Positions 1 to 64,000 of a stretch of 64,000 bases of DNA are shown one piece after another. The notes under the pieces were generated by a model that saw nothing but the letters and a program-made list of their open reading frames with translations, made no database searches and was not told the origin of the DNA. A program made the position numbers and the translations under genes. The stretch covers positions 124,001-188,000 of the forward strand of contig NZ_JAHBOI010000002.1 of assembly GCF_018531425.1 (NCBI RefSeq). Direction: 5' to 3'. Position 1 is the stretch's first letter. Every line of letters starts with the position of its first letter. This stretch comes from Paenarthrobacter sp. DKR-5 (GTDB lineage: Bacteria; Actinomycetota; Actinomycetes; Actinomycetales; Micrococcaceae).

Positions 1-54
1 GGTTTGTGTTGGTTCAATTGTGCCGCCGGAGGCGGAAGTAAAGCGCTGGCGGCC

Positions 55-843
55 TTAGGAGGTGCGGGAGGTCAGCCAGATGGTGAAGGCGATGATCACG
101 CCGAGGCCCGCGATCCAGAGGAACAGGCCCTCGGAAACCGGCCCAAGCGAACCGAGGTCGGCGCCGCCCGGCGAGCCGTTGGCCTCGATCGTCTTCAGGA
201 AGGTGATGATGTCGCGCTTGTTCTGGGGGGTGATGTTGGCGTCGTTGAACACCGGCATGTTCTGCGGACCGGTGACCATGGCTTCGTAGATGTGCTGCCC
301 GCTCACGCCGGCGAGAGCCGGTGCAAACTTGCCGCGGGTCAGGGCACCGCCGGCAGCGGCGGCGTTGTGGCACATGGCGCAGTTGACGCGGAACAGCTCG
401 CCGCCCTTGGCAGCGTCGCCCTTCTCGTCAAGGTATTCGGCGGCCGGAATGCTCGGGCCGGCGCCCAGGGAAGCAACGTACCCGGCCAGCTGGTGCGTCT
501 GGTCATCGGTGAACTGCTTCGGCTTCACCTGGGCCTGCGGTCCCTGCATCTGCATCGGCATGCGTCCGGTTCCGACCTGGAAGTCCACGGCCGCTGCACC
601 GACGCCGACCAGGGACGGGCCCGAGTTGGTTCCGGAACCGCCCATGCCGTGGCAGGTGGCGCAGTTGGCGAGGAAGAGCTTCTCGCCTTCCTTGACGTCA
701 GAGGCACTGAAGCTCTGAGTGTCGGCCTTGGCCTGGTTCACGGTCGTGGCGACCGCGTAGAGCCCGCCCGTGAACAGTAGACCCATTAGCAGCAGTGCTA
801 CTGCCGCTAGAGGATGACGCCGCTTCTGCGATAGTGCCTTCAC
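55..843 (-). CDS. qcrC: Cytochrome bc1 (bcc) complex di-haem cytochrome c subunit QcrC
   Basis: This 262-residue protein is the di-haem cytochrome c subunit that passes electrons from the actinobacterial bcc complex directly to the aa3 oxidase. Two CxxCH haem sites are visible, CATCH at about residues 61-65 and CAMCH at about 155-159. Hydrophobic segments lie near residues 12-33 (signal/anchor) and 235-258 (C-terminal membrane helix), as in the QcrC family. The GTG start at 843 follows an AAAGGAACC ribosome site. It lies 84 bases downstream of ctaE on the same strand, the usual ctaE-qcrC order. The next gene expected is qcrA, but only 54 bases remain before the window edge and no convincing start is seen there. 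Confidence 0.96.
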   Translation of the reverse strand: MKALSQKRRHPLAAVALLLMGLLFTGGLYAVATTVNQAKADTQSFSASDVKEGEKLFLANCATCHGMGGSGTNSGPSLVGVGAAAVDFQVGTGRMPMQMQGPQAQVKPKQFTDDQTHQLAGYVASLGAGPSIPAAEYLDEKGDAAKGGELFRVNCAMCHNAAAAGGALTRGKFAPALAGVSGQHIYEAMVTGPQNMPVFNDANITPQNKRDIITFLKTIEANGSPGGADLGSLGPVSEGLFLWIAGLGVIIAFTIWLTSRTS

Positions 844-927
844 GTGGTTCCTTTTTTCGATTCTGCGTCGGCCCCTGGGGCCACTTCTTGAAATTCTGTC
901 TCGTGTAGAAAAAGAGTCAAGTCAGGC

Positions 928-1566
928 TTACTTCAGTACGTAGATGACCAGGAAGAGCCCGATCCAGACCACGTCGACGAAGTGCCAGTAGTAGGACGTC
1001 ACGATGGCCGAGGTGGCCTCGAAGTGGCCGAACCGCTTGGCGGCGAAAGCACGTCCGATGATGAAGAGGAAGGCAATCAGGCCGCCGATGACGTGCAGGC
1101 CGTGGAAGCCGGTGGTGATGTAGAAGGAGGAGCCGTAGGCGTTGGCGTCCAGGGTCACGTGCTCGGAGGTGAGCATCGTGTACTCGGTGGCCTGGCCGGC
1201 CACGAAGAAGGATCCCATCAGGAAGGTCAGAACGTACCACTCGACCATTCCCCAGCGGGTGAAGCGCAGCAGGCCGCCGGTGCGACGCGGCTGAAGGCGC
1301 TCGGCCGCGAAGACGCCCATCTGGCACGTGAAGGAGCTGGCGACCAGCACAATCGTGTTCACGAGGGCGTAGGGGAAGTTGAGCTTTGAGGTTTCCGCGG
1401 CCCACAGCTCGCCCGACGTGGAGCGGAGGGTGAAGTACATCGCGAAAAGTCCGGCGAAGAACATCAGTTCGCTGGAGAGCCAGACAACGGTCCCCACAGA
1501 GACCATGTTCGGGCGGTTCAGCGTCGGGTGCGCCGGGGTACTGGGGGCATGGGTCGCAGTCGTCAC
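928..1566 (-). CDS. ctaE: Cytochrome c oxidase subunit III
   Basis: Subunit III of the aa3-type terminal oxidase, about 212 residues with several hydrophobic helices. Recognisable family stretches include [16 protein letters not shown] near the N-terminus and [11 protein letters not shown] in the second half. It sits in the membrane beside the proton-pumping core and is transcribed ahead of qcrC. I start it at the GTG at 1566 rather than an upstream ATG at 1602. The 1566 start gives the conserved short N-terminus, and a -10-like CATAAT lies exactly six bases before it, which predicts a leaderless message. The upstream start would place that promoter inside the coding region. Confidence 0.95.
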
Positions 1567-1583
1567 ATAGACATTATGTCTAT
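1567..1583 (-). promoter_or_regulatory. ctaE leaderless promoter within a 17-bp palindrome
   Basis: A perfect inverted repeat (8-bp arms, one central base) abuts the ctaE start codon. Read on the minus strand it contains CATAAT (1578-1573), six bases before the GTG. TTGGGC/TGGGCA lies 17-18 bases further upstream as a -35 candidate. The core GACATAATGTC recurs at 10441-10451. A palindrome over the -10 element suggests a repressor site, but that is inference. Confidence 0.55.
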
Positions 1584-1743
1584 AAAAAGCCGCCGTGCCC
1601 AATGCGCGGGAGCTTTCGGCGTTTCTTTTCTACAGACTCACGAATTTTCTTCTACAAACCTGCGAAGAACCGCGGAGGGGCCTGTGCACTCACCGGGAGC
1701 GGTCACATTCGCCGCTGCCGCGCGGGGTGGATAAGATCACCCC

Positions 1744-2802
1744 GTGACTTCCGCTGCGCATCCGACCGACACCGAACGCAGCTGGCCCGTGCTCCTGAAC
1801 GCACTTCTGGCCGGCAGGGACCTCAATGCGGTGGACACGCGGTGGGCCATGAACCAGATCATGGAAGCGGCCGCGACGCCTTCCCAGATGGCCGCGTTCC
1901 TGATGGCGCTGCGGGTCAAGGGCGAGACGGTGGACGAGCTCGCCGGGTTGGTCGACGCGATGCTGGAAAATGCCCGGCCGCTGCACGTCCCCGGGCCCGC
2001 AGTCGACATTGTGGGCACTGGCGGAGACCGGCTGAACACCGTCAACATCTCCACGATGGCGGCCCTCGTGATCGCCGCGACCGGTGCAAAGGTGGTCAAA
2101 CACGGCAACAGGGCCTCGTCGTCGTCGTCCGGCTCCGCGGATGTGCTCGAGGCGCTCGGCGTCCGTCTCGACCTTCCGGTGGAGAGAGTGGCCGCTGCCG
2201 CTGACACGGTCGGCATCACCTTTTGCTTCGCCAACGTGTTCCACCCCTCGATGCGCCATGCGTCAGTGCCGCGGCGCGAGATGGGTGTGCCGACGGCTTT
2301 CAACTTCCTCGGACCGCTTACCAACCCGGCGCACGTGATCGCCTCGGCGATCGGCTGTGCGGACGCCCGGATGGCCCCCTTGATGGCGGGAGTGCTGGCC
2401 GGCCGCGGGAGCCGGGGGCTGGTCTTCCGCGGGGACGACGGCCTGGACGAACTCACCACCACGAGTCCCTCGCAGGTCTGGGAAGTCCGTGACGGCACGG
2501 TGACTGAATCGACGTTCGACCCGGCCGACATCGGCATTCCGCGCGGAACCGTTGCGCAGCTGCGCGGCGGGGACGCGGTGCACAACGCGGACGTTGTCAG
2601 GAGAGTGCTCGGCGGTGAGAAGGGCCCGGTGCGCGACGCCGTGGTCCTTAACGCGGCGGCCGGGCTCGTGGCGTTCGACGAGGAATGCGAAGGGACGCTG
2701 ACGGAGCGGCTGGCGCGCGCAGCGGACCGTGCGGCCCGGGTGATCGATGACGGGAGCGCCGCCGCGGTGCTGGAGAAGTGGATCGCCAAGAGCGCGGGCT
2801 AG
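1744..2802 (+). CDS. trpD: Anthranilate phosphoribosyltransferase
   Basis: Catalyses transfer of phosphoribose from PRPP to anthranilate, the second committed step of tryptophan synthesis, in the cytoplasm. The 352-residue length is normal for the family. The diagnostic GTGGD phosphate-binding motif is at about residues 90-95, followed by [15 protein letters not shown], the conserved anthranilate/PRPP loop. The helical N-terminal domain starts at NALLAGRDL. The GTG start at 1744 has a -10-like TAAGAT (1732-1737) six bases upstream, so the transcript is probably leaderless. It stands alone, diverging from ctaE and without other trp genes nearby, as is common in this group. Confidence 0.96.
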
Positions 2803-2851
2803 GCCTCGCGCACGCCCTTGGCTGCGGGGGCGGTGAAGGCGGACTTGGCGC

Positions 2852-3133
2852 TTAGTTTTCGAACCCCAGCGAGAACGCGGCGTCGAGGTCGTGCTTGGAG
2901 TAGGCGCGGAAGGCGATATGGGTGGTGGTCGCCACCACCGATGGCACCTTGGAAAGACGGTCGGCGATGACGTCCGCGAGGTCCTCGTGCTTGGCCACGC
3001 GTGCCACGGCGATCAGGTCCCACTCGCCGGTGACCGAGTACACCTCGCTGATTCCTTCGATCGCGGAGATTTCCTCCGCGGTCTCCGGAATGTGGTGAGC
3101 GTCGGTCTTGATCAGTACGAATGCCGTGATCAC
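2852..3133 (-). CDS. Stand-alone Lrp/AsnC ligand-binding (RAM) domain protein
   Basis: A 93-residue protein consisting only of the RAM domain that in Lrp/AsnC regulators binds amino acids and drives oligomerisation. There is no helix-turn-helix. The alternating beta-alpha-beta pattern is visible: MITAFVLIKTD, then SEVYSVTGEWDLIAVARV, then ATTTHIAFRAYS. The SVTGEWD turn is typical of the ligand pocket. The GTG start at 3133 follows AAGGACTCAC. It converges on trpD, and tryptophan-related sensing is a tempting but unsupported idea. A cytoplasmic effector-binding role is inferred from the family only. Confidence 0.88.
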   Translation of the reverse strand: MITAFVLIKTDAHHIPETAEEISAIEGISEVYSVTGEWDLIAVARVAKHEDLADVIADRLSKVPSVVATTTHIAFRAYSKHDLDAAFSLGFEN

Positions 3134-3195
3134 GTGAGTCCTTCCTGGTACTGCTGATGCCCGGGCGGCAGCCGCCGCGATGTTCTCAGGCTAGT

Positions 3196-3603
3196 CTATG
3201 AGCCCGTCCGCGCCCTGCGGCGCAGCACCAGGGAGGCCACCAGGCGGTGGCCAAGGAGGAAGGTGCCCAGTACCACCAGAGCGACCACTTGGAAGGCGAA
3301 GGCGGTTCCCGCGCCCGTGGCGGCCCTCAGGAGCATCCCGACGATGACCGAAGCGAGCCAGATGATGACCGCGTTCGGCCAGATCCGGAGCGGGGCGTGC
3401 CAGTTCCGCGAGGCGAGCCAGCCGAGAGCGGCACCCGCAAGGAACGGCCACGCCGTTCCGAGCGCCCCGAGGAGGGGATTGACCTTGTCATGGGTTTCCC
3501 TGCCGAGAACGACGAAGACCATGATGACGACAACATCGGCAGCGAGGGCGTAAATCAACGTTCCCTGGCGTGGGCGCGACTGTACCGGGTCTGTACTTTG
3601 CAT
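3196..3603 (-). CDS. DUF3054 family membrane protein
   Basis: A 135-residue protein with four predicted membrane helices. They begin near TLIYALAADVVVIMVFVVL, then GTAWPFLAGAALGWLAS, IWPNAVIIWLASVIVGMLL and AFQVVALVVLGTFLLG. The Asp in the first helix, the WPF motif and an arginine-rich cytoplasmic tail match the actinobacterial DUF3054 family, whose function is unknown. The ATG at 3603 is preceded by TAGGCT at 3615-3610 with a six-base gap, so it is predicted to be leaderless. It is on the same strand as the small DUF2630 gene upstream but has its own promoter signature. Confidence 0.85.
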   Translation of the reverse strand: MQSTDPVQSRPRQGTLIYALAADVVVIMVFVVLGRETHDKVNPLLGALGTAWPFLAGAALGWLASRNWHAPLRIWPNAVIIWLASVIVGMLLRAATGAGTAFAFQVVALVVLGTFLLGHRLVASLVLRRRARTGS

Positions 3604-3638
3604 GGATCCAGCCTACGGGAGCGCGACGTGCGGCAGGT

Positions 3639-3872
3639 TCAGCTCAGGTAGCCCTCAACCTCCGGACCGGGGCGAAGCTGCGCGTCCTCCGGGTCCTTAC
3701 CTGCCTCGCGCAGCGCGCGCCGCTGCCTGAGGAGGTCCCAGCACCGGTCGAGCTGCACTTCCAAGTCGTGCAGCCGGCCGAGGTCGGCTTCGGTCTTGTC
3801 CGGCTTGTTCCGAAGCTCATGCTCTTCGGTCACCAGCTCGTCGATCCTCGCGATGCTCGTCTCGTCACTCAT
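3639..3872 (-). CDS. DUF2630 family small protein
   Basis: A 77-residue charged soluble protein, mostly alpha-helical and probably coiled coil. It carries the family hallmarks IDELVTEEHEL near residue 10 and DLEVQLDRCWDLLRQRRA near residue 43. Members are widespread in actinobacteria and of unknown function. The ATG at 3872 has TAGATT at 3884-3879 six bases upstream and no Shine-Dalgarno sequence, predicting a leaderless message. It lies divergent from the mgtA-type gene. Confidence 0.87.
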   Translation of the reverse strand: MSDETSIARIDELVTEEHELRNKPDKTEADLGRLHDLEVQLDRCWDLLRQRRALREAGKDPEDAQLRPGPEVEGYLS

Positions 3873-4036
3873 GCTGCGAATCTACCGCAGGGCGGCCGCG
3901 GATACATCCACATTTCGCACCTGCCGGCCGTACTCTGTGTCTATCGGCTGAGCGTCCGGAGGCCGGTCGACGGGTGCAGCGGCTGATCTTCGGCCGGTGG
4001 AATGCCGCCGTGATGACGGTGACGGAGGAATCTTGC

Positions 4037-6718
4037 ATGGCACAGCTTGGGACCGAGGAGACAATCGGCACCGAGGCGAGCGAGCCGGCGGAGAGCGCGC
4101 TGAGCCGGCTGGGCTCTGCGGCGTCGGGCTTGAGCAGCGAGGAAGCGCAGCGGCGGCTGGCGCAGTTCGGCCCCAATGCGGTTCGGACACATAAGGCCAA
4201 CGGCTGGCTGGTGCTCGGACGGCAGTTGCGCAGCCCGATTCTGATCCTGCTGTTCGTCACCGCGGGGATTTCCCTCTTTCTGGGCGACGCGACGAACTCG
4301 GTTGTGATCGCGGTCATTTTGGTCGTTAGCGTGGGTTTGGGGTTCAGCAACGAGTTCCGCGCCGAGCGGGCGGCGGAGGCACTGCACTCGCGGGTGACGC
4401 ACCGCGCCGTCGTCGTCCGGGACGGCACACCGAGGGAAGTGAACGTGACAGAACTCGTGCCAGGGGACGTTGTCCACCTGGGCCTGGGATCTATCGTGCC
4501 GGCGGATGTGCGGCTGCTCACGAGCAAGGACCTGCTCTGCGACGAAAGCATCCTGACCGGTGAATCGCAGCCGGTGAACAAGAGCCCGGAGCCGTCGCAG
4601 CCCGGGGCGGCCCTGGGTGACCTGACGTCGTGCGTGCTGATGGGCACGGTCATCCAGTCGGGCAGCTGCACCGGTGTGGTCGTGACGACCGGAGGCCGCG
4701 CGGAGTTCGGCCGCATCGCCCTGGGCCTCGGCGAACGGCAGCCGCAGACGGAGTTCCAGCTGGGGCTGAAGCGCTTCTCATTCCTGCTGCTGCAGGTCGC
4801 TGTCGCCTTGACCACCCTGATCTTCATCGCCAATCTCCTGCTGAACCGGCCGCTCATCGAGTCTCTGCTCTTCTCGCTGGCGATCGCCGTCGGCATCACC
4901 CCCCAGCTGCTGCCGGCCGTGGTCAGCACGAGCCTTGCGACGGGCACCCGCCAGCTCGCACAGCGCAAGGTGCTGGTGAAGCGACTCGTGTGCATTGAGG
5001 ACCTGGGTGACATGGACACTCTCGTCACGGACAAGACCGGCACGCTCACGGAAGGCCGGATCACCTACACCGGCGCGCTTCCGGTGGGGCCGACGGCAAC
5101 GGAGGCGGACATCTTCCGGCTGGGCCTGCTGGCCACCGAGGCGGACTATTCGACGCCGACAACAGCCGCCGGACAGAATCCCCTGGACGCTGCCCTGTGG
5201 GAATCGCCGGAAGCCGCCGGGTTCAACGGCGGCCGGCAGCGGCGGGTGGACCTGCTGCCTTTTGACCACCAGCGAAGGATGACCTCAGTCCTCGTCGAGG
5301 AGCCCGGCGCTCCCCGAACAATCATCACCAAGGGAGCGCCTGAACAAGTGCTGGCCTTGTGCCCGGATGTCTCCGAACAGGCGCAAACCCTGCTTGAGGA
5401 ACAGTTCGCTGCCGGCTCGCGGGTCGTGGCGGTAGCCACCCGGCCGGCGCCGGGGCTGCAGACCGTGGAACCATCCGACGAGCACGACCTGCAGCTTGCC
5501 GGCTTCCTCATCTTCCTGGACCGGCCCAAGGCGAACGCGGCGGAATCCCTGGAGCGGCTCGCGTCACTGGGAATTTCGGTCAAAATCGCGACCGGAGACA
5601 ATCCGCGCGTGGCCGAGAAGGTCTGCGCCGACCTCGGGCTGGACTCCGGCGGCACGCTGACCGGGAGCCAGATTGATGAACTGAGTGACACGGCGCTTGC
5701 GGCGGCTGCGCGCACGGCGAGCATCTTCGCCAGGGTGTCGCCGGAACAGAAAGCCCGTCTCATCAGGCTTCTGCGGCAGGAGGGCAGGGCGGTCGGCTTC
5801 CTGGGCGACGGCGTCAACGACGCGCTGGCGCTGCATCAGGCCGATGTCGGGATTTCCGTGGACAGCGCCACGGATGTCGCGAAGGACGCCGCGGACATCG
5901 TGCTGCTGGCCAAGGACCTCGGCGTGCTCGCTGAGGGCGTGATGGAGGGGCGCCGCATCTTCGCGAACACGATCAAGTACGTCTTGATGGGCACGTCCAG
6001 CAACTTCGGGAACATGTTCAGTGCCGCCACAGCTTCGGTGGCGCTCAGCTTCCTGCCGATGCTGCCGGGGCAGATCCTGCTGAACAACCTGCTGTACGAC
6101 AGCGGGCAGCTGGCCATCCCGGGGGACAGGGTCGACAAGGAACAGCTGTACGCGCCGTCGCACTGGAACATCGGTTTCATCCGCCGGTTCATGGTGCTGT
6201 TCGGGCCAATCAGCTCGCTCTTCGATTTCGCAACCTTCGCCCTTATGCTGTTCGCCTTCCACGCCGTGCCGGGCGAGTTCCGGGCCGGGTGGTTCATCGA
6301 GTCGATCGCCACCCAAACCCTGATCATTTTCGCGATTAGGACACGGCGGGTGCCGTTCCTGCGAAGCCGTCCGTCCGCCGGTTTGCTGGCGGCATCACTT
6401 GGCGTCGTTGCACTCGGGATCTTCCTCCCGCTGTCCCCCCTCGCTGCCTTTCTGGGATTCGACCCGCTGCCGGTTCCGTTCTTCATCGCACTGCTGGCGA
6501 TGATTGTGGTCTACCTCGTCCTGGTGGAGCTGGCCAAACAGTGGTTCTTTTCGCGGGCTGCGCAGCTGCCGCCGGGCGTACGACGCCGGGGGAAGAGCCA
6601 CCACATCCACCGCCGCGCGGCACGATTTAGCCTGCCGGTGCCCTTACCAGTCAGCGTGCCGAGGATCCGAAATGCGCCGCGTCCGCGGCGGGTCCGGCGG
6701 CCTGCCCGGGGCGTGTGA
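4037..6718 (+). CDS. mgtA: Magnesium-translocating P-type ATPase (MgtA/MgtB family)
   Basis: A P-type ATPase of about 893 residues predicted to drive Mg2+ import across the membrane. The order is typical: a soluble N-terminal region, two helices, the actuator domain with TGES near residue 174, two helices containing VGITPQLLP near residue 286, the phosphorylation site DKTGT (Asp about 332), the hinge GDGVND near 589, then C-terminal helices. I chose the ATG at 4037 because GGAGGAA lies seven bases upstream; an in-frame ATG at 3974 has no such site. The C-terminal tail after about residue 835 is arginine- and proline-rich and overlaps the next gene. No Mg2+ riboswitch or leader peptide was recognised upstream. 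Confidence 0.93.
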   Translation: MAQLGTEETIGTEASEPAESALSRLGSAASGLSSEEAQRRLAQFGPNAVRTHKANGWLVLGRQLRSPILILLFVTAGISLFLGDATNSVVIAVILVVSVGLGFSNEFRAERAAEALHSRVTHRAVVVRDGTPREVNVTELVPGDVVHLGLGSIVPADVRLLTSKDLLCDESILTGESQPVNKSPEPSQPGAALGDLTSCVLMGTVIQSGSCTGVVVTTGGRAEFGRIALGLGERQPQTEFQLGLKRFSFLLLQVAVALTTLIFIANLLLNRPLIESLLFSLAIAVGITPQLLPAVVSTSLATGTRQLAQRKVLVKRLVCIEDLGDMDTLVTDKTGTLTEGRITYTGALPVGPTATEADIFRLGLLATEADYSTPTTAAGQNPLDAALWESPEAAGFNGGRQRRVDLLPFDHQRRMTSVLVEEPGAPRTIITKGAPEQVLALCPDVSEQAQTLLEEQFAAGSRVVAVATRPAPGLQTVEPSDEHDLQLAGFLIFLDRPKANAAESLERLASLGISVKIATGDNPRVAEKVCADLGLDSGGTLTGSQIDELSDTALAAAARTASIFARVSPEQKARLIRLLRQEGRAVGFLGDGVNDALALHQADVGISVDSATDVAKDAADIVLLAKDLGVLAEGVMEGRRIFANTIKYVLMGTSSNFGNMFSAATASVALSFLPMLPGQILLNNLLYDSGQLAIPGDRVDKEQLYAPSHWNIGFIRRFMVLFGPISSLFDFATFALMLFAFHAVPGEFRAGWFIESIATQTLIIFAIRTRRVPFLRSRPSAGLLAASLGVVALGIFLPLSPLAAFLGFDPLPVPFFIALLAMIVVYLVLVELAKQWFFSRAAQLPPGVRRRGKSHHIHRRAARFSLPVPLPVSVPRIRNAPRPRRVRRPARGV

Positions 6719-7625
6719 GGAGGTGGCTGGGGAGGTTGGTGAGCGCCGGAGCTTCGACCGGATCACGCTGATTTACAACCCGCGGAGCAAGGGGCCGGCG
6801 GCTACGAAGTCCGCGCAGCTGGCGGCGGCGCTGCGCGTACGCCTGCCCGGCGTCCCTGTCACGGTGCTTGCATCCGCCTCCCCGGAGCATGGCCGGGCAC
6901 TGGCACGCGAGGCGGCGGCGGGAGGGCGGCCGCTGATCGTATCCGTCAGCGGCGACGGCGGGTATAACGAGGTCGTCAACGGCGTCCTTGCGGCCGGCAA
7001 CCCGTTCGCCGTCTCAGCCGTTCACGCCGCCGGCAATGCGAACGACCATCGCCGCTGCACCCGGCGCATGCCGATGCTCGAGGCCATCGTGGCTGCCGAT
7101 GTGCGCCGGATCGACCTGCTCAAGCTCACCGTCAAGCAGAGTGGATCCGAGTGGAGCCGGTATGCCCATTCCTATATCGGATTCGGCCTCACTCCCAGCA
7201 TGGCCCTTGGCCTGCAGCGCGGAAACAGAGGACGTCTGGGAGAGTTCCTGGCGGCGCTGCGGACCTACGGCCGGCTGAAGCCCTTTACGGTCACGCACTC
7301 GGGCGGCGCCCTGTCCCGCCTTGACAGCCTGATTTTCGCCAACATCCCGCAGATGGCTAAATACTTCACGTTGAGCAACTCGGCCTTCCCGGACGACGGA
7401 CGCTTCGAGGTGATTGCCCTGCCGCACGCGGCGCGCCGGCGGATACTGTGGTTCGCGCTGCATGCGACCGCTCCCGGCCTCGGTCCGCAGCCGAGCGCCA
7501 GCAGCTACCGCTTCTTCACAACGGACGCCCTGAGCTGCCAGATTGACGGCGAAGTGGTTGAACTGCCCGGCGACGCGGATGTGCTCATCGAATGCGCTCC
7601 GGGAGCCCTGGCGATGGTCGGCTAG
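6672..7625 (+). CDS. Diacylglycerol/lipid kinase catalytic-domain protein
   Basis: About 317 residues belonging to the diacylglycerol kinase catalytic family (sphingosine kinase/YegS type). A beta strand at LIYNPRSKG is followed by the nucleotide-binding glycine loop SGDGGYNEVVNG and the second conserved motif HAAGNANDHRR. The C-terminal beta domain runs to QIDGEVVELP. The substrate is probably a lipid, but this cannot be read from the sequence. The start is uncertain: ATG 6672 overlaps the end of mgtA by 47 bases, and GTG 6723 just after the mgtA stop is the alternative. Either way the two genes look translationally coupled. Confidence 0.85.
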   Translation: MRRVRGGSGGLPGACEEVAGEVGERRSFDRITLIYNPRSKGPAATKSAQLAAALRVRLPGVPVTVLASASPEHGRALAREAAAGGRPLIVSVSGDGGYNEVVNGVLAAGNPFAVSAVHAAGNANDHRRCTRRMPMLEAIVAADVRRIDLLKLTVKQSGSEWSRYAHSYIGFGLTPSMALGLQRGNRGRLGEFLAALRTYGRLKPFTVTHSGGALSRLDSLIFANIPQMAKYFTLSNSAFPDDGRFEVIALPHAARRRILWFALHATAPGLGPQPSASSYRFFTTDALSCQIDGEVVELPGDADVLIECAPGALAMVG

Positions 7626-7724
7626 CTGAACAGCCGCTGTTACCCGGCGGTAGGTTACTCCATGCAGCGAAATAATCCCAGAAACCCCTTGACCACGGGG
7701 TGTGTCACAGGGCACGATGTTGTC

Positions 7725-7752
7725 ACTTGATGGATTGATTATTTCATCAAGT
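7725..7752 (+). promoter_or_regulatory. Inverted repeat in promoter region of YegP-like gene
   Basis: ACTTGATG (7725-7732) and CATCAAGT (7745-7752) form an 8-bp inverted repeat with a 12-base spacer, 55-82 bases before the start at 7807. TTGTCACTT-N8-GATTAT also overlaps here and partly resembles the RecA/LexA-independent damage promoter. The function of either element is inference. Confidence 0.35.
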
Positions 7753-7806
7753 CGCAATCGGTGGGCTGGGGCGCCATCCGAGAAACAAGCATGACCAGGG
7801 GATTTC

Positions 7807-8130
7807 ATGGCCGGCAAGTTCGAAATTTTCACTGACCGCGACTCGCAGTTCCGCTTCCGACTGACGAGCGATGACGGCAATGTCCTCGCGGTTTCCGGTG
7901 GCTACGACCAGAAGGCCCAGGCGGTGGCAGCGATCACCGCGGTGCGTGAAAACGCAGCCATGGGACACATCGTTGATCTGACCGACCTCCCGACGCTTTA
8001 CCCAGCCGAGTCCGAGAAGATCGGCCGGTCCTCCCAGCTGGTGACCGGACGGGCGCGCATGGAGGCGGCATTGGGCCGTCCTGCCCGTTCGGCGCGGACG
8101 AACACCCTCCGTCTCGTTCAGGGCATCTGA
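7807..8130 (+). CDS. YegP-like DUF1508 family protein
   Basis: A 107-residue protein of the YegP/DUF1508 family. The family motif reads KFEIFTDRDSQFRFRLTSDDGNVLAVSGGY in two consecutive blocks, followed by a short helix KAQAVAAITAVREN. The family forms small alpha/beta folds of unknown cellular role, often stress-associated. GGGGATTTC before the ATG at 7807 is a weak ribosome site. The C-terminal 45 residues (PSTGRSARTNTLRL-like basic tail) go beyond the minimal domain. It may form a stress-type pair with the small gene at 8250, but there is no direct evidence. Confidence 0.82.
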   Translation: MAGKFEIFTDRDSQFRFRLTSDDGNVLAVSGGYDQKAQAVAAITAVRENAAMGHIVDLTDLPTLYPAESEKIGRSSQLVTGRARMEAALGRPARSARTNTLRLVQGI

Positions 8131-8249
8131 CCGGACGCTTGCTTCTTTTCATACTCACTGCTACGCAGGCGCGCCGGGCTGCTCCGGCCGTCGGCTGGCG
8201 TGTGGCCGAAAACCTAGGGCGAAGGCCCCACAGACGCGGAGAACAACTC

Positions 8250-8543
8250 ATGCCTCATAAACTCAAAGTTCTGGTGCGCATCGACATGGATCTGCATTCC
8301 GCGCTCATCGAAGTGCGCGGAATCGTGACCAGCCGGAATGTGCGCGCGCTATATGTCATCGCGCGCCGCGCAAACGCGATGGTCCCACACCTCAGTCTGG
8401 TGGTGGACCTGCGGCACGCGGCTGTTCAGCCGGAGCCGATGGACGAATTGACCACGAGCTCGCGGGTCGGCCGCCTGCCGGCCGCAAGCGATCCCTATAA
8501 CGCTCCCTGCGAGCTGCGGATCCTTGAGCCGATGGCCGCCTGA
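8250..8543 (+). CDS. Hypothetical protein, possibly STAS-like
   Basis: A 97-residue soluble protein that I do not recognise at family level. The start at the ATG at 8250 follows GCGGAG at a good distance. Its pattern VLVRIDMDLHSALIEVRG-IVTSRNVRALYVIARRANA-LSLVVDLRHA alternates strand, helix and strand. It ends that core with a VDLRHA strand, which resembles STAS (anti-anti-sigma) domains. No conserved phosphorylatable Ser is obvious. The gene is on the strand of the YegP-like gene and ends seven bases before the convergent ArsR regulator. Confidence 0.65.
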   Translation: MPHKLKVLVRIDMDLHSALIEVRGIVTSRNVRALYVIARRANAMVPHLSLVVDLRHAAVQPEPMDELTTSSRVGRLPAASDPYNAPCELRILEPMAA

Positions 8544-8550
8544 CGCCTCG

Positions 8551-8988
8551 TTAGCCCGTTGCCTGCAGCGGACGGTCCTGCGACTGCGGTTCCATCGAAT
8601 CAATGTCACGATCAACCTGCTCGGGAGGGACCTCCTCCTCGCGCTCGGACGACGCCTGGCGGAGATGGTGCCGGGTGGTCTCCAGCAACGTCTGCAGCAG
8701 CAGGCGGGCCGCCGTCAGTAACCCCTCGACCTCCGGACAGGCGAGCTGATAATAGAGCTGCCCGTCGCGGCGCGATGCCGTAATGAGGTGGTTGCGGCGG
8801 AGAACACCCAGATGCTGCGAGAGATTCGACGCCTCAAGACCCGTCCGCGTCCGCAGGCTGCTGACCGGCTCCGACTCCGCGGCGCTGAGGATCTCCAGGA
8901 TCTGGATTCGCGCGGGGTGGGCGAGGCCCTTGAACAGGTCCGCCCTTACATCTGAAAGGGGAACGGGGGAATCCCAGGTCTTGTCCAT
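8551..8988 (-). CDS. ArsR-family winged-helix regulator
   Basis: A 145-residue DNA-binding repressor. The ArsR signature is clear: LFKGLAHPARIQILEIL at about residues 19-35, the recognition helix region GLEASNLSQHLGVLRRNHLI at about 52-72, and the wing SRRDGQLYYQLACPEV. No cysteine pair for metal binding appears in the DNA-binding helix, so the sensed signal is unknown. The ATG at 8988 follows AAGGACCG. The acidic tail after residue 120 (REEEVPPEQVDRD) is extra. A palindrome at 9098-9113 in its upstream region is the likely operator, implying autoregulation. Confidence 0.88.
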   Translation of the reverse strand: MDKTWDSPVPLSDVRADLFKGLAHPARIQILEILSAAESEPVSSLRTRTGLEASNLSQHLGVLRRNHLITASRRDGQLYYQLACPEVEGLLTAARLLLQTLLETTRHHLRQASSEREEEVPPEQVDRDIDSMEPQSQDRPLQATG

Positions 8989-9097
8989 CACGGTCCTTCG
9001 TCTGTTCTGGCTCGAAGGATCAGGCGGAGCCTGTGCCTTCCCTTGCCCCCCAAACAGAGAAAGACAGGTCAGTCTCTGGTGCTCTCGCACGCAAACC

Positions 9098-9113
9098 TCA
9101 AGCATAGGCTTGA
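9098..9113. promoter_or_regulatory. Candidate ArsR-type operator in the 8989-9302 gap
   Basis: TCAAGC-ATAG-GCTTGA is a perfect 6-4-6 palindrome 110 bases upstream of the arsR-like start and 190 bases before the divergent VOC gene. ArsR repressors typically bind such imperfect or perfect dyads near promoters. Nothing else recognisable (no ORF with family features, no terminator) was seen in the 314-base gap. Confidence 0.5.
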
Positions 9114-9302
9114 TCTCTTGATCGTACGCGCATGCTGCCGTCGAGGGAACAGGGAGCCGGCGATCAGGAATTTCCCGGCGGGGGAGCGGCGCCCGACCTG
9201 GCTTTCCGGTGTCCAGCTTGAGGTCGTTTCGGCCCTGTACCGCTGGCGGCACTTGCGGCAGGATAAGCCGCACCAGAAACCTATTCAGCTTGGAGGGCCA
9301 CC

Positions 9303-9725
9303 ATGGCCGTAGTGCTCAACCCGTATCTTGGTTTCCGCGACAACGCGCGTGAGGCCATGACGTTCTATCAGTCGGTCTTTGGCGGCGATCTCGCCTTGAG
9401 CACCTTCGAGGACTTCCACGCCAGCGAAGATCCTGCCGAGGCGCAGAAAATCATGCACGGAATGCTCACCGGCGACCATGGCCTCGTGCTGATGGGCGCC
9501 GACACCCCGAACCGCATGGACTACACGCCGGGGGACAACTATTCGGTTTCCCTCAGCGGCGACGACGAGGCGACCCTGCGCAGCTACTGGGCCAAGCTCA
9601 TTGACGGGGGCATGGTGACCGTCCCCTTGGAGCGTGCGCCCTGGGGCGACGTCTTTGGCATGTGCAAGGACAAATTCGGCGTCGCGTGGCTGGTCAACAT
9701 CGCAGGGGCCCAGCCGGAAAGCTGA
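9303..9725 (+). CDS. PhnB-like VOC superfamily protein
   Basis: A 140-residue protein of the PhnB/YjdN branch of the vicinal oxygen chelate superfamily. Typical blocks are NPYLGFRDNAREAMTFYQSVFGG at the N-terminus, MHGMLTGDHGLVLMGAD in the middle, then SLSGDDEATLRSYW and MCKDKFGVAWLVNI at the end. Enzymatic activity is usually not established for this branch. TTGGAGGGCCACC precedes the ATG, a strong ribosome site. It diverges from the ArsR regulator, so it is a plausible target, but the 300-base gap makes this only an inference. Confidence 0.88.
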   Translation: MAVVLNPYLGFRDNAREAMTFYQSVFGGDLALSTFEDFHASEDPAEAQKIMHGMLTGDHGLVLMGADTPNRMDYTPGDNYSVSLSGDDEATLRSYWAKLIDGGMVTVPLERAPWGDVFGMCKDKFGVAWLVNIAGAQPES

Positions 9726-9744
9726 GCCGCTGCGAGGTCGAGTA

Positions 9745-9969
9745 CTAAGCGCCGTTAGTTCCGTTCCGCATCGCGACGATGCCGACGACGAACGCGCACA
9801 GGGTGGCAAGGCTGCAGATGGACGCCATCACGACGAGGGATCCCGGCTTGCGCTTGAGGCTCGGCCCGGAATTGCTGGAGAGTGCTTCGGAAAGGACCAG
9901 GGCCCAGACTCCGGTGACAGCTGCCACCAGGGCCAGAACCCACTCGAGAAGACCGTAAATGTTGCTCAT
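9745..9969 (-). CDS. Small two-helix membrane protein
   Basis: A 74-residue hypothetical protein with two hydrophobic segments, WVLALVAAVTGVWALVL at about residues 9-26 and VVMASICSLATLCAFVVGIV at about 46-66. They are joined by a basic, serine-rich loop. The codon pattern is as expected for a real gene, and AATAT-rich sequence just upstream could be a -10. No family is recognised. It is convergent with the VOC gene and divergent from the next small membrane gene. Confidence 0.6.
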   Translation of the reverse strand: MSNIYGLLEWVLALVAAVTGVWALVLSEALSSNSGPSLKRKPGSLVVMASICSLATLCAFVVGIVAMRNGTNGA

Positions 9970-10205
9970 GGCACATATTGTTTCGCATGCGCCGTACGTG
10001 TCGGCCTGTGAAGCGCCATTCCGTGGCGAAGCTCACACCGTCGAGCCGAAAAATGTCCCTAAGCGGGGGCGGAGGCTCGATCGCTCTGGTGCGGCGGACA
10101 AGCACAGGGGGAGAGGCGCTCACATTGGTGTTGTTGACTTGTGGCTGTTCCCAAGCTCTTTACCGGCGGTTACCAAGACCCGGCCGCCGAGTCACAGCTT
10201 TTTGG

Positions 10206-10385
10206 ATGGTCCTTTGGTCCTTGAATGCCGTCGTATGGCTGTCACCGGTGGTCATTGAAGTATCTCGAGGAAACCCTGATGATCTTCATCTCATTCTCAG
10301 CGTCATCTCGCTTGTGCTTTCTGTTGCCTCTTTCGTGATGTGGCTGCAGTTGAAGAGGACCCCTTCGGATTCCAAGCCTTCCTAG
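10206..10385 (+). CDS. Possible small two-helix membrane protein
   Basis: A 59-residue reading frame with two hydrophobic stretches, VLWSLNAVVWLSPVVIEV and LHLILSVISLVLSVASFVMWL, ending in a basic tail. The arrangement is coherent for a tiny membrane protein. The start is uncertain: ATG 10206 has no ribosome site, while TTG 10125 further upstream has a GGGGGAGAGG eight bases away and would give about 86 residues. No family is recognised. It is kept at low confidence because the frame extends upstream without clear coding signs. Confidence 0.4.
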   Translation: MVLWSLNAVVWLSPVVIEVSRGNPDDLHLILSVISLVLSVASFVMWLQLKRTPSDSKPS

Positions 10386-10675
10386 GCGCTTGCCGGTCCG
10401 TTTTTCCGGGGAGGAGCAGGACCTCGGATTCGCGGTAGTTGACATAATGTCGATTATCGGCGCTTTGCAGGATGTGGTAGCGGAGTCGGACGTCGTCCGC
10501 GGCGAGCTCAGACAAAGCTCTGACCTTTTCACGGAGGAACAGTGCTCGGTGGCGGCGGATCGGCGGCGCAGTGACTTTCTCCTCTGGGTTGACGGATCGC
10601 TTTAGGTTGGACTGGACCCAGCAGGCGCCCGGACGCGCCCCTTGACCAAAATCCCTTCTGGAAGGAGAAACAACG
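10386..10675. other. Intergenic stretch with GACATAATGTC palindrome
   Basis: This 290-base gap before the SRPBCC gene shows no convincing gene. A short frame at 10390-10605 lacks a ribosome site and any domain pattern. The perfect 11-bp palindrome GACATAATGTC lies at 10441-10451, overlapping a TTGACA (10439-10444). The same core sits over the ctaE promoter at 1567-1583. Confidence 0.4.
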
Positions 10676-11581
10676 ATGGCGAAGAACCTGATGCGGAGCG
10701 TCACCATCAACGCCCCGGCGGAGAAGGTATTCACCTTCCTGAGCGATCCCGCGCATTGGATGATGGCGTTCCCCGGCGACAGCGAGGTCACTGAGGTCGA
10801 CATCAAGCCGGACGGCGTCGGCACGTCCGCGCGATGGTCCGCCAAAATGTTCGGTGTCACCATGTTCACCACCCACGAATACCGTGAGGTCGTCCCGGAC
10901 AGGCGCATCGTGTCCAAGGCCTCGGTGGGGCCCGTGCTCACCTTCTCGCTGGAGCCGGTGGCTGACGGCACGCAACTGAGCGTCGAGCAAAGCTTCGATA
11001 TCCAGGCGCCCTTCGTGCGGGTGCCGGTCCAGGTTCTCTTCGCCCGGTGGACCGAGGACGACATCGAGGGTCTCGTGGCCAACATCAAGAGCCTCGTGGA
11101 AGCCGGCCAGAAGACGTTCACTGGCAAGGAGAAGGCGAAGGTCCACCATACGCTCACCTGGTCCGATGCGATCAGCATCGACGCCCCCGTGCAGCGGGTG
11201 TTCGACCTCGTGAAGGATCCGAAAGTGTGGCTCGGCCCAGACGTCCAGGTGTCCAACCTCAACCTGACACCGCAGGGCGTCGGGACAACGTTCGAGGCCG
11301 CGTGGAAGGTGCTTGGCATCCCGCTCAAGACGACCCACGAGTACACCGAATTCGTTCCCAACGAGCACTTCACGTCGAAGGCTGCGTTGGGCCCCGTCTT
11401 CAACGTGGCCGTGTCGGCGGAAAACGGTGGAACCCGGCTCAGCATGCGCTCCGACGTCGTGCCGGCCAACTGGGCGGAAGCGGCCGTCGACTCGCTCGTC
11501 ATCAAAATGTCCGAGCACAGCCAGGCTGACCTTCTGGCAAGCATCAAGACCTTCGCGGAGGCAGGCGGCGCCCAGAGTTAG
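10676..11581 (+). CDS. Tandem SRPBCC (polyketide cyclase/START-like) protein
   Basis: A 301-residue protein made of two related SRPBCC units. The first runs from about residue 6 (SVTINAPAEKVFTFLSDPAHW) to 145, the second from about 158 (AISIDAPVQRVFDLVKDPKVW) to 298. Parallel blocks recur in each: VGTSARWSAKMFGV and VGTTFEAAWKVLGI, TTHEYREVVP and TTHEYTEFVP, KASVGPV and KAALGPV. The fold makes a deep pocket for a hydrophobic ligand; no catalytic residues can be assigned. GGAAGGAGAAACAACG precedes the ATG. It ends eight bases before the NTF2-like gene, so the two are probably co-transcribed. Confidence 0.88.
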   Translation: MAKNLMRSVTINAPAEKVFTFLSDPAHWMMAFPGDSEVTEVDIKPDGVGTSARWSAKMFGVTMFTTHEYREVVPDRRIVSKASVGPVLTFSLEPVADGTQLSVEQSFDIQAPFVRVPVQVLFARWTEDDIEGLVANIKSLVEAGQKTFTGKEKAKVHHTLTWSDAISIDAPVQRVFDLVKDPKVWLGPDVQVSNLNLTPQGVGTTFEAAWKVLGIPLKTTHEYTEFVPNEHFTSKAALGPVFNVAVSAENGGTRLSMRSDVVPANWAEAAVDSLVIKMSEHSQADLLASIKTFAEAGGAQS

Positions 11582-11589
11582 GAACCGGC

Positions 11590-11973
11590 ATGTCGGCAGC
11601 AGCCACCATTGAAAACAATCCTGTACTTCAGGAGTACTACGCCATCCTTCGGGCCGGCGCGCACGCTTACGACGGCGGCCGTGGGCTGTTGCCGCTGCTC
11701 ACGGAGGACTTCGTGTTCGACGGGCCCATCGCGGGCCGGATCGCCGGGGCCGCCAGGTTCGCGCAGGGTGTGCGGGGATTCATCGAGGCCGTTCGGGACC
11801 TCACTCCCCTGCAGGCCGTGGTCGGGACGGACAGCGCCGCCGTGCTGTATGACGCGGAGCTGCCCGGCGGCGTCGTGCGGTTCTCAGAGTTCTTCGCGTT
11901 CGACGGCGGAAGGATCCGTGAACTGCACATCCAGTACAACCCGGCGGACTACCTGGCCAAAGGCGGCCGCTGA
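11590..11973 (+). CDS. NTF2-like (SnoaL-like) nuclear-transport-factor fold protein
   Basis: A 127-residue NTF2/SnoaL-like protein. It starts with a helix NPVLQEYYAILRAGAHAYDG, then LLTEDFVFDGPIAGRIAGAARFAQGVRGFIEAV, then strands that close the cone (VLYDAELPGGVVRFSEFFAFDGGRIRELHIQYNP). The last block is the hallmark of SnoaL-like polyketide-cyclase/ketosteroid-isomerase relatives. It follows the SRPBCC gene closely, and both folds bind small hydrophobic molecules, so a common metabolic role is possible but unproven. Confidence 0.85.
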   Translation: MSAAATIENNPVLQEYYAILRAGAHAYDGGRGLLPLLTEDFVFDGPIAGRIAGAARFAQGVRGFIEAVRDLTPLQAVVGTDSAAVLYDAELPGGVVRFSEFFAFDGGRIRELHIQYNPADYLAKGGR

Positions 11974-11997
11974 CCCGCAACTCCTGGCGCACTGCCC

Positions 11998-14388
11998 TCA
12001 AGTGCCGACGTACGCCGCGAGATGCTCCCCCGTGAGGGTCGAGCGCGCGGCGACCAGGCCTGCGGGCGTGCCCTCGAAGACAACCCTGCCGCCGTCGTGG
12101 CCGGCACCGGGGCCCAGATCGATGATCCAGTCCGCGTGGGCCATGACCGCCTGGTGGTGTTCGATGACGATGACCGACTTGCCTGAGTCGACGAGGCGGT
12201 CCAGCAGGCCGAGCAGCTGTTCCACGTCGGCCAGATGCAGCCCGCTGGTCGGTTCGTCGAGGACGTAGACGGAGCCCTTCTCGGCCATCCGGGTGGCCAG
12301 CTTGAGCCGCTGCCGCTCGCCGCCGGAGAGGGTGGTGAGCGGCTGGCCGAGGCTGAGGTAGCCGAGCCCGACGTCGCTGAGCCGGCTGAGGATGGCTAGC
12401 GCGGCCGGCGTCCGGGCGTCGCTGGCTCCGAAGTACTCCCCCGCATCCGCCACCGACATTTCGAATACTTCGCTGATGTTCCTGCCGCCGAGACGGTATT
12501 CCAGCACGGAGGCCTGGAAGCGCTTGCCCTCGCACTCCTCGCATGGCGTGGCCACGCCGGCCATCATCCCGAGGTCGGTGTAGACCACGCCGATTCCGTT
12601 GCAGGTGGGGCACGCCCCTTCCGAATTGGCGCTGAACAGTGCCGGCTTCACGCCGTTCGCCTTCGCGAAGGACTTGCGGATCGGATCCAGCAGCCCCGTG
12701 TACGTCGCCGGGTTGCTGCGGCGGGAGCCGCGGATCGCACCCTGGTCGACGGAGACGACGCCCTCACGCCCGGCCACCGATCCTTGGATCAGCGAGCTCT
12801 TTCCCGAACCCGCCACGCCGGTGACCACGGTCAGCACACCGAGCGGGATGTCGACGTCGACGTTGGCGAGGTTGTGTGTGCTGGCGCCGCGCACTTCGAG
12901 CACTGCGGAACGGGTGCGCACAGCGGGTTTCAGGCGGGCGCGGTCATCGAGGTGCCGGCCGGTCAAGGTGCCGCTGCTGCGCAGGCCTTCGGCCGTGCCC
13001 TCGAAGACCACCTGGCCGCCGTCAGCCCCGGCACCCGGCCCAAGGTCGACGACGTGGTCGGCGATGGCTATCGCTTCCGGCTTGTGCTCCACCACCAGCA
13101 CAGTGTTCCCCTTGTCGCGCAGCTGGAGCAGCAGCGAGTTCATCCGCTGGATGTCGTGCGGGTGTAGTCCGATTGTCGGCTCGTCGAAGACGTAGGTCAC
13201 ATCGGTGAGCGAGGACCCCAGATGCCGGATCATCTTGGTGCGCTGCGCCTCTCCCCCGGACAACGTGCCCGAGGGCCGGTCCAGGGACAGATAGCCGAGG
13301 CCGATCTCCGCAAACGCATCGAGCAGGTGCTGCAGCCCGGCGAGCAACGGCGCCACGGACGGCTCGGCGATGCCCCGGACCCACGCGGCCAGGTCGCTGA
13401 TCTGCATGGCGCAGACGTCCGCGATGTTCTTCCCGTTGATCCTCGAGGACCGTGCTGCGTCGCTCAGCCGGGTGCCGCCGCAGTCGGGGCAGACGCTGAA
13501 GGTGATGGCCCGTTCCACGAACGCCCGGATATGTGGCTGCAGCGAGTCGATGTCCTTGGACAGCATCGACTTCTGGATTTTGGGGACCAGGCCTTCATAG
13601 GCCAGGTTGATGCCCTCGACCTTGATCCTGGTCGGTTCCTTGTACAGGAGGTCGTTCAGTTCCCGTTTGGTGTACTTGCTGATCGGCTTGTCAGGGTCGA
13701 AGAAGCCGCATCCGCGGAAGATCCGGCCATACCAGCCGTCCATGCTGTAGCCGGGAATCGTGAGGGCGCCTTCGTTGAGCGAGCGGCTGTCGTCATAGAG
13801 CGCGGACAGATCGAAGTCGCTCACCGAGCCCATGCCCTCGCAGCGCGGACACATGCCGCCCTGGTAGACGACGTCGCGGACCACCACGCGCTCTCCCCTG
13901 CCCCTGTCGACCTTCATCGCCCCGCTCGCAGTACGGGTGGGGACGTTGAAGGAAAAGGCGAGCGACGAGCCGATGTGCGGTTTGCCGAGCCGGCTGAAGA
14001 GGATGCGCAGCATCGCGTTCGCGTCGGTAACTGTGCCGACGGTGGACCGGGGATTGGGCCCCATGCGTTCCTGGTCCACGAGGATCGCTGTCGTCAACCC
14101 CTCGAGCAGGTCGACGTCGGGCCGCGCCAGCGTGGGCATGAACCCCTGCACGAAGGCACTGTAGGTTTCGTTGATCATCCGTTGCGACTCGGCCGCGATG
14201 GTGCCGAACACGAGCGAACTCTTGCCTGATCCGGAGACCCCTGTGAAGACGGTGAGCCGGCGCTTCGGTATCTCGAGGCTGATGTCCTTGAGATTGTTTT
14301 CGCGCGCGCCCTGGACGCGGATGAGGTCGTGGCTGTCGGCGATGTGCCGTGCGGGAGACGGAGTCCCCCCGCGTTCCGCCCTGCCCAT
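11998..14388 (-). CDS. UvrA paralogue (class lacking the UvrB-binding domain)
   Basis: A 796-residue twin ABC ATPase of the UvrA family. Both ATPase halves are intact: Walker [10 protein letters not shown] at about residues 50-58 and GVAGSGKSS in the second half, signatures LSGGEAQR and LSGGERQR, and Walker B followed by DEPTIGLH and DEPTSGLH. Zinc-finger cysteines appear as CPRCEGMG and [14 protein letters not shown]. It is about 150 residues shorter than repair UvrA. It resembles the paralogues linked to antibiotic resistance or damage tolerance, so a role outside classical excision repair is inferred. The ATG at 14388 is preferred over upstream starts, which would run into the pseudogene at 14461-14712. 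Confidence 0.9.
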
Positions 14389-14460
14389 GCTCTCCCCTGT
14401 CTTCGTACCGGCCGCCCTGCGGCCTGGCATGCCCCCCAAGTCTAGGCGCGGCGCCGCGTC

Positions 14461-14712
14461 CACTGCTTCTCCAATCGTGCTGGCTTCAGGCGGGAGATCG
14501 ACGAGCCGATTGCCGCCTCCATCGCCGTCCCGGCGGAGGTGCACCTGATCGTGACGGAAGGCAATGATCTTCTCAACGACAGTCCGCCGTGCCAGCGGGT
14601 CCGCTCACACCTGGACGAGGTCTGGTACGTCGACGCCGAGCAGGAACTGAGAATGGCGCGCCTGATCGCAGCGGGCCGGGACCGGGCGGACAGGACCATC
14701 GCCTGGTCATGA
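14461..14712 (+). pseudogene. Fragment of a nucleoside/pantothenate-kinase-like P-loop kinase
   Basis: In one plus-strand frame the translation FRREIDEPIAASIAVP, then VTEGNDLL, then LDEVWYVDAEQELRMARLIA, matches the central part of the nucleoside/nucleotide kinase family protein. There it usually reads FDREIEEPVAG, VTEGNYLL and LDEVWYLDPDPELRRERL. The whole N-terminal P-loop half is absent, there is no start codon or ribosome site, and the C-terminal lid region is cut after RTIAWS with a TGA at 14710. This is a decayed remnant, antisense to any upstream extension of the UvrA-like gene. Confidence 0.75.
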
Positions 14713-14732
14713 CCGCCCGGTCGCAGGCGGGC

Positions 14733-15197
14733 CTAGGGACGGCCGGGCCCCTCGGACTCAGGCCGCTCGCCCTCGATCCGGGTCCGCTCGCCCTCGGCTG
14801 GCAGCGTCTCCCGTTCGCCCTGCGTCCGCTCAGCGGCGGCCCGCTCAGCGTTGGCCCGCTCGACGTCGGGGTCCAGTTCATCGGCCCGGCGCAGCTGGTC
14901 CTGTGATTGTTCGCGGATTTCCGCCGCCCCGCCCTGCCGGGCCTCGGCCTCGCGCCGAAGCCTCGCAGCCTCGACTTCGGCCTGCTTGGCATCCGCCTCC
15001 GCCCGTGCGGCGGCCGCCTCATGCTCGCGGGCCTGCAGCCCTGCATCCTGGGCGTCCTGCCGCAGCTGCGCTGCCTTGCCGCGCTGTTCCTCCAGTTCCT
15101 TTTCGCGCTGTGCCGCACTGCGCCGGCGCACAAAGTAAAGAACCAAGGCCAGCACTACCAGTACGGCAATGATGGCGATGACGGTGCCTGCATCCAT
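14733..15197 (-). CDS. Single-pass membrane protein with long coiled coil
   Basis: A 154-residue hypothetical protein. An N-terminal membrane helix (VIAIIAVLVVLALVLYFV, residues 5-22) is followed by RRR and a long charged heptad region rich in Ala, Glu, Gln and Arg to about residue 120. The tail is acidic and proline-rich. This resembles small actinobacterial envelope proteins with unknown function. It is oriented with the eRF1-like gene 62 bases upstream and could share its transcript. Confidence 0.7.
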   Translation of the reverse strand: MDAGTVIAIIAVLVVLALVLYFVRRRSAAQREKELEEQRGKAAQLRQDAQDAGLQAREHEAAAARAEADAKQAEVEAARLRREAEARQGGAAEIREQSQDQLRRADELDPDVERANAERAAAERTQGERETLPAEGERTRIEGERPESEGPGRP

Positions 15198-15259
15198 AGA
15201 ACTCAGCCTCTTTCACTCATGGGATAGAACAGAACTTTCGGCCGGCTTCGCTGCGCCGG

Positions 15260-16378
15260 CTATTGGGCCGGCGCAGGTGTCCAGCGCAGCAGCGCTGCCA
15301 CCTCGGTGGCATCCGGAAGGACGGCCTTTGGCAGGAAGATGACCTTGGCATCGGTGAGCAGTGCGGCGCGTACCAGAGCCGCGGGTGCCTCCACCTCTCC
15401 GAGCACCTCGGCCCCGGCCGCCTGGTCGGACCCTGCAGCCACCCACGGCGCCGCAGCCAGTGCATACAGGTGCTTTCCTGCCACCGCGGACTCGTCCAGC
15501 ACGAGCGTGTCCACCTGCCCCTGCTGGAGCGCTGAGACCGCCTCCCCCAGGCCCACGGCGGCGTTGCCCTTGCCCGCCTGCTCGGCCAGGTGCTCGACGA
15601 CTTCCTGCACCTCAAGGGCTTCGCTTTCAGCGACGGTCGCCTCGACCAGGTCCTCGGTGTGTTCTTCATCCGCGCCCTGGGTGAAAGTATGCGAGGGAAT
15701 CGTCACCACCAGGTCTTTGCTGGCTTTGGACAGCTCCTCCTCCACCATGCCGCAGGCACGGACGTCGCCAGCGAGTACGACGACGCCGGGCTGCTGCCGG
15801 CGCACCAGGTCATCGATGGCTTCAGCGACGGGGCGGGTGTTCTGGCGCCAGACCTCTTCCGTGCGGTGCTGGTATTTGCCCTGCGACCATCCTCCGCCCG
15901 GGACCTTGGTCAGGGTGTCGTCTGAGCCTTCGAATTCCTGCGTGACCACAGCACCTCCCCCGCCGGGATGGAACTGGACGGACGCCGTGCTCCGGCTGAC
16001 TTCGGCGAAGACATACGGCATGGCGGAGGCGCGGTGCTTGAGCAGCGGAACGAGGTTGGGGATGGCTCCGACCTCAATGACTTGGGTCGTAGCGAGCTCG
16101 CCGTCGAGCACCTGGTCCAGCTCGACCCGTCCGTTGCGGACGAGGAAGAACCGGCTTACCGGCGCAGGGCGTCCCGCCGGGCTGGTGGCCGCAGCACCCG
16201 CGGCTGCAACGTCCTCCGGCGAGGCGCCGGCGGCCTCGAGGGCGGCCGAGACGTTGCCGGGCCGGACGTCCTTGGCTTCCAGAGTGTCGACAGTGCCCGT
16301 GCTGGCGTCGACGTAGACGGTGCACCACGGGCCCGCCAGTTCGAGGGCAGGGAACTTGTCGTTGAGCGGGTCAATCAT
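15260..16378 (-). CDS. Bacterial eRF1-like (baeRF, Rv2629-type) protein
   Basis: A 372-residue member of the bacterial/archaeal eRF1-related group that includes mycobacterial Rv2629. The layout is an N-terminal domain with VYVDASTGT near residue 20. A middle RNase H-like domain follows (VVVLAGDVRACGMVEEELSK, about 200-220). The L7Ae-like C-terminal domain contains VDTLVLDESAVAG and ends in ATEVAALLRWTPA. Family members are thought to act on stalled ribosomes or in dormancy; the exact role here is inferred. The start at ATG 16378 overlaps the stop of the 74-residue gene upstream by eight bases, indicating translational coupling. Confidence 0.85.
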   Translation of the reverse strand: MIDPLNDKFPALELAGPWCTVYVDASTGTVDTLEAKDVRPGNVSAALEAAGASPEDVAAAGAAATSPAGRPAPVSRFFLVRNGRVELDQVLDGELATTQVIEVGAIPNLVPLLKHRASAMPYVFAEVSRSTASVQFHPGGGGAVVTQEFEGSDDTLTKVPGGGWSQGKYQHRTEEVWRQNTRPVAEAIDDLVRRQQPGVVVLAGDVRACGMVEEELSKASKDLVVTIPSHTFTQGADEEHTEDLVEATVAESEALEVQEVVEHLAEQAGKGNAAVGLGEAVSALQQGQVDTLVLDESAVAGKHLYALAAAPWVAAGSDQAAGAEVLGEVEAPAALVRAALLTDAKVIFLPKAVLPDATEVAALLRWTPAPAQ

Positions 16379-16595
16379 TGGACTCTTCTTTGTCCTCGGG
16401 TGCCGCTTCGGGCTGCCCGGGAACCAGGCCCACCGCCGCCTGGGTCTCCGCGTCGTCGGTCTCATCGGGGAACGGCTCCGTCTGGCGCCATTCCTCGACG
16501 TGCGCCGGTTTGCCGCCCTTCACCACGCCCAGCATTTCGTGCTTCATCTCGTCGTCGACATGCGGCCCGTGCTTGCTGCTTCCACGTTCGATCAT
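16371..16595 (-). CDS. Small conserved actinobacterial protein coupled to eRF1-like gene
   Basis: A 74-residue acidic protein. The N-terminal block MIERGSSKHGPHVDDEMKHE is characteristic of a small conserved actinobacterial family of unknown function. A WRQTEPFPDE segment follows and then a disordered acidic tail. GGAAGGAG six bases before ATG 16595 decides the start against an upstream ATG at 16658. Its stop overlaps the start of the eRF1-like gene, so the two proteins are made together and may work together. Confidence 0.8.
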   Translation of the reverse strand: MIERGSSKHGPHVDDEMKHEMLGVVKGGKPAHVEEWRQTEPFPDETDDAETQAAVGLVPGQPEAAPEDKEESND

Positions 16596-16739
16596 CGCGC
16601 GCTCCTTCCGAACTCCGCGCTGCATGAGCATCTCCCGGAAGAGCAGAGACTCCGACAAGAAGCTCCGTACCCCTGTAATGCTTCACCCGGGGTACAGCGC
16701 CGTCAACCCTCGTTAGGCCCCTGGCGCTAGGCTGTGCGC

Positions 16740-17372
16740 ATGAGCTCTCCAACCACCGCCGAAATCAGGGAATTAGTGGCTGAGGTCCTGGAGGGGGATG
16801 TTCCGCCCCCGATCCTCCAGGCGGGCCATCCTGTACTGCGCCGCCGCGCTGCCCGGTACGACGGCCAGCTCACCGAGGCCGAGCTGCACGCCTTGATCGG
16901 ACTCATGCGCGAGGTGATGCACGCGGCCCCCGGCGTCGGCCTCGCCGCTCCGCAGATCGGCATTCCGCTGCAGCTGGCGGTTATCGAGGACAGCTTCGAG
17001 GTGCCCGGAGAGACGGCGGAAGTGCGCGAACGGGCGCCCCTGCCGCTGCTGGTGGTGCTGAACCCGTCCTACACGCCCCTCGGGTCAGAGCTGGCGGCCT
17101 TCTATGAAGGGTGCCTGTCGCTCCACGGCCTGCAGGCGGTCGTGGAAAGGCCGCGGCGCGTGCAATTGGACTATGAAGACCTGCGCGGCGCGCCGGTCAG
17201 CCGGGAATTCTCCGGCTGGCCGGCGCGGATCGTGCAGCACGAGACCGACCATCTCGGCGGTGTCCTGTACATCGACAAGGCCTTCACCAGGTCACTGTCG
17301 ACCAATGCGGAATACGCCCGCTGGTGGGCGCATCCGGGCATTGAGGACGCCCGCCGCGGGCTGGGGTTCTAG
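16740..17372 (+). CDS. def: Peptide deformylase
   Basis: Removes the formyl group from the N-terminal methionine of new proteins, using a metal ion. The three family motifs are present: GVGLAAPQIG at about residues 65-74, EGCLS at about 123-127 (metal-binding Cys), and HETDH at about 167-171 (metal-binding His pair and catalytic Glu). The protein is about 210 residues. I start it at ATG 16740, since TAGGCT (16728-16733) lies six bases upstream and predicts a leaderless message. The in-frame GTG at 16734 would fall between promoter and +1. Its stop overlaps that of the convergent S9 peptidase by four bases. Confidence 0.95.
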   Translation: MSSPTTAEIRELVAEVLEGDVPPPILQAGHPVLRRRAARYDGQLTEAELHALIGLMREVMHAAPGVGLAAPQIGIPLQLAVIEDSFEVPGETAEVRERAPLPLLVVLNPSYTPLGSELAAFYEGCLSLHGLQAVVERPRRVQLDYEDLRGAPVSREFSGWPARIVQHETDHLGGVLYIDKAFTRSLSTNAEYARWWAHPGIEDARRGLGF

Positions 17373-19390
17373 CTCTCGGCACCGTTCGCCGCAGTCGGGA
17401 GGTAGCTGGCCCACCACTGCAGGATGTGCTCGAAGCGCTGCTTCCGGTGATGCGGAGTTCCGGCGCGTGAGAGCTCGTGGTTTTCCCCCGGGAACACCAG
17501 CAGTTCGGTTTCCACCCCCTGCTTCTTCAGCGCGGTGTAGTAGCGCTGGGCCTGCTCCAGCGGGCAGCGCCAGTCTTCCTCGGAGTGGATGACGAAAGTC
17601 GGCGTGCGCACCTTGCCGACCTGTGCCATCGGGCTCTGCGCGGCGACCGCATCCGGGTCGGATCCCGTGTACTCCTCGGCGAAGAACCAGCCGATATCGG
17701 AGGAGCCGACGAATGAGAGCGGATCCAGGTAGCCACGTTCGACGATGGCGGCCGTGAACCGGTGGTCCTGTGCGATGGTCCAGGCGGTGAGGTAGCCGCC
17801 GTAGGACCCGCCCATGATGCCGACGCGGTCGGCGTCGAGCTGCGGCTGCGCCGCGAGGGCTCCCTCGAGGAAACCGAGGACGTCGTCGAGATCCAGGGTG
17901 CCCATCTGCTCCTTGATCGCGCGTCCGTGCTCCTGCCCGTAGCCGGCAGCGCCGCGCGGGTTGCACATCAGGACCGCGTAGCCGGCGCCGGCGTAAACCT
18001 GGGCCTCGTCGAACAACCCCCAGCCGTACTGGGCAAAGGGGCCGCCGTGGATGTTCAGCAGCACCGGATGCGGTCCCTCGCCCTCGGGGACCAGCAGCCA
18101 ACCGTGCACGGGATACCCGTCCTTGGATGGATAGGTGACCTCCTGAGGCTCGATGACGCCGGCGCCCCGCAGCTCTTCGGAAAAATCGGTGAGCGGCCGC
18201 AGCGCGCCGTCCGCAACCACTCCGACGTCACCGGCCGTGCGGGCATCGCTGTAGCTGACGACGACGGTCCCTGCGGCTGCGTCTGCACCGGTCACCACCA
18301 GCGGGCCGCCCAGCAGCCGCTGCGTGCCGCCGCGCGGGCCCACCGCAAGCAGTTCGACCGCGCCGCGGGTGCGGTTCTGCACCAGCACGCCGTCGCTGCC
18401 GTACCGGACCAGCCCGGAACCGGCCTCACCGAGGTCGATCTGTTCGGCGTCTGTCAGCGGTTCAGCGGCGGCCGGCTGACCGATCGGCGCGCCCCACAGG
18501 ACGGTGTTCCTGGCCACGAAGTCGATGCCCGTGGCTGAAACATCCTGGGCCAGGAAGTAGAGCCAGTTGCCGTCCGCCGACGTCGTCCCCGCGGCCACGG
18601 ACAGGCGCGGGTTGCCGACGGTGTTGGTAAGCCGCTCCGGTTCACCGCCGTCGACGCCGACAGCGTACAGGTCCGAAATCAGGTCCTCATCCGCGCCTTC
18701 GTGCAGGGAGGCGGTGAAGAGGATCCGGGCGCCGTCGGCGGTGAAGGCTGCCCCGGTGTGGTCGGCGTCCGCCTTCGTCAGCTGCCGCGCCTGCGGCACG
18801 GCGCTGAAGGGGGTCTCCCCCGCGTCCTTCTTGGCGCGGCCGGCCGGGGGCACGGGGGGCTCGTGGTCCAGGTCAGGGACGTCGACCACGAAGAGCTGGG
18901 CGCGCTTGTCGGTGAGGTAGCCCGCCCCGTTCATCCTGTACTTGAAGCCGGTGATCCGCCGCGGGTCCTCCGCGCCGGGCGCCACGCCGTCCACCGTGCC
19001 GTAGCGGCCTTCCTCGGGCACCCGTGAGCCGAAGACGAGCTGGGTCGAGTCGGGAGACCAGTCGAATTCACTGACCCCAAGCTTCTGGTCAGTGAGCGCG
19101 AACGGCTCCCCGCCGCGGGCATCGGCGACATGCAGCTGGGGCCGTCCGCCAGCCTCGGCACGAAGGAAGGCGAGCATGCTGCCGTCGGGCGAAAAGCGCG
19201 GCGCCGTGTCGCGGAATCCGCGGGTCAGGCGGCGCGGGCTGCCCTCTTCCAGCGGCACTTCCCACAGCTGGCCGACGTAGCTGTCGGCGGCGAAATCCGG
19301 ACGGGTTACGGCGACGACGACCCTGCTGCCGTCAGGGTGCAGCGCGGGGGCGGACACGGACTTGAGCAAGGGAAGATGTTCTGCTTTCAC
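17369..19390 (-). CDS. S9-family prolyl oligopeptidase/acylaminoacyl peptidase-like enzyme
   Basis: A 673-residue two-domain serine peptidase. The N-terminal two-thirds form a beta-propeller with repeated WSPDST/FSPDGS-like turns. The C-terminal alpha/beta-hydrolase domain carries HGGPFAQYGW (oxyanion region), the nucleophile elbow GGSYGG with Ser about 529, Asp in HSEEDWRCP and His in GENHELS. No signal peptide is seen, so a cytosolic role in peptide clean-up is likely. The GTG at 19390 is preceded by TAGGCT at 19403-19398 with a seven-base gap, pointing to a leaderless transcript. Confidence 0.92.
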   Translation of the reverse strand: MKAEHLPLLKSVSAPALHPDGSRVVVAVTRPDFAADSYVGQLWEVPLEEGSPRRLTRGFRDTAPRFSPDGSMLAFLRAEAGGRPQLHVADARGGEPFALTDQKLGVSEFDWSPDSTQLVFGSRVPEEGRYGTVDGVAPGAEDPRRITGFKYRMNGAGYLTDKRAQLFVVDVPDLDHEPPVPPAGRAKKDAGETPFSAVPQARQLTKADADHTGAAFTADGARILFTASLHEGADEDLISDLYAVGVDGGEPERLTNTVGNPRLSVAAGTTSADGNWLYFLAQDVSATGIDFVARNTVLWGAPIGQPAAAEPLTDAEQIDLGEAGSGLVRYGSDGVLVQNRTRGAVELLAVGPRGGTQRLLGGPLVVTGADAAAGTVVVSYSDARTAGDVGVVADGALRPLTDFSEELRGAGVIEPQEVTYPSKDGYPVHGWLLVPEGEGPHPVLLNIHGGPFAQYGWGLFDEAQVYAGAGYAVLMCNPRGAAGYGQEHGRAIKEQMGTLDLDDVLGFLEGALAAQPQLDADRVGIMGGSYGGYLTAWTIAQDHRFTAAIVERGYLDPLSFVGSSDIGWFFAEEYTGSDPDAVAAQSPMAQVGKVRTPTFVIHSEEDWRCPLEQAQRYYTALKKQGVETELLVFPGENHELSRAGTPHHRKQRFEHILQWWASYLPTAANGAES

Positions 19391-19397
19391 ACGAGTG

Positions 19398-19467
19398 AGC
19401 CTAATCTGCTCCTCGTCTCCTGCGTCAACACGCCTCGCCGTCGGCTGCGAAGGGCGGCACCTAGGAT
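19398..19467. promoter_or_regulatory. Divergent leaderless promoters of S9 peptidase and rlmA-type gene
   Basis: TAGGCT (19403-19398, minus) lies seven bases from the GTG at 19390, and TAGGAT (19462-19467, plus) lies six bases from the ATG at 19474. The two genes therefore share an 83-base region with back-to-back -10 elements and no ribosome sites. Confidence 0.55.
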
Positions 19468-19473
19468 GGGAGC

Positions 19474-20325
19474 ATGCCTGACGCCGCCCTGGCCGCCCTG
19501 ATGTGCCCGCACTGTGCCGGCACCTTTCCCGCCCGTGCCGTGGACGGAGCCCTGCGCTGCAGCGAAGGCCACGCCTTCGACGCCGCCCGTCAGGGCTACA
19601 TCAACCTGTTGACCGGCCATGGGACCCGCTTCAGCCAGGACACGGCAGCCATGATCGCGGCCCGGGCCGATTTCCTTGCTGCCGGCCATTACAGCCCGCT
19701 CGCCGACGCTGTCGTATCCGCCGCTGTGGACGCCGTGAAGAACGCTTCCGCCGAGCCGGTGATCCTCGACGCGGGCACGGGCACGGGCTACTACCTGCGG
19801 CAGGTCCTCGCCGCGCACCCGGCTCAGGCAATCGCCTTGGACATCTCCAAGTTCGCGCTTCGGCGGGCGGCAAGGACGAACCCCGGGGCGCTCAACCTCG
19901 CCTGGAATCTCTGGGATCCGCTGCCCGTTGCCGCCAAGTCGGTCGATGTCATCCTGAACATCTTCTCGCCGCGCAATCCGCCGGAGTTCGCCCGCGTCCT
20001 CAAACCGGGCGGAAGACTCCTTGTGGTGACGCCGGATCGCGGCCACTTGGCGGAGATCGCCGAAGCGGCAGGGTTGCTGGGCATCGAGGAAGACAAGCAG
20101 CGCCACCTTGCCGAGGCCTTGCAGGATGCGTTTGAGGCCGGCCCGGACCGCCGGATTTCCCTGTCCTTGTCGCTGTCCCGGACCGACGTGGCCAACGCGG
20201 CGCTGATGGGACCTGCGGGACATCACCTGGACCCTGCAGCCCTGCGGGAGAAGCTGGCGGCGGCACCTGACCCGTGGCCGGTAGCTGCGCGGTTCCGCCT
20301 TCAGGAGTTCACGCGGCGGCGCTGA
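19474..20325 (+). CDS. 23S rRNA (guanine-N1)-methyltransferase, RlmA family
   Basis: A 283-residue SAM-dependent methyltransferase of the RlmA type, which methylates G745 or G748 in helix 35 of 23S rRNA. An N-terminal zinc-binding region CPHC...CSEGH is at residues 11-33. The SAM motif I LDAGTGTGYY is at about 91-100, and FSPRNPPEFARVLKPGG follows. The GYINLL sequence before the Rossmann domain is a family hallmark. Some members confer tylosin resistance (TlrB/RlmA-II); which position is modified cannot be decided by eye. Leaderless start at ATG 19474. Its last 17 bases overlap the convergent yczE gene. Confidence 0.9.
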   Translation: MPDAALAALMCPHCAGTFPARAVDGALRCSEGHAFDAARQGYINLLTGHGTRFSQDTAAMIAARADFLAAGHYSPLADAVVSAAVDAVKNASAEPVILDAGTGTGYYLRQVLAAHPAQAIALDISKFALRRAARTNPGALNLAWNLWDPLPVAAKSVDVILNIFSPRNPPEFARVLKPGGRLLVVTPDRGHLAEIAEAAGLLGIEEDKQRHLAEALQDAFEAGPDRRISLSLSLSRTDVANAALMGPAGHHLDPAALREKLAAAPDPWPVAARFRLQEFTRRR

Positions 20326-20950
20326 CGGCTGCCGGGCGCTCTCGTGACTCCAACCGGACGCCGAGCAGTCTCAGGGCCAGCTGCGTGAGCGGCCCCACGG
20401 CCGCGGCGAACGCCACGGTGCCTGCGCCCGCGACGCCGCCGAGCGCCCAACCGGCCGCCACCACGGAAAGTTCGATCCCCGTCCGCACCACCCACACCCT
20501 CCATCCGGTCACCCGCACCAGGCCCGTCATCAGCCCGTCACGCGGTCCGGGCCCCAGCCCTGCTCCGATGTACAGTGCGGTGGCGACAGCCAGGAGTGCC
20601 AGGCCAGCGGCGAAGGAAAGCACCTGCATCGGGAGACCGGACGCTGCGGGCAGGACCGAGAGGCCCAGATCCGCGAAGATTCCCACCAGCACGGCGTTGC
20701 TGATGGTGCCAAAGCCGGGACGCTGCCGCAGCGGGATCCACAGGAGCAGCACGAGGGCGCTGATCGCGATCGTGCTCGCCCCGAAGCTGATCCCCAGCGT
20801 CCGCGCGGCACCCTGGCCGAACACATCCCACGGTGAGGCGCCGATGTTGGCGCGGATCATCAGGGCGATGGCGATGCCGTAGCCGAAAAGTCCTGTGAAG
20901 AGCCGGCCGAGCCGCACTCCAATCTTTCGGCTCGTCAGAATCGCGCGCAT
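20309..20950 (-). CDS. yczE: YczE-family membrane protein
   Basis: A 213-residue integral membrane protein of the YczE/YyaS group, with five or so helices. Hallmarks are RANIGASPWDVFGQG at about residues 31-45, GFGTISNAVLVGIFADL at about 75-92 and GAGLGPGPRDGLMTGL at about 124-139. ATG 20950 follows AGGAGAGGCG. The gene diverges from a MocR-type regulator, the conserved yczE-yczR pair; YczR is known to control yczE. Substrate and transport activity are not established for this family. Confidence 0.9.
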   Translation of the reverse strand: MRAILTSRKIGVRLGRLFTGLFGYGIAIALMIRANIGASPWDVFGQGAARTLGISFGASTIAISALVLLLWIPLRQRPGFGTISNAVLVGIFADLGLSVLPAASGLPMQVLSFAAGLALLAVATALYIGAGLGPGPRDGLMTGLVRVTGWRVWVVRTGIELSVVAAGWALGGVAGAGTVAFAAAVGPLTQLALRLLGVRLESRERPAAVSAAA

Positions 20951-21015
20951 CGCCTCTCCTTTGTCTCTGGGCAGTGTCTCGGGGCCGGGTCCCTGGGCAG
21001 CCCGTAGGGCTCCGT

Positions 21016-21071
21016 TTGAACCAGTTGACCGCGGAATTGGCATTCCCGTACAGGTCCAAATCGAATAATGT
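21016..21071. promoter_or_regulatory. Candidate YczR operator and leaderless yczR promoter
   Basis: TTGAACC (21016-21022) and GTTGACC (21024-21030) lie as direct repeats, and GGTCCAA (21053-21059) is the inverted copy (reverse complement TTGGACC). MocR-type regulators commonly bind direct-plus-inverted repeats of this kind between divergent genes. TAATGT (21066-21071) lies six bases before the yczR ATG at 21078. Confidence 0.5.
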
Positions 21072-21077
21072 GGCTCC

Positions 21078-22484
21078 ATGACTCCCCTGATCACTGCCCG
21101 GCGGCTCCTGCGCGACCTTGGCGATTGGCGTGGGTCCGGGGCCGCCTACCAGGCGCTGGCCGACCGCATCCGGATCCTGCTCCTGGACGGGCGCCTGTCC
21201 ACCGGGTCGCGGTTGCCCGCCGAGCGCGAACTGAGTCAGATGCTTGACGTCAGCCGGACGACCGTGGCCGGCGCCTACGCGCTGTTGCGCGAGCTCGGAT
21301 TCGCGGTGAGCGTCCGGGGCTCGGGCACCACCCTCGCGCTGCCGGACGGCCGGCGCGGCAGCTATCAGCCGGAGGAGGGTCTCGCCGTGGACTTCACGAA
21401 GGCGACGCCGCCGGCGTACCCGGGCCTGGAGGCTGCCTACCGGGAGGCCATGGACCGGCTGCCGGGCTACTTCGGCCACCCCGGCTTCGACCTGGTCGGC
21501 CTGCCCGAGCTGCGCGAAGCCATCTCCGCCCACTTCGAACGCCGCGGCCTGCCGACATCGCCGGAGCAGATCCTGGTCACGGTCGGAGCCCAGCACGCCC
21601 TGAACCTTCTCGCCGGCGCCTTGTACACGCCGGGCGACCGGATCCTGGTCGAGCACCCCACGTACCCGCACGCCCTGGACACGTTTACCGCCGCAGGCGC
21701 CCGGCTGCTCGCCGTGCCCGTGGGACCCGACGGCTGGGACATCTCCGAAGCCGAAACGCTGCTGCGCAGGTCCTCTCCTTCGCTCGCCTACCTGATGCCG
21801 GACTTCCAGAACCCGACCGGATCCAGCATGCCGGAGGCAGACCGGGAGCAGCTGAGCCGGGCGGCATCCCGGGAGGGCACCACCCTCATCATCGACGAGA
21901 CCACTGCCGGCCTGGATATTGAGCGCGGGCCGCGCCAGCCGATGGCTGCCTTCGGCAGCGGCGCCGTCACCATCGGTTCGATGGGCAAGATCGCCTGGGG
22001 CGGCCTGCGCATCGGCTGGATCCGCGGGCCGCGGGACCTGCTGGCCCGGGTGCTGCGCCGGCGGCCTTCGGTGGACCTTGGCACTCCCCTGCTGGAACAG
22101 CTCACGGCGGCCGCGCTGCTGCGGCAGGAGGACGCCCTGCTGGCCTTCCGCAGCCGGCAGCTCCGGCAGGGCCGCGACCATCTGGCCGCACTGCTGCGGA
22201 AGGAGTTACCCCAGTGGGAGCTGCCGCGGGTGCAGGGCGGCCTGTCCTTCTGGCTTCCTGCAGGCGAAACCTCGACGTCGTCGTTGGTCCTGGCAGCGCG
22301 CAACGAGGGCCTCGGGATCGTGGCGGGCCCGCGGTTCGGCATCGACGGTGCCTTCGAACGCTACCTGCGCCTGCCGTTCTGCTACCCGCAGGAGGACCTC
22401 ACCGACGCAGTGGCGATGCTGCGCCGCGCGATGATGCGGGTGGGTGAGGCCCCGGCACGGGTGCCGCTGCAGGCCGTGATCTGA
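21078..22484 (+). CDS. yczR: MocR/YczR-type PLP-dependent transcriptional regulator
   Basis: A 468-residue fusion of a GntR winged helix and a fold-type I aminotransferase domain. The DNA-binding part spans about residues 20-80 with SRLPAERELSQMLDVSRTTV as the helix-turn-helix. The aminotransferase domain follows from about 100 to 455. The PLP-binding lysine is Lys304 in SMGKIAWGGLRIGW, with the upstream Asp in IIDETTAG. Such proteins sense pyridoxal phosphate or an amino compound rather than act as enzymes. Its place divergent from yczE is the standard arrangement for YczR, so it very probably regulates yczE. Confidence 0.93.
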   Translation: MTPLITARRLLRDLGDWRGSGAAYQALADRIRILLLDGRLSTGSRLPAERELSQMLDVSRTTVAGAYALLRELGFAVSVRGSGTTLALPDGRRGSYQPEEGLAVDFTKATPPAYPGLEAAYREAMDRLPGYFGHPGFDLVGLPELREAISAHFERRGLPTSPEQILVTVGAQHALNLLAGALYTPGDRILVEHPTYPHALDTFTAAGARLLAVPVGPDGWDISEAETLLRRSSPSLAYLMPDFQNPTGSSMPEADREQLSRAASREGTTLIIDETTAGLDIERGPRQPMAAFGSGAVTIGSMGKIAWGGLRIGWIRGPRDLLARVLRRRPSVDLGTPLLEQLTAAALLRQEDALLAFRSRQLRQGRDHLAALLRKELPQWELPRVQGGLSFWLPAGETSTSSLVLAARNEGLGIVAGPRFGIDGAFERYLRLPFCYPQEDLTDAVAMLRRAMMRVGEAPARVPLQAVI

Positions 22485-22639
22485 GGGGCCGCTCAGCCGA
22501 GCCTGGTGCGTAACCGTAAGCGATCCGCAACCTTTCTACTCTGCCTGCCCGCGAACTGCCGGTAGTAGGCTGGCGGTAGCGCAGGTCAGGACTCGCGGGC
22601 AATGGCCCGCAGCCGCTCCGGTGCACACCAGGGGGACGG

Positions 22640-23128
22640 ATGTTGGACTGGTTGGTTGGGAACGGGTGGGCCCTGTGGCTCGCCGTGTTCCTTGTGCTTG
22701 CCGTCGTCGAGATGCTCACCCTCGACCTGTTCTTCATCATGATGTCGGGCGGCGCGCTGGCGGCCCTTGTCGCATACTTCCTGGGAACGCCCCTGTGGCT
22801 GCAGATCGTCGTGTTCTGTGTCGTCGCGCTCCTGATGATCCTTTTCGTCCGCCCGCTGGGCCTGCGCCACCTGCGTAAAGGACCGCCCGAGCAACGCACC
22901 AACGTTGACCGGTTGCTCGGCCAGCCCGCCGTCGTCCTGGAGGATGTCAGCGAAGCCGGAGGGCTGGTGAAGATCGGCGGCGACACCTGGACCGCCCGCA
23001 GCCGCGGAGAGATCTTCCCCGCCGGCACACGGGTGGCCGTGAGCGAAATTTCCGGTGCCACCGCCATCGTGGCCGGCCCGGGCACCGTTGCTGAGCCTGG
23101 CCGGCACGCAGCCGGTCCGCAGCAATAG
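22640..23128 (+). CDS. NfeD-like membrane protein
   Basis: A 162-residue NfeD-type protein. Two or three membrane helices (residues 8-30 VLAVVEMLTLDLFFIMMSGGA, 34-50, 55-72) are followed by an OB-fold C-terminal domain. That domain has the family motif LLGQPAVVLEDVSEAGGLVKIGG and DTWTARSRGEIFPAGTRVAV. It precedes the SPFH gene by 46 bases in the same direction. NfeD and SPFH proteins form paired membrane microdomain complexes in many bacteria. GGGGGACGG upstream serves as the ribosome site. Confidence 0.93.
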   Translation: MLDWLVGNGWALWLAVFLVLAVVEMLTLDLFFIMMSGGALAALVAYFLGTPLWLQIVVFCVVALLMILFVRPLGLRHLRKGPPEQRTNVDRLLGQPAVVLEDVSEAGGLVKIGGDTWTARSRGEIFPAGTRVAVSEISGATAIVAGPGTVAEPGRHAAGPQQ

Positions 23129-23174
23129 GCCGCCATGCTATGCACGCCAATCTACGTGGGGAACTGAGGAACGG

Positions 23175-24146
23175 ATGAATATTTCGGGGGGCGCACTGGG
23201 TCTGACAGTTGTCCTGCTCGTGCTGGTGGTCTTTGTCATCATTGTCCTGGTCAGGGCGGTGAGGATCATCCCGCAGGCGCGGGCCGGCGTCGTCGAGCGG
23301 CTCGGCAAGTACCAGCGCACGCTGAACCCGGGCCTGACGATCCTCATACCGTTCGTCGACCGGCTGCTGCCGCTGCTGGACCTGCGCGAGCAGGTCGTAT
23401 CCTTCCCGCCGCAGCCGGTGATCACTGAGGACAACCTCGTCGTCTCGATCGACACGGTGGTTTACTTCCAGGTCACCGATGCAAGGGCAGCGACCTACGA
23501 GATCGCCAATTACATTCAGGCTGTCGAACAGTTGACGACGACGACGCTGCGCAACGTGGTCGGCGGATTGAACCTGGAACAGGCCCTCACATCGCGGGAC
23601 GAGATCAACGGGCAGCTGCGGGTGGTGCTCGACGAGGCGACCGGCCGGTGGGGCATCCGCGTTTCCCGCGTGGAGCTCAAGGCCATCGAACCGCCGCACT
23701 CGATTCAGGACTCGATGGAGAAGCAGATGCGGGCCGAGCGGGACCGCCGCGCGGTGATCCTGACCGCCGAGGGCACCAAGCAGTCACAGATCCTGACCGC
23801 CGAGGGTCAGCGGCAGGCCGCGATCCTGAAGGCCGAGGGCGACGCGCAGGCCGCGATCCTCCGCGCCGACGGCGAGGCACAGGCCATCCAGAAGGTCTTC
23901 GACGCGATCCACAAGGGCAACCCGGACCAGAAGCTTCTGGCGTACCAGTACCTGCAGACGCTTCCGAAGCTGGCCGAGGGAAGCTCCAACAAGCTCTGGA
24001 TCATCCCCAGCGAGGTGGGCGAAGCACTCAAAGGCGTTGGCAGCGCACTCAGCGGCGGTCCGGACCAGGCCGGCTTGTTCGGGGGCGCCGCCGAGGACAG
24101 TGCGCCCTCCTCCCCCGCGGGCGGCGGGCAGGACGCCCGGCCCTGA
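23175..24146 (+). CDS. SPFH/Band 7 (stomatin/paraslipin-like) protein
   Basis: A 323-residue SPFH-domain membrane scaffold. One N-terminal helix (residues 6-27) is followed by RIIPQARAGVVERLGKYQRTL, the start of the Band 7 domain, then DLREQVVSFPPQPVITEDN and the ATTLRNVVGGLNLEQALTSR-type segment. A coiled-coil region rich in AEGxxQAAIL repeats (about 195-240) mediates oligomerisation. The start at ATG 23175 is supported by GAGGAACGG. With the NfeD gene just upstream it forms the classic two-gene operon, probably organising membrane microdomains or protease access. Confidence 0.94.
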   Translation: MNISGGALGLTVVLLVLVVFVIIVLVRAVRIIPQARAGVVERLGKYQRTLNPGLTILIPFVDRLLPLLDLREQVVSFPPQPVITEDNLVVSIDTVVYFQVTDARAATYEIANYIQAVEQLTTTTLRNVVGGLNLEQALTSRDEINGQLRVVLDEATGRWGIRVSRVELKAIEPPHSIQDSMEKQMRAERDRRAVILTAEGTKQSQILTAEGQRQAAILKAEGDAQAAILRADGEAQAIQKVFDAIHKGNPDQKLLAYQYLQTLPKLAEGSSNKLWIIPSEVGEALKGVGSALSGGPDQAGLFGGAAEDSAPSSPAGGGQDARP

Positions 24147-24170
24147 CGCCTGCCGGCCGCTGGAACCGGC

Positions 24171-24200
24171 TTTACCGCAGGGCCCCGGAGCACCTATAAT
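24171..24200 (+). promoter_or_regulatory. Vegetative-type promoter of rbpA
   Basis: A perfect TATAAT (24195-24200) stands out in this GC-rich sequence, with TTTACC/TTACCG 17-18 bases upstream as a -35. It starts about 48 bases after the SPFH gene ends and 143 bases before the rbpA ATG. Confidence 0.6.
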
Positions 24201-24231
24201 CGATTGTTTGTCTGGCGTCAATGACTTCGCA

Positions 24232-24257
24232 GGAACAATCGGTGTTCCTCGCGCGTT
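24232..24257 (+). promoter_or_regulatory. SigR/SigH-type promoter of rbpA
   Basis: GGAAC at 24232-24236 and GTT at 24255-24257 are separated by exactly 18 bases, matching the actinobacterial SigR/SigH consensus (GGAAT/C-N18-GTT). In Streptomyces rbpA belongs to the SigR disulfide-stress regulon, so the location is the expected one. The 5' untranslated region would be about 80 bases. Confidence 0.6.
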
Positions 24258-24342
24258 TCATTAGTGCACACCGTAGCCTGCCGGGACTGGTCCGGAAGGC
24301 TAGCGTGGAGCCCTGCTCCGCGAACTGAACGAGGGAGAGATC

Positions 24343-24690
24343 ATGAGCGACCGTAGCCTCCGTGGCATGCGACTGGGCGCGCAAAGCATGGAGACCGAAT
24401 CCGGCGTGGAGCCGGCTCCGCGCCAGCGTGTGGAATACCGCTGCGCAGACGGCGAGCAGGTGTTCGTCACCTTCGCCGCCGAAGCGGAGATTCCCCCCGT
24501 CTGGGTGTCCAAGACCGGCAAGGAAGCTCTCCTGGTCGACGGCGAGAAGCCGGTTGACTCCAACGAGAAGCCGATCCGCACGCACTGGGACATGCTGCTT
24601 GAGCGCCGCACGATCCCCGAGCTGGAGCAGATCCTCGAGGACCGTTTGAACATCCTCCGCGAACGCCGCGGCGAGCGGCGTTCAGCCTAA
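24343..24690 (+). CDS. rbpA: RNA polymerase-binding protein RbpA
   Basis: A 115-residue actinobacterial transcription factor that binds RNA polymerase and the principal sigma factor and stabilises open complexes. The N-terminal tail MSDRSLRGMRLGAQSME is typical. It is followed by the core domain around RVEYRCADGEQVFVTFAAEAEIPP, here with a single cysteine. Next come the basic linker and the sigma-interaction domain KPIRTHWDMLLERRTIPELEQIL. AGGGAGAG precedes the ATG. Two candidate promoters lie upstream, one housekeeping-like and one of the SigR/SigH type, and a bidirectional terminator follows. Confidence 0.97.
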   Translation: MSDRSLRGMRLGAQSMETESGVEPAPRQRVEYRCADGEQVFVTFAAEAEIPPVWVSKTGKEALLVDGEKPVDSNEKPIRTHWDMLLERRTIPELEQILEDRLNILRERRGERRSA

Positions 24691-24720
24691 GAGTCACCGC
24701 ACCTCCCCGCGAATGCGGGA

Positions 24721-24762
24721 ACGAAAGAGGGCCGGTTCCCGCGGGAACCGGCCCTCTTTCGT
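24721..24762. terminator. Bidirectional terminator, perfect 42-base palindrome
   Basis: The entire stretch is an unbroken inverted repeat of 21-base arms, centred at 24741/24742, with AAAGAGG/CCTCTTT ends. It separates the convergent rbpA and ppm genes and would terminate both. Confidence 0.85.
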
Positions 24763-24792
24763 GCGCGGAGCGACCTCCGCTTCCGGGAAGTC

Positions 24793-25524
24793 TCAGGCAG
24801 TCTTGCCGGTGAGCTTCTTCCAGCGCGCGGTCAGACCCCACTTGGTGACATTCACCATGGCTTCGACGACGATGTTGCCGCTCATCTTGGAATCCCCGAG
24901 TTCGCGCTCGACGAAGGTGATCGGCACCTCAACGATGTTCAGCCCCAGCTTTGCGGTGCGCCAGGCCAGGTCCACCTGGAAGCCGTAACCGACGGACTCA
25001 ACCTCGGCCAGGTTCAGGGCCTCGAGGGTTTCGCGCCGGAATGCCCGGTAACCGCCCGTGACGTCCTTGATCTTCAGCCCCAGCATGATCCGGGAGTAGG
25101 TACTGCCGACCCGGGAAATGGCCTTGCGGATGAACGGCCAGTTGACCACCTTGCCGCCGGGAACCCAGCGCGATCCCATGGCGAGGTCAGCGCCGTTACG
25201 GACCGCCTCAAGCAGGGACGGAAGCTGCTCGGGCTGGTGCGAGCCGTCGGCGTCCATCTCCACGAGGACGTCGTAGCCTGCGGCCAGGCCCCACCGGAAC
25301 CCGGCAATGTACGCGGCCCCCAGCCCCTCCTTGCTCTTGCGGTGCAGCACATGGACGTTGCTGTCCTCCGCCGCGCGCCGATCGGCGAGCTCCCCGGTGC
25401 CGTCGGGGCTGTTGTCGTCTACGACCAGGACGTCCGCGTCGGGAACGGCCGCGCGCAGCCTTCCGAGGGTGACCGGCAGAGACTCCAGCTCGTTGTAGGT
25501 GGGAATGATGGTGAGGACACGCAA
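24793..25524 (-). CDS. ppm: Polyprenol-phosphate mannose synthase
   Basis: A 243-residue GT2-type glycosyltransferase that transfers mannose from GDP-mannose to polyprenyl phosphate, making the donor for lipoglycans and protein mannosylation. The GT-A fold begins at [21 protein letters not shown] follows, then the DXD metal motif in VEMDADGSH and [22 protein letters not shown] ends the protein, without the membrane domain found in some fusions. I start at TTG 25524; AAGGAAAGG lies upstream and no better start exists near the conserved N-terminus. A -10 TATACT is seen at 25601-25596. Confidence 0.9.
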
Positions 25525-25595
25525 GAGGGGGTGCCTTTCCTTGCTCCGGCAACAGGACAAATGGGCACCTAAGACAGTAGCTGACCCAACCCTCA

Positions 25596-25601
25596 AGTAT
25601 A
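25596..25601 (-). promoter_or_regulatory. Candidate -10 element of ppm
   Basis: TATACT on the minus strand, 72 bases before the TTG start of ppm. No convincing -35 hexamer was seen, but the AT-rich hexamer is conspicuous and a GTATACTTGAGG context is typical for an extended -10. Confidence 0.4.
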
Positions 25602-25641
25602 CGGACTGCGGATGGCTGTCCGGATCGGGCGGCCGGCTGGC

Positions 25642-25733
25642 CACGGGTGGGTTCGCGCGTCGTCGGCCCAGTACCCTGCCGCCGCCCGGAGGCGGGGCGG
25701 AACGTTATCTACTGACGCGCGAACCCATCCGTG
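25642..25733. repeat. Long inverted repeat in the 25525-26014 gap
   Basis: Two 20-base arms (25642-25661 and 25714-25733) are inverted copies with one mismatch, separated by 52 bases that contain a second GC-rich hairpin (CCGCC/GGCGG near 25680-25697). It lies about 120 bases upstream of ppm in a 490-base gap. Besides a terminator-like stem at 25884-25919 and a ppm -10 element, nothing gene-like was found there. It may be a structured leader, a regulatory cruciform or a small-element remnant. Confidence 0.6.
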
Positions 25734-25883
25734 TTCGACAACCGTGCCGTTCGGCAGCATCGGGGCCGCACCGAGTGCGGTTCCGCGGTGCTCCGCGGCG
25801 GCGACGGACAGGCCCTTTGAGTGCTGCTTTCCGGACCCGTTGAGCTAACAGCCTACGTGCTCAGCCGTGCCTGTCAACGAGCC

Positions 25884-25919
25884 GCTGACCTGCGAGGATG
25901 CTTGTCTCCGCAGGTCAGC
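25884..25919 (-). terminator. Hairpin after the amidohydrolase gene
   Basis: GCTGACCTGCG (25884-25894) pairs perfectly with CGCAGGTCAGC (25909-25919) around a 14-base loop, about 95 bases downstream of the amidohydrolase stop. There is no T-run, as is common for actinobacterial terminators. Confidence 0.55.
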
Positions 25920-26014
25920 CGCGGGTGCGGCGCCCGCGCGATTCGGCGGGAAAACCGGGAAAGGATTCGGAGCCCCGGCGTGTCGGAGCGGCACGCCGCC
26001 GTGCGGGCCCGGGC

Positions 26015-27661
26015 TCAGAAATCGCTGCTGCGGTAAAGCTCGACGCCGTCCCTGACCGTCTGCAGGCAGCGCGGGTCCGTGCCGGTGTCAAGGGCCGGCA
26101 GCAGCGGGGTGCGGGCTCGCGGATCCGTGCTCCAGGACTGGACCCGCTCGTCCGCCACCTGAACCATGAGCTGCTCGACTTCCCAGACAGCGAAGCTGGC
26201 CGGAGCCCCCGGCACCAGCTGCCCTTCCATCGGGTTGCGCGACCGCGCCGCCCGCCAGCCTGCCCGGGTGTGGCCGAGGAAGGCCGCGCGGGCGGAGATC
26301 CGCTGTGCCGGGGTACGGTGCATGACGCAGGCCCGCACGCTCGCCCAGGGGGTGAGCGGGGTGACCGGGCTGTCGCTGCCGAAGCAGACAGGCACGCCGG
26401 CGGCAAAATAGTCCGCCACGGGGTTCAGGGCGGGTCCGCGTTCGGTTCCCAGCCGCTTGCCGTAGAGGCCGTCGGTGCCGCCCCATGCGGCGTCGAACAT
26501 CGGCTGGACGCTGACCGTGACAGCGAATTCCTTGAGGGCGGCGATCGTCCCCGCATCGGCCATCTCGGCGTGCTCGAGCCGGTGGCCGGCGGCCCGGACC
26601 TTGTCGGCGCCGACCTGTCCTGCGGCGGCCTTCAGCCCCTCGACGGCGATGTCCATTCCGGCGTCCCCGATCACATGGAACCCAGCCTGGATGCCCAGTT
26701 CGGACGTGGCCGCAAGGTGCGCGGTGACCTGCTCCACAGTGAGGTACCGGGTGCCGTGTTCGGCGGGCGCATCCGCATAGGGCGTGCGGAGCAGCGCCGT
26801 GCGGGAGCCGATGGAGCCGTCGATATTGAGGTCCCCGGCCAGGCCCAGAACGCCGGCGCCGAGGCCGGCAAGGAGAGAGCGTGCCTCCTCGGTGCTGCCG
26901 ACGAGCTGCCCCCAGTAGGGCAGCACGCGCGGCAGCCTTCCCGCCGTCTCCCCCTCGGAGTCCCACCGGACCAGCATCCGAAGGTCCTCCGGCGGCGCCA
27001 CATGCGGGGCCCCCATCTCCGCCAGCGCCACGTAGCCGCGGCTGGCGGCGTGCCGCAGGGCGGCCAGCTGATAGGAACCGCGTTCCTCCGGCGGGAACGA
27101 GTGCGCGGCCTCCGCGGCCCGGCGGTGTGCGTCCCGGACCACCTGGCCCTTCCCCAGCCAGCCGTCCATCGTGGCCAGGTCGAGCCGGTCTGCGAGGGAC
27201 CAGGAAACAACAGCCGAGTGCACGTCGACGCGAGAGAGGAAGACAGCGATCCCGCCGGACGCCCGGTCGAGCTCCTCTGCCGTCGGCGGCCGGCCCTCGG
27301 GCCAGCGCGTCTCGTCCCAGCCATGGCCGAGGATCGTGCCGCTGGTCCGCGCCGCCGCGCCCGCCACGAGATCCAGCACCTGGGCCAGGGACGCAGCACC
27401 GGAGAGGTCCAGGGAGCTCAGGGCCACCCCGGTCTCGGTGATGTGCACGTGCGAGTCGACGAACCCCGGCGTGACCAGGGCGCCGTCGAGATCGACGACC
27501 TCCATCGAGGAGTCGGCGAGTGAGGAAGCGGCCTGCTCGGACCCGACCCAGGCCACCGTGTCACCGTCGACCAGCATGGCCGTAGCAAACGGGTCGGCAG
27601 CGCTGTAAACGGAACCGTTGCGGTACAAGCGGGGGCGTCCGCCCACGGGGGAATCTGGCAC
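26015..27661 (-). CDS. Amidohydrolase family 3 (YtcJ-like) protein
   Basis: A 548-residue metal-dependent amidohydrolase of the YtcJ/family 3 type. The N-terminal beta-sandwich YRNGSVYSAADPFATAMLVDGD leads into the TIM barrel with TPGFVDSHVHI (metal-binding HxH). Further barrel motifs are FHVIGDAGMDIAVEGL, HRLEHAEM and FGSDSPVTP near the C-terminal half, which closes with the ASFAVWEVE return strand. The substrate is unknown; family members hydrolyse amides, formamides or ureas. GTG 27661 with AAGGAG seven bases upstream is preferred over TTG 27667. It lies 44 bases downstream of helY and is probably in its operon. Confidence 0.87.
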   Translation of the reverse strand: MPDSPVGGRPRLYRNGSVYSAADPFATAMLVDGDTVAWVGSEQAASSLADSSMEVVDLDGALVTPGFVDSHVHITETGVALSSLDLSGAASLAQVLDLVAGAAARTSGTILGHGWDETRWPEGRPPTAEELDRASGGIAVFLSRVDVHSAVVSWSLADRLDLATMDGWLGKGQVVRDAHRRAAEAAHSFPPEERGSYQLAALRHAASRGYVALAEMGAPHVAPPEDLRMLVRWDSEGETAGRLPRVLPYWGQLVGSTEEARSLLAGLGAGVLGLAGDLNIDGSIGSRTALLRTPYADAPAEHGTRYLTVEQVTAHLAATSELGIQAGFHVIGDAGMDIAVEGLKAAAGQVGADKVRAAGHRLEHAEMADAGTIAALKEFAVTVSVQPMFDAAWGGTDGLYGKRLGTERGPALNPVADYFAAGVPVCFGSDSPVTPLTPWASVRACVMHRTPAQRISARAAFLGHTRAGWRAARSRNPMEGQLVPGAPASFAVWEVEQLMVQVADERVQSWSTDPRARTPLLPALDTGTDPRCLQTVRDGVELYRSSDF

Positions 27662-27705
27662 TCTCAATCTCCTTCAGTCGGGCGGCGGCAGCCGGAGCAG
27701 CGGTT

Positions 27706-30528
27706 CTATTCGGCGACGGCGGAGTAGGCGACGACGCCCCGCCGGACGGTGGCGATGGCCTGCGTACAGAGCCGGCTGAGAGCAGGATCGAGGTGGCGGA
27801 TCTTGGCCAGCTGATCGAGCAGGTCGATGACCTGCTTGGCCCACCGGACGAAGTCGCCGGCGGCCAGGTCCGTGCCTTCCAGCACGTCCTGCAGCCGGCG
27901 GCCGCGGGCCCATTTGTACATCGGCCAGACCAGCCCCAGTTCCGGCTCACCGGTCAGCGGGAGCTTCTGCGCGTCCTCCACGTCCTCCAGCCGGGACCAC
28001 TCGCGGACCACAATGTCCACGGCAACCTCGAGCGAGACGCTGGGCATTTTCGGCCGCAGTCCGCGGTCCTCGCGCTTGGCCTGGTAGACCAGCACGGTGG
28101 CCAGCGCTGCGAGCTCGGCGGCGTCCAGGTCCGACATGGCCCCTTCGCGCAGCGCCTGGGAGATCAGCAGGTCCTTTTCGCCATAGATCCTGCGCAGCCG
28201 CTGGCCGTCGTCGCTGAGGGAGGTGATGCCCTCCGCGTTCTCAGTCACGTACCCGTAGCCTTCGAGCACGCCGCAGACCCGGTCGAAAGTCTTCGCGATG
28301 GTGTTGGTGCGGCCCTGGATCTGCCGGACCAATCCGTCCGTCTCCCGCCGGAGCCGCCACCAGCGCTCGGCCCAGCGTGCGTGGTTTTCACGGTCGCTGC
28401 ATCCGTGGCAGGGGTGGGCGCGCAGCTTGCGCCTCAGCTCCGCGATTTTCTGCTCCTGCTCGGACGTGCCGGCCCCGGCAAACAAGTCCTGGCGGCCTTC
28501 GGTCCGGCGCGGCGGACGCCGGTCGTGCAGAGCGTTCCGCAGCGACGAGGCCAGATCCCGCCGGTCCTTGGGGGTTTTGGCGTTGAACTGCTTGGGAATC
28601 CTGATGCTTGTCAGCGGCGAGATCGGACCCTCGAGGTCGTGGACGCCCAGCCGGCGCAGCTGCTTCTCCAGCGTGAGGATCGTCGGACGCGGCTCATGCG
28701 AGATAGTGTCCACCGAAAGCACCACTGCGTAGCCGGGCGTCCGCCCGGCGGGGACGTCGACGACGTCGCCCGGCCGCAGCCGGGCGAGGGACTCCTCGGC
28801 CGCCGACCGCCGTACCCGCTGCCCCTGCCGCGAGGCCTTGGCTTCCAGGTCCGAGAGCTCGCGGCGAAGCCGGGAATACTCGTTGAAATCCCCCAGATGG
28901 CAGGTCATCGACTCGGCGTAGCCGGCCAGGGACTCCTCACGACTGCGCACCTGGCGCGCCAGGCCGACCACGGAGCGGTCCGCCTGGAACTGGGCAAAAG
29001 AGGATTCGAGGATCTGGCGTGCGCGTTCCCGGCCGAACTGCGCGATCAGGTTGATGCTCATGTTGTAAGTGGGCCGGAAGCTCGAGTTCAGCGGGTAGGT
29101 TCGGCGTGAGGCCAGCCCGGCGACCGAGGCCGGGTCGGTGCCCGGCTGCCAGAGCACCACGGCGTGGCCTTCGACGTCGATCCCGCGCCGCCCGGCGCGG
29201 CCCGTCAGCTGGGTGTACTCCCCTGCCGTGATGTTCACGTGCGCTTCGCCGTTGAACTTGTCCAGCTTCTCCAGGACGACCGAGCGGGCGGGCATGTTGA
29301 CGCCCAGGGCAAGGGTCTCCGTGGCGAAGACCGCCTTCACCAGACCGTCGGCGAAGAGCTTCTCGACGACTTCCTTGAAAGTGGGGAGCATGCCGGCGTG
29401 GTGCGCGGCGAACCCGCGGATCAGGCCCTCCCGCCAGCTCCAGAACCCGAGCACTTCAAGGTCGTCGGAGGGGATGTCCTGGCTGGCCTCGTCGACCCGG
29501 GCCGCAATCAGCTGCTGCTCTTTCTCGGTGGTGAGCCAGAGACCGGAGGCGACGCACTGCCGGACCGCGCCGTCGCAGCCGTTGCGGGAGAAAATGAAGG
29601 TGATGGCGGGCAGCAGCCCTGCCCTGTCGAGGGCGGTGATGACCTGCGGCCGGCTCGCCGTCCTCGTCACGGACTGCGGAGCGCCCCCGGGCCGTCCGCG
29701 CTCAGGGCCGCGGCGGGTCCTGCCCCGGTGGCCGAAGCGGGCCCGGCTGTTCAGCTGCGCGTCTGCGCGGGCGAGTTCGACCAGTTCCGGGTTGACGACG
29801 AAGTCCCCTCGCGCGGCGTCCTCACCGGAGACCTCGTCAAAGGGGGTGTCGGTGGCGAACAGGTCCAGGATCTCCCGGCCGACCATGACGTGCTGCCACA
29901 GCGGTACCGGCCGGTGTTCGGTGACGATGACGTCCGTGTGCCCGCGCACGGTGTCCAGCCAGGCGCCGAACTCCTCCGCGTTGGACACGGTCGCGCTCAG
30001 CGAGACGAGCTGGACCTCGCTCGGAAGGTGGATGATGACCTCTTCCCAGACGGCGCCGCGGAACCGGTCCGCCAGGTAGTGCACTTCGTCCATCACCACG
30101 TAGCCGAGGTCGTCGAGGGTCTCGGACGCCGCGTACAGCATGTTGCGCAGCACCTCGGTGGTCATGACCACCACGGGTGCCTCACCGTTGATCGTGGTGT
30201 CGCCGGTGAGCAAACCGACGTTCTCAGCACCGTAAGTGGCAGCGAGCTCGCTGTATTTCTGGTTGCTCAGCGCCTTGATCGGGGTGGTGTAGAAAGCTTT
30301 GAGCCCGCGCTGCAAGGCGAGGTAGATCGCGAACTCGCCGACGATGGTCTTGCCGGCGCCGGTGGGAGCAGCAACGAGGACGCCGCGCCCGGCCTCGAGC
30401 GCTGCGCAGGCCTCATCCTGGAAATCGTCCAGCTCGAACTGGAGCGTCTTTTTGAAGGAGGCAAGGCGTGTGCGGGACGCTGCCGTTCTCAAGGCGGCGG
30501 CGGCGTAGCGCTCGGACGGCGAGGACAT
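27706..30528 (-). CDS. helY: Ski2/Mtr4-like DEAD/DEAH RNA helicase HelY
   Basis: A 940-residue superfamily 2 helicase of the actinobacterial HelY group. Walker A APTGAGKT is at residues 54-61, TPIKALSNQ (Ia) at about 82-90, DEVH at 147-150, SAT around 177, and QLTGRAGRRGID (motif VI) later. An arch-like insertion is followed by the DSHCT-type C-terminal domain with AELAALATVLVYQAKRED. Relatives unwind structured RNA for degradation. The ATG at 30528 has TAGGCT at 30540-30535 six bases upstream, so despite following tatC closely it has its own leaderless promoter. Confidence 0.93.
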   Translation of the reverse strand: MSSPSERYAAAALRTAASRTRLASFKKTLQFELDDFQDEACAALEAGRGVLVAAPTGAGKTIVGEFAIYLALQRGLKAFYTTPIKALSNQKYSELAATYGAENVGLLTGDTTINGEAPVVVMTTEVLRNMLYAASETLDDLGYVVMDEVHYLADRFRGAVWEEVIIHLPSEVQLVSLSATVSNAEEFGAWLDTVRGHTDVIVTEHRPVPLWQHVMVGREILDLFATDTPFDEVSGEDAARGDFVVNPELVELARADAQLNSRARFGHRGRTRRGPERGRPGGAPQSVTRTASRPQVITALDRAGLLPAITFIFSRNGCDGAVRQCVASGLWLTTEKEQQLIAARVDEASQDIPSDDLEVLGFWSWREGLIRGFAAHHAGMLPTFKEVVEKLFADGLVKAVFATETLALGVNMPARSVVLEKLDKFNGEAHVNITAGEYTQLTGRAGRRGIDVEGHAVVLWQPGTDPASVAGLASRRTYPLNSSFRPTYNMSINLIAQFGRERARQILESSFAQFQADRSVVGLARQVRSREESLAGYAESMTCHLGDFNEYSRLRRELSDLEAKASRQGQRVRRSAAEESLARLRPGDVVDVPAGRTPGYAVVLSVDTISHEPRPTILTLEKQLRRLGVHDLEGPISPLTSIRIPKQFNAKTPKDRRDLASSLRNALHDRRPPRRTEGRQDLFAGAGTSEQEQKIAELRRKLRAHPCHGCSDRENHARWAERWWRLRRETDGLVRQIQGRTNTIAKTFDRVCGVLEGYGYVTENAEGITSLSDDGQRLRRIYGEKDLLISQALREGAMSDLDAAELAALATVLVYQAKREDRGLRPKMPSVSLEVAVDIVVREWSRLEDVEDAQKLPLTGEPELGLVWPMYKWARGRRLQDVLEGTDLAAGDFVRWAKQVIDLLDQLAKIRHLDPALSRLCTQAIATVRRGVVAYSAVAE

Positions 30529-30552
30529 ACCACCAGCCTAGCCGCACGGCGG

Positions 30553-31389
30553 TCAGAGGCTATCCAGATCCTCGCGGGAAGTGGCGACGTCGGCCGTGGC
30601 TTCGGTCTCAGCGGTGCGTTTTGCCTCCCGGCGCTCGCGTCGGCGGTCGTGCAGCAAGGAGATCCCGATCGCCGCGAAGTACAGCACGAGCAGCGGGGAG
30701 GCCAGCAGGAACATCGACAGCGCGTCCGCTCCGGGTGCGGCCATCGCGGCCACGACGAAGACGAGGAAGACGGTGATGCGCCACGCCTTGAGCATTTGCT
30801 TGCCGGTGAGTACACCGGCCATGTTCACCCCCACCAGGATCACGGGGACGAGGAAGGCGAAGCCCAGGGCCAGCAGCATGCGCATCACGAAGGTGATGTA
30901 GTCCGTGGCGGGCAGCACGCTGGCGGTTTCCGACGGCGCGAACTGGGTCAGCGCCCTCACGACGTTGGGCAGTACCAGCCAGCCGGTCCAGACGCCCACG
31001 AGGAACAGCGGGATCGCGGCCGCCATGTAGCCGAGCGTGTAGCGCCGCTCCTTGCTGGTGAGCCCCGGCGTGATGAACGCCCAGATCTGGTAGATCCAGA
31101 CCGGGCTGCTGATCAGGGCGCCGATGAAGAGTGCGCCCTGGATCTTCAGGTCGAACGGTGAGGCGATGCTGTCGAAGTTGATGACGGCCGTGCGGTGCTG
31201 CTGGGCCGCGATTTCGAAGATCGGCCGCTGGATCTGCTCGAAGACGGTGTCGTAGAGCAGCCAGCCGCCCACTCCTCCGACGAGCAGGGCGAGGGCGGAT
31301 TTGAAGAGCCTGTTCCTGAGTTCGCGCAGATGGTCCGCAAGGGCCATCCGTCCTTCGGGATTGGACTTGCGGCTCTTTGTGGCGCCCAC
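30553..31389 (-). CDS. tatC: Sec-independent translocase subunit TatC
   Basis: A 278-residue multi-helix membrane protein that binds twin-arginine signal peptides. Family motifs are MALADHLRELRNRLFKSAL at the N-terminus (conserved Glu in LREL). QIWAFITPGLTSKERR in the second loop and YITFVMRMLLALGFAF in the later helices follow, with a charged cytoplasmic tail. GTG 31389 is four bases after the tatA stop, which suggests translational coupling. An upstream ATG at 31515 would put 42 unrelated Arg/Pro-rich residues in front and overlap tatA, so I reject it. Confidence 0.95.
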   Translation of the reverse strand: MGATKSRKSNPEGRMALADHLRELRNRLFKSALALLVGGVGGWLLYDTVFEQIQRPIFEIAAQQHRTAVINFDSIASPFDLKIQGALFIGALISSPVWIYQIWAFITPGLTSKERRYTLGYMAAAIPLFLVGVWTGWLVLPNVVRALTQFAPSETASVLPATDYITFVMRMLLALGFAFLVPVILVGVNMAGVLTGKQMLKAWRITVFLVFVVAAMAAPGADALSMFLLASPLLVLYFAAIGISLLHDRRRERREAKRTAETEATADVATSREDLDSL

Positions 31390-31393
31390 GTCC

Positions 31394-31663
31394 TCAGACA
31401 GGTCGGTTGGTCGGCGGCTCTTCTGTGCCGCCGGTCTCGCGCGGGCTGGCCGGGTTGTTGACAATCCTGCCCTCAACGGGCTCCGAGGGCTCTTCGGCCT
31501 TCGGCTTGTCATCATCCTTCATCTGCTTCACTTCGGACTTGAAGATGCGCATCGACTGGCCGAGGCTGCGGGCCATGCCGGGAAGTTTCGGGGCTCCGAA
31601 CAGGAGCAGCGCCACGATGATGATCACGATGATCGGCCACGGCGATTCAAATAGACGTCCCAC
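31394..31663 (-). CDS. tatA: Twin-arginine translocase subunit TatA
   Basis: An 89-residue TatA protein. The short N-terminus GRLFESPWPIIVIIIVALLLFGAPKLPGMARSLG contains the membrane helix, the FG hinge and the start of the amphipathic helix. It is followed by MRIFKSEVKQMK and an acidic, disordered tail. The start is GTG 31663 after AAAGGACTC. It precedes tatC by four bases, the normal operon arrangement, and lies 26 bases downstream of a small membrane protein. Confidence 0.96.
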   Translation of the reverse strand: MGRLFESPWPIIVIIIVALLLFGAPKLPGMARSLGQSMRIFKSEVKQMKDDDKPKAEEPSEPVEGRIVNNPASPRETGGTEEPPTNRPV

Positions 31664-31689
31664 AAAGAGTCCTTTCGTTCGAGTCAATC

Positions 31690-32037
31690 CTACGTTAGGT
31701 CAAGGTCCCTGAGTGACTGCGGCTGGCCGCGTTCTGCCTTGCGTCGCACCCGGCGCAGGCGCCGTTCGGTCTGGCGTGCCGCCTTGCCTTCTTCGTATGC
31801 CTGGCGTACCTGTTCGGGCTCCGAAAAGACGGCCGGCTGCGGCTGCGGACGCGGCTTCGTGGCCTCCGCTGCAGCTCCAGTAAAGCTCATACCGGATCCG
31901 AACCGCTCCCCTGCTTCCTGCAGGGAACGCATTGTTGCGGCGAAGTCCCGGAAGACTTTCCAGCCCAACAGGCCGATGTACACAGCGGAGAGCGCCAGCA
32001 GCGCTACCCAGATCACAATCCACGACCACCAAGGCAT
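31690..32037 (-). CDS. Small conserved membrane protein upstream of tatA
   Basis: A 115-residue protein with one N-terminal membrane helix (WWSWIVIWVALLALSAVYIGLLGW), a short amphipathic region, a proline-rich linker and a basic C-terminal helix (ARQTERRLRRVRRKAERG). It is typically found between pafBC and tatA in related genomes by my recollection; its function is unknown. TAGACT at 32049-32044 lies six bases before the ATG at 32037. A GGAGG is also within that gap, so both leaderless and ribosome-site initiation are possible. Confidence 0.75.
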   Translation of the reverse strand: MPWWSWIVIWVALLALSAVYIGLLGWKVFRDFAATMRSLQEAGERFGSGMSFTGAAAEATKPRPQPQPAVFSEPEQVRQAYEEGKAARQTERRLRRVRRKAERGQPQSLRDLDLT

Positions 32038-32060
32038 GCCTCCAGTCTAGCCGTGGAAGG

Positions 32061-34064
32061 TCAGTGTCCCTGGCCGCCGGCCCCAGGGTTGCCGCCCGCG
32101 TAAAGGGAGAGCGCCTGTGCGGCCCACTCCGCGGAGGCATCCGCCACCGCCCGCGGCTCCAGGACCCGAACGCCGCCGCCGGTGCGCGCCACGAACTGCG
32201 GCAGCCAGGACGTGGACCCGACCCGGAGGACGGCGACCGCGGTGCCGTCCTGCAGGACCGTCGACCGCACGGCCTCGTACTGACCGGCGACAAAAAGGAA
32301 GCGCCGGTCCAGCTGGACGGTGACCTCGACGTCGTCGGCGCCGGGCGTGAAAAGGCTCGCGGGGAAACTGCCACCGTCGGGTTTCCTGGCAATCTTGGCC
32401 CCGGCTGGCACAGCTTCCTTGATCCGGTCCAGCCGGAAGTTCCGCACGGCTTCGGCGCTGTGGCACCATGCCTCGAGGTACCAGGCGTCGTTGACCGAGA
32501 AGAGCCGCCACGGGTCGACAACCCGGTCGGTGATCTCGTCCCGGTGCGGCACCAGGTAGCGCAGCTGCAGCTGCTGCCCGTCGGCGGCAGCCCGGTGCAG
32601 GGTCTCAAGCAGCTCCGGGTCGGTCCCCGGACCGAGACCTGCCTGGACAGCGGACGCCGCCGTGCCCGCTTCCCCTGCAGCGAGGCTGATCTTCGCGGTG
32701 GCCGACTCCAGAGCAGTCCGGTCGGTGAGCCGCGGCACTCCGGCCAGAGCCTGGAGCCCGACCAGGAGCGCGCAGGCTTCGTCGACGCTGAACCGGACCG
32801 GTTCGGAAAGTTCATCGGCGTTGTCGAGGTAGATGTAGCCGTCGTCCCAGCGCGCGTCCATCAGCTGGTCCGGCATGTAGCCGGGAAGCCCGGACACGAA
32901 GACGAGCTCGAGGTCCTTCTCCAGCTGTGACCGGCTCACGCCGAATTCGCGGGCCACGTCGTCCACGCTCCTGCCGGGGTTGTGGACCAGATAGGGCACC
33001 AGGTCCAGCAGCCGGCGCAGCCGATCCTCCGGAGCAGGCCTTGGCCGCGCGGCCGGCTTCGACTCCTCGAACGAGTAGGCAGGCACCGGCCGCGCGGCCG
33101 CGTCGAGGACGCCCTGCAGCCGGCGCCGCACAGCGGCCGCCAGGTCGGCAGGTTCCAGGACCACGGCGTGCGGGCCGTGCGCGGCGAGTTCGTCCGCGAG
33201 CACCTCCGTGTCCGCGAAGTCCAGCTCCACTGCGTCCCAGCCGGCGGGCGCCGGGCCGGGAGCCGGGCGGGTGCTGTCGCGCAGAAGCTGGACCGTTCCG
33301 GGCTTCAGGAGCAGGCGCGCGGTAGCGGGTTCGGCCAGCGAATCGAGCTCGGCCAGCGAGGCCTTGAGGTCGAAGTCGGCAGGCGGCTCGAATGTTCTGC
33401 GTTGGTCGGTGCCCACGGCCGTCGTGATCCGGGAAAGCCGGAACATCCGCCGCGCGTGCCGGTCCAGGTCCAGCCCCACCAGGTACCACTGGCCGTACCG
33501 GCTGCCGAGCCCCCAGGGCTGCACGCGGCGCTGCTGCTCCTCGGTACTGCGTGCCGCAAGATAGCCGAAGGTCACCTCGCGGTGGCCGGTGACCGCCGCC
33601 AGCAGGGGTTCGAAGGCCGGTTCGCCGGGCCGGATGCGGGGTTCAACACCAAGCACGATGTCCGCTTCGGGGAGCACGCCCTTGGTTTCGAGTTTTCGCA
33701 GGGCCCGGGCGGCGGCGGAGCCGAGGGACGCCTGCTGCCAAAGCCTGCTTGCGAGCGAGAGGACGGCGGCCTCTTCGGGCGTGAAACGCAGCTCCGGCAG
33801 GCGGTAGGCCTCCTTCGGGATGCGGTACCGCGCGGTGGCCAGGTCATCTTCGAACAGACCGCCTTCCGTGACGGTCTCGACCGGAATGCCCATGGTGCGC
33901 AGATCGGTCTTGTCCCGCTCGAACATCCGCTCGAAGGCCTCCTGGCTGGGCGACTCCCGGTACCCGGGGATGTTCTCGCGGAGGAACTCGCGGCTGCGGC
34001 CCTGCCGGGTTTCCAGCAGGGCGATCAGCAGGTTGAGCAGGCGTTCGGTACGGGAGGCAGACAC
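32061..34064 (-). CDS. pafBC: Fused PafB-PafC (PafBC) WYL-domain DNA-damage transcription activator
   Basis: A 667-residue protein joining two HTH-WYL units. The first unit has RTERLLNLLIALLETRQGRSREFLRE near the start and the WYL core PWGLGSRYGQWYLVG at about 185. The second begins near residue 350 with DRLRRLLDLVPYLVHNPGRSVDDVA and holds the second WYL core PWRLFSVNDAWYLEAW. In mycobacteria PafB and PafC are separate and activate the LexA-independent damage response; the natural fusion is known from Arthrobacter. TAGGTT at 34076-34071 lies six bases before the GTG start at 34064, and a terminator separates it from the FKBP genes, so it is an independent leaderless unit. Confidence 0.95.
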   Translation of the reverse strand: MSASRTERLLNLLIALLETRQGRSREFLRENIPGYRESPSQEAFERMFERDKTDLRTMGIPVETVTEGGLFEDDLATARYRIPKEAYRLPELRFTPEEAAVLSLASRLWQQASLGSAAARALRKLETKGVLPEADIVLGVEPRIRPGEPAFEPLLAAVTGHREVTFGYLAARSTEEQQRRVQPWGLGSRYGQWYLVGLDLDRHARRMFRLSRITTAVGTDQRRTFEPPADFDLKASLAELDSLAEPATARLLLKPGTVQLLRDSTRPAPGPAPAGWDAVELDFADTEVLADELAAHGPHAVVLEPADLAAAVRRRLQGVLDAAARPVPAYSFEESKPAARPRPAPEDRLRRLLDLVPYLVHNPGRSVDDVAREFGVSRSQLEKDLELVFVSGLPGYMPDQLMDARWDDGYIYLDNADELSEPVRFSVDEACALLVGLQALAGVPRLTDRTALESATAKISLAAGEAGTAASAVQAGLGPGTDPELLETLHRAAADGQQLQLRYLVPHRDEITDRVVDPWRLFSVNDAWYLEAWCHSAEAVRNFRLDRIKEAVPAGAKIARKPDGGSFPASLFTPGADDVEVTVQLDRRFLFVAGQYEAVRSTVLQDGTAVAVLRVGSTSWLPQFVARTGGGVRVLEPRAVADASAEWAAQALSLYAGGNPGAGGQGH

Positions 34065-34100
34065 GGTCCTAACCTACCGAATCCTTTCCCGCGCAACGCA

Positions 34101-34146
34101 AAGGGCGCACCAGGCCCGGTTCTTCAAACCGGTCCGGCGCGCCCTT
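34101..34146 (-). terminator. Terminator after the FKBP gene
   Basis: AAGGGCGC (34101-34108) pairs with GCGCCCTT (34139-34146), with an inner stem CCGGTT/AACCGG (34116-34121 and 34127-34132). It lies between the end of the FKBP gene (34181) and the pafBC start, closing the upstream proteasome operon. Confidence 0.75.
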
Positions 34147-34180
34147 GCACGGCTGGACTCAGCCCAGGCTCAACCCACGC

Positions 34181-34576
34181 TTAGCGCACGCCCACGAGGT
34201 CGACGACGAAGATCAACGACTCGCCCGGAGCGATCGCCCCGCCGGCACCGCGGTCCCCGTACGCGAGGTCCGCGGGAATTTCCAGGCGGCGGCGGCCGCC
34301 GACCTTCATCCCGAGCAGGCCCTGGTCCCAGCCCTGGATGACCTGGCCGACGCCAACCCTGAAGTCCAGGGGGGCCCCGCGGCCCCAGGAGGAGTCGAAT
34401 TCCTCGCCGGTGGAGAAGGCCACGCCCACGTAGTGGGTCGAGACGGTGTCGCCGGCCTTGGCCTCGGCACCGTCCCCGACGATCAGGTCCTCAATCACGA
34501 GCTCGGTGGGAGCGTCGTGGTCCGGGAAATCGATCTCGGGCTTGGTGCGGTCGTAGTCGCGCTTTCCGAAAGACAT
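34181..34576 (-). CDS. FKBP-type peptidyl-prolyl cis-trans isomerase (cytoplasmic)
   Basis: A 131-residue single-domain FKBP. Motifs in order: ELVIEDLIVGDGAEAKAGDTVSTHYVGV, FDSSWGRGAPLDFRVGVGQVIQGWDQGLLGMKVGGRR and IPADLAYGDRGAGGAIAPGESLIFVVDLVGV. The aromatic pocket residues (Tyr in HYVGV, Phe, Trp in QGWDQG, Tyr in LAYG) are kept, so activity is expected. There is no signal peptide, and AAAGGAG precedes ATG 34576. It follows the lipoprotein FKBP by 25 bases in the pafA operon. Confidence 0.94.
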   Translation of the reverse strand: MSFGKRDYDRTKPEIDFPDHDAPTELVIEDLIVGDGAEAKAGDTVSTHYVGVAFSTGEEFDSSWGRGAPLDFRVGVGQVIQGWDQGLLGMKVGGRRRLEIPADLAYGDRGAGGAIAPGESLIFVVDLVGVR

Positions 34577-34601
34577 AATGTGCTCCTTTGGGGATTCGAA
34601 G

Positions 34602-35582
34602 TTACTTGACGCCGAGGATGTCGACGACGAAGACCAGGGTGCCCTTGGGCTTGCCGGACCCGCCGTTGCCGTAGGCGAGGTCCGCGGGGATGACGAGCAG
34701 CACGCGTGAACCAACGGTCTTGCCCGTCAGGCCCTGGGTCCAACCCTTGATCACGCCGTTGAGCGGGAAGGTTGCGGCCTGGCCGCGGTCGAAGCTGGAA
34801 TCGAATTTCTTGCCGTCGGAGTACGTCACGCCGACGTAGTTGGCGACGATGGTGTCGCTGGCCTGGACCTGCGCACCCTTGCCCTTGATCAGGTCCTGGG
34901 CGACGAGCTTGTCCGGCGCAGCAGTCTTGGGCACGGTAATGGTCGGCACACCCTTGGCGTCCTCCGCCACGGTCGGCAGGCCGGCCGGCGGGGTCACCTT
35001 GTCACCTTCGGGCTTCGTCAGCGGCTTGACAGTGTCCTTCACGCTTTCGATCTGAAGCACCATCAGCTGGCTCGGGCCCGCAGGCGCGGCCGAGGGAGAT
35101 GCCGACGGCGAGGGGGCGGTCGAGGAGGCCTGCCCGGGAACGGCGAAGGCGATCTGCGAGCCGACCTTCGCTCCGACGAGGGCGTTGTACACCATCGCAT
35201 TGCCCTGCTTGAGGTCGTCGCCGACCTCAAGAGCCTCGCCCTTGGGCTGCTTGTAGTAGTCCTCCAGCACGGATCCGTCGTTGCCGTTGAAAATCACGTA
35301 GCGCAGCACGACGCTCTGGCCGGCCTTCACCCGCTCGCCATCGCCGTCCTTGACGAGCTTGATGGTCGGCTCCGAAACGCTCAGCGGCTTCTTGAAGTCC
35401 ACCTTCGGGGCCTTGGTCTTGTCCTCCACGGTGACCTTCACGGAGTCGAGGGCTGCGACCTGGCCGGAGGACTGGCTGGTCGGCTCCGCAGTGGCGGAGC
35501 TGGCCGAGGAACTGTTGCCGGCGCTGCAACCGGTCAGGACCAGCAGCAGGCCGGAGAAAACAATGGCTATGAGTCGGCGCAC
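34602..35582 (-). CDS. FKBP-type isomerase lipoprotein with degenerate tandem domain
   Basis: A 326-residue exported lipoprotein: signal RRLIAIVFSGLLLVLTGC with lipobox LTGC, then a Ser/Thr linker. The C-terminal FKBP domain (about 225-326) keeps TIVANYVGVTYSDGKKFDSS, IKGWTQGL and IPADLAYGNGGSG. The region at about 70-150 (GERVKAGQSVVLRYVIFNGNDGSVLEDY, then GNAMVYNALVGAKVGSQIAFAVP) has the same order of elements but lacks the pocket aromatics, so I read it as a degenerate first FKBP copy. It acts outside the membrane. GTG 35582 is the start fitting the signal peptide. Confidence 0.88.
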   Translation of the reverse strand: MRRLIAIVFSGLLLVLTGCSAGNSSSASSATAEPTSQSSGQVAALDSVKVTVEDKTKAPKVDFKKPLSVSEPTIKLVKDGDGERVKAGQSVVLRYVIFNGNDGSVLEDYYKQPKGEALEVGDDLKQGNAMVYNALVGAKVGSQIAFAVPGQASSTAPSPSASPSAAPAGPSQLMVLQIESVKDTVKPLTKPEGDKVTPPAGLPTVAEDAKGVPTITVPKTAAPDKLVAQDLIKGKGAQVQASDTIVANYVGVTYSDGKKFDSSFDRGQAATFPLNGVIKGWTQGLTGKTVGSRVLLVIPADLAYGNGGSGKPKGTLVFVVDILGVK

Positions 35583-35667
35583 TAGGTAACTTTCGTCGAG
35601 GACAGTAGCTGTTTGCGGCGGTCGGGCGCGCGCAAACCCCATCCAGCCTAGCGCGACTGGCTGGGAA

Positions 35668-37032
35668 TTACCCCATGGAGTCGAGCAGCGCCTCGACCCT
35701 GTCGTCGACGCTGCGGAACGGGTCCTTGCACAAAATGGTCTGGTGGGCCCTGTCGTTGAGCTTCAGGTGAACCCAGTCCACGGTGTAGTCCCGGCCCATC
35801 TGCTGGGCACGCCGGACGAAATCCCCGCGCAGCTTGGCGCGCGTCGTCTGCGGAGGTGTATCCACCGCGTCCTTGATCTGCGTGTCCTCCACCACCCGCT
35901 TGGCTGCGCCTCGGGCCTCCAGCAGGTAGAACAGTCCTCGCTTGCGGGAGATGTCGTGGTACGTGAGGTCCAGCTGGGCGACGCGGGCCGAATCGAAAGC
36001 CAGATCGTGACGGGCAGCGTAACCGTCGATCAGTTTCTTCTTGATGGCCCAGTCAATCTCCGTGTCGATGCCGCTGTAATCTCCGGTCTCGATCGCGTCC
36101 AGGGTCCTCCCCCACAACTCGAGAATGCGCGGAACATGCCGGTTGTGGGCGCCGCTGCGGTCCACGAAGTCCGTGGCCTTGGCCAGGAACTCCCGCTGGA
36201 TCTCGAGCGCGGAAAGCTGCCGCCCGGTGGCCAGGCGTACCAGCTGCCGGCCGGTCAGGTCATGGGAGATCTCCCGGATGCTGCGGATGGGGTTCTCCAT
36301 CCGCAGGTCCCGCATGATCACGCCCTCCTCGATCATGCGCAGCAGCAGGTCCACGGTGCCGATCTTCATCATCGTCGTCGTCTCGGACATGTTCGAGTCC
36401 CCCACGATGACGTGCAGCCGGCGGTAGTACTCGGCGTCCGCGTGCGGTTCGTCGCGGGTGTTGATGATGGGCCGGGATCGGGTGGTGGCCGAGGACACGC
36501 CTTCCCAGATGTGGTCCGCCCGCTGGGAGAACGCGTAGGTGGCGCCCTGCGGCGTCTTGAGGACCTTGCCCGCGCCGGCAACCAGCTGCCGGGTGACGAG
36601 GAAGGGAATCAGGATCTCGGCCAGCCGCGAGAATTCACCCCGGCGCGGGATGAGGTAGTTCTCGTGGCTGCCGTAGGAGTTGCCGGCTGAGTCGGTGTTG
36701 TTCTTGAAGAGGTAGACGGTGCCGTTGAAGCCTTCGGTGTTCAGCCTCGTCTGGGCCTCGTCGACCAGGTCGTCGAGGATGAGCTCGCCCGCGCGGTCAT
36801 GCGCGATCAACTGCGCCAGGTCGTCGCATTCGGCGGTGGCGTATTCGGGGTGCGAGCCCACGTCGAGATAGAGGCGGGAGCCGTTCGTCAGGAAGACATT
36901 CGAGGAGCGGCCCCAGCTGACCACTTTGCGGAAAAGGTAGCGCGCCACCTCTTCCGGCGAGAGCGGCCGCGAGTTCGGGCTGGAGTAGGCGATGCCGAAT
37001 TCGGTTTCGATGCCAAAGATCCGCTTGTCCAT
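35668..37032 (-). CDS. pafA: Pup-protein ligase PafA
   Basis: A 454-residue carboxylate-amine ligase that attaches Pup to lysines of target proteins. The N-terminus [16 protein letters not shown] supplies nucleotide and Mg2+ ligands (Glu9, Glu11). [16 protein letters not shown] holds the catalytic base Asp57, and [19 protein letters not shown] is the Mg2+/nucleotide loop. [12 protein letters not shown] follows, and the small C-terminal domain ends [13 protein letters not shown]. It begins one base after prcA, so it is part of the same operon. Confidence 0.97.
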
Positions 37033-37033
37033 C

Positions 37034-37777
37034 TCAGATCTCCTCTCCCCACAAGATGTCCGTGACCTCCGCGGCGGAGAGCCGCCGGAAGGCGCGCAGG
37101 GTTCCGCGCATGGTCTCGGAGTTGCGGTCCAGCACCGCGACCTCCAGCAGGGAAGCGTCCAAAAGGGCGGGCCGTGCCGCGTGCTCTTCGGACGGCTTCG
37201 CGGCCGGGTGGTTCACGGACAAGGCGTGCACCGCGGCCCGGATGGCAGAGCTGAAGCCGGCCTCCGCGGACCATCCGGCAGCCAGCGACGCCGACACCTG
37301 GTCCGCCTGGCCGCCCATCACGACATAACCCGGCTCGTCGGCAATCGAGCCGTCGAACGTCAGCCGGTAGAGATGATCGTCGGCCTGGCCGGTCCCTACT
37401 TCCGCGACCGCCAGTTCCACTTCGAAGGGCTTCTGTTCGGCGGTGAAGACCGCGCCCAGGCTCTGCGCGTACACGCTGGCCAGGCCCCGGGCCGTCACAT
37501 CCTCCCGGTGGTAGGAGTAGCCGCGCACATCGGCGTAGCGCACGCCCGCCTGGCGCAGGCTCTCGAACTCGTTGTACTTGCCGACGGCGGCGAAGGCGAT
37601 CTTGTCGTAGATCTCCCCGATCTTGTGAAGCGACGGCGAAGGATTCTCCGCGACCAGCGCGATGCCTTCGGAGCAGCTGACCACGATCACCGAGCGACCC
37701 CGCGCGATGCCCTTGCGCGCGAAGTCCGCCCGGTCCTTCATGACCTGTTCGGGCGAGACGTAGAACTGCTGAGTCAT
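37034..37777 (-). CDS. prcA: 20S proteasome alpha subunit
   Basis: A 247-residue alpha-type proteasome subunit forming the gate rings. [33 protein letters not shown] is the N-terminal H0 helix and gate region. [23 protein letters not shown] and [21 protein letters not shown] follow as expected. It has no catalytic threonine. The start codon lies one base after the prcB stop (TGA-G-ATG), so the subunits are made in coupled fashion. Confidence 0.96.
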
Positions 37778-37778
37778 C

Positions 37779-38588
37779 TCAGGCCTCCCGTCCGGCCGCG
37801 GAGCGGGCTTCGACGACGCGCCCGGCCACGGCGGCGAGCTCGCGTTCGGGGATCCGCCGCGCCCCGCTGCGGGTGACGCTGAAGACGACGGGCCAGAGCT
37901 GGCGCACCATGTCCGGGCCGCCGGTGGCCGAGTCGTCATCGGCCGCGTCGTAGAGCGCCTCGACCGCCACCGACACCGCTTCGTCCTCGGTGAGGTTCGG
38001 CCGCCACAGTTTCTTCAGGGCGCCGCGCGCAAACATCGAGCCGGACCCGACGCTGTGGTGCTCCTGCTCCTCGTACCGGCCGCCGGTCACATCGTAGGAA
38101 AACAGGCGGCCGACGCCCAGCGTGGTGTCGAACCCGGCGAACAGCGGGACGACCGACATGCCCTGCAGCGCCAGCGGCAGGTTGCCCCGGATCATCGCGC
38201 CGAGCCGGTTGGCCTTTCCGTCCAGGCTCAGCAGGGTGCCTTCGATCTTTTCGTAGTGCTCCAGCTCGACCTGGAACAGTTTGGTGATGTCGATGGCGAT
38301 GCCCGCCGACCCGGCGATCCCGAGCACGGAATAGCGGTCAGCAGCGAAGACCTTTTCAATATGGCGGCTGGCGATGAGGTTGCCCATGGTTGCGCGCCGG
38401 TCCCCCGCCATGAGGACGCCGCCGGCGAACTCGAGCGCCACGATGGTGGTCGCGTGGGGCACGTCCGGCACGGTGCCCGCGGGGAGGCTGCGGTGGTACG
38501 GAAGCAGGTCGGGCCGGGTGGCGGCCAGGTGTTCGGAGAAGGACGAGGACGCCGCGGCGGCGATCTGCTGGACTCTCGGTTCCTGCAT
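37779..38588 (-). CDS. prcB: 20S proteasome beta subunit
   Basis: A 269-residue proteasome peptidase subunit. A propeptide of 46 residues ends at PDVPHA, and processing before TTIVALEF would expose Thr47 as the nucleophile. The conserved [13 protein letters not shown] supplies Asp and Lys-region residues, and [16 protein letters not shown] supports the catalytic Ser/Asp. It lies five bases after pup and one base before prcA in the order pup-prcB-prcA found throughout actinobacteria. Confidence 0.97.
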
Positions 38589-38593
38589 CGAGG

Positions 38594-38797
38594 CTACTGG
38601 CCGCCCTTCTGGACGAAGCCGCGCACGAATTCTTCCGCATTGGTCTCGAGCACACCGTCGATCTCGTCCAGCAGGTCATCCACGCCCTCGGTGGCTTCGG
38701 AGGTCTGCGGGGCGGCCGGCGGCGGGGTGGCGACGTCGTCGTCGACCTCGACCTCGTCCGTGCGGGGGCTGACGTTCTTCTGTTCCTGAGCGGCCAT
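38594..38797 (-). CDS. pup: Prokaryotic ubiquitin-like protein Pup
   Basis: A 67-residue disordered protein. The C-terminal block [19 protein letters not shown] is the helix that binds the Arc/Mpa coiled coil, and the chain ends in GGQ. The final Gln must be deamidated to Glu by Dop before PafA can ligate it. A strong GGAAGGGCAG ribosome site precedes ATG 38797. It sits five bases before prcB. Confidence 0.97.
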
Positions 38798-38899
38798 CGT
38801 ACTGCCCTTCCTACGCCTCGCGGGCCCTGCGGCCCTGTGGTGTCCTTATGTCAATCTTGCCACGCCGGACCCGGCCGGAGGCAGGTATCCGGACCTCAA

Positions 38900-40507
38900 T
38901 CACCGTTGGCCGCCGAGCAGTTCCGCCAGGAAGCCTTCGGCGTCGTCATGCCGTTCGAAGAGGCCTCCCGTGAGGGCCCGCGTGCCGCGCAGCGGCTCGC
39001 GGGTCGGCACCCGCTGGAGGCGGCGGTTGCCCGGCAGGTCGAAGATGACCGAGTCCCAGCTCGCACCGACCACGAATTTCGAGTACCGCTGCACGCACTT
39101 GCCGCGGAAGTACGCGCGGGTGTCCGGCGGCGGCTCGACGGCGGCACGGGCGATTTGCTCATCGGTCGCGAGCCGTTCCATCCGGCCGCGGGCCAGCAGC
39201 CGCGAATAGAGGCTTTTCTCCGGGCGCACATCCGACCACTGGAGGTCGATGAGGCCAAGTCGGGCATCGTTCCAGTCCAGCCCGTCCCGTTGCCGGTATC
39301 CCTCCAGCAGGGACAGCTTCGCCACCCACTCCACCTGCGCGGCCGCGCCGGCCGGGTCCCGCCGCAGCTGGTCCAGCACCGACTCCCATTTGGCCAGCAG
39401 CGCCGCGGTGTGGCCGTCCCCGGAGGCCGGGTCCGCCACGCCGGTGCGCTGGGTCCGCCGCCGGGCCGCCTCAAGGTAGATCTCCTGGATGTCCAGGGCG
39501 GTGACCTGGCGGCCGTCGCGCAGCCGGACAGTATGGGTCAGCGAGGTGTCGTGGCTGACGGCCCGCAGCGACGCAACCGGATTCTCCACCTCTATGGCCG
39601 GCGCCTCGCCCGCCTCGACGAGGTCCAGCACGAGAGCCGTGGTGCCCATTTTGAGGTAATTGGACACCTGGCTAAGGTTCGCGTCCCCGATAATCACGTG
39701 CAGCCGCCGGTACTTGTCCGCGACGGCGTGCGGCTCGTCCCGCGTGTTGATGATCGGCCGGCGGATGGTGGTTTCCAGCCCCACTTCGGCTTCGAAGAAA
39801 TCGGACCGCTGGGCTATTTGGTAGCCCGCCCCGCGCCCGTCCTGTCCAATGCCGACCCGGCCGGCGCCGCAGATCACCTGCCGGCTGACAAAGAACGGTG
39901 TCAGGCCGGAGACGATGTGCCCGAACGGCACATGCCGCGGCATCAGGTAGTTCTCATGCGAGCCGTAGGAAACGCTCTTGTTGTCCGTGTTGTTCTTGTA
40001 CAGGTTGACGTCGGGCAGGCCCGGATTGGCGGCGATCTGGCGGACGGCGGCCAGCACCACGGCGTCGCCGGCGGCATCCCACACCATCGCGTCGAAAGGA
40101 TTGGTTACTTCCGGGCTGGAGTACTCCGGGTGCGCGTGGTCCACATAGAGCCGTGCCCCGTTGCCAAGCACCATGTTCATCAGCATGGAGGACAACGGGT
40201 CCTCCCCGTCGGTCTCCAGCGGGCCGTCCGCCAGCGCCACGGCCTCCGCGTCCAGCACGGCGGGCTGGTCGGTCAGCTGCGAGGGGTGGGCGTCTTCCCG
40301 CGGCACGTCCCAGCCGCGGGCATCATGCAGGGGATCCTCGTCCGAATAGTCCCAGCGGGTCTCCGCTCCGCCGGCGGCGCGCTGGCGCGTGAGCGAGGCG
40401 TAGGCGTTGACGATCTGCGAGGAGAGCAGTGTCGCATTGCTCCCCGGGGCAGAGGGCGCGTGGATACCGTATTCGGTCTCCGTGCCCATCACACGGACAA
40501 CGCTCAC
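38900..40507 (-). CDS. dop: Pup deamidase/depupylase Dop
   Basis: A 535-residue PafA homologue that converts the terminal Gln of Pup to Glu and also removes Pup from substrates. [14 protein letters not shown] opens the active site. [17 protein letters not shown] contains the catalytic Asp123, and [19 protein letters not shown] binds nucleotide. It has the long insertion between residues about 40 and 100 (Dop loop) that PafA lacks. Its GTG start (40507) overlaps the last codon of arc (GTGA), indicating translational coupling. Confidence 0.96.
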
Positions 40508-42270
40508 AGATACTGGCCCGGGTTCGGCGTGGTCTCGATCGATTTGCCGGGTTCCTGGCCTGTCTTGCTCTGCACGATGGTGCGGATGTAGGTGATCCGC
40601 TCCCCCTTCTTTCCGGAGATGCGGGCCCAGTCGTCGGGGTTGGTGGTGTTCGGCATGTCCTCGTGCTCGCGGAACTCGTCCACGACGGCCCGGAGCAGGT
40701 GGTCGATCCGCAGCCCCTTCTGCGACGTGGTCAGCAGGTCCTTGATCGCGTACTTCTTCGCCCTGTCCACCACGTTCTGGATGACGGCGCCGGAGTTGAA
40801 GTCCTTGAAGTACAGCATTTCGGTGTCACCGTTGGCGTAGGTGACTTCGAGGTATTCGTTGGCCTTCTCGGTCGCGTACATAGCCTCGACCGTGCGCCGG
40901 ATCATCGCTTCCACTGTCTGTTGCGGATCCCCGCCGTGCTCCGCCAGGTCGTTGGCGTGCAGCGGCAGTTGCGTGGTGACGTACTTGGCGAAGATCTCGC
41001 CGGCGGCTTCGGCATCCGGGCGCTGGATCTTGATCTTGACGTCCAGGCGGCCGGGCCGCAGGATCGCCGGGTCGATCATGTCCTCACGGTTGGAGGCGCC
41101 GATGACGATCACATTGTCCAGCCGCTCGACGCCGTCGATCTCACTCAGCAGCTGCGGGACAATCGTGGTCTCGACGTCCGAAGAGACGCCGGTCCCGCGG
41201 GTGCGGAAGAGCGAGTCCATCTCGTCGAAGAACACCACGACCGGGCTGCCGTCCGAGGCCTTCTCACGGGCACGGGCGAAAATCAGCCTGATGTGCCGTT
41301 CTGTCTCGCCCACATACTTGTCCAGAAGTTCCGGTCCCTTGATGTTCAGGAAGTAGCTCTTCTGGTCGCGGCCGGCCCGCTCCACCGCGCGCGCGGCCAG
41401 TGCGTTGGCCACCGCCTTGGCGATCAGGGTCTTGCCGCAGCCCGGAGGGCCGTAGAGCAGGATTCCTTTGGGTGCTTTGAGCCCGTGTTCGCGGTAGAGG
41501 TCCGGGTGCAGGAACGGGAGCTCGACCGCGTCACGGATCTGCTCGATCTGCGGCCCGAGGCCGCCGATGTCCTCGTAGGAGATGTCCGGGACTTCCTCGA
41601 GGACGAGGTTCTCGACCTCGGAGCGGGGCACTTTCTCCAGTGCGTACCCCGTGCGGCTGTCGATGGAGAGCGCGTCCCCCACCCGCAGCTTCTGGCTCAG
41701 CAGCGCGCCGGAAAGCCGCACCACCCGTTCCTCGTCGGCGCGGCCGACTACCAGCGCGCGGTCCGCGCCGAGCATCTCCTTGAGCGTGACCAGTTCACCG
41801 GCCCGCTCGAAGCCCAGGGATGCCACCACGGTCAGCGATTCGTTGAGCAGGACCTCCTGGCCCGGCTGCAGCTGCTTGATGTTCACCAGCGGGCTCAGCC
41901 CGACGCGCATCTTGCGGCCGGCGTTGAAGATGTCCACCGACTCCTCGGTGGCGGCGATGCCGGAGGCGCCGGCGCTGCCTTGGCGCTTGGGGTTGACCTG
42001 CAGGACGGTGCCGAAGCTGAACGGAGCCTGGCCCTCCTGCTCGAGGGCACTCTTGAGTTTGAGGATTTCGGCCCGCGCGGTTTCCAGCATGCTAACCAGC
42101 CGCGCGTTGTTCTGCGTGGCTGCAGCGAGCTGCTTGTCGACGTAGCGGAGCTTGTCCCGCAGGACGTTGAGCTGGCGCTCGGCGATCAGCAGTTCGTTCG
42201 CCATGCCCGCGGCCTGGCCTGGCTCAGGACTAGCCGGAGCGGGGTGGTTCGGTTCCGATGTGCTGCCCAC
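40504..42270 (-). CDS. arc: Proteasome-activating AAA ATPase Arc/Mpa
   Basis: A 588-residue hexameric unfoldase that recognises Pup and feeds proteins to the 20S proteasome. An N-terminal coiled coil (about 24-80, [21 protein letters not shown] onwards) is followed by two OB folds (about 82-210). The AAA module comes next, with Walker A GPPGCGKT at 274-281 and Walker [12 protein letters not shown]. The C-terminus ends GQYL, the tail that docks into the proteasome alpha ring. GGAAGGAGGG precedes the GTG start. Confidence 0.97.
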
Positions 42271-42349
42271 GTTGACGGCCCTCCTTCCGGCGGCAATATT
42301 GCCTCTATGAAGACACTATGCCTCTTCAACGTCCGGGCAAGGGACTTTG

Positions 42350-43387
42350 TTACCCCAAGTCCTTCGGCGCGGCGTCCGGCATGACCGGCGCCGCGTCCCG
42401 GGCGGCGCGGCGCAGTTTCTTGTCCGACACGGCCCGCTCTCCGACGGCCTGCGGGGTCCAGGCCGCGAGGTCTTCGTCGCTGAATTCGGTCTTCGAAGGC
42501 CGCCGTTTCGGCGTCAGGCCGGTGACGCCGTCGGCCAGCCTGCGCGTGGTCAGCAGGAAGCCGGTGTGCGCCACCATCCGGTGGTCCGGCCGGACTGCCA
42601 GGCCCTCGAGGTGCCAGCCGCGCACCATCGATTCCCACGCGTCCGGCTCGGTGAACCGGCCGTCGGCGCGGATGGCTTCAGCCGTGCGCGAGAGCTGGGT
42701 GACGGTGGCGACGTAGTTGATCAGGACGCCGCCCGGCGCGAGAGCCGTGGCCACCGCATCAAGGCATTCCCACGGGGCGAGCATGTCCAGGACCACCCGG
42801 TCGATGCTGCCCGGTTCCTCGGTCTGGCCGAGCTGTTCCTCAAGATCGCCCAGGGTGACTTTCCAGGCCGGGTGCGGACCGCCGAAGATCGTCTCGACGT
42901 TGCCCCGGGCGATGTCCGCGAATTCGGAGCGGCGCTCGAAGGAGTGCAGGTACCCGTTGTCCCCCACGGCGCGCAGGAGCGAGATGGACAGTGCGCCGGA
43001 CCCCACGCCCGCTTCCACGACGCGGGCGCCGGGGAAGATGTCAGCCATCGTGATGATCTGTCCGGCGTCCTTGGGGTAGACCACGGCAGCGCCGCGGGGC
43101 ATCGAAAGCACAAAGTCGCTGAGGAGCGGCCGCAGCGCCTGGTACCGCTGGCCCGTGGTGTTGGCGACCACGGATCCTTCCGGCTTGCCGATGAGTTCGT
43201 CGTGGTTCAGGAAGCCCTTGTGTGTGTGGAACGCGCCTCCGGCTGAGAGCGTGATCGTGTTCATCCGGCCGCGCTCGTCGGTGAGCTGGACGCGTTCGCC
43301 GGCCCGGAACGGTCCCCGGCGGACGGCGGCGCCGTGCGGTTCCTTGCCGGCGGGGGCTGATTCGGTGCCGGACGTGTTGCTGCTCAT
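42350..43387 (-). CDS. trmI: tRNA (adenine-58-N1)-methyltransferase TrmI
   Basis: A 345-residue SAM-dependent enzyme methylating A58 in the T-loop of tRNAs, acting as a tetramer. The N-terminal domain includes FHTHKGFLNHDELIGKPEG. The SAM-binding motif is VVEAGVGSGALSISLLRAVG at about 124-143, and VVLDMLAPWECLDAV carries the catalytic Asp region. A C-terminal extension (about 290-345) is basic. AAGGAACTCCCGC precedes ATG 43387. It lies directly upstream of arc, an order conserved across actinobacteria. Confidence 0.95.
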   Translation of the reverse strand: MSSNTSGTESAPAGKEPHGAAVRRGPFRAGERVQLTDERGRMNTITLSAGGAFHTHKGFLNHDELIGKPEGSVVANTTGQRYQALRPLLSDFVLSMPRGAAVVYPKDAGQIITMADIFPGARVVEAGVGSGALSISLLRAVGDNGYLHSFERRSEFADIARGNVETIFGGPHPAWKVTLGDLEEQLGQTEEPGSIDRVVLDMLAPWECLDAVATALAPGGVLINYVATVTQLSRTAEAIRADGRFTEPDAWESMVRGWHLEGLAVRPDHRMVAHTGFLLTTRRLADGVTGLTPKRRPSKTEFSDEDLAAWTPQAVGERAVSDKKLRRAARDAAPVMPDAAPKDLG

Positions 43388-43429
43388 GCGGGAGTTCCTT
43401 CTGAGGAGGGAAAAAGGGGGCTGAAAGGG

Positions 43430-44584
43430 TTAGAGACCGGGCCGGGGGTCGGCTTTGCCGGTGATGGCCGCGACCACGGTGCCTTGGTGGAGCAGGCCCA
43501 CCACCTGGCCGCTGGCGCTGATGACGGCGTACTCCTTGCCGGCGAGCTGCGCAAGATACTGCACCAGCTCCTGGCCGGCGGACCACTCGGGAACGTACGC
43601 CCCCGGCGCGAGGGCCCTGGCGACGGCGGTGGCCGGAGTGCCTGCCGCCGCAGCGTCCGGGACGCCGGCGAGGGCGCCGTCGTCGACCAGTGCCTCAGGG
43701 CGGCCGTCCGGGCCGCAGAGCACAATGGCAGCAGGGCTCGCCCTACGGGCTGCCGCGAGCTGGGCAACGCTGGAAGAGGCGGCCATGCCCAGCGCCGGGA
43801 CCGCCAGCTTGCCGGCACTGACGGCCGGAAGGCGCAGCCGCATCCTGGCCCCGGCAATGCCCGCGCTCGCTCCCATCCAGAGGAAGGCGCAGACCATCAC
43901 GGTGAGGATGACTGTTTGCAGGTTTGGCGCGTCGCCCTGCAGCAACGGGACACCGAGCGAAACGACCAGGAGCAGGATCACGATGATCCGGCCGGCCCAG
44001 CCGGCGGCGACTGTCCCCTTCTCCTGGCTGCCGGTGGCCTTCCAGACCGCCGACTCGACCAGCCGGCCGCCGTCCAGCGGGAGGCCGGGAAGAACGTTGA
44101 ACACCGCGACCAGCAGGTTGGCCCACGTAAAGATGTTCGCCAGCAGGTCAGCGACCGTGCGCGGGTCCGTGATCCCTACGATCCCCCAGCCGATCGCTGC
44201 GAGCACGAAGTTGGCGGCAGGTCCGGCCAGCGCGACGATCACGGAGCGCCCCGGTGAGGCCTGGAAGTTCTCGAACTGCGTGTGGCCGCCCCACAGGTTC
44301 AGGACGATTTTCTGCGTGGGCCACCCGTAGATCCGTGCGCTCAGGGCGTGCGCCAGTTCGTGGATCAGCACGGAAAGAAGCAGCAGCACGGCGTAGGCCA
44401 GCGCCACGAGGTAGGCACCGAACCCGATCTGCGGGAACCGTGCGGCCACTTGGGGTCCGAACACCAGGACGGTGAACGCGGCGATCACGAACCACGAATA
44501 GGCCAGGACGATGGGGATACCGGCAATACGGCCCAGCGGGATGCCTTCGCGGGCGGGCGCCTCGGGCGCGGGTGTCCCGCTCAT
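43430..44584 (-). CDS. Site-2 protease family (M50) membrane metalloprotease with CBS-like tail
   Basis: A 384-residue membrane-embedded zinc protease. The zinc site HELAH is at residues 75-79. The second motif NVLPGLPLDGG is at 163-173, with Asp171 as third ligand. A six-helix core is followed by a soluble region after about residue 245 that resembles paired CBS domains, for example VVGLLHQGTVVAAITG. Substrate unknown; relatives cut membrane-tethered regulators. ATG 44584 overlaps the HAD stop (ATGA), so the two are coupled. Confidence 0.9.
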   Translation of the reverse strand: MSGTPAPEAPAREGIPLGRIAGIPIVLAYSWFVIAAFTVLVFGPQVAARFPQIGFGAYLVALAYAVLLLLSVLIHELAHALSARIYGWPTQKIVLNLWGGHTQFENFQASPGRSVIVALAGPAANFVLAAIGWGIVGITDPRTVADLLANIFTWANLLVAVFNVLPGLPLDGGRLVESAVWKATGSQEKGTVAAGWAGRIIVILLLVVSLGVPLLQGDAPNLQTVILTVMVCAFLWMGASAGIAGARMRLRLPAVSAGKLAVPALGMAASSSVAQLAAARRASPAAIVLCGPDGRPEALVDDGALAGVPDAAAAGTPATAVARALAPGAYVPEWSAGQELVQYLAQLAGKEYAVISASGQVVGLLHQGTVVAAITGKADPRPGL

Positions 44585-45336
44585 TCAGCCCAGTCCCCTG
44601 CGCGGGTACCTGCGGAGGAGAAGGCACTCCGGTCCCCCGCGGCCAGCAGGTTCCGCAAGTCAGCCACGGTCCGCCCGGAAAGGGTGTCCCAGTGCACCCG
44701 GCCGGCGTCCTCGGGCAGCGCAATGATGTGCGGGATGCCGACCGTCGTCAGCCCGGCAGCCTGCGCCGAGGTGGCCCCCGGGAGCGAATCCTCCAATGCC
44801 ACGCAGCCGGCAGCGGTGATACCTTCCACCGTCTCGCCCAGCCGTTCCAGCGCGAGCAGGTACGGCTCGGGGTGGGGCTTGCCATTGGCGACCATGTCGC
44901 CGGTGACATGCAGCCGGAAATAAGGGTGCGGCAGGCGGGAGACGATTTCCGCGGCCAGCGGGCCCTCGCTCATCGTGACCAGGGCGCAGGGAACCTCAGC
45001 CTCGTACAGTCCGTGGAGCAGCTCCCGGGCCCCCGGGCGCCACGGAATATACCGGCGAACCTTGGAGATCACCTGGCCGATCAGCTCGTCGATGATTTGG
45101 CGCCGCTCCAGGCGCACCCCGGCGTCCTGGAGCAGCCCCGCGGAATAGACCAGGGACTGACCCACGAGCTGGCGTGCCTGTCCCTCGCTCCAGGAGCCGC
45201 CGTGACGCTCCACCAGATCGTATTCGGACTCGATCCAGTACGGCTCGGTGTCCACCAGAGTGCCATCCATGTCCCAGAGCACTGCCTGAAGCGACACGGG
45301 TCCGGGCGCGGACGAGGGCTGGCGGTTCGAGTGCAT
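44581..45336 (-). CDS. HAD-superfamily phosphatase
   Basis: A 251-residue HAD hydrolase of the phosphoglycolate phosphatase/beta-phosphoglucomutase-like subfamily. Motif I VLWDMDGTLVDTEPYW carries the nucleophile Asp22 and acid/base Asp24. Motif II is CALVTMSEG, motif III the Lys in NGKPHPEPYL, and motif IV VALEDSLPGATSA. The helical cap sits between residues 30 and 100. The substrate is not deducible. Start ATG 45336 with TAGACT at 45348-45343 six bases upstream, predicting a leaderless message for what may be the first gene of the long minus-strand run. Confidence 0.9.
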   Translation of the reverse strand: MHSNRQPSSAPGPVSLQAVLWDMDGTLVDTEPYWIESEYDLVERHGGSWSEGQARQLVGQSLVYSAGLLQDAGVRLERRQIIDELIGQVISKVRRYIPWRPGARELLHGLYEAEVPCALVTMSEGPLAAEIVSRLPHPYFRLHVTGDMVANGKPHPEPYLLALERLGETVEGITAAGCVALEDSLPGATSAQAAGLTTVGIPHIIALPEDAGRVHWDTLSGRTVADLRNLLAAGDRSAFSSAGTRAGDWAE

Positions 45337-45342
45337 GCTCCA

Positions 45343-45446
45343 AGTCTAAGCGGAGCAGCTGGACAGGCGCTGACCGTCAGCTGTGCGCGAAGCGCCGCCG
45401 GAATACGGCCGGGCACCTGCACGGAGCCGCCGCACCGTCGTAGGGT
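45343..45446. promoter_or_regulatory. Divergent leaderless promoters of HAD gene and PAC2 gene
   Basis: TAGACT (45348-45343, minus) lies six bases from the HAD start and TAGGGT (45441-45446, plus) six bases from the PAC2 ATG. Both genes lack Shine-Dalgarno sequences. The minus-strand one is a candidate promoter for the operon leading toward the proteasome genes. Confidence 0.55.
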
Positions 45447-45452
45447 GGACAG

Positions 45453-46337
45453 ATGATGAGTTTCGATGAGGACGCGGCGGGCACAGCCCCCAGGCTGGTC
45501 CGTCCCGTCGCCGACGGTGAGCGGGTCACCGTCATGCTGGCCGCTTTCGAAGGCTGGAACGACGCCGGCGAGGCCGCCAGCGACGCCCTCAAGTACCTCA
45601 GCGCGGAGTGGGGCGGGAAAAAGGTCGCCTCCATCGATCCGGACGAGTATTACGATTTCCAGTTCACCCGGCCGACGGTGCGCAGCACCGCCTCGGGCAA
45701 ACGCAAGATCAAGTGGCCGACGACGAAGCTGGCGAAAGCCTCCGTTCCCGGGACCGACCTCGACATCGTCTTCGTGCACGGGATCGAACCGTCCTATAAA
45801 TGGCGCGCCTACACCGCCGAACTGCTGACCCAGGCCCAGAAGCTCAACGTCAATTACGTGATCCTGGTCGGGGCGCTGCTCGCGGACGTGCCGCACAGCC
45901 GTCCGATTCCCGTGACCGTGACCAGCGACGACGACGAACTGCGCGAACGGCTGAACCTTGAGGCGTCGCAGTACGAGGGCCCGGTGGGCATCGTGGGGGT
46001 GCTCGGGGAAGTGGCGCTGCTCGCCGGCCTGCCCACGATCTCGCTCTGGGCTGCCGTGCCGCACTACGTGGCCCAGTCCCCCTCGCCGAAGGCCGAGCTG
46101 GCGCTGCTGAACCGGATCGAGGAGCTTCTGCAGGTTCCCCTCGACTCGCACGAAATTGCCGAAGACGCCGCTGCCTGGGAGCGGGGCGTCGACGAGCTCG
46201 CGACCGAGGATCCCGAAATTGCGGCCTACGTCCGCCAACTGGAGGAAGCGAAGGACACCGCGGACCTTCCCGAGGCCAGCGGTGAGTCGATCGCCCGCGA
46301 ATTCGAGCGCTACCTCAAGCGGCGCGGCAAGGAGTAA
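45453..46337 (+). CDS. PAC2-family protein
   Basis: A 294-residue PAC2-domain protein (Rv2125-like). Motifs include MLAAFEGWNDAGEAASDAL, then YDFQFTRPTV, VHGIEPSYKWR, VILVGALLADVPHSRP and a helical C-terminal region with LEEAKD...EFERYLKRRG. The family is related to eukaryotic proteasome-assembly chaperones, but the bacterial role is not established. It sits 100 bases from the run that contains the proteasome genes, divergently transcribed, so a functional link is suggestive only. Leaderless start as described for its promoter. Confidence 0.9.
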   Translation: MMSFDEDAAGTAPRLVRPVADGERVTVMLAAFEGWNDAGEAASDALKYLSAEWGGKKVASIDPDEYYDFQFTRPTVRSTASGKRKIKWPTTKLAKASVPGTDLDIVFVHGIEPSYKWRAYTAELLTQAQKLNVNYVILVGALLADVPHSRPIPVTVTSDDDELRERLNLEASQYEGPVGIVGVLGEVALLAGLPTISLWAAVPHYVAQSPSPKAELALLNRIEELLQVPLDSHEIAEDAAAWERGVDELATEDPEIAAYVRQLEEAKDTADLPEASGESIAREFERYLKRRGKE

Positions 46338-46351
46338 GCCCGCGGAGCGGC

Positions 46352-47635
46352 CTAGAGCTCGACGCCGAGCAGTGCGTTGACGGTGTCGCCCGCAAGGGCC
46401 GCGTCCGCTGCTGAGCCCTCCCCGCTGGCGGCGCAGGACTCCGCCCAGCTGTCCACTGCGGCAAGGGCGGCCGGCGCATCCAGATCGTTGGCCAATGCCG
46501 CGCGCACTTCCGCAAGCAGCGGAGCGGCCGAGGCTTCGGCCGCATTCCCCAAGGCATGGCGCCAGCGGGCCAGGCGGTCCTTGGCTGCCACGAGCACCTC
46601 GTCCGTCCAGAACCAATCACTGCGGTAGTGGTGGGCGAGGATGGCGAGCCGGACGGCCGCAGGCTCCTCCCCCGCGGCGCGCAGCTTGGAGACGAGCACG
46701 AGGTTGCCGCGGGACTTGCTCATCTTCTCCCCGTCCAGGCCCACCATGCCCGTGTGGGCGTAGCGGCGGGCCATCGGCACCCCGGACAGCGCGTAGGCAT
46801 GTCCAGCGCCCATTTCGTGGTGCGGGAAGACGAGGTCGGAGCCGCCGCCCTGCACGGTGAACGGCGAGGGAAGGAAACGCCCGGAGATCACGGTGCATTC
46901 GATGTGCCAGCCCGGGCGTCCGGCGCCGAGGCGCCCGCCGTCCCAGCTGGGCTCGCTCTCGCGGGCTGCGCGCCAGAGCAACGGGTCCAACGCGTGGCGC
47001 TTGCCGGCACGGTCCGGGTCCCCGCCCCGCTCGGCGAACAGCGGAAGCATCTGCTCGGCCGTCAGGCCGGAGATCTGCCCCAGCCACCACGGTGCGGTAT
47101 CGGACCAGGCCGACGGATCCGCGGCGGCAGCGACCACGTCGAAATAGACGTCGCCGGCCGGCTCCGATCCCAGCGCAGGGACGCGGTAGGCGAGCCCGCG
47201 GTCCACCAGTGACTCCACAGCGGGAACGATCCAGCCCACGGCTTCGACGGCACCGATGTAGTGGTCGGGCGCGAGGACGTTCAGCGCTTCCATGTCCGCG
47301 TGGAACAGTTCGGTCTGCTCCCGGGCGAGTTCCCGCCAGTCCACCCCGTTCTGCTCTGCGCGTTCGAGCAGCGGGTCGTCGACGTCGGTGACGTTCTGGA
47401 CGTAGTGCACGGTCTTCTTGGCATCCCGCCAGGCGCGGTTGAGCAGGTCGAAGGCCACATAAGTGGCGGCGTGGCCCATGTGGGTCGCGTCGTAGGGGGT
47501 GATCCCGCAGACGTAGAGGCCGGCCTCCGCCTCGTCCGGCAACGGTTCAACCGCGCCTTGCGGCGTGTTGAACAACGAGATGGCCGGCATTTCACCGGGC
47601 AGTTCTGCGACAGGGCGGGATTTCCAAGTCTTCAC
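46352..47635 (-). CDS. mshC: Cysteine:glucosaminyl-inositol ligase MshC (mycothiol biosynthesis)
   Basis: A 427-residue class I tRNA-synthetase-like enzyme that joins cysteine to GlcN-Ins, the penultimate mycothiol step. Features: [16 protein letters not shown] with zinc-binding Cys43 and the HIGH-like HMGH at 52-55, then [11 protein letters not shown] and WHIECTVI (zinc-binding Cys). [13 protein letters not shown] carries the KMSKS motif at about 303. Unlike CysS it lacks the C-terminal tRNA-binding domain, and its N-terminus [14 protein letters not shown] is MshC-type. GTG start 16 bases after uppP, so co-transcribed. Confidence 0.96.
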
Positions 47636-47651
47636 GTTTTCAACCCTAGTG

Positions 47652-48491
47652 CTAGGCGCTGATCACTCCGAAACCGAGCAGCAGATACACCGCCGCGCCG
47701 AGCCCGATCCGGTACCACACAAAGGCCCGGTAGCTGCGGGTCGAGATGAACTTCAGGAACCAGCCGATGATCAGGTAGCCGATCCCGAAAGCGATCACGG
47801 TGGCCAGGGCCGTCTGCCCGAGGCTGAAGTGTTCCGCTGCGCCACCGGTGTGCTTGCCCACCACCTTGTACAGCTCGTAGAAACCGCTGCCGAAAACCGC
47901 AGGAATGGCCAGCAGGAACGAGTAGCGGGCGGCCGCCTCCCGGGTGTAGCCCATCAACAGGCCGGCCGTGATGGTGCCGCCGGACCGCGACACCCCGGGG
48001 ATCAGCGCCAGCGACTGGGCGAGGCCGTAGTAGAGGCCGTGCTTGTACGTCAGCTGGTCCAAGGTGCGCACGTGGCGGGCGACGGCGTCGGCCACGGCGA
48101 GGATGACGCCGAACACGACCAGCGTGGTGGCGACGATCCAGAGGTTGCGCAGTGAGGACTCGATGGCGTCCTGGAAGAGCAGTCCGAGCACCACGATCGG
48201 GATGCTGCCCAGGATCACGAGCCAGCCCATCCGCGCGTCGGGGTCCTCGCGGGGCACCCGGCCGCGGAGGGAGCCGAACCAGGCGCGGATGATGCGTACG
48301 ATGTCGCGCCAGAAGAACACCAGCACGGCGGCTTCGGTGCCCAACTGGATGATCGCGGTGAAGGCCGCCCCCGGGTCCGCCACGTCCGGCAGCAGTGCCC
48401 CGACGATGCGCAGATGCGCGCTGGAGGAGATTGGCAGGAACTCGGTCAGGCCCTGAATCAGGCCCAGGAAGGCAGCTTGGATCCATGTCAC
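47652..48491 (-). CDS. uppP: Undecaprenyl-diphosphatase UppP (BacA)
   Basis: A 279-residue membrane phosphatase recycling undecaprenyl pyrophosphate for cell-wall synthesis. [20 protein letters not shown] holds the conserved Glu and SSSAH motif. The second active-site segment is [36 protein letters not shown]. About eight helices. The GTG at 48491 has TAGGGT at 48504-48499 seven bases upstream, so it is predicted leaderless. An upstream ATG would lie inside the promoter. mshC follows immediately. Confidence 0.95.
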
Positions 48492-48498
48492 GTGTCCG

Positions 48499-48534
48499 AC
48501 CCTACGGTACGGACCCACCCCGCGCACGTAAGCT
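48499..48534. promoter_or_regulatory. Divergent leaderless promoters of uppP and the aldo/keto reductase gene
   Basis: TAGGGT (48504-48499, minus) and TAAGCT (48529-48534, plus) lie seven bases from the uppP GTG and the AKR ATG respectively. Only 50 bases separate the two start codons, so polymerases would compete. Confidence 0.5.
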
Positions 48535-48541
48535 TGAACTT

Positions 48542-49480
48542 ATGGAGCAGAGGTACGTCGGGCGCAGCGGTTTGAAGGTGTCCAGCATCGGTCTCGGACT
48601 GATGAGCTGGGGCGCGGAAGTGGACGAGTCGGGCGCGCAGTCGCAGCTGCGCAGCTTCCTCGACGCCGGCGGCACCTTCCTGGATACCTCCGCCGGGTTC
48701 GCCGACGGCCGCAGCGAGGCCGTGCTGGGATCCCTCCTCGGGGACGTCGTGGCGCGCAGCGAGGTGGTCATCGCGTCCAAGGCCGGGACGGCGACCACAG
48801 CCGGCCGGCGCGAGGTGGACACGTCCCGCCGGGCCATGCTGCAGGCGCTTGACGGCACGCTTGCCCGCCTGGGCACGGACCACCTGGACCTTTGGTTCGC
48901 GCAGTCCTGGGACCGGAACGTCCCGCTGGAGGAGACACTGAGTGCCCTTGACCACGCCGTGGCCACCGGTCGTGTCCGCTACGCCGGCGTCTCCGGCTTC
49001 AACGGCTGGCAGACCGCCAAGGCGGCGGCGCTTTCGGGCGCCGGGCTCACAGCGTGCCAGCACGAGTACTCGCTGGTCCAGCGCGCGGCAGAGCGGGACG
49101 TGATGCCGGCCGCGGAAGACGCCGGGCTGGGCATGGTGTGCTGGGCCCCGCTGGGGCGCGGGGTGCTCACGGGCAAGTACCGCGGTCATGTGCCGGCGGA
49201 CTCGCGGGCAGCCGGCGACGAGCTCGCCGCGTACGTCCAGCCCTATCTCGCAGGCCGGCCTGCACGCATCGTCGAGGCGGTGGCCACGGCCGCCAACGGG
49301 CTGGACCGGGAGCCGCTCGACGTCGCGCTGTCCTGGGTGCTGGGCCAGCCCCTCGTGGCGTCAGCCGTTGTCGGCGCGCGCACGGAGGTCCAGCTCAAGC
49401 AGATCCTTTCGGCCAAGCTGACCGACCTTCCGGCGCAGATCGCAGCGGTCCTCGACGAGGTCTCGGCGCTTCCCGCCTGA
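48542..49480 (+). CDS. Aldo/keto reductase family protein with altered catalytic residues
   Basis: A 312-residue TIM-barrel protein of the AKR superfamily. Asp48 (TFLDTSAG) and Lys80 (VVIASKAGT) of the catalytic tetrad are present. The catalytic Tyr position, usually DTAxxYG, reads DTSAGFADG (Phe53), and the His in the LxxLxxHxxD motif is Gln121 (LWFAQSWD). The NADPH-binding SGFNGWQ, WAPLGRGVLTGKY and VGARTEVQL segments are kept. It may therefore bind NADPH without normal carbonyl reduction, or act as a channel-beta-subunit-like or pseudoenzyme; inference only. ATG 48542 is probably leaderless. Confidence 0.85.
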   Translation: MEQRYVGRSGLKVSSIGLGLMSWGAEVDESGAQSQLRSFLDAGGTFLDTSAGFADGRSEAVLGSLLGDVVARSEVVIASKAGTATTAGRREVDTSRRAMLQALDGTLARLGTDHLDLWFAQSWDRNVPLEETLSALDHAVATGRVRYAGVSGFNGWQTAKAAALSGAGLTACQHEYSLVQRAAERDVMPAAEDAGLGMVCWAPLGRGVLTGKYRGHVPADSRAAGDELAAYVQPYLAGRPARIVEAVATAANGLDREPLDVALSWVLGQPLVASAVVGARTEVQLKQILSAKLTDLPAQIAAVLDEVSALPA

Positions 49481-49502
49481 CGGGGCCCCGGACCGGCGGA
49501 CC

Positions 49503-49775
49503 CTACTGGCTGATCGGCTCGAGGTCCTCGTCGTCCTCGTCCTCTTCGCCGCCGTCCTCGTCCTCGTCGTCATCCTCTTCGTAGATGACCAGCGGTGTGA
49601 CTTCGCTGTACGTGTCATAGAGCGCTTCTTCGTACACCTCGAAGGCGTCGGCGATTGCCAAATAGGCCGATTCCACCGCCGGATCGTCGTCGCCCCGGCG
49701 CGCCGAGGAAGCGGCCAGGTGCTCCTCCAGAGCGGCCGTCAGGGACTGAAGGGCGACGCGCGGATCAATGCTCAT
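49503..49775 (-). CDS. Small acidic hypothetical protein
   Basis: A 90-residue protein. The N-terminal half is helical (MSIDPRVALQSLTAALEEHL, then DPAVESAYLAIADAFEVYEEALYD). The C-terminal 35 residues are almost entirely Asp and Glu. Similar actinobacterial proteins have unknown function. The ATG at 49775 has TAACGT (49788-49783) seven bases upstream, consistent with leaderless initiation. It is convergent with the aldo/keto reductase. Confidence 0.75.
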   Translation of the reverse strand: MSIDPRVALQSLTAALEEHLAASSARRGDDDPAVESAYLAIADAFEVYEEALYDTYSEVTPLVIYEEDDDEDEDGGEEDEDDEDLEPISQ

Positions 49776-49984
49776 GGGATAGACGTTAGCAGGCCCCTTT
49801 TGCCCCGGGTAGGTCCCCGCAACCGCTGCTGCGGGCCCCGGGGCCGGCATCCTCCGGCACGTCCCGCAGGGGCGCGCCGGTAGAATCACTGGAGCAGGAT
49901 CGCCGCCACGGGTTTATCTTGGTCATCATCGGGAGCGGCCCGCTGCCCGCGGACTGCGCCCACTCACCGTGACATGGAGGACTT

Positions 49985-50218
49985 TTGAAGGAACAGTTTC
50001 TGAAGGGATCCGTGAGCCGGGAGCGTGACTACGCCCGGCAGTACGAATACCTGGTGGTGACGCTCGGACGCGAAGACTCCTTGCCGGACGCCCGCAGGCT
50101 GCTCACTGAACACGCCGAGTACGGAAAATGGGAGCTCGAACGAAGCAGGCTCTACCTCGGCGGCGGCCGCAAGTTCTGGCTGCGCCGCAAAGTGATGCGG
50201 ATCGAGCGGACGGCTTAG
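49985..50218 (+). CDS. DUF5703 family protein
   Basis: A 77-residue basic protein characteristic of a small actinobacterial family: RERDYARQYEYLVVTLGREDSLPDARRLLTEHAEYGKWELERSRLYLGGGRKFWLRRKVMR. The GKWEL and W-LRRK elements are the most recognisable. TTG at 49985 is chosen because GGAGG lies five bases upstream; a GTG eight codons later is the alternative. Its stop overlaps the convergent acyl-CoA dehydrogenase stop by four bases. Confidence 0.82.
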   Translation: MKEQFLKGSVSRERDYARQYEYLVVTLGREDSLPDARRLLTEHAEYGKWELERSRLYLGGGRKFWLRRKVMRIERTA

Positions 50219-51369
50219 TCCTCCAGCGGCCCCAGCCACGCGCTCGCTACAGTGCCGTGCGCCGATTCATCATCCGAGGGATGGAACATCCCTGCCAGGA
50301 CATCCCGGTAAAGCCGTTCGAGCTCGCCGCCCCGGAAGTAGCTTGAGCCGCCGGAAACACGGATGGCCAGGTCGACCACCGACCGGGCGGTTTCCGTGGC
50401 CCGGACCTTGAGCCCGGCGAGCCGGGCGAACCAGAACTGACCATGGTCCGCGCGGTCCTCGACGTCGGCCGCCAGCCCGGCGATCTGCGGATACAGCCCG
50501 TCCATCAGCATCGCCGCCTCGGCAACCTTCCAGCGGATGTCCGGGTCCTGGGCGTAGCTCTTGCCGCTCTTCATTGACCGCCGACGCTGCGCGTTCGCAA
50601 CCGCAAGCTGCACCGCCCGCTGCCCGATACCCGCGTACACAGCCGAGAGCAGCACCTCGAAGGTGGAGAAAATCGAGAAGATCAGCAGATCCGGGTTGGG
50701 ACCGGGCGGAAGGATCCGGAACACGCGCTCGGGCGGAGCGAAAACGCCGTCGAGTACCGTGCTGTTGGACTGGCTGGCTCTCATGCCCAGGGTGTTCCAG
50801 TCGTCAGCTACGGCGATGCCCTCCGCCGTGCGGTCCAGGAATGCCCAGACCAGCCGGGCTTCCTCGCCGCTGTCGTCCCTGCCGAAGACGCCGAGCCTGG
50901 TCCAGGCCGGTGAGAGGCTGGTGAAGACCTTCGTCCCGCTGAACGCGTAGCCGCCACCGGGCCGGGGCACCGCCGTCGTGCGGGCATCGAACAGCACCAG
51001 GTCGTTCCCGCCTTCGGAGACACCGAAGGCGAAGAGCTCCCCCTCCGCCGTCTCCCGCAGCACGTAGCCCAGCGAGTCGTCGCCGCGCGCTGCCATGGCG
51101 TGTGCCACCCCGTTCCAGACCAGGTGCATGTTCACGGCCAGGGCCGTCGCCGGTGCGGCTGTCGCGAGCCGCTGCTGCGCCCGTGCCGCCTCGGGCAGCC
51201 CGAACCCGGGTCCGCCCTGCTCCGAAGGGACGAACATCTTCAGGTAGCCGGCGGCGGCAAGCTCCTCCAGGTCCTCGGAGAAGAACTCGTTGCGTTCGTC
51301 GTAGCCGCCAGCGCGTGCACGCAGGCGTTCGAGCAGCGCATCGGGCAGGAGGTCCTCTACGGTGGTCAC
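50215..51369 (-). CDS. Acyl-CoA dehydrogenase family protein
   Basis: A 384-residue flavoprotein of the acyl-CoA dehydrogenase superfamily. The N-terminal helical domain runs to GGPGFGLPEAARAQQRL, the middle beta domain has FGVSEGGNDLVLFDARTTAVP and YAFSGTKVFTSLSPAW. The C-terminal helices include MDGLYPQIAGLAADVE and SGGSSYFRGGELERLYRDVLAGMFHPSDD. The last motif resembles the dibenzothiophene desulfurisation/monooxygenase-like branch (DszC type) more than the classical dehydrogenases, so the substrate is open. GTG 51369 starts 10 bases after the M20 peptidase, probably one operon. Confidence 0.87.
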   Translation of the reverse strand: MTTVEDLLPDALLERLRARAGGYDERNEFFSEDLEELAAAGYLKMFVPSEQGGPGFGLPEAARAQQRLATAAPATALAVNMHLVWNGVAHAMAARGDDSLGYVLRETAEGELFAFGVSEGGNDLVLFDARTTAVPRPGGGYAFSGTKVFTSLSPAWTRLGVFGRDDSGEEARLVWAFLDRTAEGIAVADDWNTLGMRASQSNSTVLDGVFAPPERVFRILPPGPNPDLLIFSIFSTFEVLLSAVYAGIGQRAVQLAVANAQRRRSMKSGKSYAQDPDIRWKVAEAAMLMDGLYPQIAGLAADVEDRADHGQFWFARLAGLKVRATETARSVVDLAIRVSGGSSYFRGGELERLYRDVLAGMFHPSDDESAHGTVASAWLGPLED

Positions 51370-51379
51370 GCCGGCTGCC

Positions 51380-52684
51380 CTAGTAGCTGGCGAGCAGCCG
51401 GCCGAGGACCCGGCTGCCGAATTTGAGGGACTCAGCGGGAACCCGCTCGTCGACACCGTGGAACATGCCGGTGAAGTCGAGCTCGTCGGGAAGCTGCAGC
51501 GGGGCGAAGCCATAGCCTGTGATACCCAGCCGGCTCAGTGACTTGTTGTCGGTGCCGCCGGAGAGGGTGTACGGCAGCACCTTCGCCCCCGGGTCTTCGG
51601 CGTGGAGCGCGTCGACCATGGCATCGACGAGGTTCCCGGCGAACGGCACCTCCAGCGAAACGTCCTTGTGCTCGTAGCTGATGTCGATGCCTTCCCCCGC
51701 CAGCCCGCGGATGATTTCCAGGACTTGCTCTTCCTGGCCCGGGAGGGTGCGCACGTCGATGAAGGCCTCTGCGGTCCCGGGAATCACGTTGTGCTTGTAG
51801 CCGCTTCTTAGCAGGGTGGGATTTGCTGTGTTCTGGAGCGTCGCGCCGACAAAACGCGCCACGGTGCCGAGTTCCTTGAGCAGGATGTCCGGGTTGTCCT
51901 TGTCGAACTCGACTCCGGTCAGCTCAGTGACGCCGTCGAGGAAGCGCCGCGTCGTCTCGGTCAACTCAAGCGGCCACTGGTAGTCGCCGATCCTCGCCAC
52001 GGCCCGCGCCAGGCGCGTGACGGCGTTGTCGGTGTTGATCTGGGAACCATGCCCGGCCCGGCCATGGGCCACAAGCCGCAACCATGACAGCCCCTTCTCA
52101 GCAGTCTGCAGCAGGTACGCGCGCTGTCCGCCGATGGTGGCGGAGAAGCCGCCGACTTCGGAAATGGCCTCGGTGGCACCCTCGAACAGGTCCGGCCGGT
52201 TGTCCACGGCCCAGGAGGCGCCGTAGTTGCCGCCGGCTTCTTCGTCAGCGAAGAAAGCGAAGATCAGGTCGCGCTTGGGCCTGCGGCCGGTGCGGGCGAA
52301 GTCCCGGAGCACGGACAGGATCATCGCATCCATGTCCTTCATGTCCACAGCGCCGCGGCCCCAGATCAGGCCGTCCTTTTCCTCGCCGCCGAAGGGGTCC
52401 ACGCTCCAGTCGGCCTTCTGCGCGGGGACGACGTCGAGGTGTCCGTGGACGACCAGCGCCCCGGCGGACGGGTCCTCTCCGGCCAGGCGCGTCACCACGG
52501 ACGCGCGGCCGGGCGCCGCTTCGAAGATTTCCGCCGACAGGCCCACCTCTTCGACCAGACCAGCCGTGTATTCGGCGGCCGCCCTCTCCCCCGGTCCGCT
52601 GCCGTCTCCGAAGTTCGAGGTGTCGAAACGAATGAGCTCCTGGCAGATACGGACAACTTCGTCCTCGGGCAGCATCTGGTCCAC
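51380..52684 (-). CDS. M20/M25/M40 family metallopeptidase
   Basis: A 434-residue zinc hydrolase. VVHGHLDVVPA supplies His and Asp of the binuclear site. WGRGAVDMKDMDA gives the bridging Asp, FADEEAGG the catalytic Glu pair, and TDNKSLSRLGI/FHGVDERVP the C-terminal His. The dimerisation domain lies between about 185 and 310. Typical substrates are peptides or acylated amino acids; the specific one is unknown. GTG 52684 has AAGGAG seven bases upstream, which decides against an earlier ATG at 52744. Confidence 0.92.
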   Translation of the reverse strand: MDQMLPEDEVVRICQELIRFDTSNFGDGSGPGERAAAEYTAGLVEEVGLSAEIFEAAPGRASVVTRLAGEDPSAGALVVHGHLDVVPAQKADWSVDPFGGEEKDGLIWGRGAVDMKDMDAMILSVLRDFARTGRRPKRDLIFAFFADEEAGGNYGASWAVDNRPDLFEGATEAISEVGGFSATIGGQRAYLLQTAEKGLSWLRLVAHGRAGHGSQINTDNAVTRLARAVARIGDYQWPLELTETTRRFLDGVTELTGVEFDKDNPDILLKELGTVARFVGATLQNTANPTLLRSGYKHNVIPGTAEAFIDVRTLPGQEEQVLEIIRGLAGEGIDISYEHKDVSLEVPFAGNLVDAMVDALHAEDPGAKVLPYTLSGGTDNKSLSRLGITGYGFAPLQLPDELDFTGMFHGVDERVPAESLKFGSRVLGRLLASY

Positions 52685-52888
52685 AGCAATCTCCTTATAC
52701 GTTTGCGGTACTCCCCAGCCTACCCAGCCCGCCTTTGAGCGCACCGCAGCGGCGCGTCACCCTCCGTCGGCGGCGGTCCGCAGGCAGCGCCGCGGGGCCG
52801 ATTCAATAGTTCGGGCAAAACCGTGTTAGAGTTTTTTTCGCTGCTTTTGAGCGTTTGATCCGCGGATCGGACGGGCAAAAGTCCACCT

Positions 52889-52973
52889 GCGCGGGTGGCG
52901 GAATAGGCAGACGCGCTAGCTTGAGGTGCTAGTCCTCGTATAGGGGGTGGGGGTTCAAGTCCCCCCTCGCGCA
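52889..52973 (+). tRNA. tRNA-Leu (anticodon GAG)
   Basis: A complete 85-base class II tRNA. The acceptor stem GCGCGGG pairs with CTCGCGC, followed by discriminator A52973. The anticodon stem CTAGC/GCTAG encloses the loop TTGAGGT with anticodon GAG at 52923-52925, followed by the long variable arm typical of leucine tRNAs. The T arm contains GGTTCAAGTCC. The 3' CCA is not encoded. Confidence 0.97.
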
Positions 52974-52984
52974 CAAAGGGAAGG

Positions 52985-53017
52985 CCCCGGAGAGTCACTG
53001 ACTCTCCGGGGTTTTTT
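52985..53017 (+). terminator. Intrinsic terminator of tRNA-Leu
   Basis: A 13-bp perfect stem (52985-52997 with 52999-53011), single-base loop, then six T residues (53012-53017), a textbook rho-independent terminator 12 bases after the tRNA. Confidence 0.92.
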
Positions 53018-53034
53018 CGTTTGGTTCGTTGTGC

Positions 53035-53283
53035 TCAGATCGTCCGGCCCTTGGCCCACATCATCGCCGCAGTAAGATCCGCCCGCGTGGCAATGGGACC
53101 GCCGTCGAAGTACCGCGCGTACTCGCCGCCCGGGTCATCCGAGGTCTGAACCCACTCGCTGATCATTTCCTCGTACAGGGCCCGGATGCGCCCGTCCCCG
53201 GCGAAAGTGCCCAGCTGTGCGGCGAGGACCGCGTGGAGGTCCTCCCGTGTGTACGCGACAATGTCGCCCTGATCGTCCTGCAC
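53035..53283 (-). CDS. Small hypothetical protein
   Basis: An 82-residue protein that I do not recognise. It looks soluble with helix-rich segments (VAYTREDLHAVLAAQLGTF, then IRALYEEMISEWVQ) and an acidic, glycine-containing middle. GTG 53283 is chosen because a run of six G lies five bases upstream; longer forms from 53325 are possible. It converges on the tRNA terminator and lies downstream of the PAS-like gene on the same strand. Confidence 0.6.
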   Translation of the reverse strand: MQDDQGDIVAYTREDLHAVLAAQLGTFAGDGRIRALYEEMISEWVQTSDDPGGEYARYFDGGPIATRADLTAAMMWAKGRTI

Positions 53284-53391
53284 GGCGCCCCCCAGTCTGC
53301 CGAACCTGATACTGCAGCGCATCATGGCACAGCGGCGCCGAAATGTCGCCAGTAGGCGGGATCCGCCTGCGGCCAGCCGCCGTGGCCGCCC

Positions 53392-54462
53392 TCATTCCGG
53401 GGTGAGCTTCACCACCACGTAGCGTTCCGGGGCACCGTTCGGCGCCTCGGCCGGCGCCGCCCCGCAACGACCGGTGCTCGCGGTGACCGTGTACGGGCGA
53501 TAGCGGCCATCGGCGTGCAGGAAGCGGACGACGGCGCGCCGTGCCGGCACAGGCAACGCCACGATTGCCTGGAACAGTTGATAGTCCCCGGGGTGGACCA
53601 CCGGCTCCAGGTAACCGTCCCGGGCACGCTCAAGTCCGAACCGCCCCCAGTTGTCGGACACCATGAAGGTCTGCCAACAGGCCGTGTCCACCGCCATGAG
53701 GACGCGGTCGATGACCAGGTCGAACGCGGCCCGCAGCAGGCTGCTGGACTCGTAATCCCCGAACTCTGGGGTCACCGGGCAGGCAGGTACCTCGCTCACT
53801 TCCCGGGTGATGGCACGAAGCCATTTAGTGCCCGGCTCCACGCCGGGAATGACCCTGCCGCAGGCCTGGAGATTCTTGACCGTAGGCACGGCCATGCCGC
53901 GCGCGGTCACGATGCGGTACGGGACAAGGTAACGGCGGGTGTTGGCGGAGCTGATGGAAGCATCGATCGTGACCTTCATCCGCGCACGGTCTTCAGGCGC
54001 GACGAACCGGCTGATCCATTCGTTCATGCCCGCCACCGGGCTCGGACCGGTGCGGGGCAGCTCGTAGATCTCATGGAGGTCGTCGTTCCACGCGGTTTCG
54101 ATCCCGCCATCGGCCGCAATCCTCCACTCCGTCGCGCCAACCTTCGGACGCCGGGCGACGACGTCACCAGCTTCGGCATAAAGAGCCAGGCAGGCCACCA
54201 GGGTTCCCGTAAGGGGCGAGAGAATCGGGTCGACAATGATCCTGTAACGCGTGCCGTTGCGGTGCGTGACCTCACAGTCGGTCGGCCGGGGTACCTGCGC
54301 CGCGGCGCGCAGCGGTTCAAGCAGCAGGTCACGGCCCAGGGCATCGAGGTTCTTCCGCACACTGGCTCCGGCAAAGGTTTCGGAACCGATCGCGAGCAGG
54401 CCGCTTTCGTCGCGGTTCAGCTGCTCCACCAGCACCCACTGGTTGCGCATCTCGTGAGTCAC
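53392..54462 (-). CDS. PAS/GAF-like sensor-type protein of unknown function
   Basis: A 356-residue protein resembling an actinobacterial family annotated only as PAS/GAF-like (DUF5593-type by recollection). An N-terminal helix WVLVEQLNRDESGLLAIGSE precedes a first PAS-like unit (about 35-105). A second unit is around GIETAWNDDLHEIYELPR, with FVAPEDRARMKVTIDASISS resembling a PAS core. The C-terminal third (CQTFMVSDNWGRFGLERARDGY) is not assigned. No output domain is visible. A TATATT at 54514-54509 may be its -10. GTG 54462 is the chosen start, ATG 54450 the alternative. Confidence 0.65.
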   Translation of the reverse strand: MTHEMRNQWVLVEQLNRDESGLLAIGSETFAGASVRKNLDALGRDLLLEPLRAAAQVPRPTDCEVTHRNGTRYRIIVDPILSPLTGTLVACLALYAEAGDVVARRPKVGATEWRIAADGGIETAWNDDLHEIYELPRTGPSPVAGMNEWISRFVAPEDRARMKVTIDASISSANTRRYLVPYRIVTARGMAVPTVKNLQACGRVIPGVEPGTKWLRAITREVSEVPACPVTPEFGDYESSSLLRAAFDLVIDRVLMAVDTACWQTFMVSDNWGRFGLERARDGYLEPVVHPGDYQLFQAIVALPVPARRAVVRFLHADGRYRPYTVTASTGRCGAAPAEAPNGAPERYVVVKLTPE

Positions 54463-54665
54463 TGGCCGCCTGGTCCTTCCCGACGCTCGCCGATGCGAGC
54501 GCGACGTCAATATACCCCGATGCGTATGGGGCGCGCTTTGCGGCGCGAAAAATGTGACTTATTATTCCAAGGAAAGCCCACTCTGGCGGATGCCCGACGG
54601 CTGTACTGGACGTTTCTTTGTCGTCCGCCCGCGCCTGCGCGGCCGGACCTATCCGGGAGTGCAGC

Positions 54666-55451
54666 TTGATCTTCGAACACCTGGCCCTGCTGGGCCGCCG
54701 CCGAAGCGGTCTCCGCGAGAGCCCGTCGATTTCCGAAGTCCGCGAAGACGTTTTCTTTGTCGAGGGTCCCGCGTCGAACTGGACCATCGTCCGCGAGGGC
54801 AACGAGTTCATCCTCATCGATTCGGGCTACCCGGCCGACGGGTTCCGGCTCATGGAATCCATCCGCGCCCTTGGCCTGCAGCCGCGCCGTGCCGCCGCCA
54901 TGCTGATCACCCATGCCCACTCGGACCATGTCGGGTCCGCCTCGCACTTCTCCAGGTTCTTCGGCACACCGATCCTGGCCGCTCCGGCTGAACTGCCCCA
55001 CCTGGCGGGCGAGGAGCAGCACCGGGTAACCGTGCCCCAGGTCCTTGCGTCCGCCGGCCGCGGCGCCACCCTGCCGTGGCTGGTGCACGCGGTCCGGGCG
55101 GGCGGCTTAAAGAAGAACGATGTCCAGGGCCGGCCTTGGGATCCGGAGTTGCTTGCCGCACTCCCTGGCGGTCCGGTTGCCGTGCCGACCCCCGGCCACA
55201 CCCCGGGCCACACGTCCTATTTGCTGCCCAGGGCCCGTGCGATTGCCACGGGCGACGCCGTGGTGACCGGCCACCCCACCAGCGGACGTGCGGGCGTGCA
55301 GCTCCTGCACCCGATGTTCCACCACGAGCCAGAGCTTGTGCGTACCTCGTTGAGCGCTTTGGCAGAGCTCAACGCGACTGTCATCCTTCCGGGTCACGGC
55401 CCAACGGCGGAAGGGCCGCTTTCCGCACTGCTGGCCCCGCTCGTCTCATGA
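54666..55451 (+). CDS. Metallo-beta-lactamase fold hydrolase
   Basis: A 261-residue MBL-fold protein. The zinc motif THAHSDHVG is at about residues 82-90. TPGHTPGHTSYLL supplies the next His, GDAVV the bridging Asp and LPGHGPT the last His, so a binuclear site is intact. It is glyoxalase II-like in layout but the substrate is unknown. TTG 54666 with GGGAG six bases upstream is chosen over an ATG at 54618. A possible -10 TATTAT sits at 54560-54565. Divergent from the PAS-like gene. Confidence 0.87.
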   Translation: MIFEHLALLGRRRSGLRESPSISEVREDVFFVEGPASNWTIVREGNEFILIDSGYPADGFRLMESIRALGLQPRRAAAMLITHAHSDHVGSASHFSRFFGTPILAAPAELPHLAGEEQHRVTVPQVLASAGRGATLPWLVHAVRAGGLKKNDVQGRPWDPELLAALPGGPVAVPTPGHTPGHTSYLLPRARAIATGDAVVTGHPTSGRAGVQLLHPMFHHEPELVRTSLSALAELNATVILPGHGPTAEGPLSALLAPLVS

Positions 55452-55496
55452 GTGCTCTCCACCGCGCGGCCACACGACATTTGAGCGGTGCCGCGC

Positions 55497-55958
55497 CTAT
55501 GTGGCGCTGAGCGGCGGCCGGCCGCCGGGGGTGTACGCATTGCTGACCGCGGGCGTCACGGCGTCGAAGACCGTCGTTCCGCCGGGCAGCACCATGTAGG
55601 CGAGGAATTCCTGGTCGAAGGTCGTGATTCCTGCCGCCACGGCATCAAGCTTGGCCCGGATCAGTAAGGACAGCTGGTGCCACTGGCGCCGGGCCGCGTC
55701 TTCTTTGGCCTTGCCGGCCGTGTCGCTGCTCCTTGGCTGCAGGGGGTCCCCCGTCGTGCCCGATGAACTCCCGACCGGGCCCGTGAGCGGCAGAATGAAG
55801 CGGAATTGACGTTTACCCGCGATGAAGACGATTGCCGCGCGCCCGTCTTCCAATCCGCAGCGGAAGCCAGCGGCGCCATAAACGGTGAGCATCGCCTGGA
55901 TCTCCGCCCGGAATGCCGAGCTGCTAATGGAGGCGCCCCGGACATAATTTGTCGTCAT
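55497..55958 (-). CDS. Phage-type hypothetical protein
   Basis: A 153-residue protein matching a family I know from actinophages and prophages. The N-terminal block SSSAFRAEIQAMLTVYGAAGF is followed by GLEDGRAAIVFIAGKRQFRFILPL. A variable linker, HQLSLLIRAKLDAVAAGITTFDQEFLAYMVLPGG and a C-terminal VSNAYTPGGRPPL follow. The biochemical role is not known. It stands alone, without integrase or other phage genes, next to an unexplained hairpin. TACTCT five bases before the ATG (55969-55964) suggests a leaderless promoter, so it may be expressed. Confidence 0.78.
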   Translation of the reverse strand: MTTNYVRGASISSSAFRAEIQAMLTVYGAAGFRCGLEDGRAAIVFIAGKRQFRFILPLTGPVGSSSGTTGDPLQPRSSDTAGKAKEDAARRQWHQLSLLIRAKLDAVAAGITTFDQEFLAYMVLPGGTTVFDAVTPAVSNAYTPGGRPPLSAT

Positions 55959-56010
55959 AGCTAAGAGTAGTCCTCCACAGCTTTCCCAACGGCTCGGCAC
56001 CGGCCACATG

Positions 56011-56047
56011 AAAGGACCCCACACTGGTCTAGGGTGCAGGGCCCTTT
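56011..56047. terminator. Orphan terminator-like hairpin in a divergent gap
   Basis: AAAGGACCC (56011-56019) and GGGCCCTTT (56039-56047) form an almost perfect stem of a form seen in local terminators. It lies between two genes that point away from each other, where no terminator is needed. The rest of the 314-base gap (55959-56272) shows no gene-like reading frame. Confidence 0.5.
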
Positions 56048-56272
56048 ACCTTGCCGGCTTGGGGTCCGGCAGGCCGCCGCACGGCAACGTGCCCTGGTCT
56101 CAGTCGCAGGTTGCCGGCGGCGCTGCACGGATTGTCGCATCCGACCCTTCAGACTTCCTCCGGGGCCGCTCAAGGTGCGCTCAAGGTTGCGGCGCCGCGG
56201 CTCCCGGCGCGCCCTTGCTTCCGCCTGCTCCGGCCAGCCATGATGGGCGCACCTTCATCAGCGGAGGCGGGC

Positions 56273-57442
56273 ATGGAATGGATCAACGACAAACTCCTCA
56301 ATTTCGCGTCTGTTCTTGACGAGGAGGCCAAGCTGCAGGCCGAACGCACCGCGTCGCTGCCGTTCGTCCACCCGCATGTGGCGCTCATGCCCGACGCGCA
56401 CGTCGGTCTCGGCGCCACTGTCGGTTCCGTCATTCCCACGGAGGGGGCCATCGTGCCGGCCGCCGTCGGAGTGGACATCGGCTGCGGCATGGTCGCCGTC
56501 AGGACGCAGTTCAGCCGCGGGCTCATCACCCGCGGCGGCCGCTCCGACCTCCGCCGGGACATCGAACATCAGGTTCCCCTCTCCGCGGGGCACTTCAACA
56601 CGGCGGTGACGCCCACGGCGCAGGCCAGAATCGCGCAACTGGAGGGCCGGGCCGCCGCCGCCGGCTTTGATCCAGGCGTCTATGCCGCGAACTGGAGGCT
56701 GCAGCTCGGCTCGTTGGGCTCGGGCAACCACTTCATCGAGGTTTCCTCGGACGAGAACGGCCAGGTCTGGCTTTTCCTGCATTCGGGCTCGCGCGGAGTC
56801 GGCAACCGGCTCGCCGAGCATCACATCGGCGTGGCCGAGAAATACTGCGATGCCCGCGGCATCGTGCTTCCAGGCCCGGGCCTGGCCTACCTCAGGGAGG
56901 GCACCCCGGAGTTTGCGCGCTACGTGGCGGAGCTTGGCTGGGCCCAGGAATTCGCGCTGGCCAACCGGGAAGAGATGATGGACCGGCTCGTGGCCGCCGT
57001 CGGGCGGTGGACCGGCCTTCCGGTCCATGAACTGGAGCGTATCAACTGCCATCACAACTACACCGTCCGCGAACGTCACTACGGCCGGGAGCTTTGGGTG
57101 ACCCGCAAAGGCGCGATCGACGCCGCCACAGGCGTCGCCGGCATGATCCCGGGGTCGATGGGCACGCCGTCGTACATCGTCGAAGGCAAAGGCTTCGCAC
57201 CTTCCCTGCGTTCGGCGCCGCACGGTGCCGGGCGGCGCTACTCCCGCCGAGCGGCCCGCAGGATGTTCAACCAGGCGCAGCTCCGGCAGGCGATGGAAGG
57301 CATCGAGTACCGCGACTCCGCCGCCTTCGTCGATGAGATTCCGGCGGCCTACAAGGACATCCGGTCCGTCATGGACGACTCCCGCCAGCTTGTCGGCATC
57401 CGCCACGTGCTCCGCCAGGCGGTCAACGTCAAGGGTGACTGA
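56273..57442 (+). CDS. rtcB: RtcB-family RNA ligase (short form)
   Basis: A 389-residue RtcB-type protein; RtcB seals RNA 2',3'-cyclic phosphate or 3'-phosphate ends with 5'-OH ends using GTP and Mn2+. VGVDIGCGMVAV at about 64-75, GSLGSGNHFIEV near 152 and LHSGSRGVGNRLAEHH supply Mn2+ ligands. CHHNYTVRER and the guanylation-site block APHGAGRRYSRR (His about 317) follow. Shorter than E. coli RtcB (about 410), it fits the compact subfamily. GGAGGCGGGC before ATG 56273 decides the start. It ends overlapping the convergent sulfite-oxidase-type gene by 14 bases. Confidence 0.92.
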   Translation: MEWINDKLLNFASVLDEEAKLQAERTASLPFVHPHVALMPDAHVGLGATVGSVIPTEGAIVPAAVGVDIGCGMVAVRTQFSRGLITRGGRSDLRRDIEHQVPLSAGHFNTAVTPTAQARIAQLEGRAAAAGFDPGVYAANWRLQLGSLGSGNHFIEVSSDENGQVWLFLHSGSRGVGNRLAEHHIGVAEKYCDARGIVLPGPGLAYLREGTPEFARYVAELGWAQEFALANREEMMDRLVAAVGRWTGLPVHELERINCHHNYTVRERHYGRELWVTRKGAIDAATGVAGMIPGSMGTPSYIVEGKGFAPSLRSAPHGAGRRYSRRAARRMFNQAQLRQAMEGIEYRDSAAFVDEIPAAYKDIRSVMDDSRQLVGIRHVLRQAVNVKGD

Positions 57443-58568
57443 GCGGACCGGCGGCTTCCTCCACCATGACATGCACCTTCTGCACGGTGTTGTTTCCCAT
57501 CCCCTGGTAGTTCCAGGCCTGGTCCAGCGGCTGGCACGCGCCGGTGGAGTCGGTGGCCCTGCACATCAGCACGTGCTCTCCCGGTTCTGCCAGCCACTCG
57601 CAGGACCACGGCCGCCAGGCAAACGGTCCCGGGGCTTCCTTGAGCCCCGCCGGGATCCACTGTCCGTCGATCCCGACCTCGACCCGCTCGACCGTTCCCC
57701 CTCCCGACCAGGCCCTGCCCTGCAGCAGGACAGGACCGGGAGGGACCGTACGACGCCGGGTGAAAAAGTCGGGGACACCCGGCGGCACCATGAGCGAGCG
57801 CACGCGGATCCGCGTGACGGGCGTGCCCGGATCCTCGGGGCCCTCCTGGTAACGGTAGGCGACGGACTGCTGGAACCCTTCGAAGGGGCTCACGACGACG
57901 TCGATGGCCGCCAGCCATTTCACGCTCGCCATCCCGTACCAGCCGGGAACCACCAGGCGCACCGGAAAGCCGTGCTGCGGCGGCAGTGCGCTCCCGTTCA
58001 TCCGGTAGGCCAGCACGACGTCCGGGCGCATCGCTTCGGACACCGGAAGGCTCCTCCCGTACCGCTGCACCACTCCACCTTGGATGCCGGCGTCGGCCCC
58101 GGTGAACACCACCTCGAGGGCATCGGCGTCAATCCCTGCCATCCCGAGAACGTACCCCAGCGGCACACCCTGCCATTCGGCCGTCCCGACAGCTCCCAGC
58201 CGCCAGGGCTGGCTCAGCGGTCTGGGCATCAGCAGTGAACGCCCGTTGCCCGCGCATTCCATGGTCACGGGAACTGTCACCACGGGCCCTTCGAGCAGGT
58301 CCGCGAGACTCAGCTCAAGCGTGTGCTGCACCGCTCCGCCGACGCGGAGCCGCCACGCCGTCTGATCGAGGTACGGGATGTCGAAGTGGGTGAGGATGTA
58401 GTGCAGCCCGGGCGGCGTGATCTCCTCGTGCAGTGCTTCCAGCGGCATCGCGTGGTTCCGCGCCGCCAGCCCTAGTTCTTCGACTGTGAGGGGCCCGCGC
58501 GTCGGTCCCTCGGCAGGAGCGTCGGCAGGCAGTGCCCCGCCGGCCGCTCGTGGGATCTGGCTCGTCAT
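57429..58568 (-). CDS. Sulfite oxidase-family molybdopterin oxidoreductase
   Basis: A 379-residue enzyme of the sulfite oxidase fold. The Moco-ligating Cys is in VTMECAGNGRS (about residue 105). The pterin-binding HGFPVRLVVPGWYGMASVKWL follows, and the C-terminal immunoglobulin-like dimerisation domain contains RAWSGGGTVERVEVGIDG and CRATDSTGACQPLDQAWNYQGMGNN. No twin-arginine signal or haem domain is present, so it appears cytoplasmic. The physiological substrate and acceptor are unknown. Start ATG 58568; the GTG one codon upstream is equally possible. Confidence 0.9.
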   Translation of the reverse strand: MTSQIPRAAGGALPADAPAEGPTRGPLTVEELGLAARNHAMPLEALHEEITPPGLHYILTHFDIPYLDQTAWRLRVGGAVQHTLELSLADLLEGPVVTVPVTMECAGNGRSLLMPRPLSQPWRLGAVGTAEWQGVPLGYVLGMAGIDADALEVVFTGADAGIQGGVVQRYGRSLPVSEAMRPDVVLAYRMNGSALPPQHGFPVRLVVPGWYGMASVKWLAAIDVVVSPFEGFQQSVAYRYQEGPEDPGTPVTRIRVRSLMVPPGVPDFFTRRRTVPPGPVLLQGRAWSGGGTVERVEVGIDGQWIPAGLKEAPGPFAWRPWSCEWLAEPGEHVLMCRATDSTGACQPLDQAWNYQGMGNNTVQKVHVMVEEAAGPLSHP

Positions 58569-58762
58569 CACGCTGCGATTCTGCCGGTGTCCGCTTCCTG
58601 CCAATAGGTGTACGCCAACGGCCGCTGACGGTCAAGGATGGCGGCCGCACCGGAACGGGTACTTAAGACTCAGGTGTTTTGCGGCCGACGGGACTAGCGT
58701 GTGTTTGTCGGCCCGGCTCCGGCGTCGAGCCTTGTCCAGCCGCTTGTCCGAGGGGTGCTGAT

Positions 58763-59308
58763 GTGAAATACCTGCCAGCCGCCGTACTGGCCGTCGCCCT
58801 GGCGGCCACCGGATGCGCCGCCTCAGGTTCTCCTGCGCCCGTGCCGGCCAGCAGCGCAGGACGGCCGAGTGCGGCGCCCGTTCCGTTGCGCGCCGCCGCC
58901 GCTCCCGCGCCTGCGTCGCTGGGGCACACCGTCACGGTGCCCAACAGCGTGCGCATCGAGGCGAAGGCGAGGCTGGCGGAGGCCGGCGAGTATGCGGACG
59001 GAGAGGTCGACGGGAAGATCGTCGTGGTGACCACCACCATCACCAACCAAGGGACCAAGGCCCTTTCCGTCGGGTTGATGGGCTACCCCAACGTGAGCTT
59101 CGGTGCGGGGCGCCAACCCGCCGGGGCCGCGACGGACACCGATCTCCTCGGCAGCGGCGAAAACATGCCGGGGCTGCTCGCGCCGGGACAGTCCGAGATT
59201 GTCAAGACCGGGTGGGGCATTCCCCCGGAGGGGTATTCGGACCTGCGGCTGGAATACTCGCTGCCGGAGTACACCGCGCCGCTCATCTTCACCGGTTCAG
59301 TTAAGTAG
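58763..59308 (+). CDS. Lipoprotein with beta-sandwich (DUF4352-like) domain
   Basis: A 181-residue exported lipoprotein. VKYLPAAVLAVALAATGC ends in the lipobox ATGC. A Ala/Pro/Ser-rich linker precedes a domain with VVTTTITNQGTKALSVGLMGYPNVSF, reminiscent of the DUF4352/telokin-like beta-sandwich. The GTG at 58763, with GAGGGG seven bases upstream, is the start. A hairpin at 59448-59481 may end the transcript. Extracytoplasmic binding function is inferred from similar proteins. Confidence 0.75.
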   Translation: MKYLPAAVLAVALAATGCAASGSPAPVPASSAGRPSAAPVPLRAAAAPAPASLGHTVTVPNSVRIEAKARLAEAGEYADGEVDGKIVVVTTTITNQGTKALSVGLMGYPNVSFGAGRQPAGAATDTDLLGSGENMPGLLAPGQSEIVKTGWGIPPEGYSDLRLEYSLPEYTAPLIFTGSVK

Positions 59309-59447
59309 GACCGGGACAGCCCGGCAGGACTGTCGCAGGAAGCTCAGAGCCAGGACCCAGCCGATCCTCAGGGTCGGTGCGTAACGTCGCAGACATCCCT
59401 CCAGGGTGCGAGTGAGTGAAAGCCGGAGTCGTGACCCGGCATGGCCC

Positions 59448-59481
59448 GGCCGGGTGAGGAAGTCCTGTTCCTCACCCGGCC
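59448..59481. terminator. Hairpin downstream of the lipoprotein gene
   Basis: A perfect 14-bp stem (59448-59461 with 59468-59481) and six-base loop, 140 bases after the lipoprotein gene. It is followed by CAATTTT. It probably terminates the lipoprotein transcript; the interval 59309-59447 contains no clear gene. Confidence 0.6.
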
Positions 59482-59567
59482 GCAGTCAATTTTCCAGACA
59501 CTTTCGACAGGTACCATGCGGTCACCGGGACACTTCGTCGCCGGCCCGACCGACGTTAGGACCCTCC

Positions 59568-59783
59568 ATGCACGACGACCTGCGCCCCCTCGCGGCAGCT
59601 GCCGCCGGAATCGAAACGCTGCAGTTCCAGCTCGACGCCGCCGAGGTCGCGCTGGCCGAGGCGGCGGAAGCCGTGCTGGCGGCGGGAGATGCGTCCTTGG
59701 GCGACGTGGCCGAGGCCTGCGGTCTCTCCCAGTCCGAACTGCTCGATCTCCTCACCGGTCCGGACGCCGAATCGGCGGCCTAG
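59568..59783 (+). CDS. Small hypothetical HTH-like protein
   Basis: A 71-residue protein. The N-terminal alanine-rich helices lead into VAEACGLSQSELLDLLTG, which resembles the second half of a helix-turn-helix, so DNA binding is possible. TAGGACCCTCC precedes ATG 59568. No family is recognised. It lies 65 bases before another small gene of the same length. Confidence 0.6.
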   Translation: MHDDLRPLAAAAAGIETLQFQLDAAEVALAEAAEAVLAAGDASLGDVAEACGLSQSELLDLLTGPDAESAA

Positions 59784-59848
59784 CCCGTTTTCCGGACACG
59801 CCGGGCGCCCGGAGCATCCCGCCCGGCGTCCGGGCGCATGCTGGAGAT

Positions 59849-60064
59849 ATGAGCGAAACAACCTCTTCCCCAGCTCAGGACGACGGCGTGGGCGTGGAGT
59901 TCCACGTCAGCTACTTTGATGACCGCTGCAACCGCACCGTCACTGAGATCCTCGACGACGAAACCGCCGCCTACCGTCTGGCCGACCGCATGGTGGCAGA
60001 AGAACACGAGTGGGCGGTCGTCGACAAGATCTATCTCAAAGACCGCGCGCACCGCGCAGCCTAG
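59849..60064 (+). CDS. Small acidic hypothetical protein
   Basis: A 71-residue protein that I do not recognise. EFHVSYFDDRCNRTVTEILDDETAAYRLADRMVAEEHEWAVVDKIY is coherent with an alpha/beta fold. GGAG lies unusually close (three bases) to ATG 59849. It is followed by a long terminator hairpin. Confidence 0.6.
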   Translation: MSETTSSPAQDDGVGVEFHVSYFDDRCNRTVTEILDDETAAYRLADRMVAEEHEWAVVDKIYLKDRAHRAA

Positions 60065-60071
60065 AGCGTCG

Positions 60072-60119
60072 CCCGGTGTTCGGGAAAGACCCCTGGTACG
60101 GGGCTTCCCGAACACCGGG
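60072..60119. terminator. Bidirectional terminator
   Basis: A 15-bp perfect stem (60072-60086 and 60105-60119) with an inner CCCC/GGGG pairing (60090-60093 and 60100-60103). It separates the convergent small gene and the S53 peptidase gene. Confidence 0.82.
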
Positions 60120-60128
60120 TGAATATGT

Positions 60129-61247
60129 CTAGCCGACCCAGCTGCCGCGCCCGGTCACCAGGTCCAGCCCGGTGGTGCAGGGCAGGCCGTTGTTGCCGCT
60201 GGTGATGTCGCGGTACGCCACCGAGCTGCCATAGACATAGCTGGCGTCTACCACCGCGCCGGCGTCAGCGGAGCGCGCGGCCCACATCGGGGACGAGGCA
60301 CTGGTCCCGCCAACGGTGAACCAGCCGGTCTGGCCGTTGTCCGGGGTGGAGTCATACACCGAGACGCCCGAGGCCGGGTCCGCATCCAGCGAGACATCAG
60401 GAGTGGCCCGCTTGCCGCCGCAGTTGACCTGCGGATACTGGCTGAACGCGGCCTGCGCCGCTGCGGCCGTTTCATAGGCGCTGCAGCCGCCGCCGGAGCT
60501 GCTCCAGCCGGTCTCGCCGGTCAGGGCGCCGGTGCTGCCAAAGTGCAGCGTCGTGCCGCCCACCGAGATCACCTTCGGCGACGCGGAGGGGTAGCTGGCC
60601 GGAGCGCCGTTGTCGCCTGAGGAAGCGAAATAGCTGACACCGGCCCGGGAAAAGTGGGTGTCGTAGGACGATTCCCCGCTGAATTCAGACCCGCCCCAGC
60701 TGTTGGATACATACTGCGCGTGGGAGGAGGCGTAGTCCTCAGCCGCCATCAGGTTGGTGAAGCTGGAGCTGGATGCTTCCACCAAGAGGATTTTGGCGCC
60801 TGGCGCGACGGCGTGCGCCCACTGGACGTCCAGCGAAATCTCCAGTGCCCATCCCCCGTCGCTCCGCGGCATCTTGGTTCCGCCGTTCTGGTTCACCTTG
60901 GTGAAGCAGCCGTTGGCCTTCGTGCAGGCGGGAAGGCCAAACTGGCTGCTGAAGACGCCGAGGTCGGCTTCAGCAGTCGGATCGTCATACGCATCCACAA
61001 TCGCGATGGTCTGCCCGGCTCCTGCGGTCAGTGCCGTGGGGAAGTTGTAGGCGGACTTCACCGTCGCCGGGGACAGGCCGGCCGGCGCGGACGTGGTGTT
61101 GGGTTTGGCCCGCAGGGGGTGGCTGGCGTAGTGCTCGTGAGCGGGGGCGGTGTTGCCGCCGGTGGCGGCGCTGGCCGCACCGCCGGGCGCGTACAGCAGA
61201 CCGACCAGCAGCATCGCTGCCGGCGCGAGTCGACGGAAAGAAGACAT
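60129..61247 (-). CDS. S53 family (sedolisin/kumamolisin-like) secreted peptidase
   Basis: A 372-residue exported serine-carboxyl peptidase. A signal peptide runs to about residue 28. The catalytic triad is seen as Glu136 and Asp140 (WALEISLDVQWA) and Ser316 in VGGTSASSP, with oxyanion Asp212 in FASSGDNGAP. The C-terminal calcium site is DITSGNN...GLDLVTGRG. Unlike most S53 enzymes it has no long activation prodomain; the catalytic fold begins by about residue 58 (LSPATVKSAYNF). GGAGGTCTCAG precedes ATG 61247. It is expected to act extracellularly on proteins at low pH. Confidence 0.92.
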   Translation of the reverse strand: MSSFRRLAPAAMLLVGLLYAPGGAASAATGGNTAPAHEHYASHPLRAKPNTTSAPAGLSPATVKSAYNFPTALTAGAGQTIAIVDAYDDPTAEADLGVFSSQFGLPACTKANGCFTKVNQNGGTKMPRSDGGWALEISLDVQWAHAVAPGAKILLVEASSSSFTNLMAAEDYASSHAQYVSNSWGGSEFSGESSYDTHFSRAGVSYFASSGDNGAPASYPSASPKVISVGGTTLHFGSTGALTGETGWSSSGGGCSAYETAAAAQAAFSQYPQVNCGGKRATPDVSLDADPASGVSVYDSTPDNGQTGWFTVGGTSASSPMWAARSADAGAVVDASYVYGSSVAYRDITSGNNGLPCTTGLDLVTGRGSWVG

Positions 61248-61461
61248 CTGAGACCTCCAGGAAACTGGTTTCGGGACGGCCTCCCCTGTGCCGGCGCACC
61301 GGTCGTCCCGGCCCAGCGCCGGGGTGTGGAGGAAACCGATCGCATCGTATGCCACAGCTGTCCGATCTGTCACTGGATCACCAGGCACCCCGCCGGTCAC
61401 ACCGGTCCCCGCGGTCCGGCGGACGACGATGATCGTCGGTGCCGGCACTTAGGCTGGGCGG

Positions 61462-61899
61462 GTGAGAGCACTTCCTTCCGCGACGGCCATCGCCGACGCA
61501 CCCGCCCAGTGGTGGCAGAGTCTCTCAGCGCTGAGCCCGTTGGCGGTGCTCATTGCGGCCGTGGTGGCAGCCTCGGTAGGGCTGTTGACGCTACGGCAGC
61601 GCTCGAAAGCGGACATGCGGTCCGAGTGGTGGTCCCGCGCCCAGTGGGCCCTTGACGCCGCGCTGTCAGCGGACACGAAGCGGGCTGAAGTGGGTCTTGG
61701 CATCATGTCCGTGCTGGCGGAGAGCGAACTGGCCCGCCGGGAGGAACTCGAAATCCTCACCGTCGCCTGGGAAGAACCGCTGGAAAACGCAGAGCTTGCG
61801 CTCGATGCGTCCGGCGAGGGGGCACCGCACACCGGGGCTGCGGTGGACGCGCCACCGGAACCGGGCGAGAATAGTGCCAACGATGGCGGAAGCAGGTAG
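61462..61899 (+). CDS. Hypothetical single-pass membrane protein
   Basis: A 145-residue protein with one membrane helix (PLAVLIAAVVAASVGLLTL, about 26-45) and a soluble alpha-helical C-terminal part (EWWSRAQWALDAAL, then LARREELEILTVAWEEPLENAE). No family is recognised. GTG 61462 has TAGGCT (61450-61455) six bases upstream and no ribosome site, so it is predicted leaderless. The 72-residue gene 10 bases downstream is likely co-transcribed. Confidence 0.7.
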   Translation: MRALPSATAIADAPAQWWQSLSALSPLAVLIAAVVAASVGLLTLRQRSKADMRSEWWSRAQWALDAALSADTKRAEVGLGIMSVLAESELARREELEILTVAWEEPLENAELALDASGEGAPHTGAAVDAPPEPGENSANDGGSR

Positions 61900-61909
61900 G
61901 AGGGTGACG

Positions 61910-62128
61910 ATGACCATGACGCAGCACACGAGCCGTCGGCAAGGCGCCCACGCCGCTGCCCCGGCCACTGACCAGGCGCCGGCCCCTGGCTTCGACCCGG
62001 ACGAGCGGGCCGTGCAGATCGCCGCGGCCAAACTCCGCCTGGTGACCGACCGGCGGCTTGGCAAGGTCACGCCGGAATGGGTGAAGGCCCTGGCCGCCGA
62101 GAAGCCCCCGCGCCGGCACGCGTCCTGA
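61910..62128 (+). CDS. Small hypothetical protein
   Basis: A 72-residue basic protein with a disordered N-terminus and a helical segment RAVQIAAAKLRLVTDRRLGKVTPEWVKALA. AGGAGG seven bases before ATG 61910 decides the start against earlier GTG and later ATG codons. It follows the membrane protein gene by 10 bases. Function unknown. Confidence 0.65.
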   Translation: MTMTQHTSRRQGAHAAAPATDQAPAPGFDPDERAVQIAAAKLRLVTDRRLGKVTPEWVKALAAEKPPRRHAS

Positions 62129-62153
62129 CGGCACCCGCACCAGCAGGAACCGC

Positions 62154-62205
62154 GCACACAGCAGAACCCCCGGAAGCCGAGGCTTGCGGGGGTTCTGCTG
62201 TGTGC
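62154..62205. terminator. Bidirectional terminator
   Basis: A 19-bp perfect stem (62154-62172 and 62187-62205) with a further AAGCC/GGCTT pairing inside the loop. It lies between the small plus-strand gene and the convergent VOC gene. Confidence 0.85.
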
Positions 62206-62210
62206 AGGCG

Positions 62211-62588
62211 TCAGTCCATCTGGACGATGCCGAGGATGTTGCCTTCGCTGTCCTTGAAGAAGGCTCCGCGCTGCCCGTCGAATTCGGCGATGCCGTTCAC
62301 GGTCTTCAGGCCCGGCATGTCGTATTCCTCGAACACGACGCCGCGTCCTTTGAGTCCCGTGACTTCGGAGTCCAGATCGGCGACGCCGAATGCCAGCTGC
62401 GTATGACCGCCTCGGTCCGGGTTGGGCGTGGGATAGATGGTGAAACCGGTGCCGGCCGCGGTTTCGTAACGGTTACCTCCGGTCATTTCCTCAACGGGCT
62501 CAAGCCCGAGTTTGTCCTGATACCACCGCTTGGCACGTTCCATGTCGGCGGCGGGGAGGGTGGTGAGAGATTTGGCGTCCTTGAGCAT
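62211..62588 (-). CDS. VOC (glyoxalase/bleomycin resistance-like) protein
   Basis: A 125-residue single-copy VOC protein. LPAADMERAKRWYQDKLGLEPVEE opens the first beta-alpha-beta-beta-beta unit, and HTQLAFGVADLDSEVTGLKGRGVVFEEY the second, ending FFKDSEGNILGIVQ. Potential metal ligands are Glu and His at the usual places, but the substrate is unknown. GGGAGGAACC precedes ATG 62588. An earlier start at 62687 would add unrelated sequence. Confidence 0.88.
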   Translation of the reverse strand: MLKDAKSLTTLPAADMERAKRWYQDKLGLEPVEEMTGGNRYETAAGTGFTIYPTPNPDRGGHTQLAFGVADLDSEVTGLKGRGVVFEEYDMPGLKTVNGIAEFDGQRGAFFKDSEGNILGIVQMD

Positions 62589-62750
62589 GGTTCCTCCCGG
62601 AAGGGTCTGGCTCGTGACAATGGGAAAATAGGCCGGGCGGGCCCAGCCCGCTAGAGGCTTTGGGCCCGTGTGCGCCCCCTCTTGCACCGGCTTGGCGCGG
62701 GGCGTGTGTTGCTACCGGCGTCCGCGCCGGGCTCCGCTTACGCTCGATTC

Positions 62751-62885
62751 ATGAACACACCGGCTCCGTCCGTCGCGGAAAGCGAAAGCGGCTTTCCGAT
62801 CGTCGAGCTAGAGGGTCAGCTGACCATCGACGCACTCCTGGAGGAGCTTGGCGAAGACCGCCTCGAACCGGCGGACGAGGACTGA
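62751..62885 (+). CDS. Putative 44-residue microprotein
   Basis: A very short acidic protein (PIVELEGQLTIDALLEELGEDRLEPADED at its end). There is no ribosome site, but TACGCT (62739-62744) stands six bases before the ATG, the same arrangement as other leaderless genes in this window. That makes it a credible gene. No homologue is recognised. Confidence 0.45.
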   Translation: MNTPAPSVAESESGFPIVELEGQLTIDALLEELGEDRLEPADED

Positions 62886-63092
62886 CCCGGGCTCCCGCTA
62901 CGGCCAGCGGTCCGCGCAGCCCCAAAACGGCGGCAAAAAGGTATGGCCTGAGGCAACAAACCTTGGTACGATCCTTGCATTCCGTCCCGATGGTGGTCTC
63001 GTTTTTCTTCCGGGGCGTACTCTCCAATGCTGGTCCCGCCGGATAGCCTTGTGCGCCGGCGGGACCGCATCGGTCGGAGCGAACCTGTCCCG

Positions 63093-63452
63093 TCAGGCCT
63101 TTGGCCGCACCGTTTCGTGCGGAATCGTAATGCCGCCCCACGTGTGCCGGGCGCGGTCGCGGGCACGCTCCACCCAGAGGGAGACGGCAGTGCGGTCCGC
63201 GCCGGCGTCAAGGCAGATCTGGGCCGCCAGCGGGTAATGCCAGGAGAACGGGTCGGACTGCACCGTTCCCAAATAAGTGCCGGCGGCCTCGGCCAGGAGA
63301 TCGGGGCGCCCGTCAGCGACGTGCCGAACCTCCGCGACCGCCGCCTCAAGGTCAAAGGGGCGTTCCTTTGACAACCGGTTGGCCGCGCCCATGATGCGTG
63401 CCGTTACGATCCTGTCCCCTGCGCTCGCCGCGCCTCGACTTCCATGCTGCAT
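63093..63452 (-). CDS. Hypothetical protein
   Basis: A 119-residue soluble protein that I do not recognise. The helix-rich pattern FDLEAAVAEVRHVADGRPDLLAEAAGTYLG and SWHYPLAAQICLDAGADRTAVSLWVERARDRA suggests a tetratricopeptide-like helical fold. TACGGT (63465-63460) seven bases before the ATG at 63452 predicts a leaderless start. It lies 50 bases downstream of the DNA ligase gene on the same strand. Confidence 0.6.
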   Translation of the reverse strand: MQHGSRGAASAGDRIVTARIMGAANRLSKERPFDLEAAVAEVRHVADGRPDLLAEAAGTYLGTVQSDPFSWHYPLAAQICLDAGADRTAVSLWVERARDRARHTWGGITIPHETVRPKA

Positions 63453-63502
63453 GAGGCCGACCGTAGTCGCGGGCACTGACAGAACGGAAGAGACCACCGG
63501 CC

Positions 63503-64000
63503 TTACTCGGGCACGACGTCGGCCGGTTCCTTGTCGGGGCGCAGGCCCCGCCAGGACGGATGGCGCAGGCGCCCGGTAGCTGTGCGCTCGGCAAACGTCA
63601 CTTCGCCCACCAGGCGGGGGGTGACCCAGTGCGCGTCGCGTGCGTCGGCGGCCGGAACGTCGCGCAGCGGGCTGGTCTTTCGCTCAAGCCGCGCCAGGAG
63701 GCGGGAGAGGTCCTCCAGGTCCCTTTCCCGGAACCCGGTTCCCACCCGCCCGACATAGCGCAAGTCGCCGTCCGCCGGCACGCCCAGCAGCAAGGACCCG
63801 ACTGTACCGGCCCTCCTGCCCCCGCCCGGGCGCCAGCCAGCGATGACGACCTCCTGCGTGCGCGCGTGCTTGACCTTCAGCCAGCTTCGGGAGCGCCGGC
63901 CGGGCAGGTAGCTGCTCCCCGCTTTCTTCGCCAGCAGACCTTCGAGCCCGTGTTCCTCGCTGATTGCCAGCACGTGCGACGGCGGCCCCTCGAAAAGCGG
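63503..64000 (-). CDS. ATP-dependent DNA ligase, C-terminal part (LigD-type), incomplete at window edge
   Basis: The last 165 residues of an ATP-dependent DNA ligase; the N-terminal part lies beyond the window. EGLLAKK is motif IV of the nucleotidyltransferase core and WLKVKH motif V. The OB-fold region follows with VGRVGTGFRERDLEDLSRLLARL and ends EVTFAERTATGRLRHPSWRGLRPDK, a close match to the ligase domain of LigD. LigD acts in non-homologous end joining with Ku. Whether the polymerase and nuclease domains are fused cannot be seen here. Confidence 0.88.
   Translation of the reverse strand, partial: PLFEGPPSHVLAISEEHGLEGLLAKKAGSSYLPGRRSRSWLKVKHARTQEVVIAGWRPGGGRRAGTVGSLLLGVPADGDLRYVGRVGTGFRERDLEDLSRLLARLERKTSPLRDVPAADARDAHWVTPRLVGEVTFAERTATGRLRHPSWRGLRPDKEPADVVPE

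Follow-up and report, generated by a model that had tools for sequence, protein, structure and literature searches.

The rbpA gene of Paenarthrobacter sp. DKR-5 is most probably preceded by two promoters in tandem, a housekeeping promoter (P1) and a stress promoter (P2) that SigR, and probably SigE as well, would read to raise the level of RbpA. Judged from the DNA and its comparison with relatives, we put the probability of this reading at about 85%. In the window, i.e., the whole 64-kb stretch of DNA that was analysed, the locus has the following features:

24171-24176, plus strand: -35 hexamer TTTACC of P1, housekeeping (sigma-A-type), found by promoter scan together with TATAAT
24195-24200, plus strand: -10 hexamer TATAAT of P1, from the promoter scan and recurrence in relatives
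24201-24210, plus strand: putative region of P1 transcript starts, CGATTGTTTG; relatives repeatedly show TTTG behind the -10 box
24232-24237, plus strand: -35 element GGAACA of P2, ECF (SigR/SigH-type), fifth base C, from sequence and comparison
24254-24257, plus strand: -10 element CGTT of P2, its GTT N18 after GGAAC, from sequence and comparison
24266, plus strand: predicted transcript start of P2, with GTT taken as -11 to -9 (PMC6411747)
24343-24690, plus strand: rbpA, RNA polymerase-binding protein RbpA, 115 aa (PF13397, 141 bits against a cut-off of 25, E 2.4e-41)

Both promoter-like elements lie on the rbpA strand, in the gap that separates the rbpA start from an SPFH/Band 7 gene with its stop at 24146. 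Downstream of rbpA, a glycosyltransferase gene (PF00535), which we take to encode a polyprenol-phosphate-mannose synthase, is located on the opposite strand and runs towards rbpA. P1 reads TTTACC-N18-TATAAT (24171-24200), and its spacer of 18 bases lies within the 16-18 bases that separate sigma-A-type hexamers. It matches the consensus at 10 of 12 positions and is the sole sigma-70-type site found by promoter scan within 24100-24850 (mean of 0.0 in shuffles). P2 has the form GGAAC-N18-GTT at 24232-24257, with GTT at 24255-24257; written out, it is GGAACA-N16-CGTT, and its GGAAC begins 37 bp past the start of TATAAT. SigR/SigH-dependent promoters have the same arrangement, namely GGAAY(A) at -35, (C)GTT at -10 and 18 bases between GGAAY and GTT. 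The preliminary description of this DNA had reported an exact 18-base spacing of GGAAC and GTT and a perfect TATAAT box, and on re-reading, the positions of both were exact. As the GTT of a SigH-type -10 element occupies positions -11 to -9 (PMC6411747), a P2 transcript is predicted to begin near 24266, which agrees with the 5-9 bases after 24257 that had been expected.

Taken alone, the single P2 motif match is not beyond chance. The window holds two exact GGAAY-N18-GTT matches against 1.68 expected, at least two occurred in 50 of 100 shuffles, and the second match (19904-19929) lies inside a methyltransferase-like ORF. A scan of the 3.78-Mb genome found the pattern 136 times; when it is read backwards, the count is 32. 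What lifts P2 above chance is its recurrence upstream of rbpA with exact spacing. We compared 58 of 59 genomes (G028, 82% complete and with only a distant copy found, was omitted), and 49 of them, our own included, carry the motif within 300 bp upstream of rbpA, 48 within 200 bp. These are 32 of 36 genomes of the window's family (own included) and 17 of 22 from other families of the order; three further genomes of the 58 have an N19 variant. Shuffling the 58 upstream regions (first-order Markov, 200 rounds) gave a mean of 0.33 and a maximum of 3 matches, and each other spacer from 8 to 28 gave 0-4. On the opposite strand, the same pattern was found in 4 of the 58, which is more than in the shuffles but far fewer than 49.

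Two further sets gave a similar picture. The N18 motif precedes rbpA in 75 of 80 named loci (the best 80 of 589), with N19 only in one more; these loci are mostly from Arthrobacter and other Micrococcaceae, together with Nocardioides, Oerskovia, Brevibacterium, Actinocorallia and others. For the class-wide set, 118 genomes were searched and 60 upstream regions were hand-picked, most of them from high-ranking hits, with genomes already compared left out; three of the 60 are from the window's own order. Here, 50 of 60 have the N18 motif, four more only N19 and one only N17, and other spacers from 10 to 26 gave 0-4 of 60. The 58-, 80- and 60-locus sets overlap in part (e.g., L007 and L145), and their counts are therefore not summed. 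The site is conserved before orthologous genes, as is typical of SigR/SigH-dependent promoters, in each of the three sets (49/58, 75/80 and 50/60). This comparative footprint as good as rules out a chance match of the ECF motif, with rbpA driven by P1 alone, a very improbable explanation in spite of the unremarkable count in the window and the 136 matches genome-wide. Thus, P2 is almost certainly a real stress-type promoter, as far as comparison of sequences can tell.

Because GGAAY and GTT served as anchors for the alignment of these regions, their columns are set by design. Two independent columns are informative: A follows GGAAY in 69% of the family and in 88% of the rest of the order, and C precedes GTT in 81% and 76%, respectively. 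Both bases belong to the published SigH consensus (PMC3489674). The base before GGAAC is A in the window and G or T in the published consensus. In the family alignment from -75 to +59, no further column exceeded 0.6 bit; the other families of the order had a few additional single columns above this value. The flanks have diverged while the elements and their spacing are unchanged, as expected for a promoter under selection. The same comparison bears on a palindrome, GGAACA-atcgg-TGTTCC, with perfect 7-bp arms at 24231-24249, which starts 31 bp past the P1 -10 box and by its symmetry and position could be an operator through which a repressor or activator controls P1. Its left part and the GTT recur, whereas the TGTTCC half is not conserved: it occurs in the P2 spacer of one of the 49 aligned loci of the genome set, the window's own, and in none of the 62 named loci with the motif (within L122-L185). 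A palindromic operator is excluded on these grounds, and we give it hardly any weight.

The preliminary description had staked its proposal on a SigR/SigH homologue, the absence of which was looked for. The genome encodes a cognate pair: SigR scores 379 bits with TIGR02947 (cut-off 251.55), and RsrA, with 87.5 bits for TIGR03988 (cut-off 62.5), lies directly behind it (C10:329968-330806). SigR is above its cut-off in 56 and RsrA in 55 of the 59 genomes searched. Besides rbpA, four candidate regulon genes were examined, sigR, trxB, msrA and mca; msrA is a SigR/SigH-type target. The sigR gene carries an upstream GGAAT-N18-GTT, and GGAAY-N18-GTT lies within about 700 bp before sigR in 8 of 10 sigR loci, this one included. 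A GGAAY-N18-GTT is located 119 bp before the trxB match; msrA and mca of this genome have no upstream motif. In other organisms, mca is reported as a SigR/SigH target (PMC3489674, PMC10012870).

A SigE ortholog is encoded as well (NF007229, 279.9 bits against a cut-off of 265). It is followed by anti-sigma-like and TatB-like genes, which both score below curated cut-offs; the three stand in a row at G000:C10:130001-131892 (L271), a row that resembles sigE-cseE-tatB as described for C. glutamicum (PMC10012870). The two sigma factors differ in a region-4 motif, GTVMSRLHRGR in SigR and GTVRSRIHRGR in SigE, in which Met is replaced by Arg. According to C. glutamicum homology models, Met170 of SigH or Arg185 of SigE touches bases at that end of the -35 element (PMC10012870). 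We infer from the sequences that the Met and Arg of GTVMSR and GTVRSR occupy the same columns as these two residues.

This matters for the fifth -35 base. SigH and SigE of C. glutamicum are described as sharing the GGAAC promoters, with one exception, and GGAAT promoters as belonging to SigH only (PMC10012870). The same source gives C as fifth -35 base and cGTT as -10 element for SigE, both of which are found in the GGAAC...CGTT of P2, and C is reported there to be essential for SigE of M. tuberculosis. As the fifth base is C and the ortholog is encoded, SigE may read P2 as well. Conservation of the motif by itself cannot tell a predicted SigR promoter from a SigE promoter. It is conceivable, though unlikely, that SigE is the main reader of P2, in line with reports on rbpA of mycobacteria, and that the signal is whatever frees SigE, perhaps including oxidative stress, rather than the thiol oxidation sensed by RsrA. 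Besides the base itself and the ortholog above its cut-off, the placement of M. tuberculosis rbpA within the SigE regulon (PMC10027907) speaks for this explanation; mycobacterial rbpA is likewise assigned to SigE in PMC6344877, and Hu et al. 2016 link mycobacterial SigE/rbpA to oxidative stress in their title. However, SigH of C. glutamicum reads GGAAC promoters too (PMC10012870), and the SigH structure contains GGAACA as the consensus -35 element (PMC6411747). Moreover, the fifth base is T in 13 of the 32 family loci (19 have C), and the choice between C and T in the family shows no association with a SigE-like factor, meaning here a second ECF hit of at least 98 bits and not a verified SigE (C, 15 with and 4 without; T, 8 with and 5 without; Fisher p 0.43). 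The four family genomes without the N18 motif are all among the 13 without a SigE-like factor (p 0.012), an association on which we do not rely, as the genomes are related and not independent. SigR is the most likely reader of P2, probably joined by SigE.

Of the 60 class-wide regions, 32 have T and 18 have C as fifth base, and the remaining 10 have no N18 motif; the base is uniform inside each family with several motif-bearing members. Streptomyces-like genomes (f37) have T in 6 of 6; mycobacteria-like genomes (f22) have C in 4 of 6, and the other two are without the motif. The RbpA N-termini of f37 best match the solved chains 8hvr/8dy7 and those of f22 best match 2m4v/5tw1/6bzo, presumably Streptomyces and mycobacterial proteins, respectively. 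ECF control of rbpA could thus be ancestral in the class, with one base shifting the sigma factor, T restricting the promoter to SigR/SigH and C admitting SigE also; we regard this as tentative and somewhat doubtful. It would assign T to the Streptomyces-like genomes and C to the mycobacteria-like genomes and most of the window's family. If true, the one-base difference would be a simple reason for the differing reports on the sigma factor in charge of rbpA, SigR in Streptomyces and SigE in mycobacteria. The clade pattern fits such a switch, but the window's family varies at this base and does not track the SigE-like factor.

P1 has a narrower distribution. Of the 32 motif-bearing family loci, 14 have a TATA[AC]T box at 15-65 bp before GGAAY (0.74 expected); the same search found none in 17 loci from other families of the order. 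In the named loci with the motif (within L122-L185; nearly all Micrococcaceae by name, one named Sporosarcina), 46 of 62 have a TATAAT-type box 15-90 bp ahead of GGAAY; the commonest distance, 37 bp from start to start (19 of 46), is that of the window. The -10 box expected of a sigma-A promoter is thus conserved in relatives, within the family only. The candidate tandem P1-P2 layout is common in the window's family, and the predicted ECF promoter has a class-wide range. Of the 46 named loci with a box, 36 have TTTG no more than 12 bases past it, and TATAAT-N3-7-GTTTG occurs a single time in the whole genome, at 24195-24210 of the window; possibly, the TTTG is a start-site or regulator signal.

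From the observed elements, their recurrence and the SigR-RsrA and SigE genes, we infer sigma binding, induction and a physiological effect at P2 as follows. The housekeeping sigma factor would read P1 and provide a basal supply of RbpA. The redox-sensitive anti-sigma factor RsrA would release SigR, which then reads P2, so that more RbpA is made in thiol or oxidative stress. With C as fifth base, SigE may also act on P2, and further stresses may feed in. The extra RbpA would aid the housekeeping RNA polymerase during stress. RbpA is described as tuning this polymerase and, in Streptomyces, as also contributing to basal rifampicin tolerance (PMC6344877).

The N18 motif is absent before rbpA in 9 of the 58 genomes, in 5 of the 80 named loci (best 80 of 589) and in 10 of the 60 class-wide regions. 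Genomes G001, G013, G016, G038, G056 and G057 are without it and have SigR above the cut-off, so ECF control of rbpA would not be universal even where SigR is present. Loci that have no ECF motif before rbpA include L100, L253 and L270 of family f19 and L186, L187 and L196 from Microbacteriaceae or Micrococcales. The three f19 loci have CGTT(T)ATAC near the start in its place; G056, a member of f19, is one of the genomes that encode SigR but have no motif. Among RbpA paralogues, 1 of 11 examined has the motif, at -213, and the promoter thus belongs to the main rbpA copy. The window's genome encodes another RbpA-like protein (G000:C8:247724-248047, minus strand, locus L109) that shares 40% identity with the first, and no GGAAY-N18-GTT was found up to 400 bp upstream of the match.

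SigR-controlled rbpA is already known from Streptomyces. The rbpA gene of S. coelicolor is reported to be transcribed by SigR (PMC6344877; Newell et al. 2006), with direct SigR dependence in vitro (PMC9205884). The likeness lies in the same gene with an ECF promoter of the type GGAAY-N18-GTT, present in all six f37 genomes, and the difference in the -35 element, GGAATC in f37 and GGAACA in the window. The preliminary description had supposed the same kind of rbpA control as in Streptomyces, with an ECF promoter of the SigR/SigH type next to a housekeeping promoter; the elements are present, the ECF motif recurs across genomes, and its type is common to both lineages, which supports the proposal. 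With mycobacterial rbpA, a member of the SigE regulon, P2 shares the C at the fifth -35 base, found in every f22 genome that has the motif (4/6); it differs in reading GGAACA where f22 has GGAACT or GGAACC. Promoters shared by SigH and SigE in C. glutamicum, such as those of dnaK and clgR (clgR P2), are given as GGAACA-N16-CGTT and are identical to P2 of the window in elements and spacing, but they precede genes other than rbpA (PMC10012870).

As far as the literature found shows, what is new is the present instance, the tandem layout in the family, the recurrence throughout the class sample and the way in which the fifth base differs between clades. Among the matches listed in our literature search, none dealt with promoters of rbpA in Arthrobacter or Micrococcaceae. 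A comparison of actinomycete SigR regulons from 2012 may name rbpA as a conserved target. The presence of a stress promoter before rbpA in most genomes sampled across the class suggests that making more RbpA under stress is an ancient response that has been kept.

The proposed link between rbpA and the mycothiol gene mshC found no support in its direct form. On the strand of mshC (TIGR03447, 625.6 bits; 46352-47635, minus strand), the 64-kb window holds no exact GGAAY-N18-GTT, and the nearest one-mismatch site upstream on the same strand (48316-48341) lies inside uppP. The mshC gene begins 16 nt behind this uppP/BacA gene, the pair spanning 46352-48398 on the minus strand, and given the short gap, mshC is probably read through from uppP in one transcript. 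In S. coelicolor, mshC is reported as SigR-dependent, apparently indirectly (PMC3489674), and an indirect dependence of this kind may exist here. The idea of a link was reasonable, as mshC of C. glutamicum has a SigH promoter (PMC10012870).

A structured leader before rbpA was searched for with Rfam (E up to 1), which gave only hits below the gathering score, none of them within 24147-24342. For the 142 bp in front of rbpA, no match was found elsewhere in the genome or in the 58 relatives (E up to 0.001). The rbpA leader contains an imperfect inverted repeat at 24269-24307 with 16-nt arms (81%), and a similar sequence can be seen by eye in L006.
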